This document shows, piece after piece, positions 1 through 55,621 of a stretch of DNA of 55,621 nucleotides; position 1 is the first letter of the stretch; each line of letters starts with the position of its first letter. This stretch comes from Bacteroidales bacterium (GTDB taxonomy: Bacteria > Bacteroidota > Bacteroidia > Bacteroidales > UBA10428): the NCBI GenBank assembly GCA_016926205.1, contig JAFGPB010000080.1, positions 1 through 55,621 of the forward strand, read 5' to 3'. The position numbers were made by a program, and so were the translations under genes. The notes below the pieces were generated by a model. The model did no database searches and was not told where the DNA came from. It was given only the letters and a program-made list of their open reading frames with translations.

Positions 1-189
1 CTGGGATATTTACATCCTTTTTATTCAAAAAAAAAGCTAGACAGAAAGATCAGGCGTTGTGAAAAAGATAAAGGGATCAAGTCTGTCTGTGCGCAAAGCC
101 TGGATTTGTTCAGCAAAGAAGAACGGGAAAGGATTTTTAAATGGATGGATGAAGTCATGGAGAGAAAACTGATCAAGCCGTTGACCTGA
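1..189 (+). CDS. Stealth-type sugar-phosphate transferase, C-terminal end (cut by window edge)
   Basis: The first base of the window is already inside an open frame that ends with TGA at 187-189 (62 codons visible). The visible residues, with the blocks IRRCEKDKGIKSVCAQSLD and ERIFKWMDEVM, align over their whole length with the last 60 residues of the next gene (IKVCENDQRIKFVCVQSLE, EKVFRWMDQIL). It is therefore the tail of a tandem paralogue of that Stealth-family protein. No catalytic part is visible, so function is inferred only from the neighbour. The gap to the next start is 77 bp and the two probably belong to the same surface-polysaccharide gene cluster extending to the left of the window. 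Confidence 0.8.
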   Translation: MGYLHPFYSKKKLDRKIRRCEKDKGIKSVCAQSLDLFSKEERERIFKWMDEVMERKLIKPLT

Positions 190-266
190 TACCTGTATTG
201 CTTTGTTTTTCATAATGATTTTAAAATGTTGTTACATGTTTATTTCTACCCAAAACCATTGATTAA

Positions 267-1292
267 ATGAATTCAAATGCCTCAATTGAGAATAACCATC
301 CCATTGACGCGGTAATTGCTTGGGTTGATGGCAGTGATCAACGGTTGGCTGAAAAAAAGAAGAGCTATCTTAAAGGAAAAGAAGACAGTAAGCATCCGGG
401 GGCACATCCCACCCGTTTCGCCTCGCTCGATGAGATCCGGTATTGTGTCCTGTCCATCTTCAGGTTTGCCCCTTTTGTGAGAAATCTCTTTATCATTACG
501 GACAACCAGGATCCGAATCTGTATGAAGATATCAAAACCTATTTCCCCGAAAGGCTGAATTCACTCAGGATTGTGGATCATACGGAGATTTTTGAAGGTT
601 TTGAGGACCATTTGCCTACCTTCAACAGCATATCCATAGGAAATATGATATGGAGAATCAAAGGTATCTCTGAAAACTTCGTGTACTTTAATGATGATAC
701 TTTTCTGATCAGGAAAACAGAACCCGAAGACTGGTTTAAAGACAACCGGCCCTTACTGCGGGGAAAGTGGGTCGCTGCACCGGTACTCAGGATCTTATGG
801 AATACTGCAAAAAAAGCAGTTAACAAATATCTATTAAATCATGCCGACTTTCAACCAAGAGCTTCTTTTCATATGGGACAATGGCATTCCGCGTCATTGC
901 TTGGTTTCAAGTTCAGATATTTTGCGAACAGCCATACACCGCACACTGTCGAACTGAAAACAATAGAAGAATTTTATGGCCGTAACATGCAATTGTTAGT
1001 GAAAAATATCACTTACAGATTCCGGAATTACTGCCAGCATACTTTCATCTCCCTCTCAAACCACCTGCAATTGCTGCATGGAAACAGGCAGATCATCAAA
1101 CCCGAACTCAGCTATATGCAGCCATATAAACGTTCTGTCAATTACATAGATGAGAAAATTAAAGTTTGTGAGAATGATCAGCGTATCAAGTTTGTTTGCG
1201 TGCAAAGCCTTGAAATGTGCGGAAAAGAGAGTCAGGAGAAGGTCTTCCGATGGATGGATCAAATTCTTGACATTCAGCCTGTTTCACAATAG
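267..1292 (+). CDS. Stealth family protein (predicted sugar-phosphate transferase for surface polysaccharide)
   Basis: 341 aa, cytoplasmic, no signal peptide. Stealth proteins transfer hexose-1-phosphate units when capsules or other phosphodiester-linked glycans are built. The CR1 motif is seen at residues 13-31 (IDAVIAWVDGSD), and the long CR2 block follows at about 50-170 (EIRYCVLSIFRFAPFVRNLFIITD, then FVYFNDDTFL with the acidic NDD and EDWF). The later part (GQWHSASLLG and a conserved Cys/Trp-rich tail) fits CR3/CR4. Length is usual for the short form of the family. The ATG at 267 gives the CR1 motif close to the N terminus and is the only sensible start. The fragment just upstream is a paralogue, so two copies are in tandem; the donor sugar cannot be predicted. 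Confidence 0.85.
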   Translation: MNSNASIENNHPIDAVIAWVDGSDQRLAEKKKSYLKGKEDSKHPGAHPTRFASLDEIRYCVLSIFRFAPFVRNLFIITDNQDPNLYEDIKTYFPERLNSLRIVDHTEIFEGFEDHLPTFNSISIGNMIWRIKGISENFVYFNDDTFLIRKTEPEDWFKDNRPLLRGKWVAAPVLRILWNTAKKAVNKYLLNHADFQPRASFHMGQWHSASLLGFKFRYFANSHTPHTVELKTIEEFYGRNMQLLVKNITYRFRNYCQHTFISLSNHLQLLHGNRQIIKPELSYMQPYKRSVNYIDEKIKVCENDQRIKFVCVQSLEMCGKESQEKVFRWMDQILDIQPVSQ

Positions 1293-1430
1293 GAATTGCT
1301 TTGTTTATCACGGACCAGGTCTTTGGTCACGTGAATGATTCTGATTCCGGCATCTTATACTGCCGAATTCATCTCACCAGAAGCAGATATCAAATGCAGA
1401 AACGATCGCTCAGGAACCGGCCTTCCACAA

Positions 1431-2828
1431 TCAATCCGCAGGACTTTGCATCTTTTCCCGGAATCCCTTCATCATCCATTTTCTTGTTAGAAACAGCACT
1501 ACAGGTGATGAAACAGCGATCAGGCCGTATATAAGCCACATGCTTTCTGTATTCAATTCTGAAACCGGTGTATTGTCCGGACAGTATTTCATTAAAAACC
1601 AGCCGGAATACAGAGAAGTCAGGATCTTGGTCAGGAACCAGGGAAACTGTCCTATCCCCATATAGATACCGGTCATGTTCCTGGGAGCTATTTCAGCCAC
1701 CCACTGTAAAAAGCGAGGTTGCCACATTGCTTCCCCCACAGTCATCAAAATCAGATACCCCATCAGGGTATATACATCAGGTCCCAGGGCCAGTAAAAAG
1801 GTCGGTACAGACATTACCAGTGTGCCGATGATCATCATTTTATAGGTATTCTTTTTCGCTGTCAGTGCCGTAACCACCGGTGTAAGGATAAAGATGAGAA
1901 TGGGATTCAGGTTGACAAAGAATTCAAAATTATTCTGTACAAATCCTTCAAATGCCCTGCTGGTATATTGCGGAAGAGTCAGCCAATTATGTGCAAACAG
2001 GGTTTGAACCGGAATCAGGATGAAAATAAAGAACAGAAAGCGAAAATCTTTCAGGGGAAAATGTTTCAGGTAAAATTTCAGTTTTTCTTTGCCTGACAGC
2101 TTTTCCAGTGCATCCTCCTCATTCTGTTCCTGAGATATCGAGTTCTGTGTTGCTTCTTCCTGAGCCTTTCGGGTAATAATCACAGCCACCACAACAATTC
2201 CTGCCACAGTTAGTATGATGTAAAGCCAGAAAACTCCCGTTATATTGAAAGCTCTTCTTACCGGCGGGGATATTAGGCCGGGAAGAAATCCGCCAAGGTT
2301 CATCAGGGCATAAAGCATGGCATAGCCCATGGCAGCAGTCTTTGCAGTCGTGAACTTTTTCACGGCAGTATAAGCTGCAGGCTGATAAATACCATAACCC
2401 AGAATTATTCCCAGGATACCAAGCATTGATATGATGTGTGCAGAATGCCAGATTCCTGACTGCCCCAGTCCCGGTGAAGCGGTCAGCAATACCCTGCCGG
2501 CAAGCATAAACAGCAGTGAATACAAAAAGGCTTTGCGGACTCCGATCCAGTCGACCGTTGCACCCAGGAAAAGCATCGCCAGGGTAATACCCCCGGTCAG
2601 AAAGCCAACCATCAAGCCTGCCTGTCTGTCGTCCAGTCCGATGTAATCGTTAAAGAAAATAGCCAGTAAACCCACTACTCCAAAATAAGTAATGCCCTCC
2701 AGAACGTAAGATATGTTGACCCCGAGAAGTGCACGTGATGTATGTGCCAGGTCGATAAATGGCTGGATGAGTTCGCGCAAGGCAGACCGGACCATGTCCT
2801 TACCCTGTTCTTTGTCATGTTTGTCCAT
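1431..2828 (-). CDS. MFS transporter
   Basis: 465 aa with about twelve hydrophobic segments and a large hydrophilic cytoplasmic loop in the middle (roughly residues 220-250, rich in Glu/Gln/Lys), the normal layout of the major facilitator superfamily. The first half holds the loop 2-3 type motif (GATVDWIGVRKAF) after helix 2. The general look, with the EGITYFGVVGLLAIF helix 1, resembles the proton-dependent oligopeptide transporter (POT) branch, but the exact substrate is not identifiable. It stands alone on the minus strand, convergent with the Stealth gene and about 200 bp downstream of the Fe-S aldo/keto reductase-like gene. The ATG at 2828 precedes a short polar N terminus before helix 1. 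Confidence 0.85.
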   Translation of the reverse strand: MDKHDKEQGKDMVRSALRELIQPFIDLAHTSRALLGVNISYVLEGITYFGVVGLLAIFFNDYIGLDDRQAGLMVGFLTGGITLAMLFLGATVDWIGVRKAFLYSLLFMLAGRVLLTASPGLGQSGIWHSAHIISMLGILGIILGYGIYQPAAYTAVKKFTTAKTAAMGYAMLYALMNLGGFLPGLISPPVRRAFNITGVFWLYIILTVAGIVVVAVIITRKAQEEATQNSISQEQNEEDALEKLSGKEKLKFYLKHFPLKDFRFLFFIFILIPVQTLFAHNWLTLPQYTSRAFEGFVQNNFEFFVNLNPILIFILTPVVTALTAKKNTYKMMIIGTLVMSVPTFLLALGPDVYTLMGYLILMTVGEAMWQPRFLQWVAEIAPRNMTGIYMGIGQFPWFLTKILTSLYSGWFLMKYCPDNTPVSELNTESMWLIYGLIAVSSPVVLFLTRKWMMKGFREKMQSPAD

Positions 2829-2983
2829 GGTAGAAAAATTCAGGGAATAATTCCGAAAGATAATAAAAACATGATATCATTAACTGCCGGTGATTCCGGG
2901 ATCATGTCCCCGCATATTGTAAAAATCTACTTAAGAGGCTGGTACACCATGATAAGCAGCATGCTGATAAATCCTTAAACATT

Positions 2984-3003
2984 CCAGAAACCGCAATTTC
3001 TGG
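2984..3003 (-). terminator. Hairpin downstream of the Fe-S aldo/keto reductase gene
   Basis: Perfect 7-bp inverted repeat CCAGAAA / TTTCTGG with a 6-nt loop, 40 bp after the stop codon of the minus-strand gene. The following T run is weak, so termination activity is an inference. Confidence 0.4.
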
Positions 3004-3042
3004 CTGTTCTTATTTTAAGGAATAATAAAATATGGTTCCGCA

Positions 3043-4254
3043 TCATCCGGTCCGGATGAAATCATAAGGCACATCCTGAAGCCGGGCAATGTCCAGGATT
3101 TTTGTCCTTACATCAAAACCCATTGCACAACTGACTGCACAGGAAGTGCAGTCCCTGCACAAAGCCGCGTCAAGTCCGGAGAAACAAAGGGTTCTGTAAG
3201 CGTGATCAAGGTTTCTGTATCCGTATGCATACATGTAACTTCTCATGACAGCAGGTATGTTAATCCCTTTCCGGCACTGGGAAATGCATCTGCCGCATTG
3301 CTGGCAGTATAAACCGGCTGATGATTCCCCAGGAGGTATAAGGTCACGCTTTTCCTTTTCATCCAGTGTAAGGTCCTCCATCAAGCCGATATCCTGATAG
3401 AGCTGATTAAAATTTGAGCAGGCCGGAGCTACGGTATGTATATTCTCATTTTGCAGCACCCACTTTATGGCTGCCTCCGGGTTGATGGGACTTGTTCTTT
3501 CTTTATCCCAGTATACTCCTGCCATAGTCTTCATACCTACAATCCCTAGATTGGCGTCCGCAGCATATTTCAATGCCTCATCCATTTCCTGAAGGTTATC
3601 CATCCGGAAATTATATGCGGTCATCACGACATCATAAATGCCCGTGTCCACTGCAGCCCTGATTGCTTCAGGCTGATGACTGTGCGTGGCAATGGCAAGG
3701 AATCTTGCTTTTCCCTGTTTTTTGAGCGTTTCCATCGCTTTCAGGTAAGGCTCAAAAAAAACTGATTCCCTTCTGGCAGCATAGGATAATATAAAAATAT
3801 CAATAGATTCAAGCTGTAAACGCTCCAGACAACCCTCAGCACGCCTCAGTAAATCCTTTCCGCTTGCATCTGCCCTGAACAATCCCCTTTCTTCATCAAC
3901 GGTGTTGTTATCCAATGCACCTGTCATGATCATGTAAGAATCCCTGTCCCTGCCCTTGACCACTTCTCCAATGATTCTTTCGGAATTACCACCATAATAG
4001 GTTTCATGCGTCACAAGAAGCATGATGTTTTCATCCAGAGCCTGCCTGATCAGAGTGGGATCTTTTGTGGAATCCAGTCCCAGGCTGATAACCGGGACTT
4101 CCATACCTGTCCTGCCCAGGGTCCGGTATACAAACTTCCTCTCCTGTCTGTTAATCAGGGTATTAGGACTATTTCCGTATGTGGTTCCTGCAGCCAGTCC
4201 TGCTCCGGCTGCAGTGACCATGCTTTTCTTAATGAAGGTGCGACGATCCTGCAT
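3043..4254 (-). CDS. Exported aldo/keto reductase-like protein with two C-terminal [4Fe-4S] motifs
   Basis: 403 aa. The N terminus carries a twin-arginine signal (DRRTFIKKS then a hydrophobic Ala/Gly stretch, residues 4-25), so the folded protein is probably sent out of the cytoplasm by Tat. Residues 40-300 are an aldo/keto reductase TIM barrel (FVYRTLGRTGMEVPVISLGL, then YYGGNSE with the Tyr). Two CxxCxxCxxxC clusters follow at Cys317/320/323/327 and Cys366/369/372/376, typical for two [4Fe-4S] centres. Compared with the canonical reductase at 19.2-20.2 kb, the catalytic Lys is replaced by Gly112 and the His by Ser157, so normal carbonyl reduction is doubtful. It may instead be an electron-transfer or redox protein; the substrate is unknown. 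Single gene on the minus strand. Confidence 0.85.
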   Translation of the reverse strand: MQDRRTFIKKSMVTAAGAGLAAGTTYGNSPNTLINRQERKFVYRTLGRTGMEVPVISLGLDSTKDPTLIRQALDENIMLLVTHETYYGGNSERIIGEVVKGRDRDSYMIMTGALDNNTVDEERGLFRADASGKDLLRRAEGCLERLQLESIDIFILSYAARRESVFFEPYLKAMETLKKQGKARFLAIATHSHQPEAIRAAVDTGIYDVVMTAYNFRMDNLQEMDEALKYAADANLGIVGMKTMAGVYWDKERTSPINPEAAIKWVLQNENIHTVAPACSNFNQLYQDIGLMEDLTLDEKEKRDLIPPGESSAGLYCQQCGRCISQCRKGINIPAVMRSYMYAYGYRNLDHAYRTLCFSGLDAALCRDCTSCAVSCAMGFDVRTKILDIARLQDVPYDFIRTG

Positions 4255-4519
4255 GTTTTCGTTATGTTTTTAAAAAGGGATTGTTTTGCAAGTTAATCAA
4301 TGAAAAGAAGACCAACAATACTTTTCTGGGTGGAATGCAACATTCAGTTGTGCACAGGAATTTTCAAATAAGGAATCCACATCCTTAAATTCCTGGTCTT
4401 TTTGCTTATGCATACATCAATTGATTTGATTTACTCATCAATGGAATTCATACCCTCATAATAATATTCCAACATTTACCAGGCCAGGCAGTATGAATAA
4501 ATAGATAAAAGACCATACA

Positions 4520-5569
4520 ATGCCTGGAATTCAAACATTATCACGTTTATTTAGGAGATATTACCTTCATGGTAAAAGTGGCAATATTAAAAAGTTATTG
4601 GTGATAGCAGATGAAGAACATCTGGACATGCTGGATGAATTGATGTTGAAAAACAAGTGGGGAGTACAGGTAGTATACATCATCACTGACTCTCCGGTAG
4701 TAAAAATGATGTTTCCGCAACATTCAAGAATCTATCCTTTGAAGGTTAATATAAAAAGCCTTTTGAGATATGACATCGTGGACGAGATCGTATGCTGTGC
4801 TTCTTCTTTGTCCGATGAGTTTCTTCATGAACTGGTGAAAATCAGCAGGCAATATGGGGTTTCACTATTGCTTCAACCTGATCAAAAACATGCAAATATT
4901 CCGGTATCAGGATTAATCGATGTTGCAGATTATTACTTTTATGTGATGGAAACAAATCCCGGAAGACGCGCAAGCTTTGTTTTTAAATCGATGATTGAGA
5001 TGATATTTGCCCTGGCAGCTCTGTTGCTTTTGTTGCCACTTCTTGCATGGATTGCACTCATTATAAAGATTACCTCTCAGGGACCGGCTTTTTTTAAACA
5101 ACAACGTGTCGGACTCAGGGGGAGAAAGTTCTATATATATAAATTCAGGACAATGGTTGCTGATGCTGAGAAACAACAATCAGCATTAACCATATACAAT
5201 GAATCCGATGGCCCGGCTTTTAAAATAGCCAATGATCCCAGAATTACCAGATTCGGCCGCATACTGAGAAAAACCGGAATTGATGAGATACCGCAATTGT
5301 TTAATGTAATGAAAGGTGAGATGTCCCTTATCGGACCACGGCCCATGTTGCCCGATGAAGTTTCAGCACAGGAGGAATGGCAACTAAAACGTTTGTGCAT
5401 CAAGCCGGGCATTACCTGCACCTGGCAAATTCAACCGCAAAGAAATAAAGTTCCTTTTGTCAGATGGATGCAGCTGGACTGTCAATATATTGAAAACTGG
5501 TCTTTCAGGACCGATGTAAGGATATTCTGCAGAACAATCAAAACTGTATTGCTGGCAAGGGGTTTATAA
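4520..5569 (+). CDS. Polyprenyl-phosphate sugar-1-phosphate transferase (bacterial sugar transferase family)
   Basis: 349 aa. It starts the synthesis of a lipid-linked glycan by moving a sugar-1-phosphate from a nucleotide sugar to undecaprenyl phosphate. The N-terminal third (residues 20-135) looks like the Rossmann-type CoA-binding-like domain of the WcaJ/EpsE type but without the usual four extra membrane helices. A single hydrophobic segment lies at about 155-178, followed by the catalytic domain with GPAFFKQQRVG, the KFRTM motif, DEIPQLFNVMKGEMSLIGPRP and PGITCTWQI, all signatures of the family. It is probably linked functionally with the Stealth transferases at the left edge. It converges with the ATPase gene, only 6 bp separating the two stop codons. 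Confidence 0.9.
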   Translation: MPGIQTLSRLFRRYYLHGKSGNIKKLLVIADEEHLDMLDELMLKNKWGVQVVYIITDSPVVKMMFPQHSRIYPLKVNIKSLLRYDIVDEIVCCASSLSDEFLHELVKISRQYGVSLLLQPDQKHANIPVSGLIDVADYYFYVMETNPGRRASFVFKSMIEMIFALAALLLLLPLLAWIALIIKITSQGPAFFKQQRVGLRGRKFYIYKFRTMVADAEKQQSALTIYNESDGPAFKIANDPRITRFGRILRKTGIDEIPQLFNVMKGEMSLIGPRPMLPDEVSAQEEWQLKRLCIKPGITCTWQIQPQRNKVPFVRWMQLDCQYIENWSFRTDVRIFCRTIKTVLLARGL

Positions 5570-5575
5570 AGCATT

Positions 5576-8230
5576 TCAAAGTATAAGCAGGTTTATTTTC
5601 TTATTGCCAAAATACTGAATGGTTGCAGGATGACAGGTAAATAAAAGGATCTGTCTGTTCTCTCCGAATTCATGGAAAATGCCTGCTGTTTTTTTAGCCC
5701 GCTCCGGATCGAAATTCACCAGTACCTCATCCACAATCACCGGTAACGGTTCAGTTTTTGTTTCGTATTCTTCAATGAAGCCCAACCTGAGACTGATAAG
5801 CAGCTGTTCCCGGGTTCCCCGGCTGAGCTGGTCTATCTTTTTAGCTGTTTCCCGGGAATCAAAAACAGTAATGTCTTTTTCTCCAAGGGAGATTTTAATC
5901 CTGCTGTATCTGCCGCTGGTAATTTCATTGAAATATTTGGCAGAGTTCCTGATAACAGCAGGCTGCTTCTCTCTCTCATAGTTCTCTTTAACTTCTGAAA
6001 GCAACTTTAGGGCAATCTTACCTGTGATCCATTCCCTGTAAGCCATGTTCAGCTTTTGCCTTTCTGTTTCCAGTGCTGTCATAACCTGAGCCAGTTCAGA
6101 TTCATTCTCAATGCGCTTCATATCGCCCTTCTTTTCCCCTATCTCCCTGATTTTGTCATCCAGAGTTTCACGCATTACAATTGTCTCCTCTTCCAATTTC
6201 TGTGATTCTTCTATGATATCCTGCTGCCTGTGCTTACTGAGATAATCCATTACTTCACCGGCCCGGTTCAAGCCTGCGATCGTTTCAATGGTCAATATAG
6301 CATTCATCCGTTTTTCAACCAGCTCTTTCACTGTTCTGTTTTGTTCATATTTCTTTCTGAGATCATCTTTATCTTTTGCATGAATTGATTTTAACAAATG
6401 ACTCATTAACTGTTTATTATCTTCAAGTTGTATTTGTGTTTTATTCAGTTCCTTAAGTCTGCCCGATAAAATACTTTGAAGTTCCTCCTTTCTTCTTTGC
6501 CGGGTGACTTCAGAATCGAAGTTCCGGACCATTTGACCTGCCAGTTTAATTGTACTGTCTTCCGGTGCATGGATCCCTGACACCCCCTCCAAATGCTTTA
6601 CTTCATCGTTAAATTTATTGATAAAAGGAATCCATTGTTCTGCCAGCTTTTTTGCAAGCTCGTCCCGCTCAACGATCTCCTTTCTAAGGTGTTTTATGAT
6701 ATCCAGGATCTCCAGGACCGCTTCTGGTGAAAGGGTCTTTTCAAGCATCAGATCCGTTTCCAGGTATTCCCCGAAACGGTTGGTCGTTTCTTCCCGTCTG
6801 TACGCAACATCGGACAGCTGTTTCCTGAGCTTATCAGGAAGACTTTCCCTGATGATGTACTTTCTGCTGAAAAATATCAACAGGGCAGTTAAGAAACTGA
6901 TACCGCCCAGAACGTAAAAGGTATAATAAAACAACGGTATCGCACCCATTAAAAAAATCACTGAACCCAGTATCATAATATTATTTGCATTGACAGGACT
7001 TTCCTTACTTTGCAAAATCTTCAGCTGGGCTTTAAGATCACGAGTGTTGTCATTCAAATGGTCAAATTCAGCTTTGAATTCACTGACCTTATCCCTATGG
7101 AAAATTTCATCTGTAAAACCGGAGATATTCTGTTCCGACCAGTCAGCACTGATCCGCATCAATTCCTGTCTGACTGACCGATTGATGCTGTTAATTTTTT
7201 CATTATGTCCGGCTTGTTCCAGGAGCGTTTGCTTGTACAACTCAATATTGGTCCTCAGATAATCAATGATATCAGAGTGGTTTAACAACTTGTCATTAAG
7301 ATCAATAGAGTCCATTTCTTCCTGTAATTCTTCAATACTGGGTACATCCTCACTTCCATCCTGCAGCGTCCGGATTATCTTGTGTATTGATCTTTCCTCC
7401 AGTTCCAGTTCGCTCAATCTCTGCAGCCCATCGACCGGATAATCCTGCAATTCCGGTAATGTTTTCAGGGTTTCGTCAATTCTTACAATGCTCACAAAAC
7501 TCTCATAACATTTGAGGTATTGGTCCAATTCTTCCTTTCTGGAGCGGAATATTTTCATTTTGTTTTCCAAATCACCAATGTCATATTCCAACTCCTTGAT
7601 CCGTTCCATCAAATCCGAGAACAAAGGAAGATTATTTTGAATTTCAATTAATTGTCTTTTCCAATCCTGAATACTGTTCAAAATGTCCGGAATTAACTGC
7701 TTACTGCCCCGGGGAGTATAAATTGCATCAATTCCTTTCTGAATCTCAGCCTCAACCTCATTTATGGAGATATTGCCCAATCCCAAACCAATACTGAATA
7801 TCCTGTCCTCGACCCCTGATGCGGAAAGTGATCTGATGTCCGTCAATTCATCAAGGGAAAAGGCATACACATTGTCAAAAATGTCTTTGTTTGCATTTCC
7901 GAGCAATTGAAACCAGAGACTCTCATTCTTTGAACTCTGACCTTCATAATGAAAGCTGATCTGGTCGTTTCCACTCCTTTCCAGAATTACTTCCTTGTTT
8001 GCAGCGATTTTTGCCATAACGCGTCCGCCATGACTTCCGCCATGAAACGGGTGCATGCGCTGATCCCTGAACCTGGGATAGCCAAAAAGGGTATACCTAA
8101 TAAATTTGAGTATGGTGGACTTACCTGCTTCGTTACTTCCGGTAATGATGTTCATCCCCTTTTTCAATCCGGTCAGTGAATAACCGTTAAAGATCCCGAA
8201 TCCGTCAATATGTATTTCCTGAATGATCAT
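5576..8230 (-). CDS. AAA/SMC-like ATPase, YhaN type (SbcC-like)
   Basis: 884 aa. Rad50/SbcC-like ATPases work with a nuclease of the Mre11/SbcD type in DNA end processing. The Walker A loop GSNEAGKS sits at residues 31-38. A long coiled coil fills the centre. The C terminus has the LSRGTREQL signature and Walker B (LPVIVDEVLVNFD). Two hydrophobic segments in the middle (roughly residues 420-465) interrupt the coiled coil and replace a zinc hook; such segments are known from YhaN proteins and suggest membrane contact. I chose the ATG at 8230 and not the longer frame from 8263, because MIIQEIHIDGFG is the normal family start and the ATG then overlaps the upstream stop as ATGA, showing translational coupling with the metallophosphoesterase gene. 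Confidence 0.9.
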   Translation of the reverse strand: MIIQEIHIDGFGIFNGYSLTGLKKGMNIITGSNEAGKSTILKFIRYTLFGYPRFRDQRMHPFHGGSHGGRVMAKIAANKEVILERSGNDQISFHYEGQSSKNESLWFQLLGNANKDIFDNVYAFSLDELTDIRSLSASGVEDRIFSIGLGLGNISINEVEAEIQKGIDAIYTPRGSKQLIPDILNSIQDWKRQLIEIQNNLPLFSDLMERIKELEYDIGDLENKMKIFRSRKEELDQYLKCYESFVSIVRIDETLKTLPELQDYPVDGLQRLSELELEERSIHKIIRTLQDGSEDVPSIEELQEEMDSIDLNDKLLNHSDIIDYLRTNIELYKQTLLEQAGHNEKINSINRSVRQELMRISADWSEQNISGFTDEIFHRDKVSEFKAEFDHLNDNTRDLKAQLKILQSKESPVNANNIMILGSVIFLMGAIPLFYYTFYVLGGISFLTALLIFFSRKYIIRESLPDKLRKQLSDVAYRREETTNRFGEYLETDLMLEKTLSPEAVLEILDIIKHLRKEIVERDELAKKLAEQWIPFINKFNDEVKHLEGVSGIHAPEDSTIKLAGQMVRNFDSEVTRQRRKEELQSILSGRLKELNKTQIQLEDNKQLMSHLLKSIHAKDKDDLRKKYEQNRTVKELVEKRMNAILTIETIAGLNRAGEVMDYLSKHRQQDIIEESQKLEEETIVMRETLDDKIREIGEKKGDMKRIENESELAQVMTALETERQKLNMAYREWITGKIALKLLSEVKENYEREKQPAVIRNSAKYFNEITSGRYSRIKISLGEKDITVFDSRETAKKIDQLSRGTREQLLISLRLGFIEEYETKTEPLPVIVDEVLVNFDPERAKKTAGIFHEFGENRQILLFTCHPATIQYFGNKKINLLIL

Positions 8231-9492
8231 GCTTTTCCTAAGATCTGATCCAGCAGCATCCATTTCGCTTTTTCAAAAAGCTCTGTTCTTTCATTTGCAT
8301 CTATTTCTGAAGTTTCTCTTTTAACGGCATATCTGTTGATATCTTCATCAAGTTCCTGTATCAAACGCACTTGTTTTACTTCATCCTGTTCATACACCTC
8401 AAAGGCTTGCAGCAAATCAGCCGTAAAATCCGATCCTTTTCTGATCTGATCGATATCAATATCAGGATTTGTCCTAACGCTGATCTGATCGATCCAGGTG
8501 AAATTTTCCCTTTCCAGCTGCCCTTCGTTAAAAAAGTCCATGAGCTGCCGTATTTCTTCCGGTTTGTTCAGCTGGGCATGCAAAGGTGTTCTGCCCGTGA
8601 AAGTAATCCTTAAGATATAGCTGTCGTTTTCGTTATAATCATCAATCCTGATCCTGGATTCCTGAATTTTATCCTGCAGTTTACCGGCTTCATGCACCCC
8701 TGACAGGTCTATTCCAACCTCTTCAAACCGGATCATATGGGTAGGTACGAATTTCATGGACGGATTGATACCCGGTATTATTTCCACCAGGCAACAACCT
8801 TTAGTCCCGGTTTCGCCAAAATCCCTGCCCTGTGTATTGCCCGGATATACGACTGCCGGATGCGAATCATGAACGATCTTTCTCTTATGAATGTGCCCCA
8901 GGGCCCAGTAATCAAAACCCCTGTTCATAACATCTTCCATCCTGAAAGGAGCATATTTTCGATGGGGTCCGGGTATGCCGACCGTACCGTGTAATATTGC
9001 AATCGAAACGGGAGATGCATTTTCCCGGATCCTGAATTCAAGAGCAAGATTCTCTCCGACGGCTTTTTTGCCGTAACTCACTCCATAAAGATCTGCAACC
9101 GGATCTTTTCCTCTTTTGTGTGTGTAATGTTCCACTCCGTATGCATCAAACCGGAATACATTGTCCGGAATCCGGATCGCATTGATCCATGAACCGATGT
9201 GATCATGATTACCGCACACAAAATAGGTTGCAATACCCTTGCCGGACAATTTTTTCAGTCCCGAAACGAACCTGAGCTGCGCGGAAAGACTTTTACTTTC
9301 ACTGTCAAAGATGTCCCCTGAAATAATCAGAAAATCCACGTTTTCCGTGATACAGCTGTCAATGATCTTTTCAAAGCTGTGAAAGGTAGCGTCCTTCAGC
9401 CTGGCTGCAAGTTCACGGTTCCAGTTGGCAAGTCCCTTAAACGGGGTATCCAGATGCAGGTCGGCAGTATGTATGAACCTGACTCTTTTCAT
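8227..9492 (-). CDS. DNA repair exonuclease-type metallophosphoesterase, YhaO/SbcD-like
   Basis: 421 aa from the chosen start. All metal-binding blocks of the calcineurin-like/Mre11 fold are seen: HTADLHLD near the N terminus, ISGDIFDS, FVCGNHDH, AILHGT and ALGHIHKRK. The protein is expected to be the Mn-dependent nuclease partner of the ATPase encoded just downstream, to which it is coupled by a 4-bp ATGA overlap. The frame is open to 9534, but the extra residues (FFRDGANDKATW) are not part of the family; the Met at 9492 places the DLH motif about ten residues in, as usual. The C-terminal 150 residues form the capping/partner-binding part and are less conserved. Confidence 0.9.
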   Translation of the reverse strand: MKRVRFIHTADLHLDTPFKGLANWNRELAARLKDATFHSFEKIIDSCITENVDFLIISGDIFDSESKSLSAQLRFVSGLKKLSGKGIATYFVCGNHDHIGSWINAIRIPDNVFRFDAYGVEHYTHKRGKDPVADLYGVSYGKKAVGENLALEFRIRENASPVSIAILHGTVGIPGPHRKYAPFRMEDVMNRGFDYWALGHIHKRKIVHDSHPAVVYPGNTQGRDFGETGTKGCCLVEIIPGINPSMKFVPTHMIRFEEVGIDLSGVHEAGKLQDKIQESRIRIDDYNENDSYILRITFTGRTPLHAQLNKPEEIRQLMDFFNEGQLERENFTWIDQISVRTNPDIDIDQIRKGSDFTADLLQAFEVYEQDEVKQVRLIQELDEDINRYAVKRETSEIDANERTELFEKAKWMLLDQILGKA

Positions 9493-9825
9493 CATCCAGG
9501 TCGCTTTGTCATTTGCTCCATCGCGGAAAAACAATTACCGGTATAAATGTACCGCTGAAATTAATAAAACAGATTGAAAACATATTGCAGAAAGCCGGTT
9601 AAAAATCATCCGGGAAACAACCAAAGAGAAATGCATGTTTGCAATGATGTTGCATATTGTATTCTTTTTCATCATGATTGTCATTTCTCATGATAACACA
9701 AGGGTTGAAAAGTCCCCTTCAGGCCCATCTTCATTTGAAGCCGCCCCGAAAAACTTCTGACGAAATATTGAGGCAATTGTTCCTGGTCCGGAAATAAGAA
9801 ACTATTTTTGTCAAAATCTGTTCCC
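9493..9825. other. Intergenic region with divergent control of yhaO-like and doxX-like genes
   Basis: 333 bp without a credible gene. A 7-bp inverted repeat ATCATGA / TCATGAT with a 10-nt spacer lies at 9671-9694 and may be an operator for the minus-strand pair. The right end holds the doxX promoter listed separately. I see nothing else. Confidence 0.4.
9778..9810 (+). promoter_or_regulatory. Bacteroidetes-type promoter of the doxX-like gene
   Basis: TTG at 9778-9780 and a perfect TAnnTTTG box (TATTTTTG) at 9803-9810, 22 nt apart. The box covers the TTG that would otherwise open a longer frame at 9808, which supports the ATG at 9826 as the start. Confidence 0.55.
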
Positions 9826-10245
9826 ATGAAGAATCTTTTGTATACCCGGTATAATCAGCAATATCTGAATGCAGTAATTCTGATCGTCAGGCTCTGTGCC
9901 GGAGCTTTCATGCTGACACATGGAATACCGAAATTTGCCAGGTTTTTTTCCGAAGATCCCGTTACTTTTGCAGATCCGCTGGGGATCGGTGCAATCCCTT
10001 CACTGGTACTTGTCGTATTTGCTGAAGTTTTTTGTTCCATATTCATCATGCTGGGACTCCTGACTAGACTCAGTGCCGGTGTCCTGCTGATCAACATGTC
10101 GGTCGCGGCATTCGTGGTCCATGGCGGTGATGCATTCTCCGGAATGGAAAAGGCCGTGCTGTACCTCCTGATATATTTTGTAATTCTATCAGCAGGTGCA
10201 GGCAGGTATTCAATCGACCATTACCTGTTTTACAAGCGAAAGTGA
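9826..10245 (+). CDS. DoxX family membrane protein
   Basis: 139 aa, four hydrophobic helices. DoxX proteins are small inner-membrane proteins; some take part in quinone-linked redox or thiol-stress systems, but most have no proven function. Seen here are the family hallmarks near the N terminus (IVRLCAGAFMLTHGIPKFARFF, with the G-x-x-K after helix 1) and AEVFCSIFIMLGLLTRLSAG in helix 2-3. The ATG at 9826 is preferred over the upstream TTG because a promoter box overlaps the latter. Single-gene unit, followed 20 bp later by a hairpin. Confidence 0.85.
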   Translation: MKNLLYTRYNQQYLNAVILIVRLCAGAFMLTHGIPKFARFFSEDPVTFADPLGIGAIPSLVLVVFAEVFCSIFIMLGLLTRLSAGVLLINMSVAAFVVHGGDAFSGMEKAVLYLLIYFVILSAGAGRYSIDHYLFYKRK

Positions 10246-10670
10246 AACAGGCAGCGGGTTATACATTCACCTTAAACAACCAGGTGAATCAAACCGCTTG
10301 TTCTTTCATTTGTTCCTTGCGGGGGACAATGTCGCAAAGACATGTTATGTGACATTTTCTGACAGGATGGTTCATATGCGATGGCATTACTTGATTCTTC
10401 CTTTTCCTGTTGTCCTGTTTGCGTTTATGCATAAAAACTCAACATGGATTTTCCTGTTCATGAGGTGCAAATAATATTAGGAAAACTGAAATATTTTATA
10501 TAGTTTTATTTAATGTAAAAATTCTATATTTATCGGATTTATATTTGTATCTTTGGCCCGGTTATAATAGTATCAATTTATTAATAGATTGTGAACCTGT
10601 TTGTTAATTAATTATTGAAAACTATTGTAATTTTATAAACTTTTTTAATATAATTAGTTTTCCATTTTTT
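10246..10670. other. Intergenic region upstream of the TetR-RND efflux operon
   Basis: 425 bp without a credible gene; the plus-strand open frame at 10196-10474 overlaps doxX and has no family features. The right half is extremely A/T-rich. A good -7 box TATCTTTG stands at 10548-10555, which would give a 5' leader of about 110 nt before the TetR start; no clear -33 TTTG was found at the right distance. This is the likely site of TetR autoregulation, but I could not find one convincing operator palindrome. Confidence 0.4.
10265..10289 (+). terminator. Hairpin after the doxX-like gene
   Basis: Perfect 8-bp inverted repeat ATTCACCT / AGGTGAAT with a 9-nt loop, 20 bp past the doxX stop. No strong T run follows, so it may be a stabilising or weak terminating structure. 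Confidence 0.4.
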
Positions 10671-11288
10671 ATGGATATAAGGACAAGAATTCTTGATGAA
10701 GCCGGTAAGCTCTTCTCCCGTATGGGCATCAGAAGCATTACAATGGACTATCTGGCTCAGGAACTGGGAATTTCCAAACGTACCATTTACGAGAATTTCA
10801 GGGACAAGAATGAAATTGTCCTGTACAGTATTTTAAAGGGATTGAATGACCACTCGGATGACATCAACAAGATCATCAGCGAATCACCAAATGTTATTGA
10901 AGCCTTATACAACATCGGAAAGAAAAGCCATGAAGTCTTCTCTAAGATCAATCCCGTTTTCTTTTATGACCTGAAAAGGCATTATAAACAAATCAACGAA
11001 CTGATTTCGGAAAGGAGCGGTATCAACAGTGTCGACAGCAATCTCATGCTTCTGAGGAAAGGAATCAATGAAGGAGTTTTTAATAAGGAGATCAATATTG
11101 ACCTGGTGAATGTTTTTCTGCAACAGCTGATGGAAATGTTCCATTCGGACGGACTCAATCTCTCGGGCCGTTTCAGCAAGGCGGACATCATGAAATCCAT
11201 TATCAGGCCATACCTGGTAGGGATTTGCACGGACAAAGGTCTCGCGCTGCTTAAACAACATGATAATGTTTTTGATGAATCCATTTAG
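10671..11288 (+). CDS. TetR family transcriptional regulator of the efflux operon
   Basis: 205 aa. The N-terminal DNA-binding domain is clear: ILDEAGKLFSRMGIRSITMD, then the helix-turn-helix at about residues 28-47 (LAQELGISKRTIYENF), followed by RDKNEIV. The rest is an all-helical ligand-binding/dimerisation domain with no recognisable ligand pocket. It is the first gene of a plus-strand row, 31 bp before the outer-membrane factor gene, so it most likely represses its own operon and is released when a toxic compound binds, as known for AcrR/TtgR-type systems. The ligand is not predictable. Confidence 0.9.
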   Translation: MDIRTRILDEAGKLFSRMGIRSITMDYLAQELGISKRTIYENFRDKNEIVLYSILKGLNDHSDDINKIISESPNVIEALYNIGKKSHEVFSKINPVFFYDLKRHYKQINELISERSGINSVDSNLMLLRKGINEGVFNKEINIDLVNVFLQQLMEMFHSDGLNLSGRFSKADIMKSIIRPYLVGICTDKGLALLKQHDNVFDESI

Positions 11289-11319
11289 ATAAAAGTGATA
11301 ATCAATTGAATAAACAGAT

Positions 11320-12705
11320 ATGAGAAACAAGGTTTTAATTCTATTCCTGACATTCCTGACGCTTTCCGTATATGGACAGGAAACCGTAAATCTTTCACTT
11401 GCAGAAGCGCAGGACTATGCATTGCAGTATAACAAAACCCTGTTAAACGCGAGGGAGGACGTATTGTTGTCGCAGGTACGTCTGAAGGAAGCTATTGCAC
11501 AGGGCCTTCCTCAGGTTTCCGGTTCGTTTAACTATATGACCTATTTCAATTACGAGGCCGAATTCAGATTCGGTGGCTCAGAAGGAGGTTCAGTATTGCC
11601 TGATATCAATTATGGCCTACTGGATGCGGGTGACCTTGAGGTCCTCAATGCCATCAGCCAAATTTTTGGCAGTGCAGGTTCATCGACCATACTTATGAAA
11701 GACCAGGCGAATGCGGCCGTACAGGTTTCCCAGCTGATTTTTAACGGCCAATACTGGATAGGTATTCAGTCGGCTAAAATCGCACAGAAGATATCCGAGC
11801 AGAATGTAACCAGAACTGAACTGGATATCAAGGAAGTAGTTATCAGTACCTATTATCTGATCCTGATCTCAGAAAGATCACTGGAACTCATCGATGAAAA
11901 CATTGAAAACCTGAATGAAGTTCTGAAACACACACAGGACATGTATCAGGCAGGGATACTGGAAAGCACCGATGTGGATCAGATACGGATCAATGTTTCA
12001 CAACTGGAGAATACAAGAAAATCAATGCAAAGAAACCTGGAGCTGTCTTACAATATGTTGAGGCTTCAGCTGGGAATTGAACCTGAAACAACAATTGAAC
12101 TGAGGGACAGTTTCTCCTCATTGCTTGGAAGACTGGATGAAACCAGCGTACTGTCTCAGGATTTTAACATTCGAAACAATCCCGGTTATCTTATCATGGA
12201 ATCCCAGGCAGAGCTGAACAGAAAAATGCTTGACCTGAACCGGTGGGCATATGCTCCGACCTTGACAGGATTTTACAGCTATACGGAAAAGATCAAGAAA
12301 CCCGGTTTTGACATCAGTCCAAACAATGCAGCCGGCATAACCGTTACGCTTCCCATTTTTTCCGGAGGGGCCAAAAGATCACAGTTGAACCAGGCCCGGA
12401 TCGAGCTTGAAAAAACATTGCGCAATAAGGAGCTCCTGGAGGACCAGTTAGCTTTGCAGGAAAAACAGCTCCTGTTTGAATACAACAATGCACTGGAAAA
12501 CTATTTTACACAGGAAGAAAATATTGACGTAGCAAAGAGAGTATATGACAACAGTTATAACAAATACAAACAGGGGATGCTTTCCAGTCTGGATCTGACC
12601 CAGGCCAACTCCAATTACCTTCAGGCGGAAAACAACTATGTCTCTTCTGTTATGAACCTGCTTCAGGCAAAGCTTGCAATTGAAAAATTATTCAACACAT
12701 TATAG
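11320..12705 (+). CDS. TolC family outer membrane efflux protein
   Basis: 461 aa with an N-terminal signal peptide (MRNKVLILFLTFLTLSVYGQ). TolC proteins are trimeric outer-membrane channels that complete tripartite pumps. Two repeated long-helix halves are visible (about residues 25-230 and 270-460), with the typical starts LSLAEAQDYALQYN and LMESQAELNRKMLD and the C-terminal stretch YNKYKQGMLSSLDLTQANSNYLQAE in two parts. A Gly/Ser-rich loop at about 85-125 is the likely extracellular strand region. It precedes the adaptor gene with 38 bp between stop and chosen start, so the three pump genes form one operon. Confidence 0.92.
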   Translation: MRNKVLILFLTFLTLSVYGQETVNLSLAEAQDYALQYNKTLLNAREDVLLSQVRLKEAIAQGLPQVSGSFNYMTYFNYEAEFRFGGSEGGSVLPDINYGLLDAGDLEVLNAISQIFGSAGSSTILMKDQANAAVQVSQLIFNGQYWIGIQSAKIAQKISEQNVTRTELDIKEVVISTYYLILISERSLELIDENIENLNEVLKHTQDMYQAGILESTDVDQIRINVSQLENTRKSMQRNLELSYNMLRLQLGIEPETTIELRDSFSSLLGRLDETSVLSQDFNIRNNPGYLIMESQAELNRKMLDLNRWAYAPTLTGFYSYTEKIKKPGFDISPNNAAGITVTLPIFSGGAKRSQLNQARIELEKTLRNKELLEDQLALQEKQLLFEYNNALENYFTQEENIDVAKRVYDNSYNKYKQGMLSSLDLTQANSNYLQAENNYVSSVMNLLQAKLAIEKLFNTL

Positions 12706-12743
12706 AATTGTCAATCATTCATTACATTATAATAACACAACAA

Positions 12744-13787
12744 ATGAGAATCAACAAATTATTTCCGGTACTAGCTGGTGCAGTTATTATAATTGCCTCC
12801 TGCAATACCGAAAAGAAGGAAACCACATCACTTTCAGAAGAAAGAGAATTCTCTGTAAGGGTATCTCCCCTTCAGACAGAGGTCATTTCCCGTTCAGTCG
12901 AATACAATGCAAATCTGGAACCTTTTCAGGAGGTATACATGGCGCCTGCTTCACCCGGTCGGATCAACAGCATCAAAGTTGAGATCGGAAGCCGTGTTGT
13001 TCAGGACCAACTGCTTGTTGAAATGGATAAAACGCAATTGCAGCAGGCATTAACCCAATTTCAAAATGTGCAGTCAGAATTTCTTCGCATCGATACATTG
13101 CACAAACTGGGAAGCATTTCAGAACAACAGTATGATCAGGTAAAGACACAGTATTATGTGGCAAAAACAAATCTGGAATATCTTCAGGATAATACAACAC
13201 TGAAAGCTCCATTTAGCGGGATCATTACCGGTAAATATTTTGAGGATGGAGAGCTCTATTCCGGTGCACCCAATACACAGGCAGGCAAGGCAGCCATCGT
13301 TACGATCACCCAGATCAGGCCTCTGAAAGCAATGATTGACCTTCCTGAAAGTTACTTCCCGGTGGTCAAACAGGGCATGTCTGCTGCTCTGAGTACTGAT
13401 ACCTATCCGGACAGGGTATTCAGCGGACAGGTATATCTTGTACATCCAACCATAAATGCCAGTTCACGTACATTTCAGGTTGAGATCAGGGTGGACAATC
13501 CCAATGAGATTCTGCGTCCGGGCATGTTTGCGCGGGTGAACCTCGAGCTCGACCAGACAGAAGCAATTATTGTACCGGTGAATGCAGTCATGCAGCAGGA
13601 AGGGACCAATACGCGCTATGTTTTCATTCATGAGAACGGCGTGGCAAGAAAAGTTGATGTAAAGCTGGGTAAACGTTTTGACGACAGGATAGAAATTGTC
13701 TCCGATGAATTGCAGATCGGTGCAGACCTTATAACAGCAGGTCAGTCCGGTTTAATTGACGGTACGGAGATTAGCATTTCCGATTGA
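12744..13787 (+). CDS. Periplasmic adaptor (membrane fusion) lipoprotein of an RND pump
   Basis: 347 aa. The frame opens at 12708, but the Met at 12744 is followed directly by a lipoprotein signal (MRINKLFPVLAGAVIIIASC) with a good lipobox IASC, so this start is chosen. The mature protein shows the lipoyl-half motif (VYMAPASPGRINSIKVEIGSRV), a short alpha-helical hairpin (about residues 95-140), the second lipoyl half (TTLKAPFSGIITGK) and a beta-barrel domain. It links the inner-membrane RND pump encoded next with the TolC channel. The helical hairpin is short, as usual for Bacteroidetes adaptors of multidrug pumps. Confidence 0.92.
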   Translation: MRINKLFPVLAGAVIIIASCNTEKKETTSLSEEREFSVRVSPLQTEVISRSVEYNANLEPFQEVYMAPASPGRINSIKVEIGSRVVQDQLLVEMDKTQLQQALTQFQNVQSEFLRIDTLHKLGSISEQQYDQVKTQYYVAKTNLEYLQDNTTLKAPFSGIITGKYFEDGELYSGAPNTQAGKAAIVTITQIRPLKAMIDLPESYFPVVKQGMSAALSTDTYPDRVFSGQVYLVHPTINASSRTFQVEIRVDNPNEILRPGMFARVNLELDQTEAIIVPVNAVMQQEGTNTRYVFIHENGVARKVDVKLGKRFDDRIEIVSDELQIGADLITAGQSGLIDGTEISISD

Positions 13788-13853
13788 CGGATATAAACTG
13801 AATCGAAAGGTGTTTAACAAATTGTTTGTAGTACATTATTAAATCCAATCATT

Positions 13854-16800
13854 ATGAGTATATACGCCAGTGCGGTCAAGAAACCGATAACCACGTTAAT
13901 GATCTTTCTTGCTGTCGTTGTATTCGGGATTTATTCCCTGATCAACCTTCCAATTGATTTGTATCCCGATATTGAGTTTCCGGCCATAACAGTAGTCACA
14001 ACATATAATGGTGCCAATGCTTCAGACATTGAAACCAACATTTCAATCCCTGTCGAAGATGCACTGAATTCCGTTGACAAGCTGCAGGAAATCACATCAG
14101 TATCCCGTGACAACATTTCAGTCCTTTTCGCAGAATTTGAATTTGAAACAGATCTTAGTGAAGCGGCTAATGAGATCAGGGATGCGCTTGCATTCATTGA
14201 AGAAATGCTGCCCGAGGGTGCCGGTAAACCGAATATTATCAAATTGAATGCAAGCATGATGCCCATTCTTTTCTACGCCATTACTGCAGATGAAAGTTAT
14301 GAGGGCATCGAAAAAATGTTGGATGAGAAAATCATTAATCCCCTGAACCGGATTGAGGGAATCGGATCCATAGGACTTGCCGGAACACCGATCCGGGAAG
14401 TATTGATCGATGTGGATCCAAAAAAGATGGAAGCTTACAATATGACCGTTGAACAGATTGGCAGCATGTTGCAGCTGGAAAATATGAACATGCCCATTGG
14501 CAACATCAAAATGGGAATGCTCAACTATCCCCTTCGTATTGAAGGTGAATTCAGCAGCAGTGATGAGATACAGAACATAGTAATAGGCAATCAGGCAGGG
14601 AAACCGGTATACCTTAGGGATGTCGCCACTGTGATGGATTCCATAAGGGAAATGTCAATAGACCAGAGGATAAATGGAGAGCGGGGAATCACCATGTATG
14701 TCATGAAACAATCAGGTGCCAATACTGTTAAAATTGCCCGCGAAGTAAGCAGGGAACTCGAAGGGCTGAAAAGTTCGCTGCCATCGGATGTCAATATCAA
14801 CGTAATTCTTGATTCAAGTGAATTTATCCGGGGATCCATTAATAACCTTACCGAAACCCTGATGTTTGCCCTGTTCTTTGTTATGATGGTCGTGTTCTTT
14901 TTTCTCGGAAGGTGGAGGGCAACGCTGATCATCGTCCTGACCATCCCTATTTCGCTTATTGTAGCCTTTATATATTTATACATTACGGATAATACCATTA
15001 ACATCATAAGCCTCTCATCGCTTTCCATTGCCATCGGAATGGTAGTGGATGATGCCATTGTCGTTCTCGAGAACATCAGCAAACATATTGACAGGGGCAG
15101 CAGTCCTCGGGAAGCTGCAATTTATGCCACAAATGAAGTTTGGCTTGCCGTAATTGTAACGACCTTAACGGTTGTTGCCGTATTCCTGCCCATGACCATG
15201 ATCGGGGGAATGACCGGCGTGTTGTTCAGGCAGCTGGGATGGATCGTTTCCATAACGGTTACAACTTCGACTATTGCCGCCATCACGCTCACCCCTATGC
15301 TGAGCTCAAAAATGCTCAGACTGAGACCGAAAAGCCAGATTAAAACCGGGATTAGCAAATATGAACAAATTGTCATTCCCTGGCTTGACAAACTCGACAG
15401 CCTGTATGAAAAAGCATTGCGGTGGAGCCTGCAAAACAAGCTCCTGATTACGGTCATCTCTTTCGTGATCTTTTTCGGCAGCCTGGCCCTTGCAACAGGA
15501 CTGAACACTACATTCATTCCGGAATCCGATGAAGGATACGTTACCATTGAAGCAGAATTGCAGACGGGTACCCGTATGGAGGAAACTGCGCGAATCGCAG
15601 GGAAAGTAGATAGTATCATCTATAACCTTGTTCCTGATGATCTTGAATTGCTTTCCTCTTCTGCAGGTTCTGATGAAAGCGGAGGTTTGATGGCCATTTT
15701 CCAGCAGTCGGGGTCCAATATGATCAATCACAGCATCAGCCTGACCAGTTCGGAAGACCGGGATTTCACGGTCTGGGATATCGCTGAACAGATCAGACTG
15801 GAACTTCAGAAAATACCCGAAATCATCAAGTTCAATGTTACCGCGGGCAGTGGAATGTCAATGACTACATCAACGCTGGATGTTGAAATTTTTGGTTATG
15901 ACATGGAACAGACCACAATGCTGGCGGACCAGATTTCAGATATGCTGGAAACTGTACCGGGAGCCAGGGATATTGAGATCAGCCGTGAAAAATCCAAACC
16001 GGAGCTCAGGTTTGAGCTCGACCGTGAAAAAATGGCTGCTGTGGGACTCAACACGACAACGGTTGCCATGGCATTGTACAATCGAATCAACGGACTCACC
16101 GCGACGCAGTACCGGGAGGCAGGAGATGAATATAATGTAGTTGTCAGATTCAATGAATCTTACAGAAACTCAATCTCTGATATTGAAAATATTGCGGTCA
16201 CAAACCCACTTGGGCATAAGATCAGGCTCAGTGAGATCGGAACTGTCAATGAGTACTGGTCACCTCCAAACATCGAAAGACAGGGCCGTCAGAGAGTTGT
16301 AACCGTTTCAACAACCCCTTATAAAGTTCCCCTGGGAAGACTTGCAGCTGACGTTCAGGCAGAGATAGACAAGCTGGATATCCCGCCAGGTGTCATCATA
16401 GAAATTGGAGGCGCTTATGAAGATCTTATGGAAAGCTTCACTGATCTCGCCATGTTGCTGGTTCTGAGCCTTGTATTGGTTTACCTGGTAATGGCTTCGC
16501 AGTTCGAATCATTCAAAATGCCCTTTATTATCATGTTCTCGATTCCGTTTGCATTTACAGGGGTCATACTGGCACTGTTCATTACCGGTACGGACCTGAG
16601 CGTCATCGCGGGTCTGGGTGCCATCATGCTGGTAGGAATTGCTGTTAAGAATGCCATAGTCCTGGTTGATTACATCAACCTGATGCGTGACAGGGGGTAT
16701 AATATCGATGATGCCATTGCGCTTGCCGGAAGATCCCGTCTGCGTCCCGTACTGATGACTGCAATGACCACGATGCTGGGTATGTTGCCCCTTGCGCTGA

Positions 16801-16979
16801 GTACCGGGGAAGGTTCGGAGATATGGAGTCCCATGGGGATTTCAGTGATCGGAGGGTTATTGTTTTCAACAATAGTGACCATGCTGATCGTTCCCGTGAT
16901 ATACAGGGTATTTGCCCGCAGAGGAGAACGGGATGAAAAAGTCCGTGTTCGAAGCAAGTTTGATTTCATGGATAAATAA
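13854..16979 (+). CDS. RND efflux pump, inner membrane permease (AcrB/HAE type)
   Basis: 1041 aa, full length. Twelve membrane segments and two large periplasmic loops (about residues 35-330 and 560-860) are evident. Helix 4 carries the proton-relay Asp pair (GMVVDDAIVVLEN) and helix 10 the Lys partner (GIAVKNAIVLVDY), as in drug/proton antiporters. The periplasmic part has the usual porter-domain start YPDIEFPAITV. The absence of the Met-rich metal sites of CusA in what I can read argues for organic substrates, though this is not decisive. Operon order TetR, TolC, adaptor, permease, PII-like. Confidence 0.93.
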   Translation: MSIYASAVKKPITTLMIFLAVVVFGIYSLINLPIDLYPDIEFPAITVVTTYNGANASDIETNISIPVEDALNSVDKLQEITSVSRDNISVLFAEFEFETDLSEAANEIRDALAFIEEMLPEGAGKPNIIKLNASMMPILFYAITADESYEGIEKMLDEKIINPLNRIEGIGSIGLAGTPIREVLIDVDPKKMEAYNMTVEQIGSMLQLENMNMPIGNIKMGMLNYPLRIEGEFSSSDEIQNIVIGNQAGKPVYLRDVATVMDSIREMSIDQRINGERGITMYVMKQSGANTVKIAREVSRELEGLKSSLPSDVNINVILDSSEFIRGSINNLTETLMFALFFVMMVVFFFLGRWRATLIIVLTIPISLIVAFIYLYITDNTINIISLSSLSIAIGMVVDDAIVVLENISKHIDRGSSPREAAIYATNEVWLAVIVTTLTVVAVFLPMTMIGGMTGVLFRQLGWIVSITVTTSTIAAITLTPMLSSKMLRLRPKSQIKTGISKYEQIVIPWLDKLDSLYEKALRWSLQNKLLITVISFVIFFGSLALATGLNTTFIPESDEGYVTIEAELQTGTRMEETARIAGKVDSIIYNLVPDDLELLSSSAGSDESGGLMAIFQQSGSNMINHSISLTSSEDRDFTVWDIAEQIRLELQKIPEIIKFNVTAGSGMSMTTSTLDVEIFGYDMEQTTMLADQISDMLETVPGARDIEISREKSKPELRFELDREKMAAVGLNTTTVAMALYNRINGLTATQYREAGDEYNVVVRFNESYRNSISDIENIAVTNPLGHKIRLSEIGTVNEYWSPPNIERQGRQRVVTVSTTPYKVPLGRLAADVQAEIDKLDIPPGVIIEIGGAYEDLMESFTDLAMLLVLSLVLVYLVMASQFESFKMPFIIMFSIPFAFTGVILALFITGTDLSVIAGLGAIMLVGIAVKNAIVLVDYINLMRDRGYNIDDAIALAGRSRLRPVLMTAMTTMLGMLPLALSTGEGSEIWSPMGISVIGGLLFSTIVTMLIVPVIYRVFARRGERDEKVRVRSKFDFMDK

Positions 16980-17022
16980 TTACTTTTGAATTCATTACAG
17001 TGTTCAGTAATCATACAACCTT

Positions 17023-17316
17023 ATGAAAGCAGTTTTGATCATATATAACCAGGCACATACCGAAAGAATAGAATATATGCTCGATCGTCTCGAGATCAAC
17101 GGATACACACAATGGCCATTGGTGACGGGAAGGGGTTCGGAAAGCGGAGAACCGCGTATGGGAACCCATACCTGGCCTGAATTAAACTCAGCCACACTGA
17201 CTATTGTTGAAGATCAAAAGGTGAATGTACTTCTTGAAAAAGTAAAAAAGCTTGATGCTGTCAATAAAGAAGTCGGTATTCGTGCTTTTGTCTGGGAAAT
17301 CACCGGTACTGTTTGA
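17023..17316 (+). CDS. Small PII-like (PII-NG type) protein at the end of the efflux operon
   Basis: 97 aa. The pattern MKAVLIIYNQAHTERIEYMLDRLEINGYTQWP in two parts, the Gly-rich loop TGRGSESGEPRMGTHTWPE (about residues 37-55) and the C-terminal strand IRAFVWEITGTV correspond to the ferredoxin-like fold of the PII superfamily. Known PII-NG proteins are encoded with RND-type efflux genes and lack the uridylylated Tyr of GlnB; the same holds here. It starts 43 bp behind the permease gene, so it is probably co-transcribed and may sense a nucleotide or metal and modulate the pump. Its ligand is not known. Confidence 0.75.
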   Translation: MKAVLIIYNQAHTERIEYMLDRLEINGYTQWPLVTGRGSESGEPRMGTHTWPELNSATLTIVEDQKVNVLLEKVKKLDAVNKEVGIRAFVWEITGTV

Positions 17317-17335
17317 AGTTCAGTAGGATCCACCC

Positions 17336-17369
17336 TGCAAACCAGTAGATACCAAAAATCAGGTTTGCA
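17336..17369. terminator. Inverted repeat between convergent genes
   Basis: Perfect 8-bp inverted repeat TGCAAACC / GGTTTGCA with an 18-nt loop, between the end of the efflux operon and the end of the minus-strand hydrolase gene. It could serve both directions as a terminator; the loop is long and no clean T run follows. Confidence 0.35.
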
Positions 17370-17427
17370 AATATTTGACAATGATAGGCATGTCTGTCAC
17401 GCTTGAAGTGATTTGGGGGGGAAGGTT

Positions 17428-19173
17428 TCAGTCTATTTTTTTGGCTGTATATCTGCTGATTTGATCCATGATCATCCCATTTACCATACCATCAGGATTC
17501 ATGATGAATTCGAATGTGATATCAACCGATTTTAGAAAGAATCTGGTTTCACTTTCAGCAAATATTTCTTCCTTTGCACCTCCCGAGTACTCAATGAAAA
17601 TACGGTTACCCGTCAGCGAAACGATGATGAAATCACCATCCCCGAAATCATAGTTACCGACATAACGTTCAAGGATTCCCTCGTCCAGTATTATGAATGA
17701 TTTTTCATCCGGCATCGGCAGATCGGTCTTATACTCAATCTGCACAGGTCCAAAATCAAGAGGTTCGCTGATGATCTCAAGTGAGCGGATATTCCCATCA
17801 GTATCACGGTTAAACTGTATCAGAGTATTGCTGTATCCAATTGAAAGAAGATCTTCACCGGCAGGTAACAAGGGAACTTTTAAATCCCCGGTGATCTGTG
17901 AGAACAATGTATCGTTCCTGAGTGTGATGTACCTGTAGATTTTCTTATTCCCGTAATTTCCTGCCATCCTGGTCCCCAGCCTCTGAACTTCGTAAACACC
18001 GACAAAATCATCAGCATCCTGAAGTTGCTGTCCCGTATATTTCCTGGTCCTGAGGCCCGACAGCGGTTCACCGGCAATCCTGAGTGCAATCTGAGTGGCA
18101 AAACCGGCTGGATTAAGTGTTTTATTCGAAAGAATGATGACAAAGATGCGTCTTGAAGGTATGCGCACGGCAAAGGACATGTGACCGTAGACCCCGCCCC
18201 CGTGAGTGACTAAATCCAGGCCGTTGTAATTGTTTGTCGAAAAACCATAACCGTATTTGGTTTTCTGGCCGTTTGACAGAATATAGGAGGACCATGCTTT
18301 TTCGAGCCATTCATTTCGCAGGATCTCCTCTCCGTACAGAGCCTCATCCCATTTCAGGAGATCATCCACGGTCGACATAATATCTGCTGCTGCAAAGAGC
18401 CAGGTCCAGCTATAATAGGCTGCTTTCCTGTACTCATCATTGCCAATGCGGGAATATCCGGTAACCGAAAGAGGTACAAGACGCTGATGGGTTGCAACGG
18501 AAGTACTTGTCATTTGCAGCGGATCAAATATTTTTTCCTGCATATATTCACCCAGCGTCATCCCGGTAATCTCTTCAACAATCAGTCCCGCAAGAAAATA
18601 TCCGGAATTGCTGTAACTCCAGACAGTTCCCGGTTCAAAGAGCAAAGAATCGTTCATGAAAAATTGCGCAATCTCATATTTTGAATGCGGGATCATGATC
18701 CTGTTAATGAATCCTTCCTTCTCCGAATAACTTATGATCCCGCTGGTATGACTTAGCAAATGATGAATTGTGATCACACGTCCGTGAGTATCAAACCAGG
18801 GAAGGTATTGTCTGATGTCATCCTGCAGGAAAAGCTTTCCTTCCTGTGCAAGCTGCAGGACAGAAACCGCCGTGAACTGTTTTGTCAGCGAACCGATGGG
18901 AAATACATATTCAGGTCTGTTCTGAACATGCAATTCCAGGTTTGCCAGACCGTATGCCCTTCTGAAAACGGGTTTCCCGTCCATTGCAACCAGGACAACT
19001 GCTCCCGGTTCATTCCATACATAATATCTGTTCATCAGACTGTCAACATACAGCAGATCCTGCCTTGAGATCTGCTGCGCATAACCTCTTACAAGAGCAG
19101 TTGTGGTAAAAACAATCACAAAAGATGCTCTGATGAACCTGTATTTAATAAAACCTGTCATTCGAATACCCAT
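17428..19173 (-). CDS. Class C beta-lactamase-fold serine hydrolase, exported
   Basis: 581 aa with a signal peptide (residues 1-33, ending RGYAQ). The penicillin-binding fold is shown by SLTK (nucleophile Ser95, Lys98), YSN (Tyr187-Ser188-Asn189) and a HGG-type third motif near residue 330 (LVTHGGGVYGH). After the catalytic domain (about 40-370) comes a C-terminal beta-rich region of about 200 residues, as in many periplasmic esterases/peptidases of this family. It may act on D-amino-acid peptides or esters; antibiotic resistance should not be assumed. Monocistronic on the minus strand, 66 bp downstream of the aldo/keto reductase gene, with which it may be co-transcribed. Confidence 0.88.
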   Translation of the reverse strand: MGIRMTGFIKYRFIRASFVIVFTTTALVRGYAQQISRQDLLYVDSLMNRYYVWNEPGAVVLVAMDGKPVFRRAYGLANLELHVQNRPEYVFPIGSLTKQFTAVSVLQLAQEGKLFLQDDIRQYLPWFDTHGRVITIHHLLSHTSGIISYSEKEGFINRIMIPHSKYEIAQFFMNDSLLFEPGTVWSYSNSGYFLAGLIVEEITGMTLGEYMQEKIFDPLQMTSTSVATHQRLVPLSVTGYSRIGNDEYRKAAYYSWTWLFAAADIMSTVDDLLKWDEALYGEEILRNEWLEKAWSSYILSNGQKTKYGYGFSTNNYNGLDLVTHGGGVYGHMSFAVRIPSRRIFVIILSNKTLNPAGFATQIALRIAGEPLSGLRTRKYTGQQLQDADDFVGVYEVQRLGTRMAGNYGNKKIYRYITLRNDTLFSQITGDLKVPLLPAGEDLLSIGYSNTLIQFNRDTDGNIRSLEIISEPLDFGPVQIEYKTDLPMPDEKSFIILDEGILERYVGNYDFGDGDFIIVSLTGNRIFIEYSGGAKEEIFAESETRFFLKSVDITFEFIMNPDGMVNGMIMDQISRYTAKKID

Positions 19174-19239
19174 CCTAGATCTTCAGGGAAACATAACATA
19201 TGTAATGCTCATCAGTGGTCGTGAACAGGTAGTTGTACA

Positions 19240-20211
19240 TTATTGTGACCAATGGGTGGGATGCCTGTCCCAGCGATGTTTTTTAAGTTCATTCATCAGG
19301 TTATCGGACAACCTGCCTGCATCACTGACCGCCATGTTCGCCTTGACATGACCTATTTTTCGCATTCCCGGTATCACCGTACTTATCGCAGGTTCACCCA
19401 GAATAAAACGCAGAGCCATTTCAGGCATGGTCATCCCTTCAGGCAGCAAGGACTTTAGCGCATCAGCATGTTCCATGCTTGATTTCAGGTTTTCAGGCAC
19501 GAAATAGGTGTTCCGCCAGTCCCCTTCAGGCCATTTACTGTTGATCGTCAAAGTTCCGGTAAGTGATCCCTCATCAAAAGGAACCCTTGCTATTACACCG
19601 ACGTTGTTCTCGCGGCAGACGGGGAAAAGCTCATCTGCGGGATTTTGATCAAAAATGTTGTATATTACCTGTACTGTATCGATGATTCCACTTTTTACCG
19701 CTTTTATTCCGTTCCATGGTTCCCATCGGTTCATGCTGATTCCAATTGCATGAAAATACCCCTGCGATTTCAGGTCCGTTATTTTGACAACCCACCTGTC
19801 GTCCTCAAGCCATGAATCCTCCCATGTATGGAACTGCATCAGATCTATGTAATTCAGCCTGAAGTTTTTGAGGCTTTTCTCAACAAATTTTTCAATATGG
19901 TCAGGAGGGAAGCAGTCATTAAGGGTATATTCTCTTTTACTCGGCCACTTGAAATTCCTGGGAGGGATCTTGGTCGCGGTATAGATCCTCTTGTCCTTAT
20001 TGTTTCTTACAAGGTTTCCCAGAAAAATTTCACTCTTGCCGGCTCCATAAGCCCAGGCCGTATCAAAAAAATTACAGCCCATATCGACAGCCTGTTGTAA
20101 AGAAGAAACCGATTCATCATCATCTGAACCGGTCCAGCCTCCCATACCCCACATTCCGTATCCGATTTCACTAACTTTCCAGTTTGTCCGTCCAAGTTTG
20201 CGGTATTTCAT
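19240..20211 (-). CDS. Aldo/keto reductase
   Basis: 323 aa, cytoplasmic. The family signature is complete: MKYRKLGRTNWKVSEIGYG, the catalytic Asp/Tyr in FFDTAWAYGAGKSE, the Lys in YTATKIPPRN and the His in DLMQFHTWED, then the cofactor-binding end with ISTVIPGMRKIGHV. It is expected to reduce a carbonyl with NADPH; the substrate is unknown, as for most members. Unlike the exported paralogue at 3.0-4.3 kb, its tetrad is intact and it has no Fe-S cysteines. The ATG at 20211 is the normal family start. Confidence 0.9.
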   Translation of the reverse strand: MKYRKLGRTNWKVSEIGYGMWGMGGWTGSDDDESVSSLQQAVDMGCNFFDTAWAYGAGKSEIFLGNLVRNNKDKRIYTATKIPPRNFKWPSKREYTLNDCFPPDHIEKFVEKSLKNFRLNYIDLMQFHTWEDSWLEDDRWVVKITDLKSQGYFHAIGISMNRWEPWNGIKAVKSGIIDTVQVIYNIFDQNPADELFPVCRENNVGVIARVPFDEGSLTGTLTINSKWPEGDWRNTYFVPENLKSSMEHADALKSLLPEGMTMPEMALRFILGEPAISTVIPGMRKIGHVKANMAVSDAGRLSDNLMNELKKHRWDRHPTHWSQ

Positions 20212-20671
20212 AATTAATTATTTTTTAATCATCAATATACACTAAAGTAATGCCTATTCCAACAACAGATATTCTCAGATATCACAATTCAAAAGATTAA
20301 ATAAAATTAATAAATTTATTCCGTTCCATGGTCTTTCATCTTTGGTCCGCGGATAAAGCTTTCTTGAAAAGTTCATCCCTGAAGCCTGTGAAATATAAAT
20401 CACTGATCATCGTTCCCGATTGCCGGCAATCCATCCATCGCCATACTGATATCTTTTTTTCTTTACCATTTAAAACCGGGAACTGAAAAGGGAAAGAAAC
20501 AGAAAATTTTTTCGGATCAGGGAGCCCCGTCCTTTCTTTATAAATGATACCTGTTTCAGGAGGATTCAGAGAATCATTCAACGCCTGGCTTCCGGGACAA
20601 ATTTGTAATCCGGACCGTCACGGAAATGCAGGTCGGAATTCCCGGACCTGCAGGCCGTCCCGATTCTCAGT
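20212..20671. other. Region of 460 bp with no convincing gene
   Basis: A minus-strand open frame at 20336-20581 could encode 81 residues (with ISVWRWMDCRQSGTM inside), but it begins with TTG, has a stop nine codons further upstream and shows no family feature; it might be a gene remnant. The remaining sequence holds the A/T-rich leader of the aldo/keto reductase gene and the hairpin listed next. Confidence 0.35.
20627..20652 (-). terminator. Hairpin downstream of the 20.7-21.7 kb lipoprotein gene
   Basis: Perfect 8-bp inverted repeat TGCAGGTC / GACCTGCA with a 10-nt loop, 20 bp after the stop codon, followed on the minus strand by TTT. It is a reasonable intrinsic terminator. Confidence 0.5.
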
Positions 20672-21670
20672 TTATTCCTCTAAATGACCATCCCACCCTG
20701 CAATCCTGGCAAGAATCCACCACATGGCGTAAGCCTTCCGGTTTGCAGTGATGTGCTGGGTATTGTGTGCACCATAGACGACGTTTCCACCGGGAGTTTC
20801 CTTATTTTCAAAGAAATCTGTACCTAAAATATGACTATTTTGCCAGTCCTGATAAAAATTCCCTCCATAGGATCCTGAATTGCCGTTATCGCCTGTATCC
20901 TCCCAGTAATTGTCATCCATATCGTGGGTATCAATACCGTAATAATCCAGACAGTAATACCCCTTCTCTGCACAGTATCCAATAATCGTATCAGCCTGAT
21001 TCTTTGGCTTTCCGGATCCAACGTTATTGTTTGTTTCCGCATGACCGGTCATAAAAATGAATATTACCGGATTTGCACGCTGTCCCTGCTCAGATCCAAT
21101 TTTTGAACCTTCCGGTCCATATTCATCAATAAGTGTTTGCATTCCAGGCAGATAATTGCCTTCAACATCATGCCCCGAAATGCTGCACCATGACCACATC
21201 ACCACATTAATCTCAGCATTCTCAGGAACATCCAGAAAATTGCGTGTAGTCTGAATAAATGCTGTTTCATTCCTGCTCAGGTCAGCAGCATCCACACCCG
21301 CATCAGCATATGATGCAAGAGCATAATCCCTGAAATCAAGCTTATTGGAAACCTGATTGTTATTGGTAATTCCAAAAAGCTGCTGATCCCCTGGTTTATA
21401 ATCCTGCAGGCCAAATAAACCTCTGGAAACATGCGTCCCGTGCGATGTATGCTGATAAGCAATATGAAGGTTATTGCGTGCAGCATTGACATATTCTTCC
21501 GGAATTGCCCGTAAAACATTCTCTTTTGCCACTTCATAGCCTGCTATTCCCGTTCCGGAATGGATGGTGTTGTTTCCTGAATTGTTATGAGGATCCATGT
21601 CTTCCTCACAGTTGGTTAATAATGTCAATATACTCATTATCGCCAATATAGAAGCAAAAAGATTTTTCAT
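20672..21670 (-). CDS. Uncharacterised surface or periplasmic lipoprotein, SGNH-like pattern
   Basis: 332 aa. The N terminus (MKNLFASILAIMSILTLLTNC) is a lipoprotein signal with Cys21. I do not recognise a named family. Visible conserved-looking blocks are IAYQHTSHGTH (residues 70-80), VVMWSWCSISGHD (156-168), VIFIFMTGHAETN (202-214) and NTQHITANRKAYAMWW near the end. Their order, Ser/His-rich turns after beta strands and a late His in front of a Trp-rich helix, recalls SGNH-type hydrolases, and I believe similar proteins are common in Bacteroidetes and Planctomycetes without function. Hydrolase activity is an inference. It is separated from the peptidase gene by 74 bp on the same strand. Confidence 0.75.
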   Translation of the reverse strand: MKNLFASILAIMSILTLLTNCEEDMDPHNNSGNNTIHSGTGIAGYEVAKENVLRAIPEEYVNAARNNLHIAYQHTSHGTHVSRGLFGLQDYKPGDQQLFGITNNNQVSNKLDFRDYALASYADAGVDAADLSRNETAFIQTTRNFLDVPENAEINVVMWSWCSISGHDVEGNYLPGMQTLIDEYGPEGSKIGSEQGQRANPVIFIFMTGHAETNNNVGSGKPKNQADTIIGYCAEKGYYCLDYYGIDTHDMDDNYWEDTGDNGNSGSYGGNFYQDWQNSHILGTDFFENKETPGGNVVYGAHNTQHITANRKAYAMWWILARIAGWDGHLEE

Positions 21671-21744
21671 CTTCAGATTGTTTTAATTATAACGTCCGTC
21701 TTGTTTTTATTAGTATTCACAAAACCTGGAAAAATTGAAAGTCC

Positions 21745-23862
21745 CTATTTCTGGTTAAGTCCCATTCGTTCGACCATGGCATGAACAGAAGGCTCCTTTC
21801 CCCTGAATTTAATATACTGTACCATGCCTTCCTCATTTCCTGATTCTGCAAGACAGTATTTTCTGAATTTTGCTGCGAGATCGCGGTTGAAAATATCACC
21901 AGATTCCTTGAATGCCAGAAACGCATCCGCATCAAGCTGGGCAGCCCAGTAATATACATAATACCCTGCCGAATAGCCTCCACTGAAAATATGCTGAAAA
22001 TAGGTCGACCGGTAACGCGGTATGATTTCACTGATCAAACCAATCCGGTTCATGCATGCATCCTCAAACGACAACACATCAACCGACAGGGTATCAGTAA
22101 GGGAATGGAGATCCATATCCAAAATGGAAGCTGCAAGATATTCAGTGGTTTCAAAACCTTTGTTGAACAAACTACTGTTATTAAGTTTTTCAACCAGTGC
22201 ATCAGGAATGACAGCAGCTGTTTCAAAGTGTTTTGCATAGTTCTTAAGCACCTCAGGCTCAGCTGCCCAGTTCTCCATGATCTGTGAAGGCAGTTCGACA
22301 TAGTCCCTTGGGACTTCTCCTGCTGTGCGTTTAAATTTACCTTCAGTGAACAAAACATGCAATGCATGTCCGAATTCATGAAACAGTGTAAGCACTTCAT
22401 CCCAGTTGAGCAGAGCGGGTGTTTCTTCAGTCGGCATGGTAAAATTGCAGACGATTGAAACCACCGGATGAATTCTTTCTTCTTCTTCCCAACCCGGAGA
22501 ACGAAATGTCGTACACCATGCGCCAACACGTTTTCCGGCCCTCGGGTAGTAGTCCAGATACAGGATACCAATATGACTGCCGTCGGCTTCAGTCACTTCA
22601 AATGCTTCCACATCAGGATGATATACAGGAATATCCGGTCGTTGTTTCAGATTTATTCCGTACAGTTCATTTGCCACCAAAAACATACCGTCCCGTACAT
22701 TTGTCAGGCTGAAATAAGGCTTCAGTTCACTCTCATCCAGGTTGTAGCGGTTCTTTCTGACCTTCTCGGTATAATACCACCAGTCCCAGGACTGAAGCTT
22801 GAAAGTACCGCCTTCACGTTCAATAATACGTTGCATTTCAAACGCTTCTTTCCTTGCCAGTTGTATAGCAGGATCCCAAAGTTGATACAGAAATTCATAA
22901 ACGGCTTCGGGTGTTTTGGCCATATTCTCCTCGATCACATAGTCGGCATAGGTTTCATATCCCAGTAAACGTGCCTTTTGAAGGCGCAAACTGACCAGTT
23001 TCTGAATGATTTCCTTGTTATCGTTTTTGTCATCGTTATTGCCACGCATAAAATAGCCGGTATAAATTTTCTCACGCAGTTCCCGGTTGTGAGCATATTG
23101 TAAAAACGGGATCATACTGGGTTTGGCGAGGGTGAATAGCCATTTGTCCGGCATGTTCAATTCTTCAGCAGCAATTTCAGCACTCTTCACAACACTTTCA
23201 GGAAGACCTCCAAGATCCGCCGCATCTTCAATAACCAGCCTGAAATTGTCATTGGTTTCAGCCAGCAGGTTCTCTCCGTAAGTCAGCGAAAGCATGGACA
23301 ATTCTTCGTTGATCTCACGCAGTTTTTCCTGTTGGTCCTCAGGTAAATTGGATCCACGTCTTACAAAATCGTTGTAATATTTGTTTAATACCCGCATTTG
23401 CTGTGAATCAAGTCCCAGCTCGTTGCGTTTGTCATACACGGTTCTTATCCTACTGAACAACTCACCATTCATATAGATACCATCGCGATGCCGGGACAAC
23501 AACGGATCAATCCTTCGCGCAATGGATTGCATCTGGGGATTTGTTTTTGCGCTGTTCAGGGGATTGAATACACTGGAGATCCTTTTTAAGAGCTTTCCCG
23601 ACCGGTCAAAGGCAAGTATGGTATTCTTAAAATCAGGCTCTTCAGGATTATTGACAATAGATTCTATCTCAGCATTTTCCTGCTCCATGCCTTCTATGAA
23701 GGCAGGGAAAAAGTGTGTTGTGTCAATGAATTGAAAAGGAGGTACTTTAAAAGGTGTATTAAAATCGGAAAGGAGGGGATTCTCAGTTTTATCAGCTTTT
23801 TTGCACATACTCAATAAAAATAGCATAGTAAATATCAAACCTGAATATATTATTTTTTTCAT
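21745..23862 (-). CDS. M3 family metallopeptidase, Dcp-type peptidyl-dipeptidase or oligopeptidase
   Basis: 705 aa. The zinc site HEFGH is at residues 495-499 in the longer block FHEFGHALHVLF, and the third ligand lies in the following VELPSQIMENW segment, as in thimet/Dcp peptidases. The N-terminal 250 residues form the helical cap typical for M3. The start MKKIIYSGLIFTMLFLLSMC is a signal peptide, and Cys20 could be lipidated although Met at -1 is unusual. The enzyme probably cuts short peptides in the periplasm, which agrees with the amino-acid fermentation genes at 40-46 kb. A promoter fits upstream. Confidence 0.92.
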   Translation of the reverse strand: MKKIIYSGLIFTMLFLLSMCKKADKTENPLLSDFNTPFKVPPFQFIDTTHFFPAFIEGMEQENAEIESIVNNPEEPDFKNTILAFDRSGKLLKRISSVFNPLNSAKTNPQMQSIARRIDPLLSRHRDGIYMNGELFSRIRTVYDKRNELGLDSQQMRVLNKYYNDFVRRGSNLPEDQQEKLREINEELSMLSLTYGENLLAETNDNFRLVIEDAADLGGLPESVVKSAEIAAEELNMPDKWLFTLAKPSMIPFLQYAHNRELREKIYTGYFMRGNNDDKNDNKEIIQKLVSLRLQKARLLGYETYADYVIEENMAKTPEAVYEFLYQLWDPAIQLARKEAFEMQRIIEREGGTFKLQSWDWWYYTEKVRKNRYNLDESELKPYFSLTNVRDGMFLVANELYGINLKQRPDIPVYHPDVEAFEVTEADGSHIGILYLDYYPRAGKRVGAWCTTFRSPGWEEEERIHPVVSIVCNFTMPTEETPALLNWDEVLTLFHEFGHALHVLFTEGKFKRTAGEVPRDYVELPSQIMENWAAEPEVLKNYAKHFETAAVIPDALVEKLNNSSLFNKGFETTEYLAASILDMDLHSLTDTLSVDVLSFEDACMNRIGLISEIIPRYRSTYFQHIFSGGYSAGYYVYYWAAQLDADAFLAFKESGDIFNRDLAAKFRKYCLAESGNEEGMVQYIKFRGKEPSVHAMVERMGLNQK

Positions 23863-23906
23863 GGTCGCGGATGATTGAATTTCAAAAGGAATAAAGAATG
23901 CATGAG

Positions 23907-23937
23907 CGAATATAAACCGTTATTCTTGAAAAACAAA
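23907..23937 (-). promoter_or_regulatory. Bacteroidetes-type promoter of the M3 peptidase gene
   Basis: On the minus strand TTTG (23937-23934), a 19-nt spacer and TATATTCG (23914-23907), one base away from TAnnTTTG. It lies 45 bp upstream of the start codon. Confidence 0.45.
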
Positions 23938-23999
23938 TGATTTTGTTCTTCCGGACCCAATGAAACGTAAATAGTTAAAAGAAAGCAATTACAGGGAAA

Positions 24000-25103
24000 T
24001 CATTTTTCCGAGGACGGAAGACTGACAAAAAAAGTGCTTCCCTTGCCTTCCTGGCTTTCGATCCATAATTCGCCATTGTTGAGGGTGATGAATTCCTTGC
24101 ACAGCTGGATACCCAATCCCGATCCCTTTTCATTTTCAGTTCCGTAGGTAGTATAATGGATGTTCCTGGTCAGCAGCTTTTCTATTGATTCCGGTGACAT
24201 ACCAACGCCATTGTCTCTGACCTGGAGGACAACCTGATATTTCCCGCGTACTTTCTTCGTGGAAGCGGAAACCGTTACATTTCCGTTACGCCGCGTAAAT
24301 TTCAAAGCATTGGCAATCAGATTGCGGATCACGCTGGAAATCAATTCTCTGTCAACAAACGCACACAACTCTTTGGGGCCTTCATATTTCAGCCTGATGT
24401 TTTTGTTTTCAGCCTGAATTTTAAAGAGCTTGATAATAATCTGGATCAGTCGGGGTATATTTTCAGACTGTGGCCTGCAGATAATGTTTCCCGACTGGCT
24501 TTTTGCCCAGTTAAGGAGATTTTCGAGCAGACTGAAAGCATTATCGGCAAGTATGTATAGATCCTTGAGCAAAACCTGCGTGTTCTTGTCCAGCTCATTT
24601 GTAACCATAAGGAAGGCATCAATGTATGTCCGGATGTTGCCGACCGGACTGCGCAGGTCATGACCAATTACCGAAAAGATCTTTTTTTCATAGGCATTTT
24701 TTTGTTCAATTTGTTTCCGCTGGTGCTGAATGGTCAGATGAGTCCTGACCCGCATCTTCAATTCTTTGGTATTGAATGGCTTGGTTATATAATCCACCGC
24801 TCCGGTCTCAAAACCTTTTATGATGCTTTCCGAATCTGCTTTTGCGGTCAGAAATATTACGGCGATTTCCCTTGTGGTAGGATTCTCTTTGATTTTGCGA
24901 CAGATATCGAAACCATCCATTTCCGGCATCATGATGTCCAGCAAGACCAGTTCAAAACGCTTCGAGGCAAGCCATTCAAGGGCTTCTTTACCACTTGTTG
25001 CGAATTCCAGTTCATATTTCTCCTGTTTCAGTATGCTGCCCAGCAACTGAATGTTTTTGGGAACATCGTCAACGATTAAAATGCTCTGCTCTTCAGGATT
25101 CAT
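24000..25103 (-). CDS. Response-regulator/histidine-kinase hybrid
   Basis: 367 aa. An N-terminal receiver domain (SILIVDDVPKN; phosphoacceptor Asp56 in LLDIMMPEMDG; Lys in YITKPF) is joined to a HisKA domain with His148 (FSVIGHDLRSPVGN) and a HATPase domain (about 250-365; NALKFT, DNGVGM, GSGLGIQLCKEF). No membrane segment, so it is cytoplasmic. The order receiver-then-kinase suggests that it receives phosphate from another kinase and passes a signal on. Its ATG lies inside the end of the preceding sensor kinase gene (11-bp overlap), so the two are translationally coupled and probably work as a pair. No DNA-binding output is encoded nearby. Confidence 0.9.
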   Translation of the reverse strand: MNPEEQSILIVDDVPKNIQLLGSILKQEKYELEFATSGKEALEWLASKRFELVLLDIMMPEMDGFDICRKIKENPTTREIAVIFLTAKADSESIIKGFETGAVDYITKPFNTKELKMRVRTHLTIQHQRKQIEQKNAYEKKIFSVIGHDLRSPVGNIRTYIDAFLMVTNELDKNTQVLLKDLYILADNAFSLLENLLNWAKSQSGNIICRPQSENIPRLIQIIIKLFKIQAENKNIRLKYEGPKELCAFVDRELISSVIRNLIANALKFTRRNGNVTVSASTKKVRGKYQVVLQVRDNGVGMSPESIEKLLTRNIHYTTYGTENEKGSGLGIQLCKEFITLNNGELWIESQEGKGSTFFVSLPSSEK

Positions 25104-27396
25104 GTGGGATTTTTTTCAGTTTGTCCAGCAAATCCGGAAATTCTTCCAATTTCATCTGCATCTCCTCGATATCGAAGTTTTCGATTGTGAGATACAACTG
25201 TTCACCATATTCCTCAACATATTTCACCTTGTATTTTTTCCCCAGTCTGATGACAGTCTGTGCAAAGGATTTTATTTCCTTTAACGGTTTTTTTGACTCG
25301 AAATGTTTCCATTGCCTGTATATTTTTTTCTCAAATTTATCCAGAAGGGATGCATATTCATCATGACTCATGATGTTCACAGGTCTCTGATCTTCTTTCC
25401 TTCTTTCATGAACATTACTGCCGGAACCGGATCTCACCTCCACGCTTATGCCTTTTCCTGATTTTTTAGTACCCGGTCCATGTTCCGCTAACCCGACAGG
25501 TTCCTTAATATATTCGACTCCCGGAAATACAATCGTAAATGTTGTGCCAATACCGACTTCACTTTCCAGGATAATCTTACCGTTCATGGCCTCAACAAAA
25601 CGCTTGGTAATAGCCAGTCCCAATCCGGTACCCTCATATTTTCGTGAGTCGAGTTTTAATTGTTGCCTGAAGGAATCAAAAATCACCTTAAACGAATCTT
25701 CGTGTATTCCAATACCTGTATCCTTGATGCTGATCTCAAGCTTCATCACTGCCCTGTTTTTTAGAATACTTTTCGATCTTGACCTGACCAACAGATCAAC
25801 CTGACCTTCATTTGTAAATTTTATTGCATTGCCCACAAGGTTGATAAGGATCTGCCTGAGTCTGGTCTCATCAAAGATGATTTCCACCGGAAAATCCTTG
25901 TCTATGTGCTCATGATAACCGATACTCTTTTGTTGCGCTTTCAGGAAAAATATGTTGCGGATCTCATCGAGCAGGTTCCTGACTTTCACCGGTGCATAAT
26001 GTAAATTGACCTTCCCCGCTTCAATTTTTGATAAATCGAGCAGGTCGTTGATCAGTGTCATCAGGTTTTCACCACTGGACTTGATGCTGTGCAGATATTT
26101 CAGCTGTGTTTCATCCAGTGTCATGTTTTCCAGAAGTTCTGCAAAACCCAGAACGGTATTAAGCGGTGTTCTGATTTCATGACTTATGTTGGCCAGGAAT
26201 TCACTTTTCGCTTTATTTGCCTCTTCAGCAAGTTGCTTGGCTTTTTTAAGCTCTTCAAGTCCGGTTACCCTTTCGGAAATATCAAAAATGAATCCATCCA
26301 GCCATTTTACATTCTGGTTCTGGTCAAATACAGGTTTTCCGTTGTCAGACAACCATTTAACCTTATGATCAGCAGTCAGGATCCGGTATTCGACAGTATA
26401 TTGCCTCGACTTCAGCAACCCTGACTGAATAGCACGAAGTACCCTTTCCAGGTCATCCGGATGAATGATGCTCGCATATGACCGTTCAGCACTGAAAAGA
26501 AACTCGCTGGCTTTATATCCGGATAGCATCTCGATCGCATCTGTCATGTAATATATGGTTCGGTTATGATCCAGGGCACACCTGTACAAAGCTCCGGGTA
26601 TATTGGAAACCATGGATCTGTATTGTTCTTCACTTTCCCGCAGTGATTGTTCAGCCCTCTTTTGTTTCGTAATGTCTTCCTTGATTGCAATATGGCTGAC
26701 AATATCTCCTTTCCTGTTCTTGACAGGTGTGATGGTAGCATATTCCCAGTATATTTCACCGTCCTTTTTCCGGTTCTGAAATTCACCAGACCATTGTTCT
26801 CCTTTTTTAAGCGTCTGCCAAAGATCCTGATAAAATGAAGCAGTCTGTATACCCGATTTCAGGATCCTGGGATTCTTACCGACTACCTCATCAGGGGTAT
26901 AACCGGTCACTTTGGTGAAAGACCGGTTCACATATTCAATTTCTCCCTCCGGCCTGGTAATGATGACAATATTTGCGCTCTGGTCAACCGCGACCGTAAG
27001 CTTGCTGATCTCGTCCTCGATGCTTCTCCGGCCCGAAATATCACGGACCGTAACGACAATAATGACTTCTTTTGCGCAATGTACTTGCTGCGATTCAATT
27101 TCAACTGCAATCAGACTACCGTCTTTTCTTTCCAGCTCAATTTCAAAGGAGCCTTGTGAATCCGTTGTCGATTTCCGGAATTTTAATCTCTGATGCATAT
27201 CCGGTATAGCAAGTTCAATTCTTTTGCCATCAGCAATCTCTTCCCTGGTCAGGCCTGTAAGTCTCAATATGGCGTCAGTGACAAATTGTACGACACCGTT
27301 ACGGTAAAGTAATATTCCTTCAAAAGAAAAACGGTCCGGTAACTGAGGATTGTCACCAAACTTGTCAAATGTTTTAGAGATGTACTTCTCTTCCAT
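25093..27396 (-). CDS. Cytoplasmic multi-PAS sensor histidine kinase with an HPt-like tail
   Basis: 767 aa without membrane segments. Three PAS domains are seen at about 15-125, 130-245 and 255-375 (for example VNRSFTKVTGYTPDEVVGKNP and WSGEFQNRKKDGEIYWEYAT), the last two followed by PAC motifs. HisKA carries His406 in FLANISHEIRTPLNTV; HATPase follows at about 510-635 (GNAIKFTNEG, DTGIGI, GTGLGLAITKRF). After a linker, residues 670-767 are a helical domain (FEKKIYRQWKHF, IKSFAQTVIRLGKKY) like the degenerate HPt-type tails of such kinases, but I see no clear phosphorylatable His. There is no receiver in this protein; the next gene brings one. The signal is unknown, likely internal redox or small ligand. 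Confidence 0.9.
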   Translation of the reverse strand: MEEKYISKTFDKFGDNPQLPDRFSFEGILLYRNGVVQFVTDAILRLTGLTREEIADGKRIELAIPDMHQRLKFRKSTTDSQGSFEIELERKDGSLIAVEIESQQVHCAKEVIIVVTVRDISGRRSIEDEISKLTVAVDQSANIVIITRPEGEIEYVNRSFTKVTGYTPDEVVGKNPRILKSGIQTASFYQDLWQTLKKGEQWSGEFQNRKKDGEIYWEYATITPVKNRKGDIVSHIAIKEDITKQKRAEQSLRESEEQYRSMVSNIPGALYRCALDHNRTIYYMTDAIEMLSGYKASEFLFSAERSYASIIHPDDLERVLRAIQSGLLKSRQYTVEYRILTADHKVKWLSDNGKPVFDQNQNVKWLDGFIFDISERVTGLEELKKAKQLAEEANKAKSEFLANISHEIRTPLNTVLGFAELLENMTLDETQLKYLHSIKSSGENLMTLINDLLDLSKIEAGKVNLHYAPVKVRNLLDEIRNIFFLKAQQKSIGYHEHIDKDFPVEIIFDETRLRQILINLVGNAIKFTNEGQVDLLVRSRSKSILKNRAVMKLEISIKDTGIGIHEDSFKVIFDSFRQQLKLDSRKYEGTGLGLAITKRFVEAMNGKIILESEVGIGTTFTIVFPGVEYIKEPVGLAEHGPGTKKSGKGISVEVRSGSGSNVHERRKEDQRPVNIMSHDEYASLLDKFEKKIYRQWKHFESKKPLKEIKSFAQTVIRLGKKYKVKYVEEYGEQLYLTIENFDIEEMQMKLEEFPDLLDKLKKIPHES

Positions 27397-27440
27397 GCTT
27401 ATTCTTTTTTCTGATATCCGTAACGGTCTTTATCATTAAT

Positions 27441-27482
27441 GATCAGGCCTGATCTGAATACCTTCATCAACTGGAATTGATG
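27441..27482. promoter_or_regulatory. Two inverted repeats upstream of the sensor kinase pair
   Basis: A perfect 14-bp palindrome GATCAGGCCTGATC at 27441-27454 and a perfect 6-bp inverted repeat CATCAA / TTGATG around CTGGAA at 27465-27482, 45-86 bp before the kinase start. They are candidate operators; no regulator is identified. Confidence 0.4.
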
Positions 27483-27586
27483 CTCTTGTCTCTTGTTACC
27501 AACAGCTCAAATCCTGAATTTCAGGTGAAAATTATGAAAAAAAATAAAACCCGGCTTATATGAGTTATAAACATCATGGCGATAAA

Positions 27587-27622
27587 AATGCCCTTCACTG
27601 TTTCAATCACATGAAGGGCATT
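27587..27622 (-). terminator. Intrinsic terminator of the 27.6-28.1 kb gene
   Basis: Perfect 11-bp stem (AATGCCCTTCA / TGAAGGGCATT) with a 14-nt loop, 24 bp downstream of the stop codon; read on the minus strand the stem runs into ATTTTTAT. It ends the small hypothetical gene and separates it from the sensor kinases. Confidence 0.7.
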
Positions 27623-27645
27623 CTCAAGTTCCGGGGAGTGATATA

Positions 27646-28122
27646 TTACTCAATGATCACAGCGTAACCATCTGTTCTGAGGTTTTCTGCGACGCTCTGC
27701 GCGTATTCGTAATCAAAATACACTTTAGGTTTGTGCTTTGCGAAAACCGGATATCTGCCAACAGCATCCTCCGAATTCAAATAATTATAACCGACCAGAT
27801 ACAGGTCGCTCCCGTCCATCCTGACCTTAAAAACAGGACGATGTTTGCACAATTCAAGCACTTCAAGCAGTTCAAACTTCGTAATTTCAGGCTCCTGCTT
27901 TAGCTTGACAGTCTTTATAATTTCATCACTGAAGGGTTCCTTGGTGAAATGGAGATCAAAGTTCTTCACATAGCAGGAAAGTACTATTGCCTCATCTTTG
28001 ATTACAGCGGGCTTGTTCTCATCTCCAACCAGACGCACATTAATTCCAAATCTTGAAAAAAGACCTTTGAGCCTTTTGTTTCTTCGGGCGACCATTTCTT
28101 CCAACGACTCGTTCTTTCTCAT
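27646..28122 (-). CDS. Hypothetical protein, about 158 aa
   Basis: No family recognised. The frame is open from 28137, but MRKNESLEEMVARRNKRLKGLFSRFG in two pieces, beginning with the Met at 28122, looks like the natural amphipathic N terminus. The rest alternates beta strands and charged loops (AVIKDEAIVLSCYVKNFDLH, FKVRMDGSDLYLVGYNYL), suggesting a small alpha/beta cytoplasmic protein, without signal peptide, membrane segment or cysteine motif. It is a monocistronic unit: divergent from the exonuclease gene and closed by a good terminator. Composition is like its neighbours, so I take it as a real gene. Confidence 0.6.
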   Translation of the reverse strand: MRKNESLEEMVARRNKRLKGLFSRFGINVRLVGDENKPAVIKDEAIVLSCYVKNFDLHFTKEPFSDEIIKTVKLKQEPEITKFELLEVLELCKHRPVFKVRMDGSDLYLVGYNYLNSEDAVGRYPVFAKHKPKVYFDYEYAQSVAENLRTDGYAVIIE

Positions 28123-28222
28123 AAAAATTGCCAGCAATGGTTCAAAATTAATTCAAAAATAGTGATTTTTTAATTTTATCAATTATTATCATTGTTTTAT
28201 ATTCCAGATTTTTGATGCTGAT

Positions 28223-29593
28223 ATGTATGCGATTATTGATACTGAAACAACAGGCGGAAATCCGAGAAAGGATAAACTCACTGAAATCGCAATCGTGATT
28301 CACAACGGTAGTGAAATAGTTCAGGAGTATTCTACACTGATCAATCCCGAATGCCGCATCCCCGGTTATATCACTCAGATAACGGGCATAACGGATGATA
28401 TGGTGGCTGAAGCCCCGAAATTCTATGAAATTGCAAGAAATATTGTTGAAATCACTGAAAATTCTGTATTCGTTTCCCATAACGTGCAATTTGATTATCA
28501 TTTTATCCGTAATGAATTCTGCAGACTGGGGTATGAATACAAAAGAGAGAAGCTCTGTACCGTAAGACTCAGTCAGAAACTTCTGCCCAATATGCGTTCA
28601 TACAGTCTTGGCAACCTGTGTCACGAACTCGGCATACCTGTTACCGGCAGACACCGTGCAAGAGGTGACGCATATGCCACGGCAAGGTTGTTTGAAATTC
28701 TGACACAACGCAACGGAAGCAGTGACTTTCACCATTTTCAGAACCGTTCAAAAATATCACAGGATATACATCCATTGCTCAATAAGGATATTTTTGAAAA
28801 ATTGCCGGAATTGGCCGGAGTTTACTATTTCTATGACCAGGATGCATACCTGATTTATATCGGAAAAAGCAAAAACATACGCAGCAGGGTGCTGGCACAC
28901 TTTACCAGTCATTCAAGCCGCAGGGCAATGGAAATGCGAAACAGGATTGCAGACATAAATTACGAAGTTACGGGAAGCGAACTCATTGCTTTGCTTAAGG
29001 AATCTGATGAAATTAAAAAGCATAAACCCATGTATAACCGGGCTCAGAGAAGAAATGCCTTTCAATATGGTCTCTTTTCTGAAAAAGACCTGAACGGCTA
29101 TGTTCAGTTGTTGATTGACAGGACCTGCAACCGGCAATCGGTTCCTTTGTTCAGTTTTACCGGCAGGACTGAGGCCAGACGTTTTTTATCGGAATGGATA
29201 GACCGTTATGAACTATGCCAGAAACTTTGTCATACATATGCGACGACAGGAAACTGCTTCCATTATGAAATCGGCAGTTGCAGAGGGGCTTGCCTGGGAA
29301 AGGAAAAACCTGAAGATTACAATGTCCGTGTATGGCAGGCCGTCAGGGATCACAGCCTCGAAAACCGCAACCTGCTTATTATTGATACCGGCAGAAATAT
29401 TGAAGAAAGGTCGGTCGTTAAGATAGAGAACGGAAAATACATGGGCTTTGGCTATTTCAGTACGGAATATGCCTCAGATCAGCCTGACATTATGATGGAC
29501 TGCATTAATGGATATTCTGACAGCCGGGATGTCCGCAACATCATCATTCGATACCTCCGTAACAATCCCGTCGAAAAAATTCTGGTGTATTGA
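28223..29593 (+). CDS. DnaQ-like 3'-5' exonuclease fused to a GIY-YIG endonuclease domain
   Basis: 456 aa. Residues 1-165 are a DEDDh exonuclease as in the DNA polymerase III epsilon subunit: Asp/Glu in IIDTETTGG, Asp in SHNVQFDYHFI, and His/Asp in RHRARGDAYATARLF. Residues 190-270 are a GIY-YIG nuclease of the UvrC/Cho type (LAGVYYFYDQDAYLIYIGKS with Arg in RSRVLAHF and Glu later). The C-terminal part (YATTGNCFHYEIGSCRGAC) resembles the cysteine-containing region between the UvrC N- and C-terminal halves. The fusion is known in several phyla and is assumed to act in DNA repair. Single gene, plus strand, about 100 bp from the divergent hypothetical gene. Confidence 0.88.
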   Translation: MYAIIDTETTGGNPRKDKLTEIAIVIHNGSEIVQEYSTLINPECRIPGYITQITGITDDMVAEAPKFYEIARNIVEITENSVFVSHNVQFDYHFIRNEFCRLGYEYKREKLCTVRLSQKLLPNMRSYSLGNLCHELGIPVTGRHRARGDAYATARLFEILTQRNGSSDFHHFQNRSKISQDIHPLLNKDIFEKLPELAGVYYFYDQDAYLIYIGKSKNIRSRVLAHFTSHSSRRAMEMRNRIADINYEVTGSELIALLKESDEIKKHKPMYNRAQRRNAFQYGLFSEKDLNGYVQLLIDRTCNRQSVPLFSFTGRTEARRFLSEWIDRYELCQKLCHTYATTGNCFHYEIGSCRGACLGKEKPEDYNVRVWQAVRDHSLENRNLLIIDTGRNIEERSVVKIENGKYMGFGYFSTEYASDQPDIMMDCINGYSDSRDVRNIIIRYLRNNPVEKILVY

Positions 29594-29679
29594 CTCCCCG
29601 TTCAGAAAGACGCAATCTGCCATAAGGCAGCTCATTATTGAAAGAAACTGATAATTCAGTCTATTCATCATTCTTTTGC

Positions 29680-29687
29680 TATTTTTG
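29680..29687 (+). promoter_or_regulatory. -7 promoter box of purL
   Basis: TATTTTTG fits TAnnTTTG exactly and lies 25 bp before the ATG at 29712. The open frame starting at 29676 would begin inside this box, so 29712 is the better start. A matching -33 element is not clear. Confidence 0.45.
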
Positions 29688-29711
29688 CGCCAGAAGAATT
29701 ATAGAAGCACA

Positions 29712-32700
29712 ATGATAAGCTTTTTCAGGACATCAGAGGGTCGAATTTATGCACTGGATTCAAAGGAACCATTGTCACGGGATATCATAAGCAAACTGGA
29801 ATGGCTCTTTGGAAATCCGGAGTTTATTGGTCAGTGTCTGGTGTCAGGCCGGCATATCGGACCACGCAGGGAAATGATCACGCCCTGGAGTACCAACGCA
29901 GTGGAGATCACCCAGAACATGGGAGTTTCCGGAATTTCAAGGATTGAAGCTTTCATTCCGGACTGCGGAAAACCTCATGATCCCATGCTGGAGGAAGTAT
30001 ATGAGCAACTTGACCAGAATATTTTTACTGTTGAAAAGACACCGGAACCTGTCTGCTTCATTGATGATATTGAAGCCTATAATAAGAGTGAAGGGCTCGC
30101 CCTGAGTCAGGAAGAAATCCGGTACCTGGAGGACTTAAGCCACAGGATTGAAAGAAAGCTGACCGATAGTGAAATCTTCGGATTCTCACAGGTTAACTCG
30201 GAACATTGCCGCCACAAAATTTTTAACGGTACTTTCCTTGTGGATGGTAAAAAAAAAGATTACAGCCTGTTTGATCTTATCAGACAAACAACCCAGCACA
30301 ATACCAACCGGGTTATATCTGCCTATAAGGACAATTGCGCCTTTCTTAAGGGGCCTGAAATTCTGCAGTTTTCCACACAATCATCCAATAAACCCGACTA
30401 TTTTGGGTTCAGACCATTGTCCGCTGCCATTTCCTTAAAAGCTGAAACACATAATTTTCCCACAACTGTGGAACCATTTAACGGAGCTGCAACCGGAACG
30501 GGTGGTGAGATCAGGGATCGTGTGGCAGGAGGCAAAGGAGCCTTCCCGCTGGCGGGAACAGCAGTTTATATGACTTCATATCCAAGACATAACGGTGGCC
30601 GAAGGTGGGAAAGGGAAATGACCGAAAGACAGTGGTTGTATCATAAACCGGTTGAGATTCTGATCAGGGCTTCCAACGGAGCAAGCGATTTTGGCAATAA
30701 ATTTGGACAACCCATGATCTGTGGAAGCCTGTTTACATTTGAACATGAAGAAAACAACAGAATATGGGGTTTTGACAAAGTAATCATGCTGGCCGGAGGA
30801 ATTGGCTACACCGGTCTGAAATACAGCATGAAGGATGAACCCGCAAAAGGCGACCTCATTGTGTTGCTCGGGGGTGACAATTACCGCATTGGCATGGGCG
30901 GTGGAGCAGTCTCATCAGTCGCCACCGGTGAATATGGAAACAGAATTGAACTGAATGCAGTACAACGATCCAATCCGGAAATGCAGAAACGGATATGCAA
31001 TGTCATACGCCTGCTGGCTGAATCTGCAGAAAATCCGATCATTTCCATACACGATCATGGTGCAGGGGGACACCTGAACTGCCTGTCGGAACTGGTTGAA
31101 AACACCGGGGGACGGATTGATATGGACAAGCTTCCCATCGGTGATCCTACCCTGTCAGCCAGGGAAATCATCGGAAATGAATCTCAGGAACGTATAGGAC
31201 TGATAATCAGTAAGGATGATGCGACTTTGGTACAGGAGGTCTGTGAACGGGAAAGAGCGCCTTTTTACATCATTGGTGAGGTCACGGGAGATATGCGTTT
31301 TGTCTTTGTAGACAAAGACGCAAACTGTCCCATAAACCTGAGACTGGAAGACCTTTTCGGCAACCCGCCGGGAACAGTGATCAGGGATGATTCGGTCCGG
31401 CTGAAGTTCGCCGATCCTGAGCATTCGTTTGAGAAAATACCGGAATCCATTGAAAATGTCCTGCAGCTCGAAGCTGTTGCATGCAAGGACTGGCTCACAA
31501 ATAAAGTTGACCGCAGTGTAACCGGACTGGTGGTCAAACAGCAGACATGCGGAAAACTGCAGCTGCCCCTGAACAACCTGGGTGTTGTTGCCCTCGACTA
31601 TGTAGGCCACAGAGGTATTGCAACATCCATTGGTCATGCTCCTGCAGCAGCATTGGTTGATCCTGCCCGCGGTTCAGTGCTGGCAATTGCGGAAGCACTG
31701 ACCAATATCATATGGGCTCCGGTTCAGGACGGTATAAGAGGGATCTCATTAAGTGCCAACTGGATATGGCCAGCCCGAAATCCGGGTGAGGATGCAAGGT
31801 TGTATGCTGCAGTCAGTGCAGCCAGGGATTTTGCCATTGCCCTTGGCATTAATATACCGACCGGAAAGGACTCCCTTAGCATGACCCAAAAATATCCCGA
31901 TGGAAATGAGGTAGTTGCTCCCGGAACTGTCATCATTTCCGCAGTCGGTGAAGTTACCGATGTCCGGAATGTCGTTGAGCCTGTTTTACAACTTGTTGAA
32001 GATTCGGAACTCTTGTACATCGATCTCGCACTATGCAATTTTGAGCTTGGCGGCAGTACCTTCTATCAGTCGCTGAACAGAATCGGAACGGTCTGTCCCA
32101 CCGTTCGGGATCCCGCTTATTTTGCCGAAGCTTTTGATACTTTGCAGGAACTGATCAGGAATCATGACATCATTGCCGGACATGATATATCAGCCGGCGG
32201 GATGATCGTGACCCTGCTCGAAATGTGCTTTGCTCAGCCTGGTTCCGGGATAAACCTGAATCTGGATCCATTCGGGAAAAATGATCCGTTGAGGATTTTG
32301 TTCAGTGAAAAACCGGGAATTGTCATACAGGTTAAAAAAAGCAAGACCGTTCGAAGCCTGCTGCAAAAAAACCATATCGTATTTTACGAACTAGGAAAGG
32401 TCTCAGAATCAGGTAAAATAGAAATTAACAAAGAGAATCTCAAAATATCCCTGGTTGTTAATAACTTTCGAAGGCACTGGTTTAAAACCTCTTATGAATT
32501 TGACAGAATACAAAGCGGTGTTGTTCTGGCGGAAAAGAGATTCCACAATTTTGCCCGGTATCCGCTCGAATATCATTTTTTATCGGATTTCTCCGGTAAA
32601 CTCGCTAAATATGCGGTAAATTATATGCGAAGGACTACAACCGGAATAAAATCTGCCATCCTTCGCGAAAAAGGAGTGAACGGTGACCGAGAGATGGCAC

Positions 32701-33404
32701 AAGTCATGTATCTTGCCGGATTTGACGTAAAAGATGTCCACATGACCGACCTGATCTCAGGAAGGGAGACCCTGGATGATATTAACCTGATCGTTTTTGT
32801 GGGGGGGTTCTCCAATTCAGATGTGCTAGGCAGTGCCAAAGGATGGGCAGGCGCGTTCCTTTACAATGAAAGGGCAAAAATGACGCTTGAACGGTATTAT
32901 GCCCGGAAGGACACACTTAGTCTCGGTGTATGCAATGGCTGCCAGCTTATGGCTGAACTGGACCTGATCACACCGGAACATAAAAGGAAACCAGGATTGT
33001 CGCACAACACCTCTCACAAATTTGAATCCGCTTTCCTGTCCGTAGATATACCTGAAAATCATTCCGTTATGCTGCATTCCCTTTCGGGAAGCAAACTGGG
33101 TATATGGATCGCACATGGTGAGGGCAGGTTCAGCCTGCCATACGATGAAAAACATTACCATATTGTAATGAAGTATTCTTATCCTGATTATCCGTTCAAT
33201 CCGAACGGTTCAGACTATGATACGGCAGCTCTGTGCTCTGCAGACGGCAGACATCTGGCAATGATGCCCCATATTGAACGGTCAGTTTTTCCCTGGAACT
33301 GGGCGTATTATCCAGGGGAAAGAACTGCAGATGAGATTAGTCCGTGGTTAGAAGCATTCGTAAATGCAAAGAACTGGATCCGGGATCTGGATCCTTCGGC
33401 TTGA
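29712..33404 (+). CDS. purL: Phosphoribosylformylglycinamidine synthase, large single-chain form
   Basis: 1230 aa from the chosen start. The enzyme makes FGAM from FGAR, glutamine and ATP in purine synthesis. Its three parts are present: the N-terminal and linker region (about 1-170), two AIRS-like synthase halves (for example FGFSQVNSEHCRHKIFNG, ETHNFPTTVEPFNGAATGTGGEIRD in parts, ISIHDHGAGG) and the C-terminal class I glutaminase domain with the nucleophile in LGVCNGCQLM and the His in IAHGEGRFS. Length and order match the long gammaproteobacterial/Bacteroidetes type, not the PurLQS complex. Context with an amylase-like gene 10 bp behind is unusual and probably just transcriptional linkage. 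Confidence 0.95.
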   Translation: MISFFRTSEGRIYALDSKEPLSRDIISKLEWLFGNPEFIGQCLVSGRHIGPRREMITPWSTNAVEITQNMGVSGISRIEAFIPDCGKPHDPMLEEVYEQLDQNIFTVEKTPEPVCFIDDIEAYNKSEGLALSQEEIRYLEDLSHRIERKLTDSEIFGFSQVNSEHCRHKIFNGTFLVDGKKKDYSLFDLIRQTTQHNTNRVISAYKDNCAFLKGPEILQFSTQSSNKPDYFGFRPLSAAISLKAETHNFPTTVEPFNGAATGTGGEIRDRVAGGKGAFPLAGTAVYMTSYPRHNGGRRWEREMTERQWLYHKPVEILIRASNGASDFGNKFGQPMICGSLFTFEHEENNRIWGFDKVIMLAGGIGYTGLKYSMKDEPAKGDLIVLLGGDNYRIGMGGGAVSSVATGEYGNRIELNAVQRSNPEMQKRICNVIRLLAESAENPIISIHDHGAGGHLNCLSELVENTGGRIDMDKLPIGDPTLSAREIIGNESQERIGLIISKDDATLVQEVCERERAPFYIIGEVTGDMRFVFVDKDANCPINLRLEDLFGNPPGTVIRDDSVRLKFADPEHSFEKIPESIENVLQLEAVACKDWLTNKVDRSVTGLVVKQQTCGKLQLPLNNLGVVALDYVGHRGIATSIGHAPAAALVDPARGSVLAIAEALTNIIWAPVQDGIRGISLSANWIWPARNPGEDARLYAAVSAARDFAIALGINIPTGKDSLSMTQKYPDGNEVVAPGTVIISAVGEVTDVRNVVEPVLQLVEDSELLYIDLALCNFELGGSTFYQSLNRIGTVCPTVRDPAYFAEAFDTLQELIRNHDIIAGHDISAGGMIVTLLEMCFAQPGSGINLNLDPFGKNDPLRILFSEKPGIVIQVKKSKTVRSLLQKNHIVFYELGKVSESGKIEINKENLKISLVVNNFRRHWFKTSYEFDRIQSGVVLAEKRFHNFARYPLEYHFLSDFSGKLAKYAVNYMRRTTTGIKSAILREKGVNGDREMAQVMYLAGFDVKDVHMTDLISGRETLDDINLIVFVGGFSNSDVLGSAKGWAGAFLYNERAKMTLERYYARKDTLSLGVCNGCQLMAELDLITPEHKRKPGLSHNTSHKFESAFLSVDIPENHSVMLHSLSGSKLGIWIAHGEGRFSLPYDEKHYHIVMKYSYPDYPFNPNGSDYDTAALCSADGRHLAMMPHIERSVFPWNWAYYPGERTADEISPWLEAFVNAKNWIRDLDPSA

Positions 33405-33414
33405 TTAGATTGGG

Positions 33415-34602
33415 ATGGTAATGTGGTTTAAGGACAGCATTGTATATCATGTTCTAATTGATCGCTTTGCAGGTTATCAATCCTGCAAGGACTGGCATAA
33501 ACCGGCTTTTATGGGCGGAAACCTGAAGGGCATTCTGGAAAAGCTCCCGTATTTACATGAACTGGGAATCAATACTCTTTGGCTTTCACCAGTGAATGAG
33601 ACGTCTGCCTATCACGGATACCATATCACAGATTTTTATAAGGTCGATCGTCATTTTGGCAAGGAGAAAGACCTGATTGCGTTGATCGAAGCAGCACATC
33701 GGTTAAACATCCGGGTAATCCTGGATTTTGTCCCCAATCACTGCTCCAGAAAGCATCCTTTTTTTCAGGAAGCTCTGGCAGATCACAAAAGCCCATACAG
33801 AAAATGGTTTTACTTCAAATCGCAGAGCAACAAATATCTGTGTTTTCTCGACTTCAGGGAACTGCCAAAGATCAGGCTCGGCAACAGGGATGCCAGGAAC
33901 CATATCATCGGAGCTGCCCTGTACTGGCTGGGAAAAGGTACTGACGGATTCAGGCTTGATCATGCCATCGGTCCGGAACATGATTTCTGGAAGGTATTCT
34001 CAACAGAGGTAAAAATCCGGAATCCTGAAGCTGTTCTCATCGGCGAGGCCTGGATGGAGGGCATTAAATTCTCACACCTGAAAACAATCCGGGTTAGGAA
34101 CAAGTACCTGCGCTGGCTGTATGACCTGAAACCCCGGCAGATTCAGCAGGAATATGCAGGCGAGCTGGACGGCGTGCTGGATTTTTACTTCCGTTATCTG
34201 ATCACGGAGTACATTGCCCGTAAGGAACATCCTGCTGATTGCCGTGAAATCCTTCTGGGCAAAATGAAAGAACATTATGATTTCTTCCCCGAAGCATATT
34301 TTCTGCCGTCTTTTGTTGACAACCATGATATGAGCCGCTTCATATATGAAGCAGGACAAAACAAGGCAAAACTCAAACAAGCGCTGGAAATTCAGTTCAG
34401 TCTGCCGCAACCACCCGTCTTATATTATGGGACTGAGACCGCCCTGACGCATGATGCTCCTGTTGATCTTTCTGTCCCCTACTCCGACCTCCAGGCCAGA
34501 AAACCCATGCCCTGGCATTCCCTGGATTTGGATATGGTGAATTTTTGCAGGGATCTGATTGCCAGGCGGAAAAGAAAAAAACCTTCCGAATATCTTCCCT
34601 AA
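33415..34602 (+). CDS. Alpha-amylase family (GH13) protein lacking the C-terminal domain
   Basis: 395 aa. The GH13 barrel is complete with its four blocks: DFVPNH (residues 104-109), GFRLDHA with nucleophile Asp182, LIGEAW with acid/base Glu211 and FVDNHD with Asp305. Cytoplasmic, since there is no signal peptide. The usual beta-sheet domain C after the barrel is nearly absent: the protein ends in [12 protein letters not shown]. Its stop codon shares bases with the stop of the opposite metA gene (CTAA at 34599-34602), so the end may have been shortened when the two genes came together. Substrate could be maltodextrin or glycogen-type glucan. The gene begins 10 bp after purL. Confidence 0.85.
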
Positions 34603-35516
34603 TGAATCTCGTTTATGTTATAAGGAGTTATCTGGTAGACGTAGTAATTCAGCCAGTTGTAATAAAGCAGATTGGCGTGACTTTTCCAGCGTGCCATGGG
34701 AGGCTGTGATGGATCATCGTTCGGAAAGTAATTTACCGGAAGGTCAATCTGCAAACCTTTCTTAAGGTCCCTTTCATATTCATCCCTGAGTGTATCGGAG
34801 TCATATTCCGAGTGACCTGTGATGAAAATCTGATGTCCTCCTTTTGACTTGACAATATACACCCCTGCCACCATTGATTCGGACACGATCTCAAGATCAC
34901 TGATCCGTTCTATATCAGTCCTTCTGACTTCCGTATGCCGGGAATGCGGGGCCAGAAAATCCTCATCGAATCCTCTTACAAGGGGGATCCTGGAATTGTT
35001 GATCCGGTGTGAGAATACACCGAACATTTTCCTGGACAGCGGGTACTTGGGAATGTTGTAGAAATGGTACAGGCCGGCCTGTGCGCCCCAGCAGATGAAC
35101 ATGGTAGATGTGACATGGTGTTGTGTCCAGTCCATGATCTCCGTGAGCTCATCCCAGTAATCGACCTGTTCAAAATCAAGATGCTCAATCGGTGCACCCG
35201 TAATGATCATGCCATCGTAATTGTGCTTCCGGATCTGGTTGAAATTCTTGTAAAAGGTTCTTAAGTGTTCAATTGAGGTGTTTTTTGAAGTATGCTTCAG
35301 GGTGTGAAGCAGGGTTACCTCGACCTGCAGGGGCGTGTTGGAAAGAAGACGCAGTATATGTGTCTCGGTTGCGATCTTGACCGGCATCAGATTCAGTATT
35401 GCAATGCGTAAAGGTCTGATATCCTGATGAATAGCCCTGGTTTCGCGCATTACAAATATGTTCTCCTCCTGTAGGATCTCCACAGCAGGTAACCCATCCG
35501 GAATATTTAGCGGCAT
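34599..35516 (-). CDS. metA: Homoserine O-acyltransferase MetA type, predicted O-acetyltransferase
   Basis: 305 aa, complete. It activates homoserine in methionine synthesis. Catalytic residues of the family fall on the usual numbers: Cys142 (FICWGAQAG), His235 and Glu237 (TGHSEYD). Residue 111 in GAPIEHLDF is Glu; work on the Bacillus cereus enzyme showed that Glu here selects acetyl-CoA while Gly gives succinyl-CoA, so I predict acetyl-homoserine as the product despite the succinyltransferase name often used. It reads away from rlmN; three 23-bp repeats and a promoter are in the shared upstream region. No SAM riboswitch-like leader was recognised. Confidence 0.93.
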
Positions 35517-35540
35517 CTTAGCTGGTTTTTAATTGAACTG

Positions 35541-35548
35541 CAAAGTTA
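35541..35548 (-). promoter_or_regulatory. -7 promoter box of metA
   Basis: On the minus strand TAACTTTG, an exact TAnnTTTG, 25 bp before the metA start. No good -33 partner is seen, which would fit a promoter that needs an activator bound further upstream at the repeats. Confidence 0.4.
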
Positions 35549-35587
35549 AGAATTATATCCCAACCTTAATCTTAATATCACTACTAA

Positions 35588-35656
35588 CCTGAAGTAAATA
35601 CTTTTACTAATGCGAGGCAAATACTTTTACTAACCTGAGGTAAATACTTTTATCAT
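35588..35656. repeat. Three tandem 23-bp repeats between metA and rlmN
   Basis: Units at 35588-35610, 35611-35633 and 35634-35656. The shared core is AAATACTTTTA, preceded by GAAGT, GAGGC or GAGGT. The period of 23 bp is near two helical turns. The array lies between the two divergent promoters and could bind a regulator cooperatively. Confidence 0.75.
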
Positions 35657-35680
35657 GCCATAAGCACCCGGAGTGGTCAT

Positions 35681-35712
35681 TTTTGAATGAATACAATAAT
35701 TTATAATTTTGC
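35681..35712 (+). promoter_or_regulatory. Bacteroidetes-type promoter of rlmN
   Basis: TTTG at about 35682-35685, an 18-nt spacer and TAATTTTG at about 35704-35711 match the -33/-7 consensus. The frame that opens at 35687 lies between these boxes and so cannot be the true start. Confidence 0.55.
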
Positions 35713-35737
35713 CCTTCACCTCACTTGGTACAGCATT

Positions 35738-36748
35738 ATGCAGGAAGAATTGTTCGGTAAAACCATACATGAGCTGGAAGAGATCGTTGCGTCCGGTCAT
35801 TTGCCTTCCTATACTGCTTTGCAGATCAGTCAGTGGCTGTATCAGAAAAAAGTCCAGTCTATTGCCGGAATGACCAATTTATCCAAAGCGGTTCGGGAGT
35901 CCCTGAGCGGAAAATATGCCATTCATACAGCTGTACCGGTCCAGGAACAGATTTCAAAGGACGGCACAAAAAAGTACCTTTTCCCTGTGCACCGGAACCG
36001 CCATGTAGAAACTGTATTCATACCTGAAAAGAACAGAAACACACTTTGTGTATCAACACAGATCGGATGCAAAATGGGCTGTGTATTCTGCATGACCGGC
36101 AAACAGGGATTTCAGGGAAACCTTTCTTCCGGTGAAATCCTGAATCAGTTCGTTTCCGTTCCGGAATCCGGAAGCATTACCAACATCGTATTCATGGGAA
36201 TGGGTGAACCCCTGGACAATCCTGAAAATGTGCTGAAAGCACTTGAGATATTATCCGCTCCATCAGGTTTCGGCATGAGCCCGTCAAGAATAACGGTATC
36301 CACAATCGGACTGCTGCCTGTTATGAACGAATTCATCAGAAAAACCAGATGTCATCTTGCGGTCAGTCTGAATTCACCCTTTCCTGAGGAGCGGCGTACA
36401 CTGATGCCTGTCGAAAAAATGACTCCGGTCCATGACATTGTGGCCTTGTTAAAAGAACAATCCCTGGAAAGACAAAGGAGGATTTCTTTCGAGTATGTTA
36501 TGTTCCGCGGAATGAATGACACGATCCGGCATATCAGGGGATTGACCCGGTTGCTCAACGGATTGAAATGCCGCATTAACCTCATACGGTATCATCCTTT
36601 GCCCGGAGTGTCGTTGCAAACTTCGGACGAGAGCACCATCCGGTGGTTCGGGGACAGATTGAACGAAAAAGGTTTGCTCACCACAATCAGAACATCAAGG
36701 GGACAGGATATCATGGCTGCATGCGGAATGCTCTCAACGCACTCCTGA
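35738..36748 (+). CDS. rlmN: 23S rRNA (A2503-C2) / tRNA (A37-C2) methyltransferase RlmN
   Basis: 336 aa. RlmN is a radical-SAM enzyme that methylates C2 of A2503 in 23S rRNA and A37 in some tRNAs. The Fe-S motif is in CVSTQIGCKMGCVFCMTG (CxxxCxxC), followed by SAM-binding GMGEPLDN and the C-terminal catalytic Cys in DIMAACGML; the first catalytic Cys is in the CMTG end of the motif region. The N-terminal helical RNA-binding part (residues 5-75) is normal. Start at 35738 (MQEELFGKT) because the upstream Met codon falls inside the promoter. Length is near the 340-350 aa of the family. Confidence 0.93.
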   Translation: MQEELFGKTIHELEEIVASGHLPSYTALQISQWLYQKKVQSIAGMTNLSKAVRESLSGKYAIHTAVPVQEQISKDGTKKYLFPVHRNRHVETVFIPEKNRNTLCVSTQIGCKMGCVFCMTGKQGFQGNLSSGEILNQFVSVPESGSITNIVFMGMGEPLDNPENVLKALEILSAPSGFGMSPSRITVSTIGLLPVMNEFIRKTRCHLAVSLNSPFPEERRTLMPVEKMTPVHDIVALLKEQSLERQRRISFEYVMFRGMNDTIRHIRGLTRLLNGLKCRINLIRYHPLPGVSLQTSDESTIRWFGDRLNEKGLLTTIRTSRGQDIMAACGMLSTHS

Positions 36749-36798
36749 TTTTTCACTTCCGTTTTTTCCCTTTGAGTATATATCAATCACGTTTACGA

Positions 36799-39762
36799 TC
36801 AACCGTCAGCATTTACCTGTAACGCCCTGAACAATATCTCCACAGGATGATATGCTTTTCTGCCCGTTCCATGTTCGATCTGCTCCCTGCAACTTGTTCC
36901 GCCTGCACAGATAAGAGCATGTGGATCAGCCTTTCTCACGGCAGGAAACAGGACCATCTCTCCGATTTTCATTGAAAGATCATAGTGTTTTTTTTCATAA
37001 CCAAATGCTCCGGCCATTCCGCAACAACCGGACGGGATCTCCTCAACGGTATAATTGTCGGGTATGGAGAGCATTTTTATCGTAGATTCTGTGGAGGCAA
37101 CAGCCTTTTGCTGACAATGTCCATGCAACAGGATGTGTTGCTGTTTTCGTGTAAATGAACTGCTGCTGATGTTGCCGGCTTCATATTCATGTGCGACAAA
37201 TTCATCAATCAGAAAGCAGTTCCCGGCAAGTTTCTCTGCATCTTCTTTCATGGTACTGTCTGCCAGATCGATGTATTCGTCACGAAATGAGAGTATGGAA
37301 GAAGGTTCGATTCCCAGAAGCGGAGTTTCTTCATTGATGAGCGGAGCAAATAGTTTCACATTTGTGTTTGCAAATTTCTTTGCCTTTCGGAGCATTCCTT
37401 TGGAAATACAGGTTCTGCCGCTTTCAGCATGCGGGATTGTATTTACATGATAGCCCAGTCTTGTCAGCAGAAGGATGGCGGATATGCCAATTCCTGTGTC
37501 AATATAATTGGTGAATTCATCGACGAACAAATATACTTTCCGGAATGGTTTTTTTTCAGCAGGGGTGAACTGAGCGTTTCCAGGATCCTGCTTGATCCAT
37601 CGGACAAGACTTTGATCTGAAATTCCGGGGATTTTTCGCCGGTTTGAAAATCCCATGAATGCCTTAAGAAGTGTTGCCAGGAATTCATTTTCCACCATCA
37701 TGTTGAATGGTCCGGGAAAACGCGAATTGAGCCTGTGTATCACAGGCAGGCGGGAAACAAGCCATGAGCGCAAAGGCACTCCGTTGATATCATAATAGTG
37801 CTGCAAAAACTCGGCTTTCAGTTTTGCCATGTCCACATTCGAAGGACACTCAGATTTGCATCCCTTGCAGGAAAGACAAAGATCCAGTATTTCATAGACT
37901 TCCTTCGCTCTGAGAGAATCCGGCGTGTTCATGTTGCTCAGGTATTCCCTCAACAGATTTGCCCTGGCACGGGTTGTCTTGTTTTCGTCAAGTGTTGCCA
38001 TGTAACTGGGACACATGGTACCTCCTGCAAGAACTGTTTTCCGGCAATCACCCGAACCATTACACATTTCAACATGATGCAGGATGTCTGGTGCAGGAGA
38101 ATAATCAAACACAACAGGGAACAATCTGATTCCTGAGGTGAGTTCCTTATAACGTAATGATGCAGTCATCGGCGGGGGATCAATGATCTTTCCCTTGTTG
38201 AAAATACCGTGCGGGTCCCAGGTATATTTAATGCTCCGCATCAGGTTATAGTTCTTAAACCCTATAATCACCGGAATAAATTCGCTGCGAACTCTTCCAT
38301 CACCATGTTCTCCGCTGAGCGATCCCCGGTATTTCTTTACAAGGTCCGCCACATCTGCCATCAGGTCACGCATCAGTCTGATCCCGCCACGGGTTTTAAG
38401 ATTGATGATGGGGCGCATATGCAGTTCACCGGTTCCTACATGTGCATGAAAAACACAATCGAGACCGTAACGTTCCAGAATTCTCTTAAAATCAGTTATG
38501 TACCCAGGCAGCAAATCCGGTCTCACGGCTGTATCCTCGATCAGGGAAAGGGGCTTTGCATCGCCTTGAATGTTGGAAAGAACGCCCAGTCCGGATTTCC
38601 TGAGTGACCAGACTTTTTCAATGTCCTTACCGGTGACAAGCGGGTAGAGATAACCAAGTTCCTTTTTTAACAACGTCTTTTCCAGATTTTTTTTCTGATC
38701 AATGACCTCTTTCATGGTATTGCCGGCAAACTCGACGATCAGAATGGCACCGGGATCACCCTGAAGAAAGAAACGGTTCCTGCGCTGTTCAATGTTCGCT
38801 TTTGTACAATCCAGGATGGTACGGTCCATCAATTCCACCGCGCGGGGACCATGCTCAAGGCATACCAGATTGGCTTCCAGCGCTTCCTCCAGGGTTTGAA
38901 AATGAATGCAAACCAATCCTTTTTCCCCGGGAGGCAATGGAACCAGATTCAGCTTCAATTCTGTAATAAAGGCCAGTGTCCCTTCTGATCCGGCCAGCAG
39001 AGTGCAGAAATTAAAAGGTATGCCACCGGCTGTAAAAGGGATCATCTCCAGCAGCAGGTCCAGCGCGTATCCTGTATTGCGTCTTTTTACAAGCGGATCG
39101 GGAAATTCCCGCCGGATTTCAGCCTGGTTCACCTCATCCTTAAGTATGTCGTATATGTTCTGATATATTCTATTTTCGAGACGATCCCCTTTGATCCTGG
39201 TCAGGAAATCCGCTTCCCCTGTCACTGGTCCGAATTCCGCTTCGGATCCGTCACTGAGTATGGCTTTTACGCTGATGAGATGCTCCCTCGTACTTCCATA
39301 AATCAACGAATGTGAACCACAAGCGTTGTTTCCGACCATTCCGCCAATCATGCACCTGTTTGAGGTTGAAGTCTCCGGTCCGAAAAAGAGTCCCCTTTCT
39401 GCAAGCTTCAGGTTAAGCTCATCCAGGATAACTCCGGGCTGAACCCTAACCCATTTTTCCGCTTCATTGATTTCCAGAATCCGGGTGAAATATTTCGATA
39501 CATCGACAACAATACCGCTCCCAACTACCTGACCACCAAGTGATGTGCCTGCGGCTCTGGGTATCAAAGCAATATGATGAGCATTTGCAAAGGCTATAAG
39601 CTTTTTAATATCACATGCTGTTGCAGGTAAGGCGACTGCTGCCGGCAATTCCCTGTAAATGGACGCATCAGTCGCATACAACCGGCAGGTGACAGGATCC
39701 TTATACAGATGGCCTTCCAGATCTTGTGAAAGTTTGCGGAGTGGTCCTGAAAGATCTGACAT
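36799..39762 (-). CDS. FAD-linked oxidoreductase with Fe-S and CCG domains, YdiJ / D-2-hydroxyacid dehydrogenase type
   Basis: 987 aa. Three parts: an FAD-binding domain of the vanillyl-alcohol-oxidase type (residues 30-200; PRAAGTSLGGQ, GNNACGSHSL), the FAD-oxidase C-terminal domain (about 230-530; HAHVGTGELHMRP, SGEHGDGRVRSE) and an Fe-S part with CxxCxxCxxxC in LDLCLSCKGCKSECPS, ending with CCG-type motifs (HGHCQQKAV, SGCCGMAGAFGYE, CAGGTSC). Such one-chain proteins oxidise D-lactate or D-2-hydroxyglutarate and pass electrons to the quinone pool or another carrier. Exact substrate is not decided by sequence. It stands alone on the minus strand, divergent from the pta cluster. Confidence 0.9.
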   Translation of the reverse strand: MSDLSGPLRKLSQDLEGHLYKDPVTCRLYATDASIYRELPAAVALPATACDIKKLIAFANAHHIALIPRAAGTSLGGQVVGSGIVVDVSKYFTRILEINEAEKWVRVQPGVILDELNLKLAERGLFFGPETSTSNRCMIGGMVGNNACGSHSLIYGSTREHLISVKAILSDGSEAEFGPVTGEADFLTRIKGDRLENRIYQNIYDILKDEVNQAEIRREFPDPLVKRRNTGYALDLLLEMIPFTAGGIPFNFCTLLAGSEGTLAFITELKLNLVPLPPGEKGLVCIHFQTLEEALEANLVCLEHGPRAVELMDRTILDCTKANIEQRRNRFFLQGDPGAILIVEFAGNTMKEVIDQKKNLEKTLLKKELGYLYPLVTGKDIEKVWSLRKSGLGVLSNIQGDAKPLSLIEDTAVRPDLLPGYITDFKRILERYGLDCVFHAHVGTGELHMRPIINLKTRGGIRLMRDLMADVADLVKKYRGSLSGEHGDGRVRSEFIPVIIGFKNYNLMRSIKYTWDPHGIFNKGKIIDPPPMTASLRYKELTSGIRLFPVVFDYSPAPDILHHVEMCNGSGDCRKTVLAGGTMCPSYMATLDENKTTRARANLLREYLSNMNTPDSLRAKEVYEILDLCLSCKGCKSECPSNVDMAKLKAEFLQHYYDINGVPLRSWLVSRLPVIHRLNSRFPGPFNMMVENEFLATLLKAFMGFSNRRKIPGISDQSLVRWIKQDPGNAQFTPAEKKPFRKVYLFVDEFTNYIDTGIGISAILLLTRLGYHVNTIPHAESGRTCISKGMLRKAKKFANTNVKLFAPLINEETPLLGIEPSSILSFRDEYIDLADSTMKEDAEKLAGNCFLIDEFVAHEYEAGNISSSSFTRKQQHILLHGHCQQKAVASTESTIKMLSIPDNYTVEEIPSGCCGMAGAFGYEKKHYDLSMKIGEMVLFPAVRKADPHALICAGGTSCREQIEHGTGRKAYHPVEILFRALQVNADG

Positions 39763-39932
39763 CCTATGAGTATCTCTTGCATTGGAACATCATTCAACAA
39801 AACTAATGAAAAGGATTCAATAGATGATCAGGTGATCTGACATGAAATATCAACATATTTAAGGACCAATGCAATCCGTTGGTAACTTAATGAAATAAAT
39901 CATTGCGGGTGTGCATGGAATTTAGCTTTTTT

Positions 39933-39950
39933 GCGTTATCTTTATAACGC
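39933..39950. promoter_or_regulatory. Perfect inverted repeat upstream of the acyl-phosphate gene cluster
   Basis: GCGTTAT-CTTT-ATAACGC, two 7-bp arms around 4 nt, 30 bp before the pta start, inside A/T-rich promoter-like DNA. A candidate operator for the whole cluster; an RNA hairpin in the 5' leader is the alternative. Confidence 0.5.
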
Positions 39951-39979
39951 ATAATATTTTACATATTTAATTGATTTTG

Positions 39980-40993
39980 ATGAAGTTAATTGATGATATC
40001 AAAGAAAACGCCCGAAAACACAAACAACGGATCGTACTCCCCGAAAGTCATGAGGAACGTACGTTAGCTGCAGCCGATATTGCTTTGAATGAAGATCTTG
40101 CAAATATCATTCTGATCGGAAACAGGGAAAAGATCCTGCAGCATGCGGAAAAATCTAATTTAAAAAGTATTGGTAAGGCAACTTTTGTTGATCCTCTGAA
40201 AAACGAAATGACAGAAGCCTATGCGGAGCTTATGTTCCGCCTGAGGCAATCCAGGGGACTCACACATCCCGAAGCTTTAAAACTCCTGAAAGATCCCCTT
40301 TACCTTGCCGCAGTCATGATCAAACATGGCGATGCCGATGGTGAGGTCGCAGGTGCCGACAACGCGACCGGAGATGTGCTTCGTCCCGCATTCCAGTATG
40401 TTAAAACACTGCCCGGGATCAGCGTTGTTTCCGGAGCATTCCTGATGTTCCTGGAAGATCGAAATTACGGGGAAAACGGACTGATGGTATTTGCAGATTG
40501 TGCCGTAAATCCGGATCCGACAGAAAAACAGCTTGCTGAAATTGCCGTGGTAACTGCCAAAACAACCAGATCCATTGCCAGGATGGAACCGAGAATAGCG
40601 ATGCTGAGTTTTTCGACAAAGGGCAGTGCATCCCACGAACTGGTCGATAAAGTGCAAAAAGCAACAAAGATCGCAAAGGAAATGGATCCTGCGCTGGAAA
40701 TCGACGGTGAACTTCAGGCAGATGCAGCCATATTGGAATCCATAGGAAAGAAAAAAGCACCGGGCAGTAAAATTGCCGGAAGGGCGAACGTCCTGATCTT
40801 TCCGAACCTGGAAAGCGGAAACATTGCCTATAAGCTGGTACAGCGGCTGGGACATGCAGAGGCAATCGGTCCGATCCTGCAGGGTCTGGCTGCCCCGATC
40901 AATGATCTTTCACGGGGCTGCTCGGTCAACGATATTGTAGATCTCATCGCAATCACTGCCAATCAGGCAATTGACTCAAAATTAAATGAATAA
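39980..40993 (+). CDS. pta: Phosphate acetyltransferase
   Basis: 337 aa, the short single-domain form. It converts acetyl-CoA and phosphate to acetyl phosphate. Family blocks are IVLPESHEERTLAAAD (substrate loop), GADNATGDVLRPAFQ, MLSFSTKGSASHE, DGELQADAA and NVLIFPNLESGNIAYKLVQR in parts; all are typical of Pta and not Ptb. The TTG at 39971 is in frame, but the ATG at 39980 gives the usual MKLIDDIKENA start. First gene of a close plus-strand row; the next gene follows after 20 bp. With AckA it yields acetate and ATP. Confidence 0.93.
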   Translation: MKLIDDIKENARKHKQRIVLPESHEERTLAAADIALNEDLANIILIGNREKILQHAEKSNLKSIGKATFVDPLKNEMTEAYAELMFRLRQSRGLTHPEALKLLKDPLYLAAVMIKHGDADGEVAGADNATGDVLRPAFQYVKTLPGISVVSGAFLMFLEDRNYGENGLMVFADCAVNPDPTEKQLAEIAVVTAKTTRSIARMEPRIAMLSFSTKGSASHELVDKVQKATKIAKEMDPALEIDGELQADAAILESIGKKKAPGSKIAGRANVLIFPNLESGNIAYKLVQRLGHAEAIGPILQGLAAPINDLSRGCSVNDIVDLIAITANQAIDSKLNE

Positions 40994-41013
40994 TTCGTTA
41001 CAAATCACAGAAA

Positions 41014-41964
41014 ATGGGAGAAGTAATCGTTGAACCAATAGAGAAATTCGGATTGGGTGAAAAAAGCCGTTCTAAAACATTGTTCTCAAAAGTCGGAATC
41101 GTTGGCTGCGGCAGTGTGGGTCAGAACATTGCCCTTCTGATCAGCCAGAAAGAACTTGAAGTCGTTTTTATTGAATTGTCCGATGAGAAGATAAAACGTG
41201 CCTTTCAAGAAATCGAAAATGAGCTTGACGTTATGATAGACCACTGGGGAATGACACTGGGCGAAAAACGTGCCATAATTTCCAGGATCCACGGTTATCT
41301 CGGCTATGAGCATCTGCGGGACTGCGATCTGGTGATCGAAGTAATCCGTTCAAAAACACGGGATCAGCGGATCAGTTCCCGAAAAGAGGTCTTTAAGAAC
41401 ATCGAGAAATTTGTTTCTCCGGAATCGATCATCGCTACCAACGCTGCCACAATTGCCATTACAGAATTGTCCTCTGAACTTGAGCACAAAGACAGGAGCG
41501 TTAACCTTCATTTTCTCACAAATGCCCCCAATGCCAGAATGATCGAGGTCGCCAGAAGCATCTATACCAGTGATGAAGTATATGACCGGGTATCAAAATT
41601 CGTACGCATGCTGGGAAAAGTTCTGGTTCCCGTGCAGGAATCCCCAGGTCTGATCAGCATCCGTGTTTTTGTGACCATGGTGAATGAAGCCTGTGAAATT
41701 CTGATGGAAGGCGTAGCAACGAAATCCGATGTCGATACCACCATGCGGATCGGACTGGGACAGTCCATGGGACCCTTTGAACTTGCCGACAAGATCGGAC
41801 TCGATAAGGTTGAAAGATGGATGGACAATCTGTATTATGAATTCGGTGATATTAAGTACAAAGCCTCCCCTGTGATTAAGCGGCTGGTCCGTGCCCATCA
41901 GTACGGCCGCGCTAACGGTAAAGGCTTTTATGATTATGACGAATCCGGGAAGAAAATCAGCTGA
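41014..41964 (+). CDS. 3-hydroxyacyl-CoA dehydrogenase family protein with altered active site
   Basis: 316 aa. The N-terminal NAD-binding fold (KVGIVGCGSVGQNIA, residues 26-40; acidic residue after strand 2 in FIELS) and the C-terminal dimer domain with GLGQSMGPFELADKIGLD and GRANGKGFYDYDE place it with 3-hydroxybutyryl-CoA dehydrogenases. The catalytic His166 (NLHFLTN) and Glu178 are kept, but the Ser of the NTSS motif is Ala145 (TNAATIA) and the Asn of SPGxxxNR is Ile (SPGLISIRV). It also has about 25 extra N-terminal residues. The reaction may therefore be slower or on a different substrate. Placed between pta and ackA, 20 and 46 bp away. Confidence 0.85.
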   Translation: MGEVIVEPIEKFGLGEKSRSKTLFSKVGIVGCGSVGQNIALLISQKELEVVFIELSDEKIKRAFQEIENELDVMIDHWGMTLGEKRAIISRIHGYLGYEHLRDCDLVIEVIRSKTRDQRISSRKEVFKNIEKFVSPESIIATNAATIAITELSSELEHKDRSVNLHFLTNAPNARMIEVARSIYTSDEVYDRVSKFVRMLGKVLVPVQESPGLISIRVFVTMVNEACEILMEGVATKSDVDTTMRIGLGQSMGPFELADKIGLDKVERWMDNLYYEFGDIKYKASPVIKRLVRAHQYGRANGKGFYDYDESGKKIS

Positions 41965-42010
41965 TCATGACATTGACCACTTGTTGTTAACTTAAAAAAA
42001 TCATTTCACA

Positions 42011-43234
42011 ATGAAGGTATTGGTACTGAACTGCGGCAGCTCATCCATAAAATTCCAGCTGTTTGACATGACCGACAAGAGCATCCTGACAAAAGGCATT
42101 GCTGAAAAGGTCGGAATGAAAGGTTCGTTTGTCGGGCTTGATAAAGAAAACGGGGAAAAAGTGAAATTTGAAGGAGAGATCCTGGACCACGAGACCGGAA
42201 TCGAATACATACTCGGAATCATTACAAGTCAGAAGCATGGCTGTATTGAAAGCCTTGATGAAATCGATGCCGTGGGGCACCGCGTGGTGAACGGAGGCGA
42301 AAAATTCAGCAGGAGTGTACTGATTACCGATGAAGTCCAGTCTGAGGTAGAGAAATACATCGACCTGGCTCCCCTGCATAATCCGGCTAACCTGAAAGGC
42401 ATTTATGCCATTAAGAATCTTTTGCCGGGCCTGCCACAGGTTGGTGTTTTTGATACAGCTTTTCATCAGACACTGCCTGATTATGCTTTCATGTATGCAA
42501 TTCCGTATTCTCTTTATAAAAAATACGGTATCCGAAGGTACGGTTTCCATGGCACCAGTCACTATTACATCAGCAAGAGGGCATGTGAGCTGTTGAATCT
42601 TGAACTCAATACCCAGCGGATCATCACAGTTCATCTGGGTAACGGAGCCTCCATGGCAGCTGTCAGATACGGTGAATCAGTGGATACCAGTATGGGCTTC
42701 ACACCCAATGAAGGCCTGATCATGGGTACCCGATCGGGTGACCTTGACATCGGTGTGATCACATATATCATGCAGAAAGAGCAGATCGGCATATCCCAGA
42801 TCAATACACTGGTGAACAAACAAAGCGGTATGCTCGGGATAACGGGTATCGCTTCCGATATGCGCGAAATTGAGGAAGCGTCGGTAAAGGAAAAGAATCC
42901 GAGGGCTGTTCTGGGACTGAACATGTATCATTACAGAATTAAGAAATACCTGGGCGCCTATGCGGCTGCCATGGGTGGTGTTGACATGGTCGTGTTTGCC
43001 GGAGGCATCGGAGAAAACGCTCCAAAAACCAGGAAAGCGATCTGCAGCAATCTGGAATTCATGGGTATTGAGATCGATCCCGGAAAAAATGACGGACTCA
43101 GGTCTGAAGAAGCGGTCATCAGCCGGGATAATGCCAAAGTCAGGGTTCTGGTCGTCCCGACCAATGAAGAACTGGTAATTGCGGAAGACACGGCAAGAAT
43201 CGTATCCGCATTGAAATCGTCCGGAACACTATAA
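42011..43234 (+). CDS. ackA: Acetate kinase
   Basis: 407 aa, full length. It makes ATP from acetyl phosphate. Both ASKHA phosphate-binding motifs are present, VLVLNCGSSSIKFQLFDM at the N terminus and VTVHLGNGAS-like HLGNGASMAAV, together with the signature GFHGTSH and the catalytic Arg/Asp region DTSMGFTPNEGL. FAGGIGENAP marks the second adenosine motif. Its last base is the first of the next start (TAATG at 43232-43236), so translation of ackA and ptb is coupled. Acts with the Pta two genes upstream. Confidence 0.95.
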   Translation: MKVLVLNCGSSSIKFQLFDMTDKSILTKGIAEKVGMKGSFVGLDKENGEKVKFEGEILDHETGIEYILGIITSQKHGCIESLDEIDAVGHRVVNGGEKFSRSVLITDEVQSEVEKYIDLAPLHNPANLKGIYAIKNLLPGLPQVGVFDTAFHQTLPDYAFMYAIPYSLYKKYGIRRYGFHGTSHYYISKRACELLNLELNTQRIITVHLGNGASMAAVRYGESVDTSMGFTPNEGLIMGTRSGDLDIGVITYIMQKEQIGISQINTLVNKQSGMLGITGIASDMREIEEASVKEKNPRAVLGLNMYHYRIKKYLGAYAAAMGGVDMVVFAGGIGENAPKTRKAICSNLEFMGIEIDPGKNDGLRSEEAVISRDNAKVRVLVVPTNEELVIAEDTARIVSALKSSGTL

Positions 43235-44133
43235 TGCAGGTTAAAAAATTACAGGATCTGGTTGCCCTGGCAAGCGGTAATGATTCAAAAAAGCTGGTCG
43301 TTGCCTGCGCACAGGATCCGGACATTATGGAAGCGCTCTCAATGGCAATGCAGGCAGGGTTTATCAGTCCCCTGCTGATAGGTGACCTATCCGGGATCAA
43401 AAAGGCTGCTGAATCTGCCGGATTCGACCTGTCACATGTGGAGGTCATCCATGAATCCGACCCGGCCGCCGCCTGTGGATTGTCAGTCAGCCTGGTCAGA
43501 CAGGGACACGCGGATCTCATCATGAAGGGTCATGTAAGTACCGGTATTTTTACCAGGCAGATTCTCGACAGGGAAAACGGACTCATGCGGGGTGATTTGC
43601 TCAGTCATGTGGCTTTCTTTGAAACACAATATTACCATAAGATTCTTTGTATAACGGATGCCGCATTGAACATAGCTCCCGGACTGGATGACAAGATCGA
43701 AATTATCAGGAATGCTGTAGCGATCTGCAGCAAACTGGGGATCAGGAATCCAAAGGTTGGTGTTCTGGCCGCAGTTGAAGTCGTCAATGATAAAATGGAA
43801 GCCACGGTGCACGCAGCCAGACTGAAAAGCCTGAACCGGGAAGGCACGATTCAGGGATGCATTGTTGACGGACCCCTGGCTCTGGATAATGCAATTTCGG
43901 CTGCGGCCGCACAACATAAAGGGATTGTTTCCGATGTTGCCGGTGATGCGGATGTACTCGTTGTTCCCGATATTAACAGCGGCAATATACTTTACAAATC
44001 ACTGAGTTTCCTCGGGGGTGCTTTCGTTGCAGGAATTGTGGCGGGTGCCAGGGTTCCCGTGGTACTGACCTCACGATCAGACTCCGACAGGAACAAGTTT
44101 TTTTCAGTTGCACTTGCTACAGCATTGCTGTAA
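43234..44133 (+). CDS. ptb: Phosphate butyryltransferase
   Basis: 299 aa. It converts butyryl-CoA (or isobutyryl-, isovaleryl-CoA) to the acyl phosphate. Typical Ptb blocks are LIMKGHVSTGIFTRQIL, LSHVAFFE, the central VGVLAAVEVVNDKMEAT and the C-terminal GDADVLVVPDINSGNILYKS in parts, ending with VPVVLTSRSDSDRNKF. It is shorter than Pta in the same cluster and clearly a separate family branch. Start coupling with ackA through a 1-base overlap. The stop codon sits within a small hairpin (44130-44151). Confidence 0.93.
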   Translation: MQVKKLQDLVALASGNDSKKLVVACAQDPDIMEALSMAMQAGFISPLLIGDLSGIKKAAESAGFDLSHVEVIHESDPAAACGLSVSLVRQGHADLIMKGHVSTGIFTRQILDRENGLMRGDLLSHVAFFETQYYHKILCITDAALNIAPGLDDKIEIIRNAVAICSKLGIRNPKVGVLAAVEVVNDKMEATVHAARLKSLNREGTIQGCIVDGPLALDNAISAAAAQHKGIVSDVAGDADVLVVPDINSGNILYKSLSFLGGAFVAGIVAGARVPVVLTSRSDSDRNKFFSVALATALL

Positions 44134-44151
44134 AAGCCGGTACTCTTTTAC
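44130..44151 (+). other. Small hairpin between ptb and buk
   Basis: Perfect 7-bp inverted repeat GTAAAAG / CTTTTAC with an 8-nt loop, including the ptb stop codon. It could stabilise or partly end the upstream transcript; it lacks a T run and is A/T-rich. Confidence 0.35.
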
Positions 44152-44196
44152 GCTTTATTAACGATACTCCTTAACACCTTATAAACCATACTGACC

Positions 44197-45324
44197 ATGA
44201 ACCATAAAATCCTTGCAATCAATCCGGGTTCCACATCCACAAAGATTGCCGTATACCATAATGCAAAACCGGTATTTCTGAAAAGCATACAGCACAAACC
44301 CGAACAACTGGCTGCCTATAAAAGGATCAGTCAGCAATATGTGTTCAGGAAAGACGTAATACTCCAGGAACTCAAAGATTCACACATCAACATTGAGATC
44401 ATTGAAGCCGTCGTTGGCCGGGGCGGTTTGATACACCCCATTGAATCAGGCGTATACAATATCAATGAAAAAATGAGGAAAGACCTGCTTGAAGGACTCA
44501 TGGGAGAGCATGCAAGCAACCTGGGTGGACTCATTGCACATGATATAGCCAAAACATTGCCGGACTGCCGTGCGTTTATTGCCGATCCTGTTGTCGTTGA
44601 TGAGCTGCAGGATGTCGCACGCATTTCCGGGCACCCGGAATTTCAGCGGCTGTCCATATTTCATGCCCTGAACCAGAAGGCAACCGCCAGGGCTTATGCA
44701 AGGCTTACCAATCACAAATATGAAGACCTGAACCTTGTCATTGCGCATATGGGGGGCGGTATATCCATCGGTGCGCACAGAAAAGGCAAAGTAATTGACG
44801 TCAATCAGGCACTGGACGGAGAAGGTCCGTTTTCACCTGAAAGGGCTGGCACATTGCCTGCAGGAGCACTCGCCAAACTGTGTTTCGAAGGCAGGTATTC
44901 CCACGAACAGATCAGAAAAATGATAACGGGAGAAGGAGGATACATGGCCTATATGGGTACAAACAGCGCTTATGAAGTCGAGCTTATGGCTCAGGACGGT
45001 GAAGAAAAAGCCCGTTTGATCCAGGATGCGATGTCCTATCAGATAGGCAAGGAAATCGCTGCCATGTGCTCGACATTGCATGGTGAAGTTGATGCCATCA
45101 TCCTTACGGGCGGAATATCCAACAACCCGATGGTCGTGGAATATGTCAAAAAAATGGTATCATTTATTGCACCGGTTGTCATATACCCGGGAGAGGATGA
45201 AATGCATGCACTGGCCATGAACGGTCTGATGGTCCTGAAAGGAGAAATCATTCCAAAGGAATACGATGAGACAACAATGGTCAATGTGGTATTGCCCTGC
45301 TGGCAGGAGAATGCCCCACGATGA
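44197..45324 (+). CDS. buk: Butyrate kinase
   Basis: 375 aa, a little over the usual 355-360. It forms ATP from butyryl (or branched-chain acyl) phosphate. ASKHA motifs are clear: ILAINPGSTSTKIAVYHN at the N terminus, VIAHMGGGISIGAHRKGK in the middle with the Gly-rich phosphate loop, VDVNQALDGEGPFSPERAG and LTGGISNNPMVVEYV at the end. With Ptb it is the second substrate-level phosphorylation pair of the cluster. In bacteria that ferment amino acids these enzymes also handle isobutyrate and isovalerate, so the carbon source cannot be decided. Confidence 0.94.
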   Translation: MNHKILAINPGSTSTKIAVYHNAKPVFLKSIQHKPEQLAAYKRISQQYVFRKDVILQELKDSHINIEIIEAVVGRGGLIHPIESGVYNINEKMRKDLLEGLMGEHASNLGGLIAHDIAKTLPDCRAFIADPVVVDELQDVARISGHPEFQRLSIFHALNQKATARAYARLTNHKYEDLNLVIAHMGGGISIGAHRKGKVIDVNQALDGEGPFSPERAGTLPAGALAKLCFEGRYSHEQIRKMITGEGGYMAYMGTNSAYEVELMAQDGEEKARLIQDAMSYQIGKEIAAMCSTLHGEVDAIILTGGISNNPMVVEYVKKMVSFIAPVVIYPGEDEMHALAMNGLMVLKGEIIPKEYDETTMVNVVLPCWQENAPR

Positions 45325-45355
45325 AAGGGTCAGTTATTTTGTATTCTTATAAAAA

Positions 45356-46738
45356 ATGACTATCTTATCGGATAAACAAACTGACATGACAGAAAAAGTG
45401 CACAGATACAAGGCTTATACATTGAGAAATTTTTTGCAGATCAAGCAGCTGATCAAACTTACCAGAGCAGAAATCAGGGATCTTGAGGTTGCCGGCAATG
45501 TACTTCCGTTTCGTGTCAACAATTATGTTGTTGACGAATTGATTGACTGGGACAACTACCGCGAAGACCCGATCTTCAACCTGACTTTTCCCAGAAAGGA
45601 AATGCTAACAACGGAGCATTTCACCCTGATGGATTCAACCTTAAGGGAACATGGTGACCCGGACGTGATCAATCAGATCAGACAGATCATTTATGACCGG
45701 CTCAATCCGCATCCGGCCGGGCAGCTTGACCTGAACATTCCTGAGGTCAACGGAAAGACACTGCATGGTGTTCAGCATAAATACAGGGAAACTGTATTGT
45801 TTTTTCCCAGTGCAGGACAGACCTGTCACAGTTATTGTACATTCTGTTTCAGGTGGCCGCAGTTTGTAGGGATCGACAATTTAAAACTTGCGACCAATGA
45901 ATCGGAAATGCTTGCTGCTTATGTTCAGAAAAATCAGGACATTACTGATGTACTCTTCACCGGCGGTGATCCGATGATCATGAATTACAAGACTTTTGAA
46001 AGATATATCGATCCGATTCTCAGGATATACAAAACCTGCGGACTTCAAACCATAAGGATCGGAACCAAATCCCTCGCCTACTGGCCGTATAAATTTACTT
46101 CAGATGATCAGGCAGATGATTTCATAAGGCTTTTTGAAAAGATCGTAAAAACCGGTATCAATCTGGCCTTTATGGCTCATTTTTCCCATCCGAGAGAATT
46201 GGAGACAAGAGCAGTGGAACAGGCCATCAGACGGCTCCGTGCAACAGGGGCACAAATCCGTACGCAATCCCCCATCCTCAGGCACATAAACGATAAACCC
46301 GAAATCTGGTCTGCAATGTGGCGAAAACAGGTAAATCTGAACTGCATTCCCTATTATATGTTCATAGCCCGTGATACCGGGGCAAAACATTATTTTGAGC
46401 TTCCCCTTGTGGAAGCCTGGGAAATATACAGACATGCCTACCAGAATGTAAGCGGTGTATGCAGAACGGTAAGGGGTCCCAGCATGTCATGCACACCGGG
46501 GAAAGTTCAAATACTCGGCGTTTCAGAAACCGGAACAGAAAAAATAATGGTTCTGCGTTTTATTCAGGGCAGGAATCCCGACTGGGTCGCCAAACCTTTT
46601 TTTGCACGTTACGACCCTGAAGCGACCTGGATGAATGAACTCAAACCTGCCTATGGCGAAAAATTCTTTTACGAAGATGAGCTTGAAAGCTTGTACAAAC
46701 GCAAAACGGCTGACAGCGAACAGTTTAATTTCGAATAG
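45356..46738 (+). CDS. KamA-like radical SAM protein (divergent lysine 2,3-aminomutase family)
   Basis: 460 aa. The radical-SAM cluster motif is Cys157-Cys161-Cys164 (TCHSYCTFCFRW), followed by VLFTGGDPM as in KamA. A Lys at 383 (SCTPGKVQI) stands where KamA has its PLP-binding Lys in a Gly-rich loop. The Asp seven residues before it, which holds the lysine substrate in KamA, is Ser376 here, and the other substrate Asp (near 340) is shifted by one. So the mutase chemistry may be kept but on another amino acid or compound. No kamD/E, kce or kdd genes are in the window. It begins 31 bp after buk, and its last codons form the first unit of a tandem repeat. Confidence 0.85.
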   Translation: MTILSDKQTDMTEKVHRYKAYTLRNFLQIKQLIKLTRAEIRDLEVAGNVLPFRVNNYVVDELIDWDNYREDPIFNLTFPRKEMLTTEHFTLMDSTLREHGDPDVINQIRQIIYDRLNPHPAGQLDLNIPEVNGKTLHGVQHKYRETVLFFPSAGQTCHSYCTFCFRWPQFVGIDNLKLATNESEMLAAYVQKNQDITDVLFTGGDPMIMNYKTFERYIDPILRIYKTCGLQTIRIGTKSLAYWPYKFTSDDQADDFIRLFEKIVKTGINLAFMAHFSHPRELETRAVEQAIRRLRATGAQIRTQSPILRHINDKPEIWSAMWRKQVNLNCIPYYMFIARDTGAKHYFELPLVEAWEIYRHAYQNVSGVCRTVRGPSMSCTPGKVQILGVSETGTEKIMVLRFIQGRNPDWVAKPFFARYDPEATWMNELKPAYGEKFFYEDELESLYKRKTADSEQFNFE

Positions 46739-46897
46739 AATATTGTTTTCAAAGATCAAGGACTTCGCCGAGCTGACAGCGAACAGTTCAATTTCGAATA
46801 GAATATTGTTTTTAAAGATCAAGGACTTCGCCGAGCTGACAGCGAACAGTTCAATTTCGAATAGAATATTGTTTTTAAAGATCAAGGACTTCGCCGA
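46710..46897. repeat. Tandem repeat, 3 copies of 63 bp, starting inside the kamA-like gene
   Basis: Units start at 46710, 46773 and 46836, each beginning CTGACAGCGAACAGTT and ending in AAGGACTTCGCCGA. Units 2 and 3 look identical; unit 1 differs at two positions. The period is 21 codons, and each unit contains the end of the gene with its TAG stop, so copies 2 and 3 are downstream duplications. Open frames run through all copies on both strands but are only by-products of the period. Confidence 0.95.
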
Positions 46898-46960
46898 AAG
46901 GCCGATTCTGAGCTTATCTGTAACACAACGGCTCTGATTTGCTGTTTTTTGCGGTTTTGA

Positions 46961-47674
46961 TCATGGCGTGGAGGACGAAACAGGCAGGATCCTGCCCCTG
47001 AAATACCGGTGTCCGGTAAGCGCAAAATTCCCTATAAATTCAGCCATTCTGCCGGGTGCAAGTCCGCCCCTGAAACCGGGGAAGGCTTCCTCCAGCATTT
47101 CAGTCTGCACAGATCCCAGTGCGAGACAATTGAAAACCATATCCGTATCTTTGTATTCCTGGCTCAGGCATTCCGTAAGGCAGGCAAGTGAAGCCTTGCT
47201 GGAGCTGTAAAAGGCAAGACCGGGAAACTTGATGCTGCCCTGATAACCGCCCATACTTCCTATATTTATGATGTGCGAAATTCCTTTTTTTCCAAGGACA
47301 GGCATCAGTTCTTTGATGAGGAGTGCAGGAATCAGGAAATTCACCCGGCACATCCGCTCAGCATCTTCCGGCCGCTGTTGTTCAAAAGGCTTGTTTACCA
47401 GAAAACCGGCATTGTTGATCAGTATATCAACATGATGTAAATCTGCAGGCAGAATCTTGCTGATTTCTCCGGGTTCCGTCAGCATACGTTCCAGGTCATA
47501 AACAACAGGATGCAGCCTGAATTCCCCGTCATTACCCCTGCAGGCAGACACGAGACGGTCAAGTCCCTGCCGGTTCCGGGACACTGCATAAACGTCCAGA
47601 TCCGTTTGATGAATGAAGTATTTTGCGGTTTCAAACCCGATACCCCGACTCGCACCAGTAATTAGAGCGATCAT
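46961..47674 (-). CDS. Short-chain dehydrogenase/reductase
   Basis: 237 aa. The classical SDR features are all visible: TGASRGIG cofactor loop at residues 6-13, NNAGF at about 90, a catalytic Ser in INIGSMGGYQG and the YxxxK pair in FYSSSKAS. It is probably an NAD(P)-dependent reductase of an unknown alcohol or ketone; the residue after the second beta strand is Arg-rich (VSRNRQ), favouring NADPH. The protein ends soon after the last barrel strand, without extra domains. It lies on the minus strand after the tandem repeat and is divergent to the next envelope gene. Confidence 0.88.
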   Translation of the reverse strand: MIALITGASRGIGFETAKYFIHQTDLDVYAVSRNRQGLDRLVSACRGNDGEFRLHPVVYDLERMLTEPGEISKILPADLHHVDILINNAGFLVNKPFEQQRPEDAERMCRVNFLIPALLIKELMPVLGKKGISHIINIGSMGGYQGSIKFPGLAFYSSSKASLACLTECLSQEYKDTDMVFNCLALGSVQTEMLEEAFPGFRGGLAPGRMAEFIGNFALTGHRYFRGRILPVSSSTP

Positions 47675-47737
47675 ATGGAAAAATGTTTATGAATTTGTAT
47701 TTTTACAAAGTTGACGTAATAAAGTTAGCAAAGTAAG

Positions 47738-48331
47738 ATGATTTCACGACAGTCTCTTGTGGTATCTGCCATGATCTTTTTCTCCGTGGCTTTGTCCGCG
47801 CAGGTTGAAGAACGGATCGGCAGCAGCAGTGAAAGGGAAAAAGTACCGTTCGCACAACGTTTGGTTTTCGGAGGTGATATCGGCCTGAGCTTCGGCACCA
47901 TAACCTACATCAAGCTGGCACCTGTTGTCGGTTACAGGATAACGGACCGCCTTACGGCCGGACTTGGTCCCATTTACATTTTCGAGAAATACAAAAATTA
48001 CAATCTGCAAACATCAACATACGGTGGCAAGGCAACCCTGTCATTCACCATCATCCGGGGATCGGGAGGATCAGGTGTGCTCGGGATCGGAGATATTGTG
48101 CTGCATGCAGAGAATGAACTGATCAATGTTGAGCCCCTGTATGTCAATCCGAATCCATTCTACTACGATTTTGGAGAAAGACTCTGGATTGACAATCTTC
48201 TTGTGGGCGGCGGATTGAGTCAGACACTCGGCGGCAGTTTGGGAATTTCAATGTTCATCCTCTGGGATGTGACACAAAATCCTTATTCACCCTACAACAA
48301 TCCGGTAATTAAATTTGGATTCTATTTTTAG
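47738..48331 (+). CDS. Predicted outer-membrane beta-barrel protein, about 197 aa
   Basis: A signal peptide (about residues 1-21, ending SLSAQ-like ALSAQ) and alternating hydrophobic strands with aromatic ends (FGGDIGLSFGTITYIKLAPVVGYR in parts, FLG-free loops, KFGFYF at the C terminus) indicate a small beta-barrel. I do not recognise a named family. The final Phe is the usual recognition mark for the Bam machinery. Single gene divergent from the SDR gene and convergent with the DUF6588-like gene. Confidence 0.7.
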   Translation: MISRQSLVVSAMIFFSVALSAQVEERIGSSSEREKVPFAQRLVFGGDIGLSFGTITYIKLAPVVGYRITDRLTAGLGPIYIFEKYKNYNLQTSTYGGKATLSFTIIRGSGGSGVLGIGDIVLHAENELINVEPLYVNPNPFYYDFGERLWIDNLLVGGGLSQTLGGSLGISMFILWDVTQNPYSPYNNPVIKFGFYF

Positions 48332-48381
48332 TCCGCAGGCATCCCGGCAAGCCGACAATCCAACACACCGAAACCCCTGAC

Positions 48382-49458
48382 CTACCGTATGGAAACGCCC
48401 AGTCCAGCTGTCAGAATGCTGTAATTGGCCCAGCTGTAATCCGCGTGCAGGGTGATGACCGACAGCTTAAGCCGGATTCCGGCATTCAGCCGCGGCTTTG
48501 TAAAACCTCCCTCACGGTTTGTGATTTCCATGTCGATGGGATCAGCTACAGCCTTCACACTGGGCGTAACATCATCCAGATAAACGGTCGGAAAATCACC
48601 CTCAAGTTTCAGATTGGTTTTGGTTGTTATGAATCCCACTCCACCGTAAAAACAGACAACCGGCAGATTGGCAGAAACAAGCAGATTTGCAGTATGGCTC
48701 TGTGTCACCAACCTGAACCACTGATCATCCCAGTCACTGCTGCCGGCTCCCGGCAGCAACTCGGCACCGATGTCACCAGGTTCTACCTCAAGTTGCAGGT
48801 AAGTATGCAACCGGGTATAACCGTACATGACGGAAATGTTCAGGACAGGCATCTTCTTCAGTCCCGGAATCCACTGTTTAATGTCGTGTTTACCGCCCAG
48901 TCCCCACAATCCGATTTCATTCTCATCAATTTTAATGTTTGGCAGATATCTTACCATCAGTTCAGTCCTTTTGACAAGTCCGATACCGGCTTGTACCATA
49001 GGCGCAGGAATGTAGTTCGTATTGAGACCCTGGGGCATGCTGAAAGCGGGTCCGGAAAAACCTTCAATGTTATAATTGATCTGAGGCCCTTCTTCTGCCA
49101 CTCCTGCAATTGTAGGCGTATTGTTGTCAGCAGGGTCATTGAGCTGCAGGAAAGTCATCTCATCACCCTCGATGGTAAAGCTTTCAAATTTTTTCGGAAC
49201 TATACCTGCATTTACCGTGATTGTAATGTCAAAACCACCCAACTGGTGTGGTTTGGCCGTATTGTACCACCCGCTTCCGAGTCCTGCACCAAATGCATCC
49301 ACTGCCGGAGTAAGATAAGGCTGCAACAAAACTTTGGCATCATCCGCACCGGCTGCAATCAGCTCACCGATATCATTGACCTGTGCCCTGCACGTGGAAT
49401 CATTGGAGAATGTAACAAGAACAAACACTGCAATGAACGATGTCAGAATCTTTTTCAT
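48382..49458 (-). CDS. DUF6588 family envelope protein
   Basis: 358 aa with a signal peptide (MKKILTSFIAVFVLVTFSND, mature part near AQVNDI). The pattern IGELIAAGADDAKVLLQPYL followed by GFDITITVNAGIVP and a series of amphipathic strands is, to my memory, that of DUF6588 proteins, which are abundant in Bacteroidetes and look like outer-membrane barrels related to long-chain fatty-acid porins; no function is proven. The protein ends in LTAGLGVSIR. Monocistronic, minus strand, 278 bp before the tRNA gene. A long open frame on the opposite strand is a shadow. Confidence 0.75.
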   Translation of the reverse strand: MKKILTSFIAVFVLVTFSNDSTCRAQVNDIGELIAAGADDAKVLLQPYLTPAVDAFGAGLGSGWYNTAKPHQLGGFDITITVNAGIVPKKFESFTIEGDEMTFLQLNDPADNNTPTIAGVAEEGPQINYNIEGFSGPAFSMPQGLNTNYIPAPMVQAGIGLVKRTELMVRYLPNIKIDENEIGLWGLGGKHDIKQWIPGLKKMPVLNISVMYGYTRLHTYLQLEVEPGDIGAELLPGAGSSDWDDQWFRLVTQSHTANLLVSANLPVVCFYGGVGFITTKTNLKLEGDFPTVYLDDVTPSVKAVADPIDMEITNREGGFTKPRLNAGIRLKLSVITLHADYSWANYSILTAGLGVSIR

Positions 49459-49633
49459 AACGATTGTTATTTAACCTGTTAAACTTAAAAATCACCGACC
49501 ATGAATTTTTCATCATTACCATGAGTCTTTATGGTTTACGGATTTTTGACCATATTGTTCCATATCCATTGCAAAATCTGGCCTGACTGTTAAGCTTTTC
49601 GCAGTAAAAACCTCGAAATTAACAGGGAAATTA

Positions 49634-49665
49634 TTTTCACGGTAAAGAATAAGATACTATATTTG
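49634..49665 (+). promoter_or_regulatory. Promoter of the tRNA-Lys gene
   Basis: TATATTTG at 49658-49665 matches TAnnTTTG; TTTT at 49634-49637 may be the -33 element, 20 nt away. The tRNA starts about 70 nt further. Confidence 0.45.
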
Positions 49666-49735
49666 CAACTCTTTTAAAAAAGCTGTTTCAACTGTCTTAT
49701 TAAGGTCAGAAAAAAGCTGTAAAAAGCATGTTCCG

Positions 49736-49808
49736 GATCCAGTAGCTCAGCAGGTAGAGCACATCCCTTTTAAGGATGGGGTCCAGGGTTCGAATCCCTG
49801 CTGGATCA
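49736..49808 (+). tRNA. tRNA-Lys (anticodon UUU)
   Basis: A 73-nt cloverleaf without encoded CCA: acceptor GATCCAG / CTGGATC with discriminator A at 49808; D arm GCTC / GAGC; anticodon arm CATCC / GGATG around CTTTTAA, giving anticodon TTT; five-base variable loop; T arm CAGGG / CCCTG with TTCGAAT. All stems pair perfectly. Its 3' end is copied at 55110-55123, so it probably served as integration site for the DNA to its right. Confidence 0.96.
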
Positions 49809-49809
49809 C
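49796..49809 (+). repeat. attL-like direct repeat (tRNA 3' end)
   Basis: CCCTGCTGGATCAC, the last 13 bases of the tRNA-Lys gene plus one. The same 14 bases occur in the same orientation at 55110-55123. Confidence 0.65.
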
Positions 49810-49822
49810 ATATATTAATCTT

Positions 49823-49859
49823 AAAGTCTTATATAATAAATATTTATAAGACTTTTTTT
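49823..49859 (+). terminator. Intrinsic terminator of the tRNA-Lys gene
   Basis: Perfect 11-bp stem AAAGTCTTATA / TATAAGACTTT with an 11-nt A/T loop, running into seven T residues. Only 14 bp behind the tRNA. It lies in the first bases of the A/T-rich island. Confidence 0.85.
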
Positions 49860-50089
49860 ATTTATACACCAATTTTTACACTCATTTTTGTTTTGTATGT
49901 TATCTCCGAAAACCATTCTGATTTACTGCAGCTTACAAGAATTGCACTTTTCTTTTAAATACGTTTATATTGCTTACTTTATATTATGTAGCACTGTCCC
50001 CGATACAAAAATCCCAGTGTTTACTTGGGTTTCGTCATTTTTTAGAAACATATTGGGAATATTTTCAACCTTGCTCTTTATATAGATTA

Positions 50090-50401
50090 TCATACCTCAG
50101 TGATTTCCCTAAATAATAATATCCCTCTTCCAATTAGGTCTTCGTAAAACTGACCTCTTTCCAAAATGTCATCATTCTCTGCCTCATAATACCAATTGTC
50201 TTTTATTCTTTTGATATTACTATTGTTCTCCAAGCCTTTTAGAATTTCAAGTAACTTCTTTGATGAAGTACTGCTTATATATTTTAACCGTAAATCCATA
50301 ATTACGGCATCTATATTTAATTCCTCAACCCATTCAATGAGCTGATTATAAAATTCAGCACATTTCTTTGGCATAGATCGTCCTTTAATTAGCAACCTCA
50401 C
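50090..50401 (-). CDS. SiaC-like (DUF1987) family protein, short N terminus
   Basis: 103 aa with GTG as start. The DUF1987/SiaC pattern is clear: LLIKGRSMPKKCAEFYNQLIEW in parts, the LKYISSTSSKKLLEIL block which holds the Thr/Ser phosphorylated in SiaC, WYYEAENDDILERGQFYEDLI and the end. SiaC is the phospho-target of the SiaA phosphatase and SiaB kinase controlling a diguanylate cyclase in Pseudomonas; no such partners are here. Usual members have 10-15 more residues before the GRS motif. In the same frame, five codons upstream, lies the TAG stop of the HEAT-repeat gene, so the start may have been lost or the two genes were once joined. Confidence 0.7.
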   Translation of the reverse strand: MRLLIKGRSMPKKCAEFYNQLIEWVEELNIDAVIMDLRLKYISSTSSKKLLEILKGLENNSNIKRIKDNWYYEAENDDILERGQFYEDLIGRGILLFREITEV

Positions 50402-50413
50402 GAAATGTTGATT

Positions 50414-51361
50414 CTATAATTCGTAGGTTCCATTAATGTCTAAACCAACAATCACTTCTGGAGAGTTCACGTTGCCAACGTTCACTTCGATATAATAACA
50501 CTTTTCATTAACCGACTTGGTCTTTATAAATTCCAATGCTTGTTTCTTGTTTTTTGCAGTATAAACCTCATAGGTAAGTTTCGTAAGAGTTCCAAGAATA
50601 ACGTCTTCTCGATATTTCATTTTTACAAATTTAACCCCTTTAATTTCCTTCTTCGGATCCTTTTCTTCTGTAATTAGATCAAGCGCTACTTTCTTTGCTT
50701 TATCATCTGCTTTAGTTGCCAGGAATATTTCTTTCAATTTTGTATTACTTAAATTAAAAACTTCATTTAATACATACATGCCTTTCCCACGTATTCGCTC
50801 AATATCTGTTTCAATAACACACTGAATAATTGGTTCAATAGCGCGGCGGTCTCCAATATTACCAAGTGCTTCAATTGCCGCGTATTGAACACCCCATGCT
50901 TTATCATGGAGTGTTTGGATTAATGGATTAACTGCTTCTTTTGCACCCATTTCTCCGAGTTTGATTGCTGCAAGTTCATGTATTAGTTCAACTTCCTTTG
51001 TGAGACTATCTTTCTGGTATCCTAAAGCATTTATCAACCCATCAATATCTTGCTTCTCTTTTAATTTCTCTATGTTTGGCTTTACTATACCCTTTTTCTG
51101 TATTTCTTTTCTTTCATTATCTTCAACTTTTACTTCCTCTTTTTCAACCCTTTTATTCTCATTTTCGAACAACGCTACATGGAAAACTGTTTTTGGAATT
51201 ATTTGTATAAATAAAGATATAATGACAAAACTTATTACAGCTCCTGCTATACCAGCAAAAAGCCCCCACTTCTGCCAAATAATATAACCACTAAGCCCTG
51301 AAAGTATCAAACAAGTAATAGACAATATACCCTCAATTGTTTCCTTTCTTTTATTTTCCAT
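50414..51361 (-). CDS. Membrane-anchored HEAT-repeat protein
   Basis: 315 aa. Two hydrophobic segments at about 10-30 and 33-55 anchor the protein, followed by a charged coiled region rich in Glu/Lys (70-105). Residues 110-235 are HEAT/PBS-lyase-like helices (LAAIKLGEMGAKEAVNPLIQ and YAAIEALGNIGDRRAIEPIIQ), which are protein-binding scaffolds. A C-terminal alpha/beta part (TKLTYEVYTAKNKKQALEFIK) is unassigned. Function unknown. It is 12 bp from, and in the same frame as, the SiaC-like gene, so the two probably share a transcript. Confidence 0.75.
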   Translation of the reverse strand: MENKRKETIEGILSITCLILSGLSGYIIWQKWGLFAGIAGAVISFVIISLFIQIIPKTVFHVALFENENKRVEKEEVKVEDNERKEIQKKGIVKPNIEKLKEKQDIDGLINALGYQKDSLTKEVELIHELAAIKLGEMGAKEAVNPLIQTLHDKAWGVQYAAIEALGNIGDRRAIEPIIQCVIETDIERIRGKGMYVLNEVFNLSNTKLKEIFLATKADDKAKKVALDLITEEKDPKKEIKGVKFVKMKYREDVILGTLTKLTYEVYTAKNKKQALEFIKTKSVNEKCYYIEVNVGNVNSPEVIVGLDINGTYEL

Positions 51362-51606
51362 GGCTTTAATTTTTCTATTGGGACCAATTGTGTAAGACTA
51401 ATTTACATATGCTTTTTTTATGACTATATACTCCTATATTGGAAGTATATGTATGTGTCTTTTGTCATCTTTATTCCCAACGAATACTGTACTTTTTCTT
51501 CGGCCGTAATAATAATAAATTAAATATTCAACTTAACGAATGGTGCTAAATTTAGGAAGTATTAAACATACCTCAAATACCACTATTTAAGGCGATCTTT
51601 ATCTTA

Positions 51607-52110
51607 TTACAATAACTCAACACCAATCTGTCCAATTTTTATGTCTTGACCTTCTTCATTGTTTTCCCTGTACTGGTAAAAATAGTTTAACAGAACGGGT
51701 TTTATATTATTTGGCGTTTCAAATATTATAAATCCTGTTTCTTTCTTGGGATAACCATCACTAAAATTTATGTTCGTTTGTTGTTGAAGTGAGAAATGCG
51801 ATTCTCCTTCATCATCTATTAAATGAGTTTTTGTTAATCGTCTTTCTGACATTTCAACTAATAAGTCATTTTTTTCGACTATAGAAATATGAATGAAAAT
51901 ATATACATTACCTTCATCGGGCTGTCTGTAAATTCTTGTCTGGCCTGTTATATTAGGTTCTTTGAGCCATTCAGGAAAAGTGGCAGTTGTTTCAACACTG
52001 TCCACTGTGACCAGGATTCTTTCATCTTCTCCATTGGATACTTGTGAATATGTATTTAGGCTTAGGAAGAAAAGGAATAAAAATGATGCTGAACAAATAA
52101 ATATTTTCAT
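51607..52110 (-). CDS. Hypothetical exported protein, 167 aa
   Basis: Signal peptide MKIFICSASFLFLFFLSLNT with cleavage near YSQ. The mature part is beta-rich with a stretch of charged residues (MSERRLTKTHLIDDEGESHF) and no recognised domain. It has no Cys motif. The 245 bp before it (51362-51606) hold no gene. Low G+C as the rest of the island. Real gene judged from the signal peptide and length. Confidence 0.6.
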   Translation of the reverse strand: MKIFICSASFLFLFFLSLNTYSQVSNGEDERILVTVDSVETTATFPEWLKEPNITGQTRIYRQPDEGNVYIFIHISIVEKNDLLVEMSERRLTKTHLIDDEGESHFSLQQQTNINFSDGYPKKETGFIIFETPNNIKPVLLNYFYQYRENNEEGQDIKIGQIGVELL

Positions 52111-52224
52111 GGCAAAGAAGTGTTTAAGAGTTCATTATTAAAACAAAGCATGATTAGGGTTAAAGGAAATTCAAATGAAAATGTGTGAATAATCATATAT
52201 ATTAAATCGTTTCCGATGCATTTG

Positions 52225-52668
52225 TTAAGTGGTTGATTTCCCCTTTATTTTTTCATTAACGTTATGTATGAAATTCTCCCGGTCATCTTTGTTCAAAGCC
52301 ATAAGATTGACCTTGGCATCATTCCCTTTTTGGCCCCGTAATATTGCCTTATTTTTTTTTGAAGTATCAATTGCCATTATGTCTTTCCATTTAAGAATTT
52401 TGGTACTTCCCCAATAAAATGTTGGGAATATCGTAATTTCATCATCTGATATCTTTATATAAATCCTGTTTTGCTTTTGAAATAAAATTTGTAGGAATGC
52501 AAAAACTGATATCGCGAGAAAAAATAAAAACGGGAATATGTTAGCGGCACCTGAAAAATATGATATCAGAAGTACGAGAGTCATTATAGTACCTATTATA
52601 ACAGCCACCAGATTTTGATTGGTATAGAACTTTCCCCATTTATATTCTTTAGAATTAAAAGTTTCCAT
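52225..52668 (-). CDS. Small membrane protein with PH-like domain, hypothetical
   Basis: 147 aa. Two adjacent membrane helices (about residues 18-40 and 43-63: VAVIIGTIMTLVLLISYFSG, FPFLFFLAISVFAFLQILF) are followed by an 80-residue cytoplasmic part, IYIKISDDEITIF, then KILKWKDIMAIDTSKKNKA, that looks like the bacterial PH-type domain of YcxB-like proteins. No function known. Preceded and followed by other minus-strand island genes with gaps of about 110 bp. Confidence 0.6.
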   Translation of the reverse strand: METFNSKEYKWGKFYTNQNLVAVIIGTIMTLVLLISYFSGAANIFPFLFFLAISVFAFLQILFQKQNRIYIKISDDEITIFPTFYWGSTKILKWKDIMAIDTSKKNKAILRGQKGNDAKVNLMALNKDDRENFIHNVNEKIKGKSTT

Positions 52669-52780
52669 AATATTACGTGTTAATTTGGTTTTAATTGTAA
52701 ACAGATTATCAATGACTTAGTATGCTATTGTTCAGCATATATTATTTCATCCACATGAAGTTAATAGGCCATTGAGCAGT

Positions 52781-53092
52781 CTAATCACTTTTAATTGAAC
52801 GGTTTTGAACTGCCTGGACAATTGCAATGATAAATAAAATGATAGCGGCCCAGCCTAACAAGCCTATTATAAGACCTGGTATTATTGCTGCAGCTTTGGT
52901 CTCAGGCCTTATACCCCCCGTGGCTGCTGCAGCAATGATTGTTAAAACCAGCAGTCCCAAACCCCATAAGGCAGTTTTTCCTGCTGGTTTCTTTTTTTGA
53001 ACTTTTTGTGGTGTTGTAAGATCTCTTCCACAATGTTTACATACAATTGCATCATCTTGAATCTCTTCTGCACAATAAGGACATTTTTTCAT
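52781..53092 (-). CDS. Zinc-ribbon protein with two membrane helices
   Basis: 103 aa. The first residues [14 protein letters not shown] and [10 protein letters not shown] form a CxxC...CxxC zinc ribbon; a Lys-rich linker ([12 protein letters not shown]) follows, then two hydrophobic helices at about 38-60 and 70-92. Such proteins are frequent and their role is unknown. It precedes the barrel gene's stop by 18 bp, so both could be in one transcript. Confidence 0.75.
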
Positions 53093-53109
53093 TGTTGTTT
53101 ATTTTATGG

Positions 53110-53856
53110 TTAAAAATATTTTCCCCAGGTTGCATTAAAGTTAAAAGTGCTGCCATTAAGCTTTTGTAATTCACCAGGATCAACAACTGTTGTACTTCCG
53201 GCCGATGATGAATACTTATAGTTAGCATAGTAATAGGTGAGACCTAAACGCAAAGACCAGTTTCTGGGAGGGCCAAATAGCATTTCAAATTCTCCTCCAA
53301 CATGAAATCCGATTGAGCCTTTATATTTCATTTTTAAATCTCCATCCGCTACATTGGTCATATCGGTCCATTCAATGTTCAAACTTCCAGGTATGTAATA
53401 ACCTGGACCACCGCCTATTTTCCAGTTGTAGTCCTTATTTTTTGAAGGGAAGACATAAAATAATGTGGAATTAATATAGTAGCGTGAAAATTTGGCATCA
53501 GCATTCTTTAGATTCTTTGAAAGGCTACTGCTTTGAAAAGATGTACTGAAATCGAGCTCAATATTTTTTGAAAGCATAAACCCAAAGATGATGCCTAGTC
53601 CACCACCTCCACCGGGACTCAGAGTTGCGCTATCAGCTTCTGATGTGTAAAACAAAGCGTGTTTATCAAAACCGAAACCAGCAACAACCGAAGCTCCTGC
53701 AAAATATTTTGGAGTTGATGTGGATTGTTGGACATTGGTTTCATTTTGACCGTTTGAAAAAGACAATGTGGAAAACATGAATATTACGAAGAAGAGAAAA
53801 AACACGATTTTAGGAATGCGTTTTCTGCCATCTGGTTTCAAATAATATGAATCCAT
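53110..53856 (-). CDS. Predicted outer-membrane beta-barrel protein, about 248 aa
   Basis: After an N-terminal stretch with a hydrophobic core (IVFFLFFVIFMFSTLSFSNGQ, preceded by 17 polar residues; the true start may be nearer to this core) the chain is made of amphipathic strands with Gly-rich turns (SPGGGGGLGIIFGFML, IELDFSTSFQSSSL, WSLRLGLTYYYANYKYS) and ends with Phe. This fits the OmpA-like/porin-type 8-strand barrels of Bacteroidetes. No specific function. Part of the A/T-rich island. Confidence 0.7.
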   Translation of the reverse strand: MDSYYLKPDGRKRIPKIVFFLFFVIFMFSTLSFSNGQNETNVQQSTSTPKYFAGASVVAGFGFDKHALFYTSEADSATLSPGGGGGLGIIFGFMLSKNIELDFSTSFQSSSLSKNLKNADAKFSRYYINSTLFYVFPSKNKDYNWKIGGGPGYYIPGSLNIEWTDMTNVADGDLKMKYKGSIGFHVGGEFEMLFGPPRNWSLRLGLTYYYANYKYSSSAGSTTVVDPGELQKLNGSTFNFNATWGKYF

Positions 53857-53939
53857 CGTTTAAGTTTATAATGTTATAGATTAAGAAAAAATTAGTCAGA
53901 CTCAATTTATAATGATCCATACGTAACTATGGAGATCAT

Positions 53940-54671
53940 CTACCAGACAAAGAAGCACTCGGGGATATTCAATATATCGGAACAGTTTAAACACGGATAG
54001 ATTTTTGTGGTTATACCGGCTACATGATACCCTTGATATTGATATTCTGAAACACTCTTCTGATTTGCACTAACATTTTCAACGATGACAGCTTTTCCAT
54101 CACGCCTCAAGATGTTACCGTTATAATCAAGACACAAAATATCTTCATTTTCAGGATTTTCATATACATCATAATGAATTGTATGTATCGTATCCGCAAT
54201 ACTTATATCTATAATATGAGCAGCAACACGTTGGAAGTTGTTATATTTAAAACTAACCCTTGCAATATCTTCTTCAGAAATATTTTTAATCACAATATCC
54301 GCTATCCTATTATATTCATCGATATGGGTAACGGTCGTAATGTAACATGTTTCATTATGAATAAGCTCTTCTTTGTATTTTGTAAGGTACAATTTGGCAC
54401 TGTCTGCCAGTTCACTGTTAGGGTAGTCGGTGATAAATTGTATCATCGATTCTACTGAATTAAGATCTTTTGCTTCCTGAAATTTATACTTCGTAAGATA
54501 CAAATTCGCACTATCTACCAGTTCGCTGTTGGGATGATCATTGATAAACTGAATCATCGATTCTATTGAACCAAGATCTTTTGCTTCCTGGAACTCTTTG
54601 TGAGCGCTATTACAACTTAATTGTAATAATAAGATGCTTAATAAAGCAAGAATGGTTTTCTTTGATATCAT
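53940..54671 (-). CDS. Lipoprotein with duplicated TPR-like motif
   Basis: 243 aa. A lipoprotein-type signal ends at Cys20 (LLLQLSC). Residues 27-63 and 64-100 are a 37-residue direct duplication (FQEAKDLGSIESMIQF / FQEAKDLNSVESMIQF, PNSELVDSANLYLTKYK / PNSELADSAKLYLTKYK), a helix pair resembling the 'tetratricopeptide-like PNSxxAxxA' motif of BamD/YbgF-type proteins. The remaining 140 residues are beta-rich and unassigned. It is the first gene of the island's minus-strand row when read from the right. Confidence 0.72.
   Translation of the reverse strand: MISKKTILALLSILLLQLSCNSAHKEFQEAKDLGSIESMIQFINDHPNSELVDSANLYLTKYKFQEAKDLNSVESMIQFITDYPNSELADSAKLYLTKYKEELIHNETCYITTVTHIDEYNRIADIVIKNISEEDIARVSFKYNNFQRVAAHIIDISIADTIHTIHYDVYENPENEDILCLDYNGNILRRDGKAVIVENVSANQKSVSEYQYQGYHVAGITTKIYPCLNCSDILNIPECFFVW
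54372..54593 (-). repeat. 111-bp in-frame tandem duplication in the lipoprotein gene
   Basis: Two units, 54483-54593 and 54372-54482, encode the 37-residue repeat. The unit sequences are similar but not identical, so the duplication is not very recent. Confidence 0.8.
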
Positions 54672-55204
54672 AAAGCTGTAAAAGTTAGTTTAGTCTTTAA
54701 ATATAATGAATATAAATAGTATGTCCAATAAATTCTTATTATTATCCTATTATAGTTGATGAAATACAAAAAGGATTTTAAAATCAAATAATATTCAATA
54801 GAATGCTTTTTGTTATACAACCTTATTAGACGTTCATCATTGCAGGTAGTATAATTGAAAATGATTATTTTTAATTATAATATGGTTTGGCAATTAATGA
54901 TTAGAAAGCAAATGAAAATATTGAATAAAAAACATTCGCAGCTTCACTACGTCCAGGGTTTTACGCGATTGACTTTCATGGTTTTATTCTGTATTATTGT
55001 TAGGTATAATATTACAGCTAACATTCTACCTTTTAATTTAGGCAACTTCAAGATTTTAACTGATCCTCAATTAGTCATTAATGGTATTTTAATTGATAAT
55101 GAAGGAATACCCTGCTGGATCACTGAAATTCGTGGTATTGCATTAAAAATTAAGTATATGCAAGGCAATGGAAGATTAAGTTCTATTGTACAGGTTCTTC
55201 AGAC
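54672..55204. other. A/T-rich intergenic region containing the right att-like repeat
   Basis: 533 bp. The plus-strand frame 54855-55226 begins with TTG or ATG at 54861 and runs through the att-like copy; it has no domain and I do not accept it as a gene. Apart from the repeat at 55110-55123 nothing is recognised. Confidence 0.4.
55110..55123 (+). repeat. attR-like direct repeat (copy of tRNA-Lys 3' end)
   Basis: CCCTGCTGGATCAC, identical to 49796-49809; with one extra A the match extends leftwards to GAAT. Only the T-arm 3' strand, acceptor 3' strand, discriminator and one base are present, as expected for a tRNA-targeted integration remnant. Confidence 0.65.
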
Positions 55205-55489
55205 TTACCCCAGCATTTCTTTCTGATTTCTTCCTTTTGTTCCGGGCATATCAAATCCTTTTTCAGTTTCATTTAAAATTCTTGTCCAAATTGCACCCAT
55301 CAAGTTATCCTGCGATTCAGCAACTATGCACAAATCCGTATCCTTTCCAAGATCCTTTATGCAATATGGTAATTCTGGTATTTTAATAATTTCTTTATCA
55401 GACTTCTCATGTCCTTTCGCTATAAAGATTGCCTCATACAGAAAATTATCCAAATCAGATATTTCAGTTTTTTAGATTTCACGAATTAT
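55205..55489 (-). pseudogene. Remnant of a GNAT acetyltransferase gene
   Basis: The residues DNFLYEAIFIAKGHE, then PELPYCIKDLGKDTD and GAIWTRILNETEKGFD are the N-terminal part of a common GNAT N-acetyltransferase type. Upstream the frame continues the family start as IIREI, then a TAA at 55474-55472, then KTEISDL; the codon where Met is expected is ATA (55489-55487). After GFD the family pattern stops and only 14 unrelated residues follow, so the acetyl-CoA-binding motif is missing. Lost start, internal stop and missing 3' half indicate a pseudogene, probably cut by recombination at the island border. Confidence 0.6.
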
Positions 55490-55621
55490 TTTTCAATTTA
55501 TCAGACTGATAGCCTGGCAATTAAACATATTTGCTGTTAAGCAAAGTGGCTTATTAATAAAATTCCAATATATCCTTATGTTTTAAAGCTTCTTGATAAA
55601 TTGTCCCTTTAGTAATAAAAG

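Follow-up and report, generated by a model that had tools for sequence, protein, structure and literature searches.

A tRNA-Lys 3′ end repeated inside A/T-rich accessory DNA of a Bacteroidales bacterium: a probable composite, decaying genomic island

Results

The tRNA-Lys gene and its repeated 3′ end

The window analysed here is the entire contig C10 (55,621 b) of a Bacteroidales draft genome of 2.24 Mb, which is held in 113 contigs and is 88% complete. ARAGORN finds one tRNA gene in it, tRNA-Lys(TTT), at nt 49736–49809 on the plus strand; the other Rfam matches in the region were not credible. The final 14 bases of this gene, CCCTGCTGGATCAC (nt 49796–49809), recur exactly and in the same orientation at nt 55110–55123, 5.3 kb away, as the original prediction had stated. 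The 14-mer is G+C-rich, and the match ends exactly where the tRNA ends. The next-best matches in the window carry 3 mismatches. In the whole draft genome the only two exact copies are those of the window, and a single copy with 1 mismatch lies on contig C17. By chance, about 8e-6 exact copies are expected in 5.8 kb under a regional order-2 Markov model.

Outside the 14 bases the two sites are unlike: the preceding 60 bases of the tRNA, like the flanking DNA on both sides, match no better than background. The distal copy has no tRNA-type terminator, is adjoined by no palindrome or other terminator, and is followed by no backbone. A wider tRNA pseudogene at nt 55050–55123 was rejected because its alignment is no better than that of random island segments. 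A DUF433-like reading frame across the 14-mer was also rejected, the frame having no Pfam match and a genome-wide family search giving no site there. In G005, the nearest relative, the annotated tRNA-Lys includes an encoded CCA end (L044 nt 2251–2326); this end is not encoded in the tRNA-Lys of the window's genome or of the other relatives.

Composition and genes of the accessory region

An A/T-rich accessory region extends from the tRNA-Lys over nt 49810–55621 and runs off the end of the contig. The G+C content per kb is 0.44–0.49 across 44–49 kb and 0.30–0.36 from 50 kb onward, and GC3 is 0.25–0.32 in the island genes versus 0.39–0.54 in 29 backbone ORFs (backbone about 0.49). A foreign composition thus starts at the tRNA-Lys, and the change anticipated at 49.8 kb is seen near there in both measures. 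The DNA between the repeats is A/T-richer, as had been claimed, but the low G+C is not limited to it: it begins at about 49.4 kb, in the intergenic DNA ahead of the tRNA-Lys, and persists beyond nt 55123 to the contig end at nt 55621.

Seven plausible island genes with intact reading frames were found, all of them on the minus strand, which agrees with the description of the region as carrying minus-strand accessory genes only. The first encodes a SiaC-family protein of 103 aa (nt 50090–50401; Pfam PF09345, E 8.6e-19), and the second a HEAT-repeat protein of 315 aa (nt 50414–51361; Pfam HEAT_2 and HEAT_PBS), for which an N-terminal membrane segment can be read from the sequence. The other five belong to a cluster (nt 51607–54729) with a diverged duplicate on contig C37. 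It begins with an exported DUF4352-like protein of 167 aa (nt 51607–52110), 65% identical to the C37 copy, which itself passes the DUF4352 cut-off. Then come a small membrane protein of 147 aa with a weak DUF2244 match (nt 52225–52668; 62% identical), a zinc-ribbon membrane protein of 103 aa (nt 52781–53092; Pfam Zn_ribbon_3; 88% identical), and an exported barrel-like protein of 248 aa (nt 53110–53856; 74% identical). The last gene (nt 53940–54671; 48% identical) encodes a lipoprotein-like protein of 243 aa with weak BamD/YbgF-like matches. Inside it a 111-nt unit is duplicated in tandem at nt 54372–54593, its copies being 81% identical; the C37 copy of the gene has a single unit. PADLOC reported no defence system beyond weak HEAT-repeat matches, and plasmid, phage and viral collections gave no match.

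Right of the distal 14-mer the A/T-rich accessory DNA continues with a degraded gene fragment of 82 aa on the minus strand (nt 55205–55474). The fragment is acetyltransferase-like by reading of its sequence, has no Pfam match, and is 36–42% identical to longer ORFs of relatives. Since accessory DNA and not backbone follows the 14-mer, nt 55110–55123 is not the right border of the island.

Distribution of the cargo genes

The C37 copies of the five clustered genes (48–88% amino-acid identity) lie at L043 nt 13841–16546, partly broken and amid remnants such as a DUF4143 fragment. That contig has no tRNA, and no 14-mer repeat lies beside the cluster copy. The 248-aa protein is scattered unevenly across the order: a profile search of 295 genomes placed it in 9 of the 183 genera sampled, as distant relatives, and among the sampled congeners in this one only. 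Two scans of genome contigs found none of these relatives, which came from the profile search alone; their short flanks contain neither a tRNA nor any further gene of the cluster. The patchy distribution supports acquisition. None of the sampled relatives has the island genes of the window at the tRNA-Lys site.

Comparison with G005 and the link to contig C98

G005, a member of the same genus, shares its gene order with the window as far as the 3′ end of tRNA-Lys, where the synteny stops. In G005 only 197 bp separate the tRNA-Lys from a glycosyltransferase gene, which is followed by a cytochrome c nitrite reductase-like gene (both names are readings of the sequences). The counterparts of these genes in the window's genome lie in matching order at C98:29936–36004, and contig C98 is therefore likely to be the continuation of C10. 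The backbone resumes on C98, past a further A/T-rich stretch, so that a closed 5.3-kb island with its right border at nt 55123 is not supported. With C10 and C98 as neighbours, the accessory region would comprise no less than 5.8 kb on the first and some 2 kb on the second. The acquisition of DNA at the tRNA-Lys 3′ end, which had been proposed, is supported by the composition change, the stop of G005 synteny and the 197 bp gap. A relative with an empty site had been expected to carry the DNA right of nt 55123 directly behind its tRNA; G005 does provide a near-empty site, but the next gene there is one shared with C98. Of the alternatives offered by the original prediction, the best fit is one unit of a larger island.

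The C98 side yielded no copy of the tRNA end. Nine relatives have over 7 kb of sequence after their tRNA-Lys, and recombinases of the groups searched for are missing from all of these stretches, so this tRNA is not a busy target.

A recombinase remnant and a cassette-like unit on C98

From the glycosyltransferase gene to its end (nt 37953), C98 is A/T-rich, with a G+C content of 0.28–0.37. A tyrosine-recombinase gene lies here at about C98:36306–36739, broken by a frameshift and a missing stretch. The statement that the island has no integrase therefore holds for the window only. The remnant is nearest to congener recombinases: its core is 55–56% identical to those of L080 and L087, and its C-terminus is 82% identical to that of L087. 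L087, the nearest intact relative, matches the NCBIfam models for XerA and for integron integrases with scores under the cut-offs; to TIGR02249 it aligns in two blocks without the IntI-specific insert.

Adjoining the remnant is a cassette-like ORF (C98:36959–37741), oriented as are the remnant and the island genes of the window. It has the ends GTTATGGGC and GCCCATAAC, followed by a 22-nt inverted repeat, and the whole unit spans L072 nt 7877–8894 (C98:36877–37894). Its hairpin folds only modestly better than shuffled sequences (z −1.25), and longer contigs, scanned for hairpins of the attC type, gave no convincing ones. Boundaries like AAACAAGTTATG recur directly downstream of several related recombinases in relatives; contigs break there as well, and G006:C86 ends exactly at GAGTTATG. 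Complete integrons are rare in Bacteroidetes according to the IntegronFinder 2.0 study (PMC9024848). The C98 unit is therefore called integron-like and no more. If this side lead is confirmed, units of the cassette-like kind that neighbour recombinases lacking the IntI insert could escape IntI-keyed searches.

Discussion

The region right of tRNA-Lys is, in our judgement, probably a composite, decaying genomic island in which the distal 14-mer is an internal att relic. Foreign A/T-rich DNA would have entered the 3′ end of tRNA-Lys by integration of the site-specific, tyrosine-recombinase type, the incoming element restoring the tRNA end and displacing the former one outward. At nt 55110–55123 there would then be either the displaced tRNA end or an end brought by a later, second element, and this copy may mark an internal border between two successively inserted pieces. 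It would now lie inside a larger accessory stretch that reaches past the contig end to C98, where the broken recombinase gene and the cassette-like gene would precede the backbone. We infer the site-specific origin of the 14-mer, the order of insertions and, from the gene order of G005, the adjacency of C10 and C98; an att role of the 14-mer is plausible. The original integrase may have acted in trans or may have disappeared, because the site of the C98 recombinase itself looks integron-like.

Such an island is favoured by the exact repeat, the shift in composition, the stop of synteny at the tRNA, the near-empty site of G005 and the accessory DNA of C98 with its recombinase remnant, as well as by the lack of the island genes at this site in the sampled relatives and the patchy occurrence of the 248-aa protein. 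Against it count a repeat of 14 bases that does not extend further and a distal copy with neither terminator nor backbone after it. The C98 side without a tRNA-end copy, the C37 cluster without tRNA or repeat, and the 9 relatives without a recombinase weigh in the same direction.

The island could be real and the 14-base match a coincidence in acquired A/T-rich DNA, neither delimiting the island nor serving its movement. We regard this as unlikely, though well worth weighing. The match is short, does not extend and is not followed by backbone; moreover, such matches were sought by the reader of the sequence, and a second exact 14-base repeat, ATATTTCATTTTTA, occurs within the same 6 kb. A chance match had been called improbable, and the expectation for a G+C-rich 14-mer in the local DNA agrees, but this selection effect keeps coincidence as a rival. 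Against coincidence stand the exact stop of the match at the tRNA end, the lack of a further exact copy in the genome, and the comparison with 15 relatives, none of which has a copy of the tRNA end several kb downstream of tRNA-Lys, even at 11 bases. Copies of the tRNA-Lys end can also arise at the locus without an island: the congeners G009 and G007 have a 17-base copy with a terminator 95–180 bp behind tRNA-Lys, joined to REP-like palindromes (L049 and L050). A local REP-associated duplication, later pushed 5.3 kb away by insertions, is nevertheless an improbable source of the window's copy, and the weaker reading, because that copy has neither palindrome nor terminator.

A reading of the entire region as an integron-like array of cassettes, with the window genes as the distal ones and the tRNA incidental, is highly improbable. 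The bounded ORF on C98 with its inverted repeat and shared orientation speaks for an array. However, boundary and hairpin searches found no attC-like site between the island genes of the window; their coding strand has no GTTATG or GTTGTG boundary and there are no attC-like hairpins between the genes, of which five travel as a single cluster. We would also give little credence to a more elaborate form of the composite island, in which tRNA-Lys serves as a platform where an integrase-less unit bounded by tRNA ends and moved in trans sits beside an integron-like site for cassettes, on which XerA-type recombinases devoid of the IntI insert act.

The composite island resembles tRNA-targeted islands and other tyrosine-integrase elements in its insertion at a tRNA 3′ end, the direct repeat of that end, the foreign composition, the accessory cargo and the near-empty site in a relative. 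It differs from them in that the repeat in the window measures just 14 bases and lies within the accessory region, an intact integrase is missing, the distal att was not found, and the region is split over two contigs. Sedentary chromosomal integrons share with C98 a recombinase remnant beside a single-gene unit with attC-like ends. Unlike in them, only one such unit was seen on C98, the window part has no attC-like sites, and the recombinase is XerA/integron-integrase-like without the IntI insert, as judged on L087 since the C98 gene is broken. The locus is a member of a common, ordinary kind of island. Its analysis indicates that a repeat of a tRNA end need not be the edge of an island; comparison with one relative placed the right border on a different contig, and what had looked like a lack of integrase became a broken recombinase further out.

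Other repeats were seen in this material. At the contig end of L048, from a third congener besides G009 and G007, a 26-bp unit, TGATCATGAGCGAAGCGAGTAATCCC, is present in tandem repeat. In the window, near-identical repeats of about 66 bp occur at nt 46635–46937, after the end of an aminomutase-like gene (nt 45356–46738), and can be recognised in a short ORF by recurring peptides of the ELTANSSISNRILFLKIKDFAE type.
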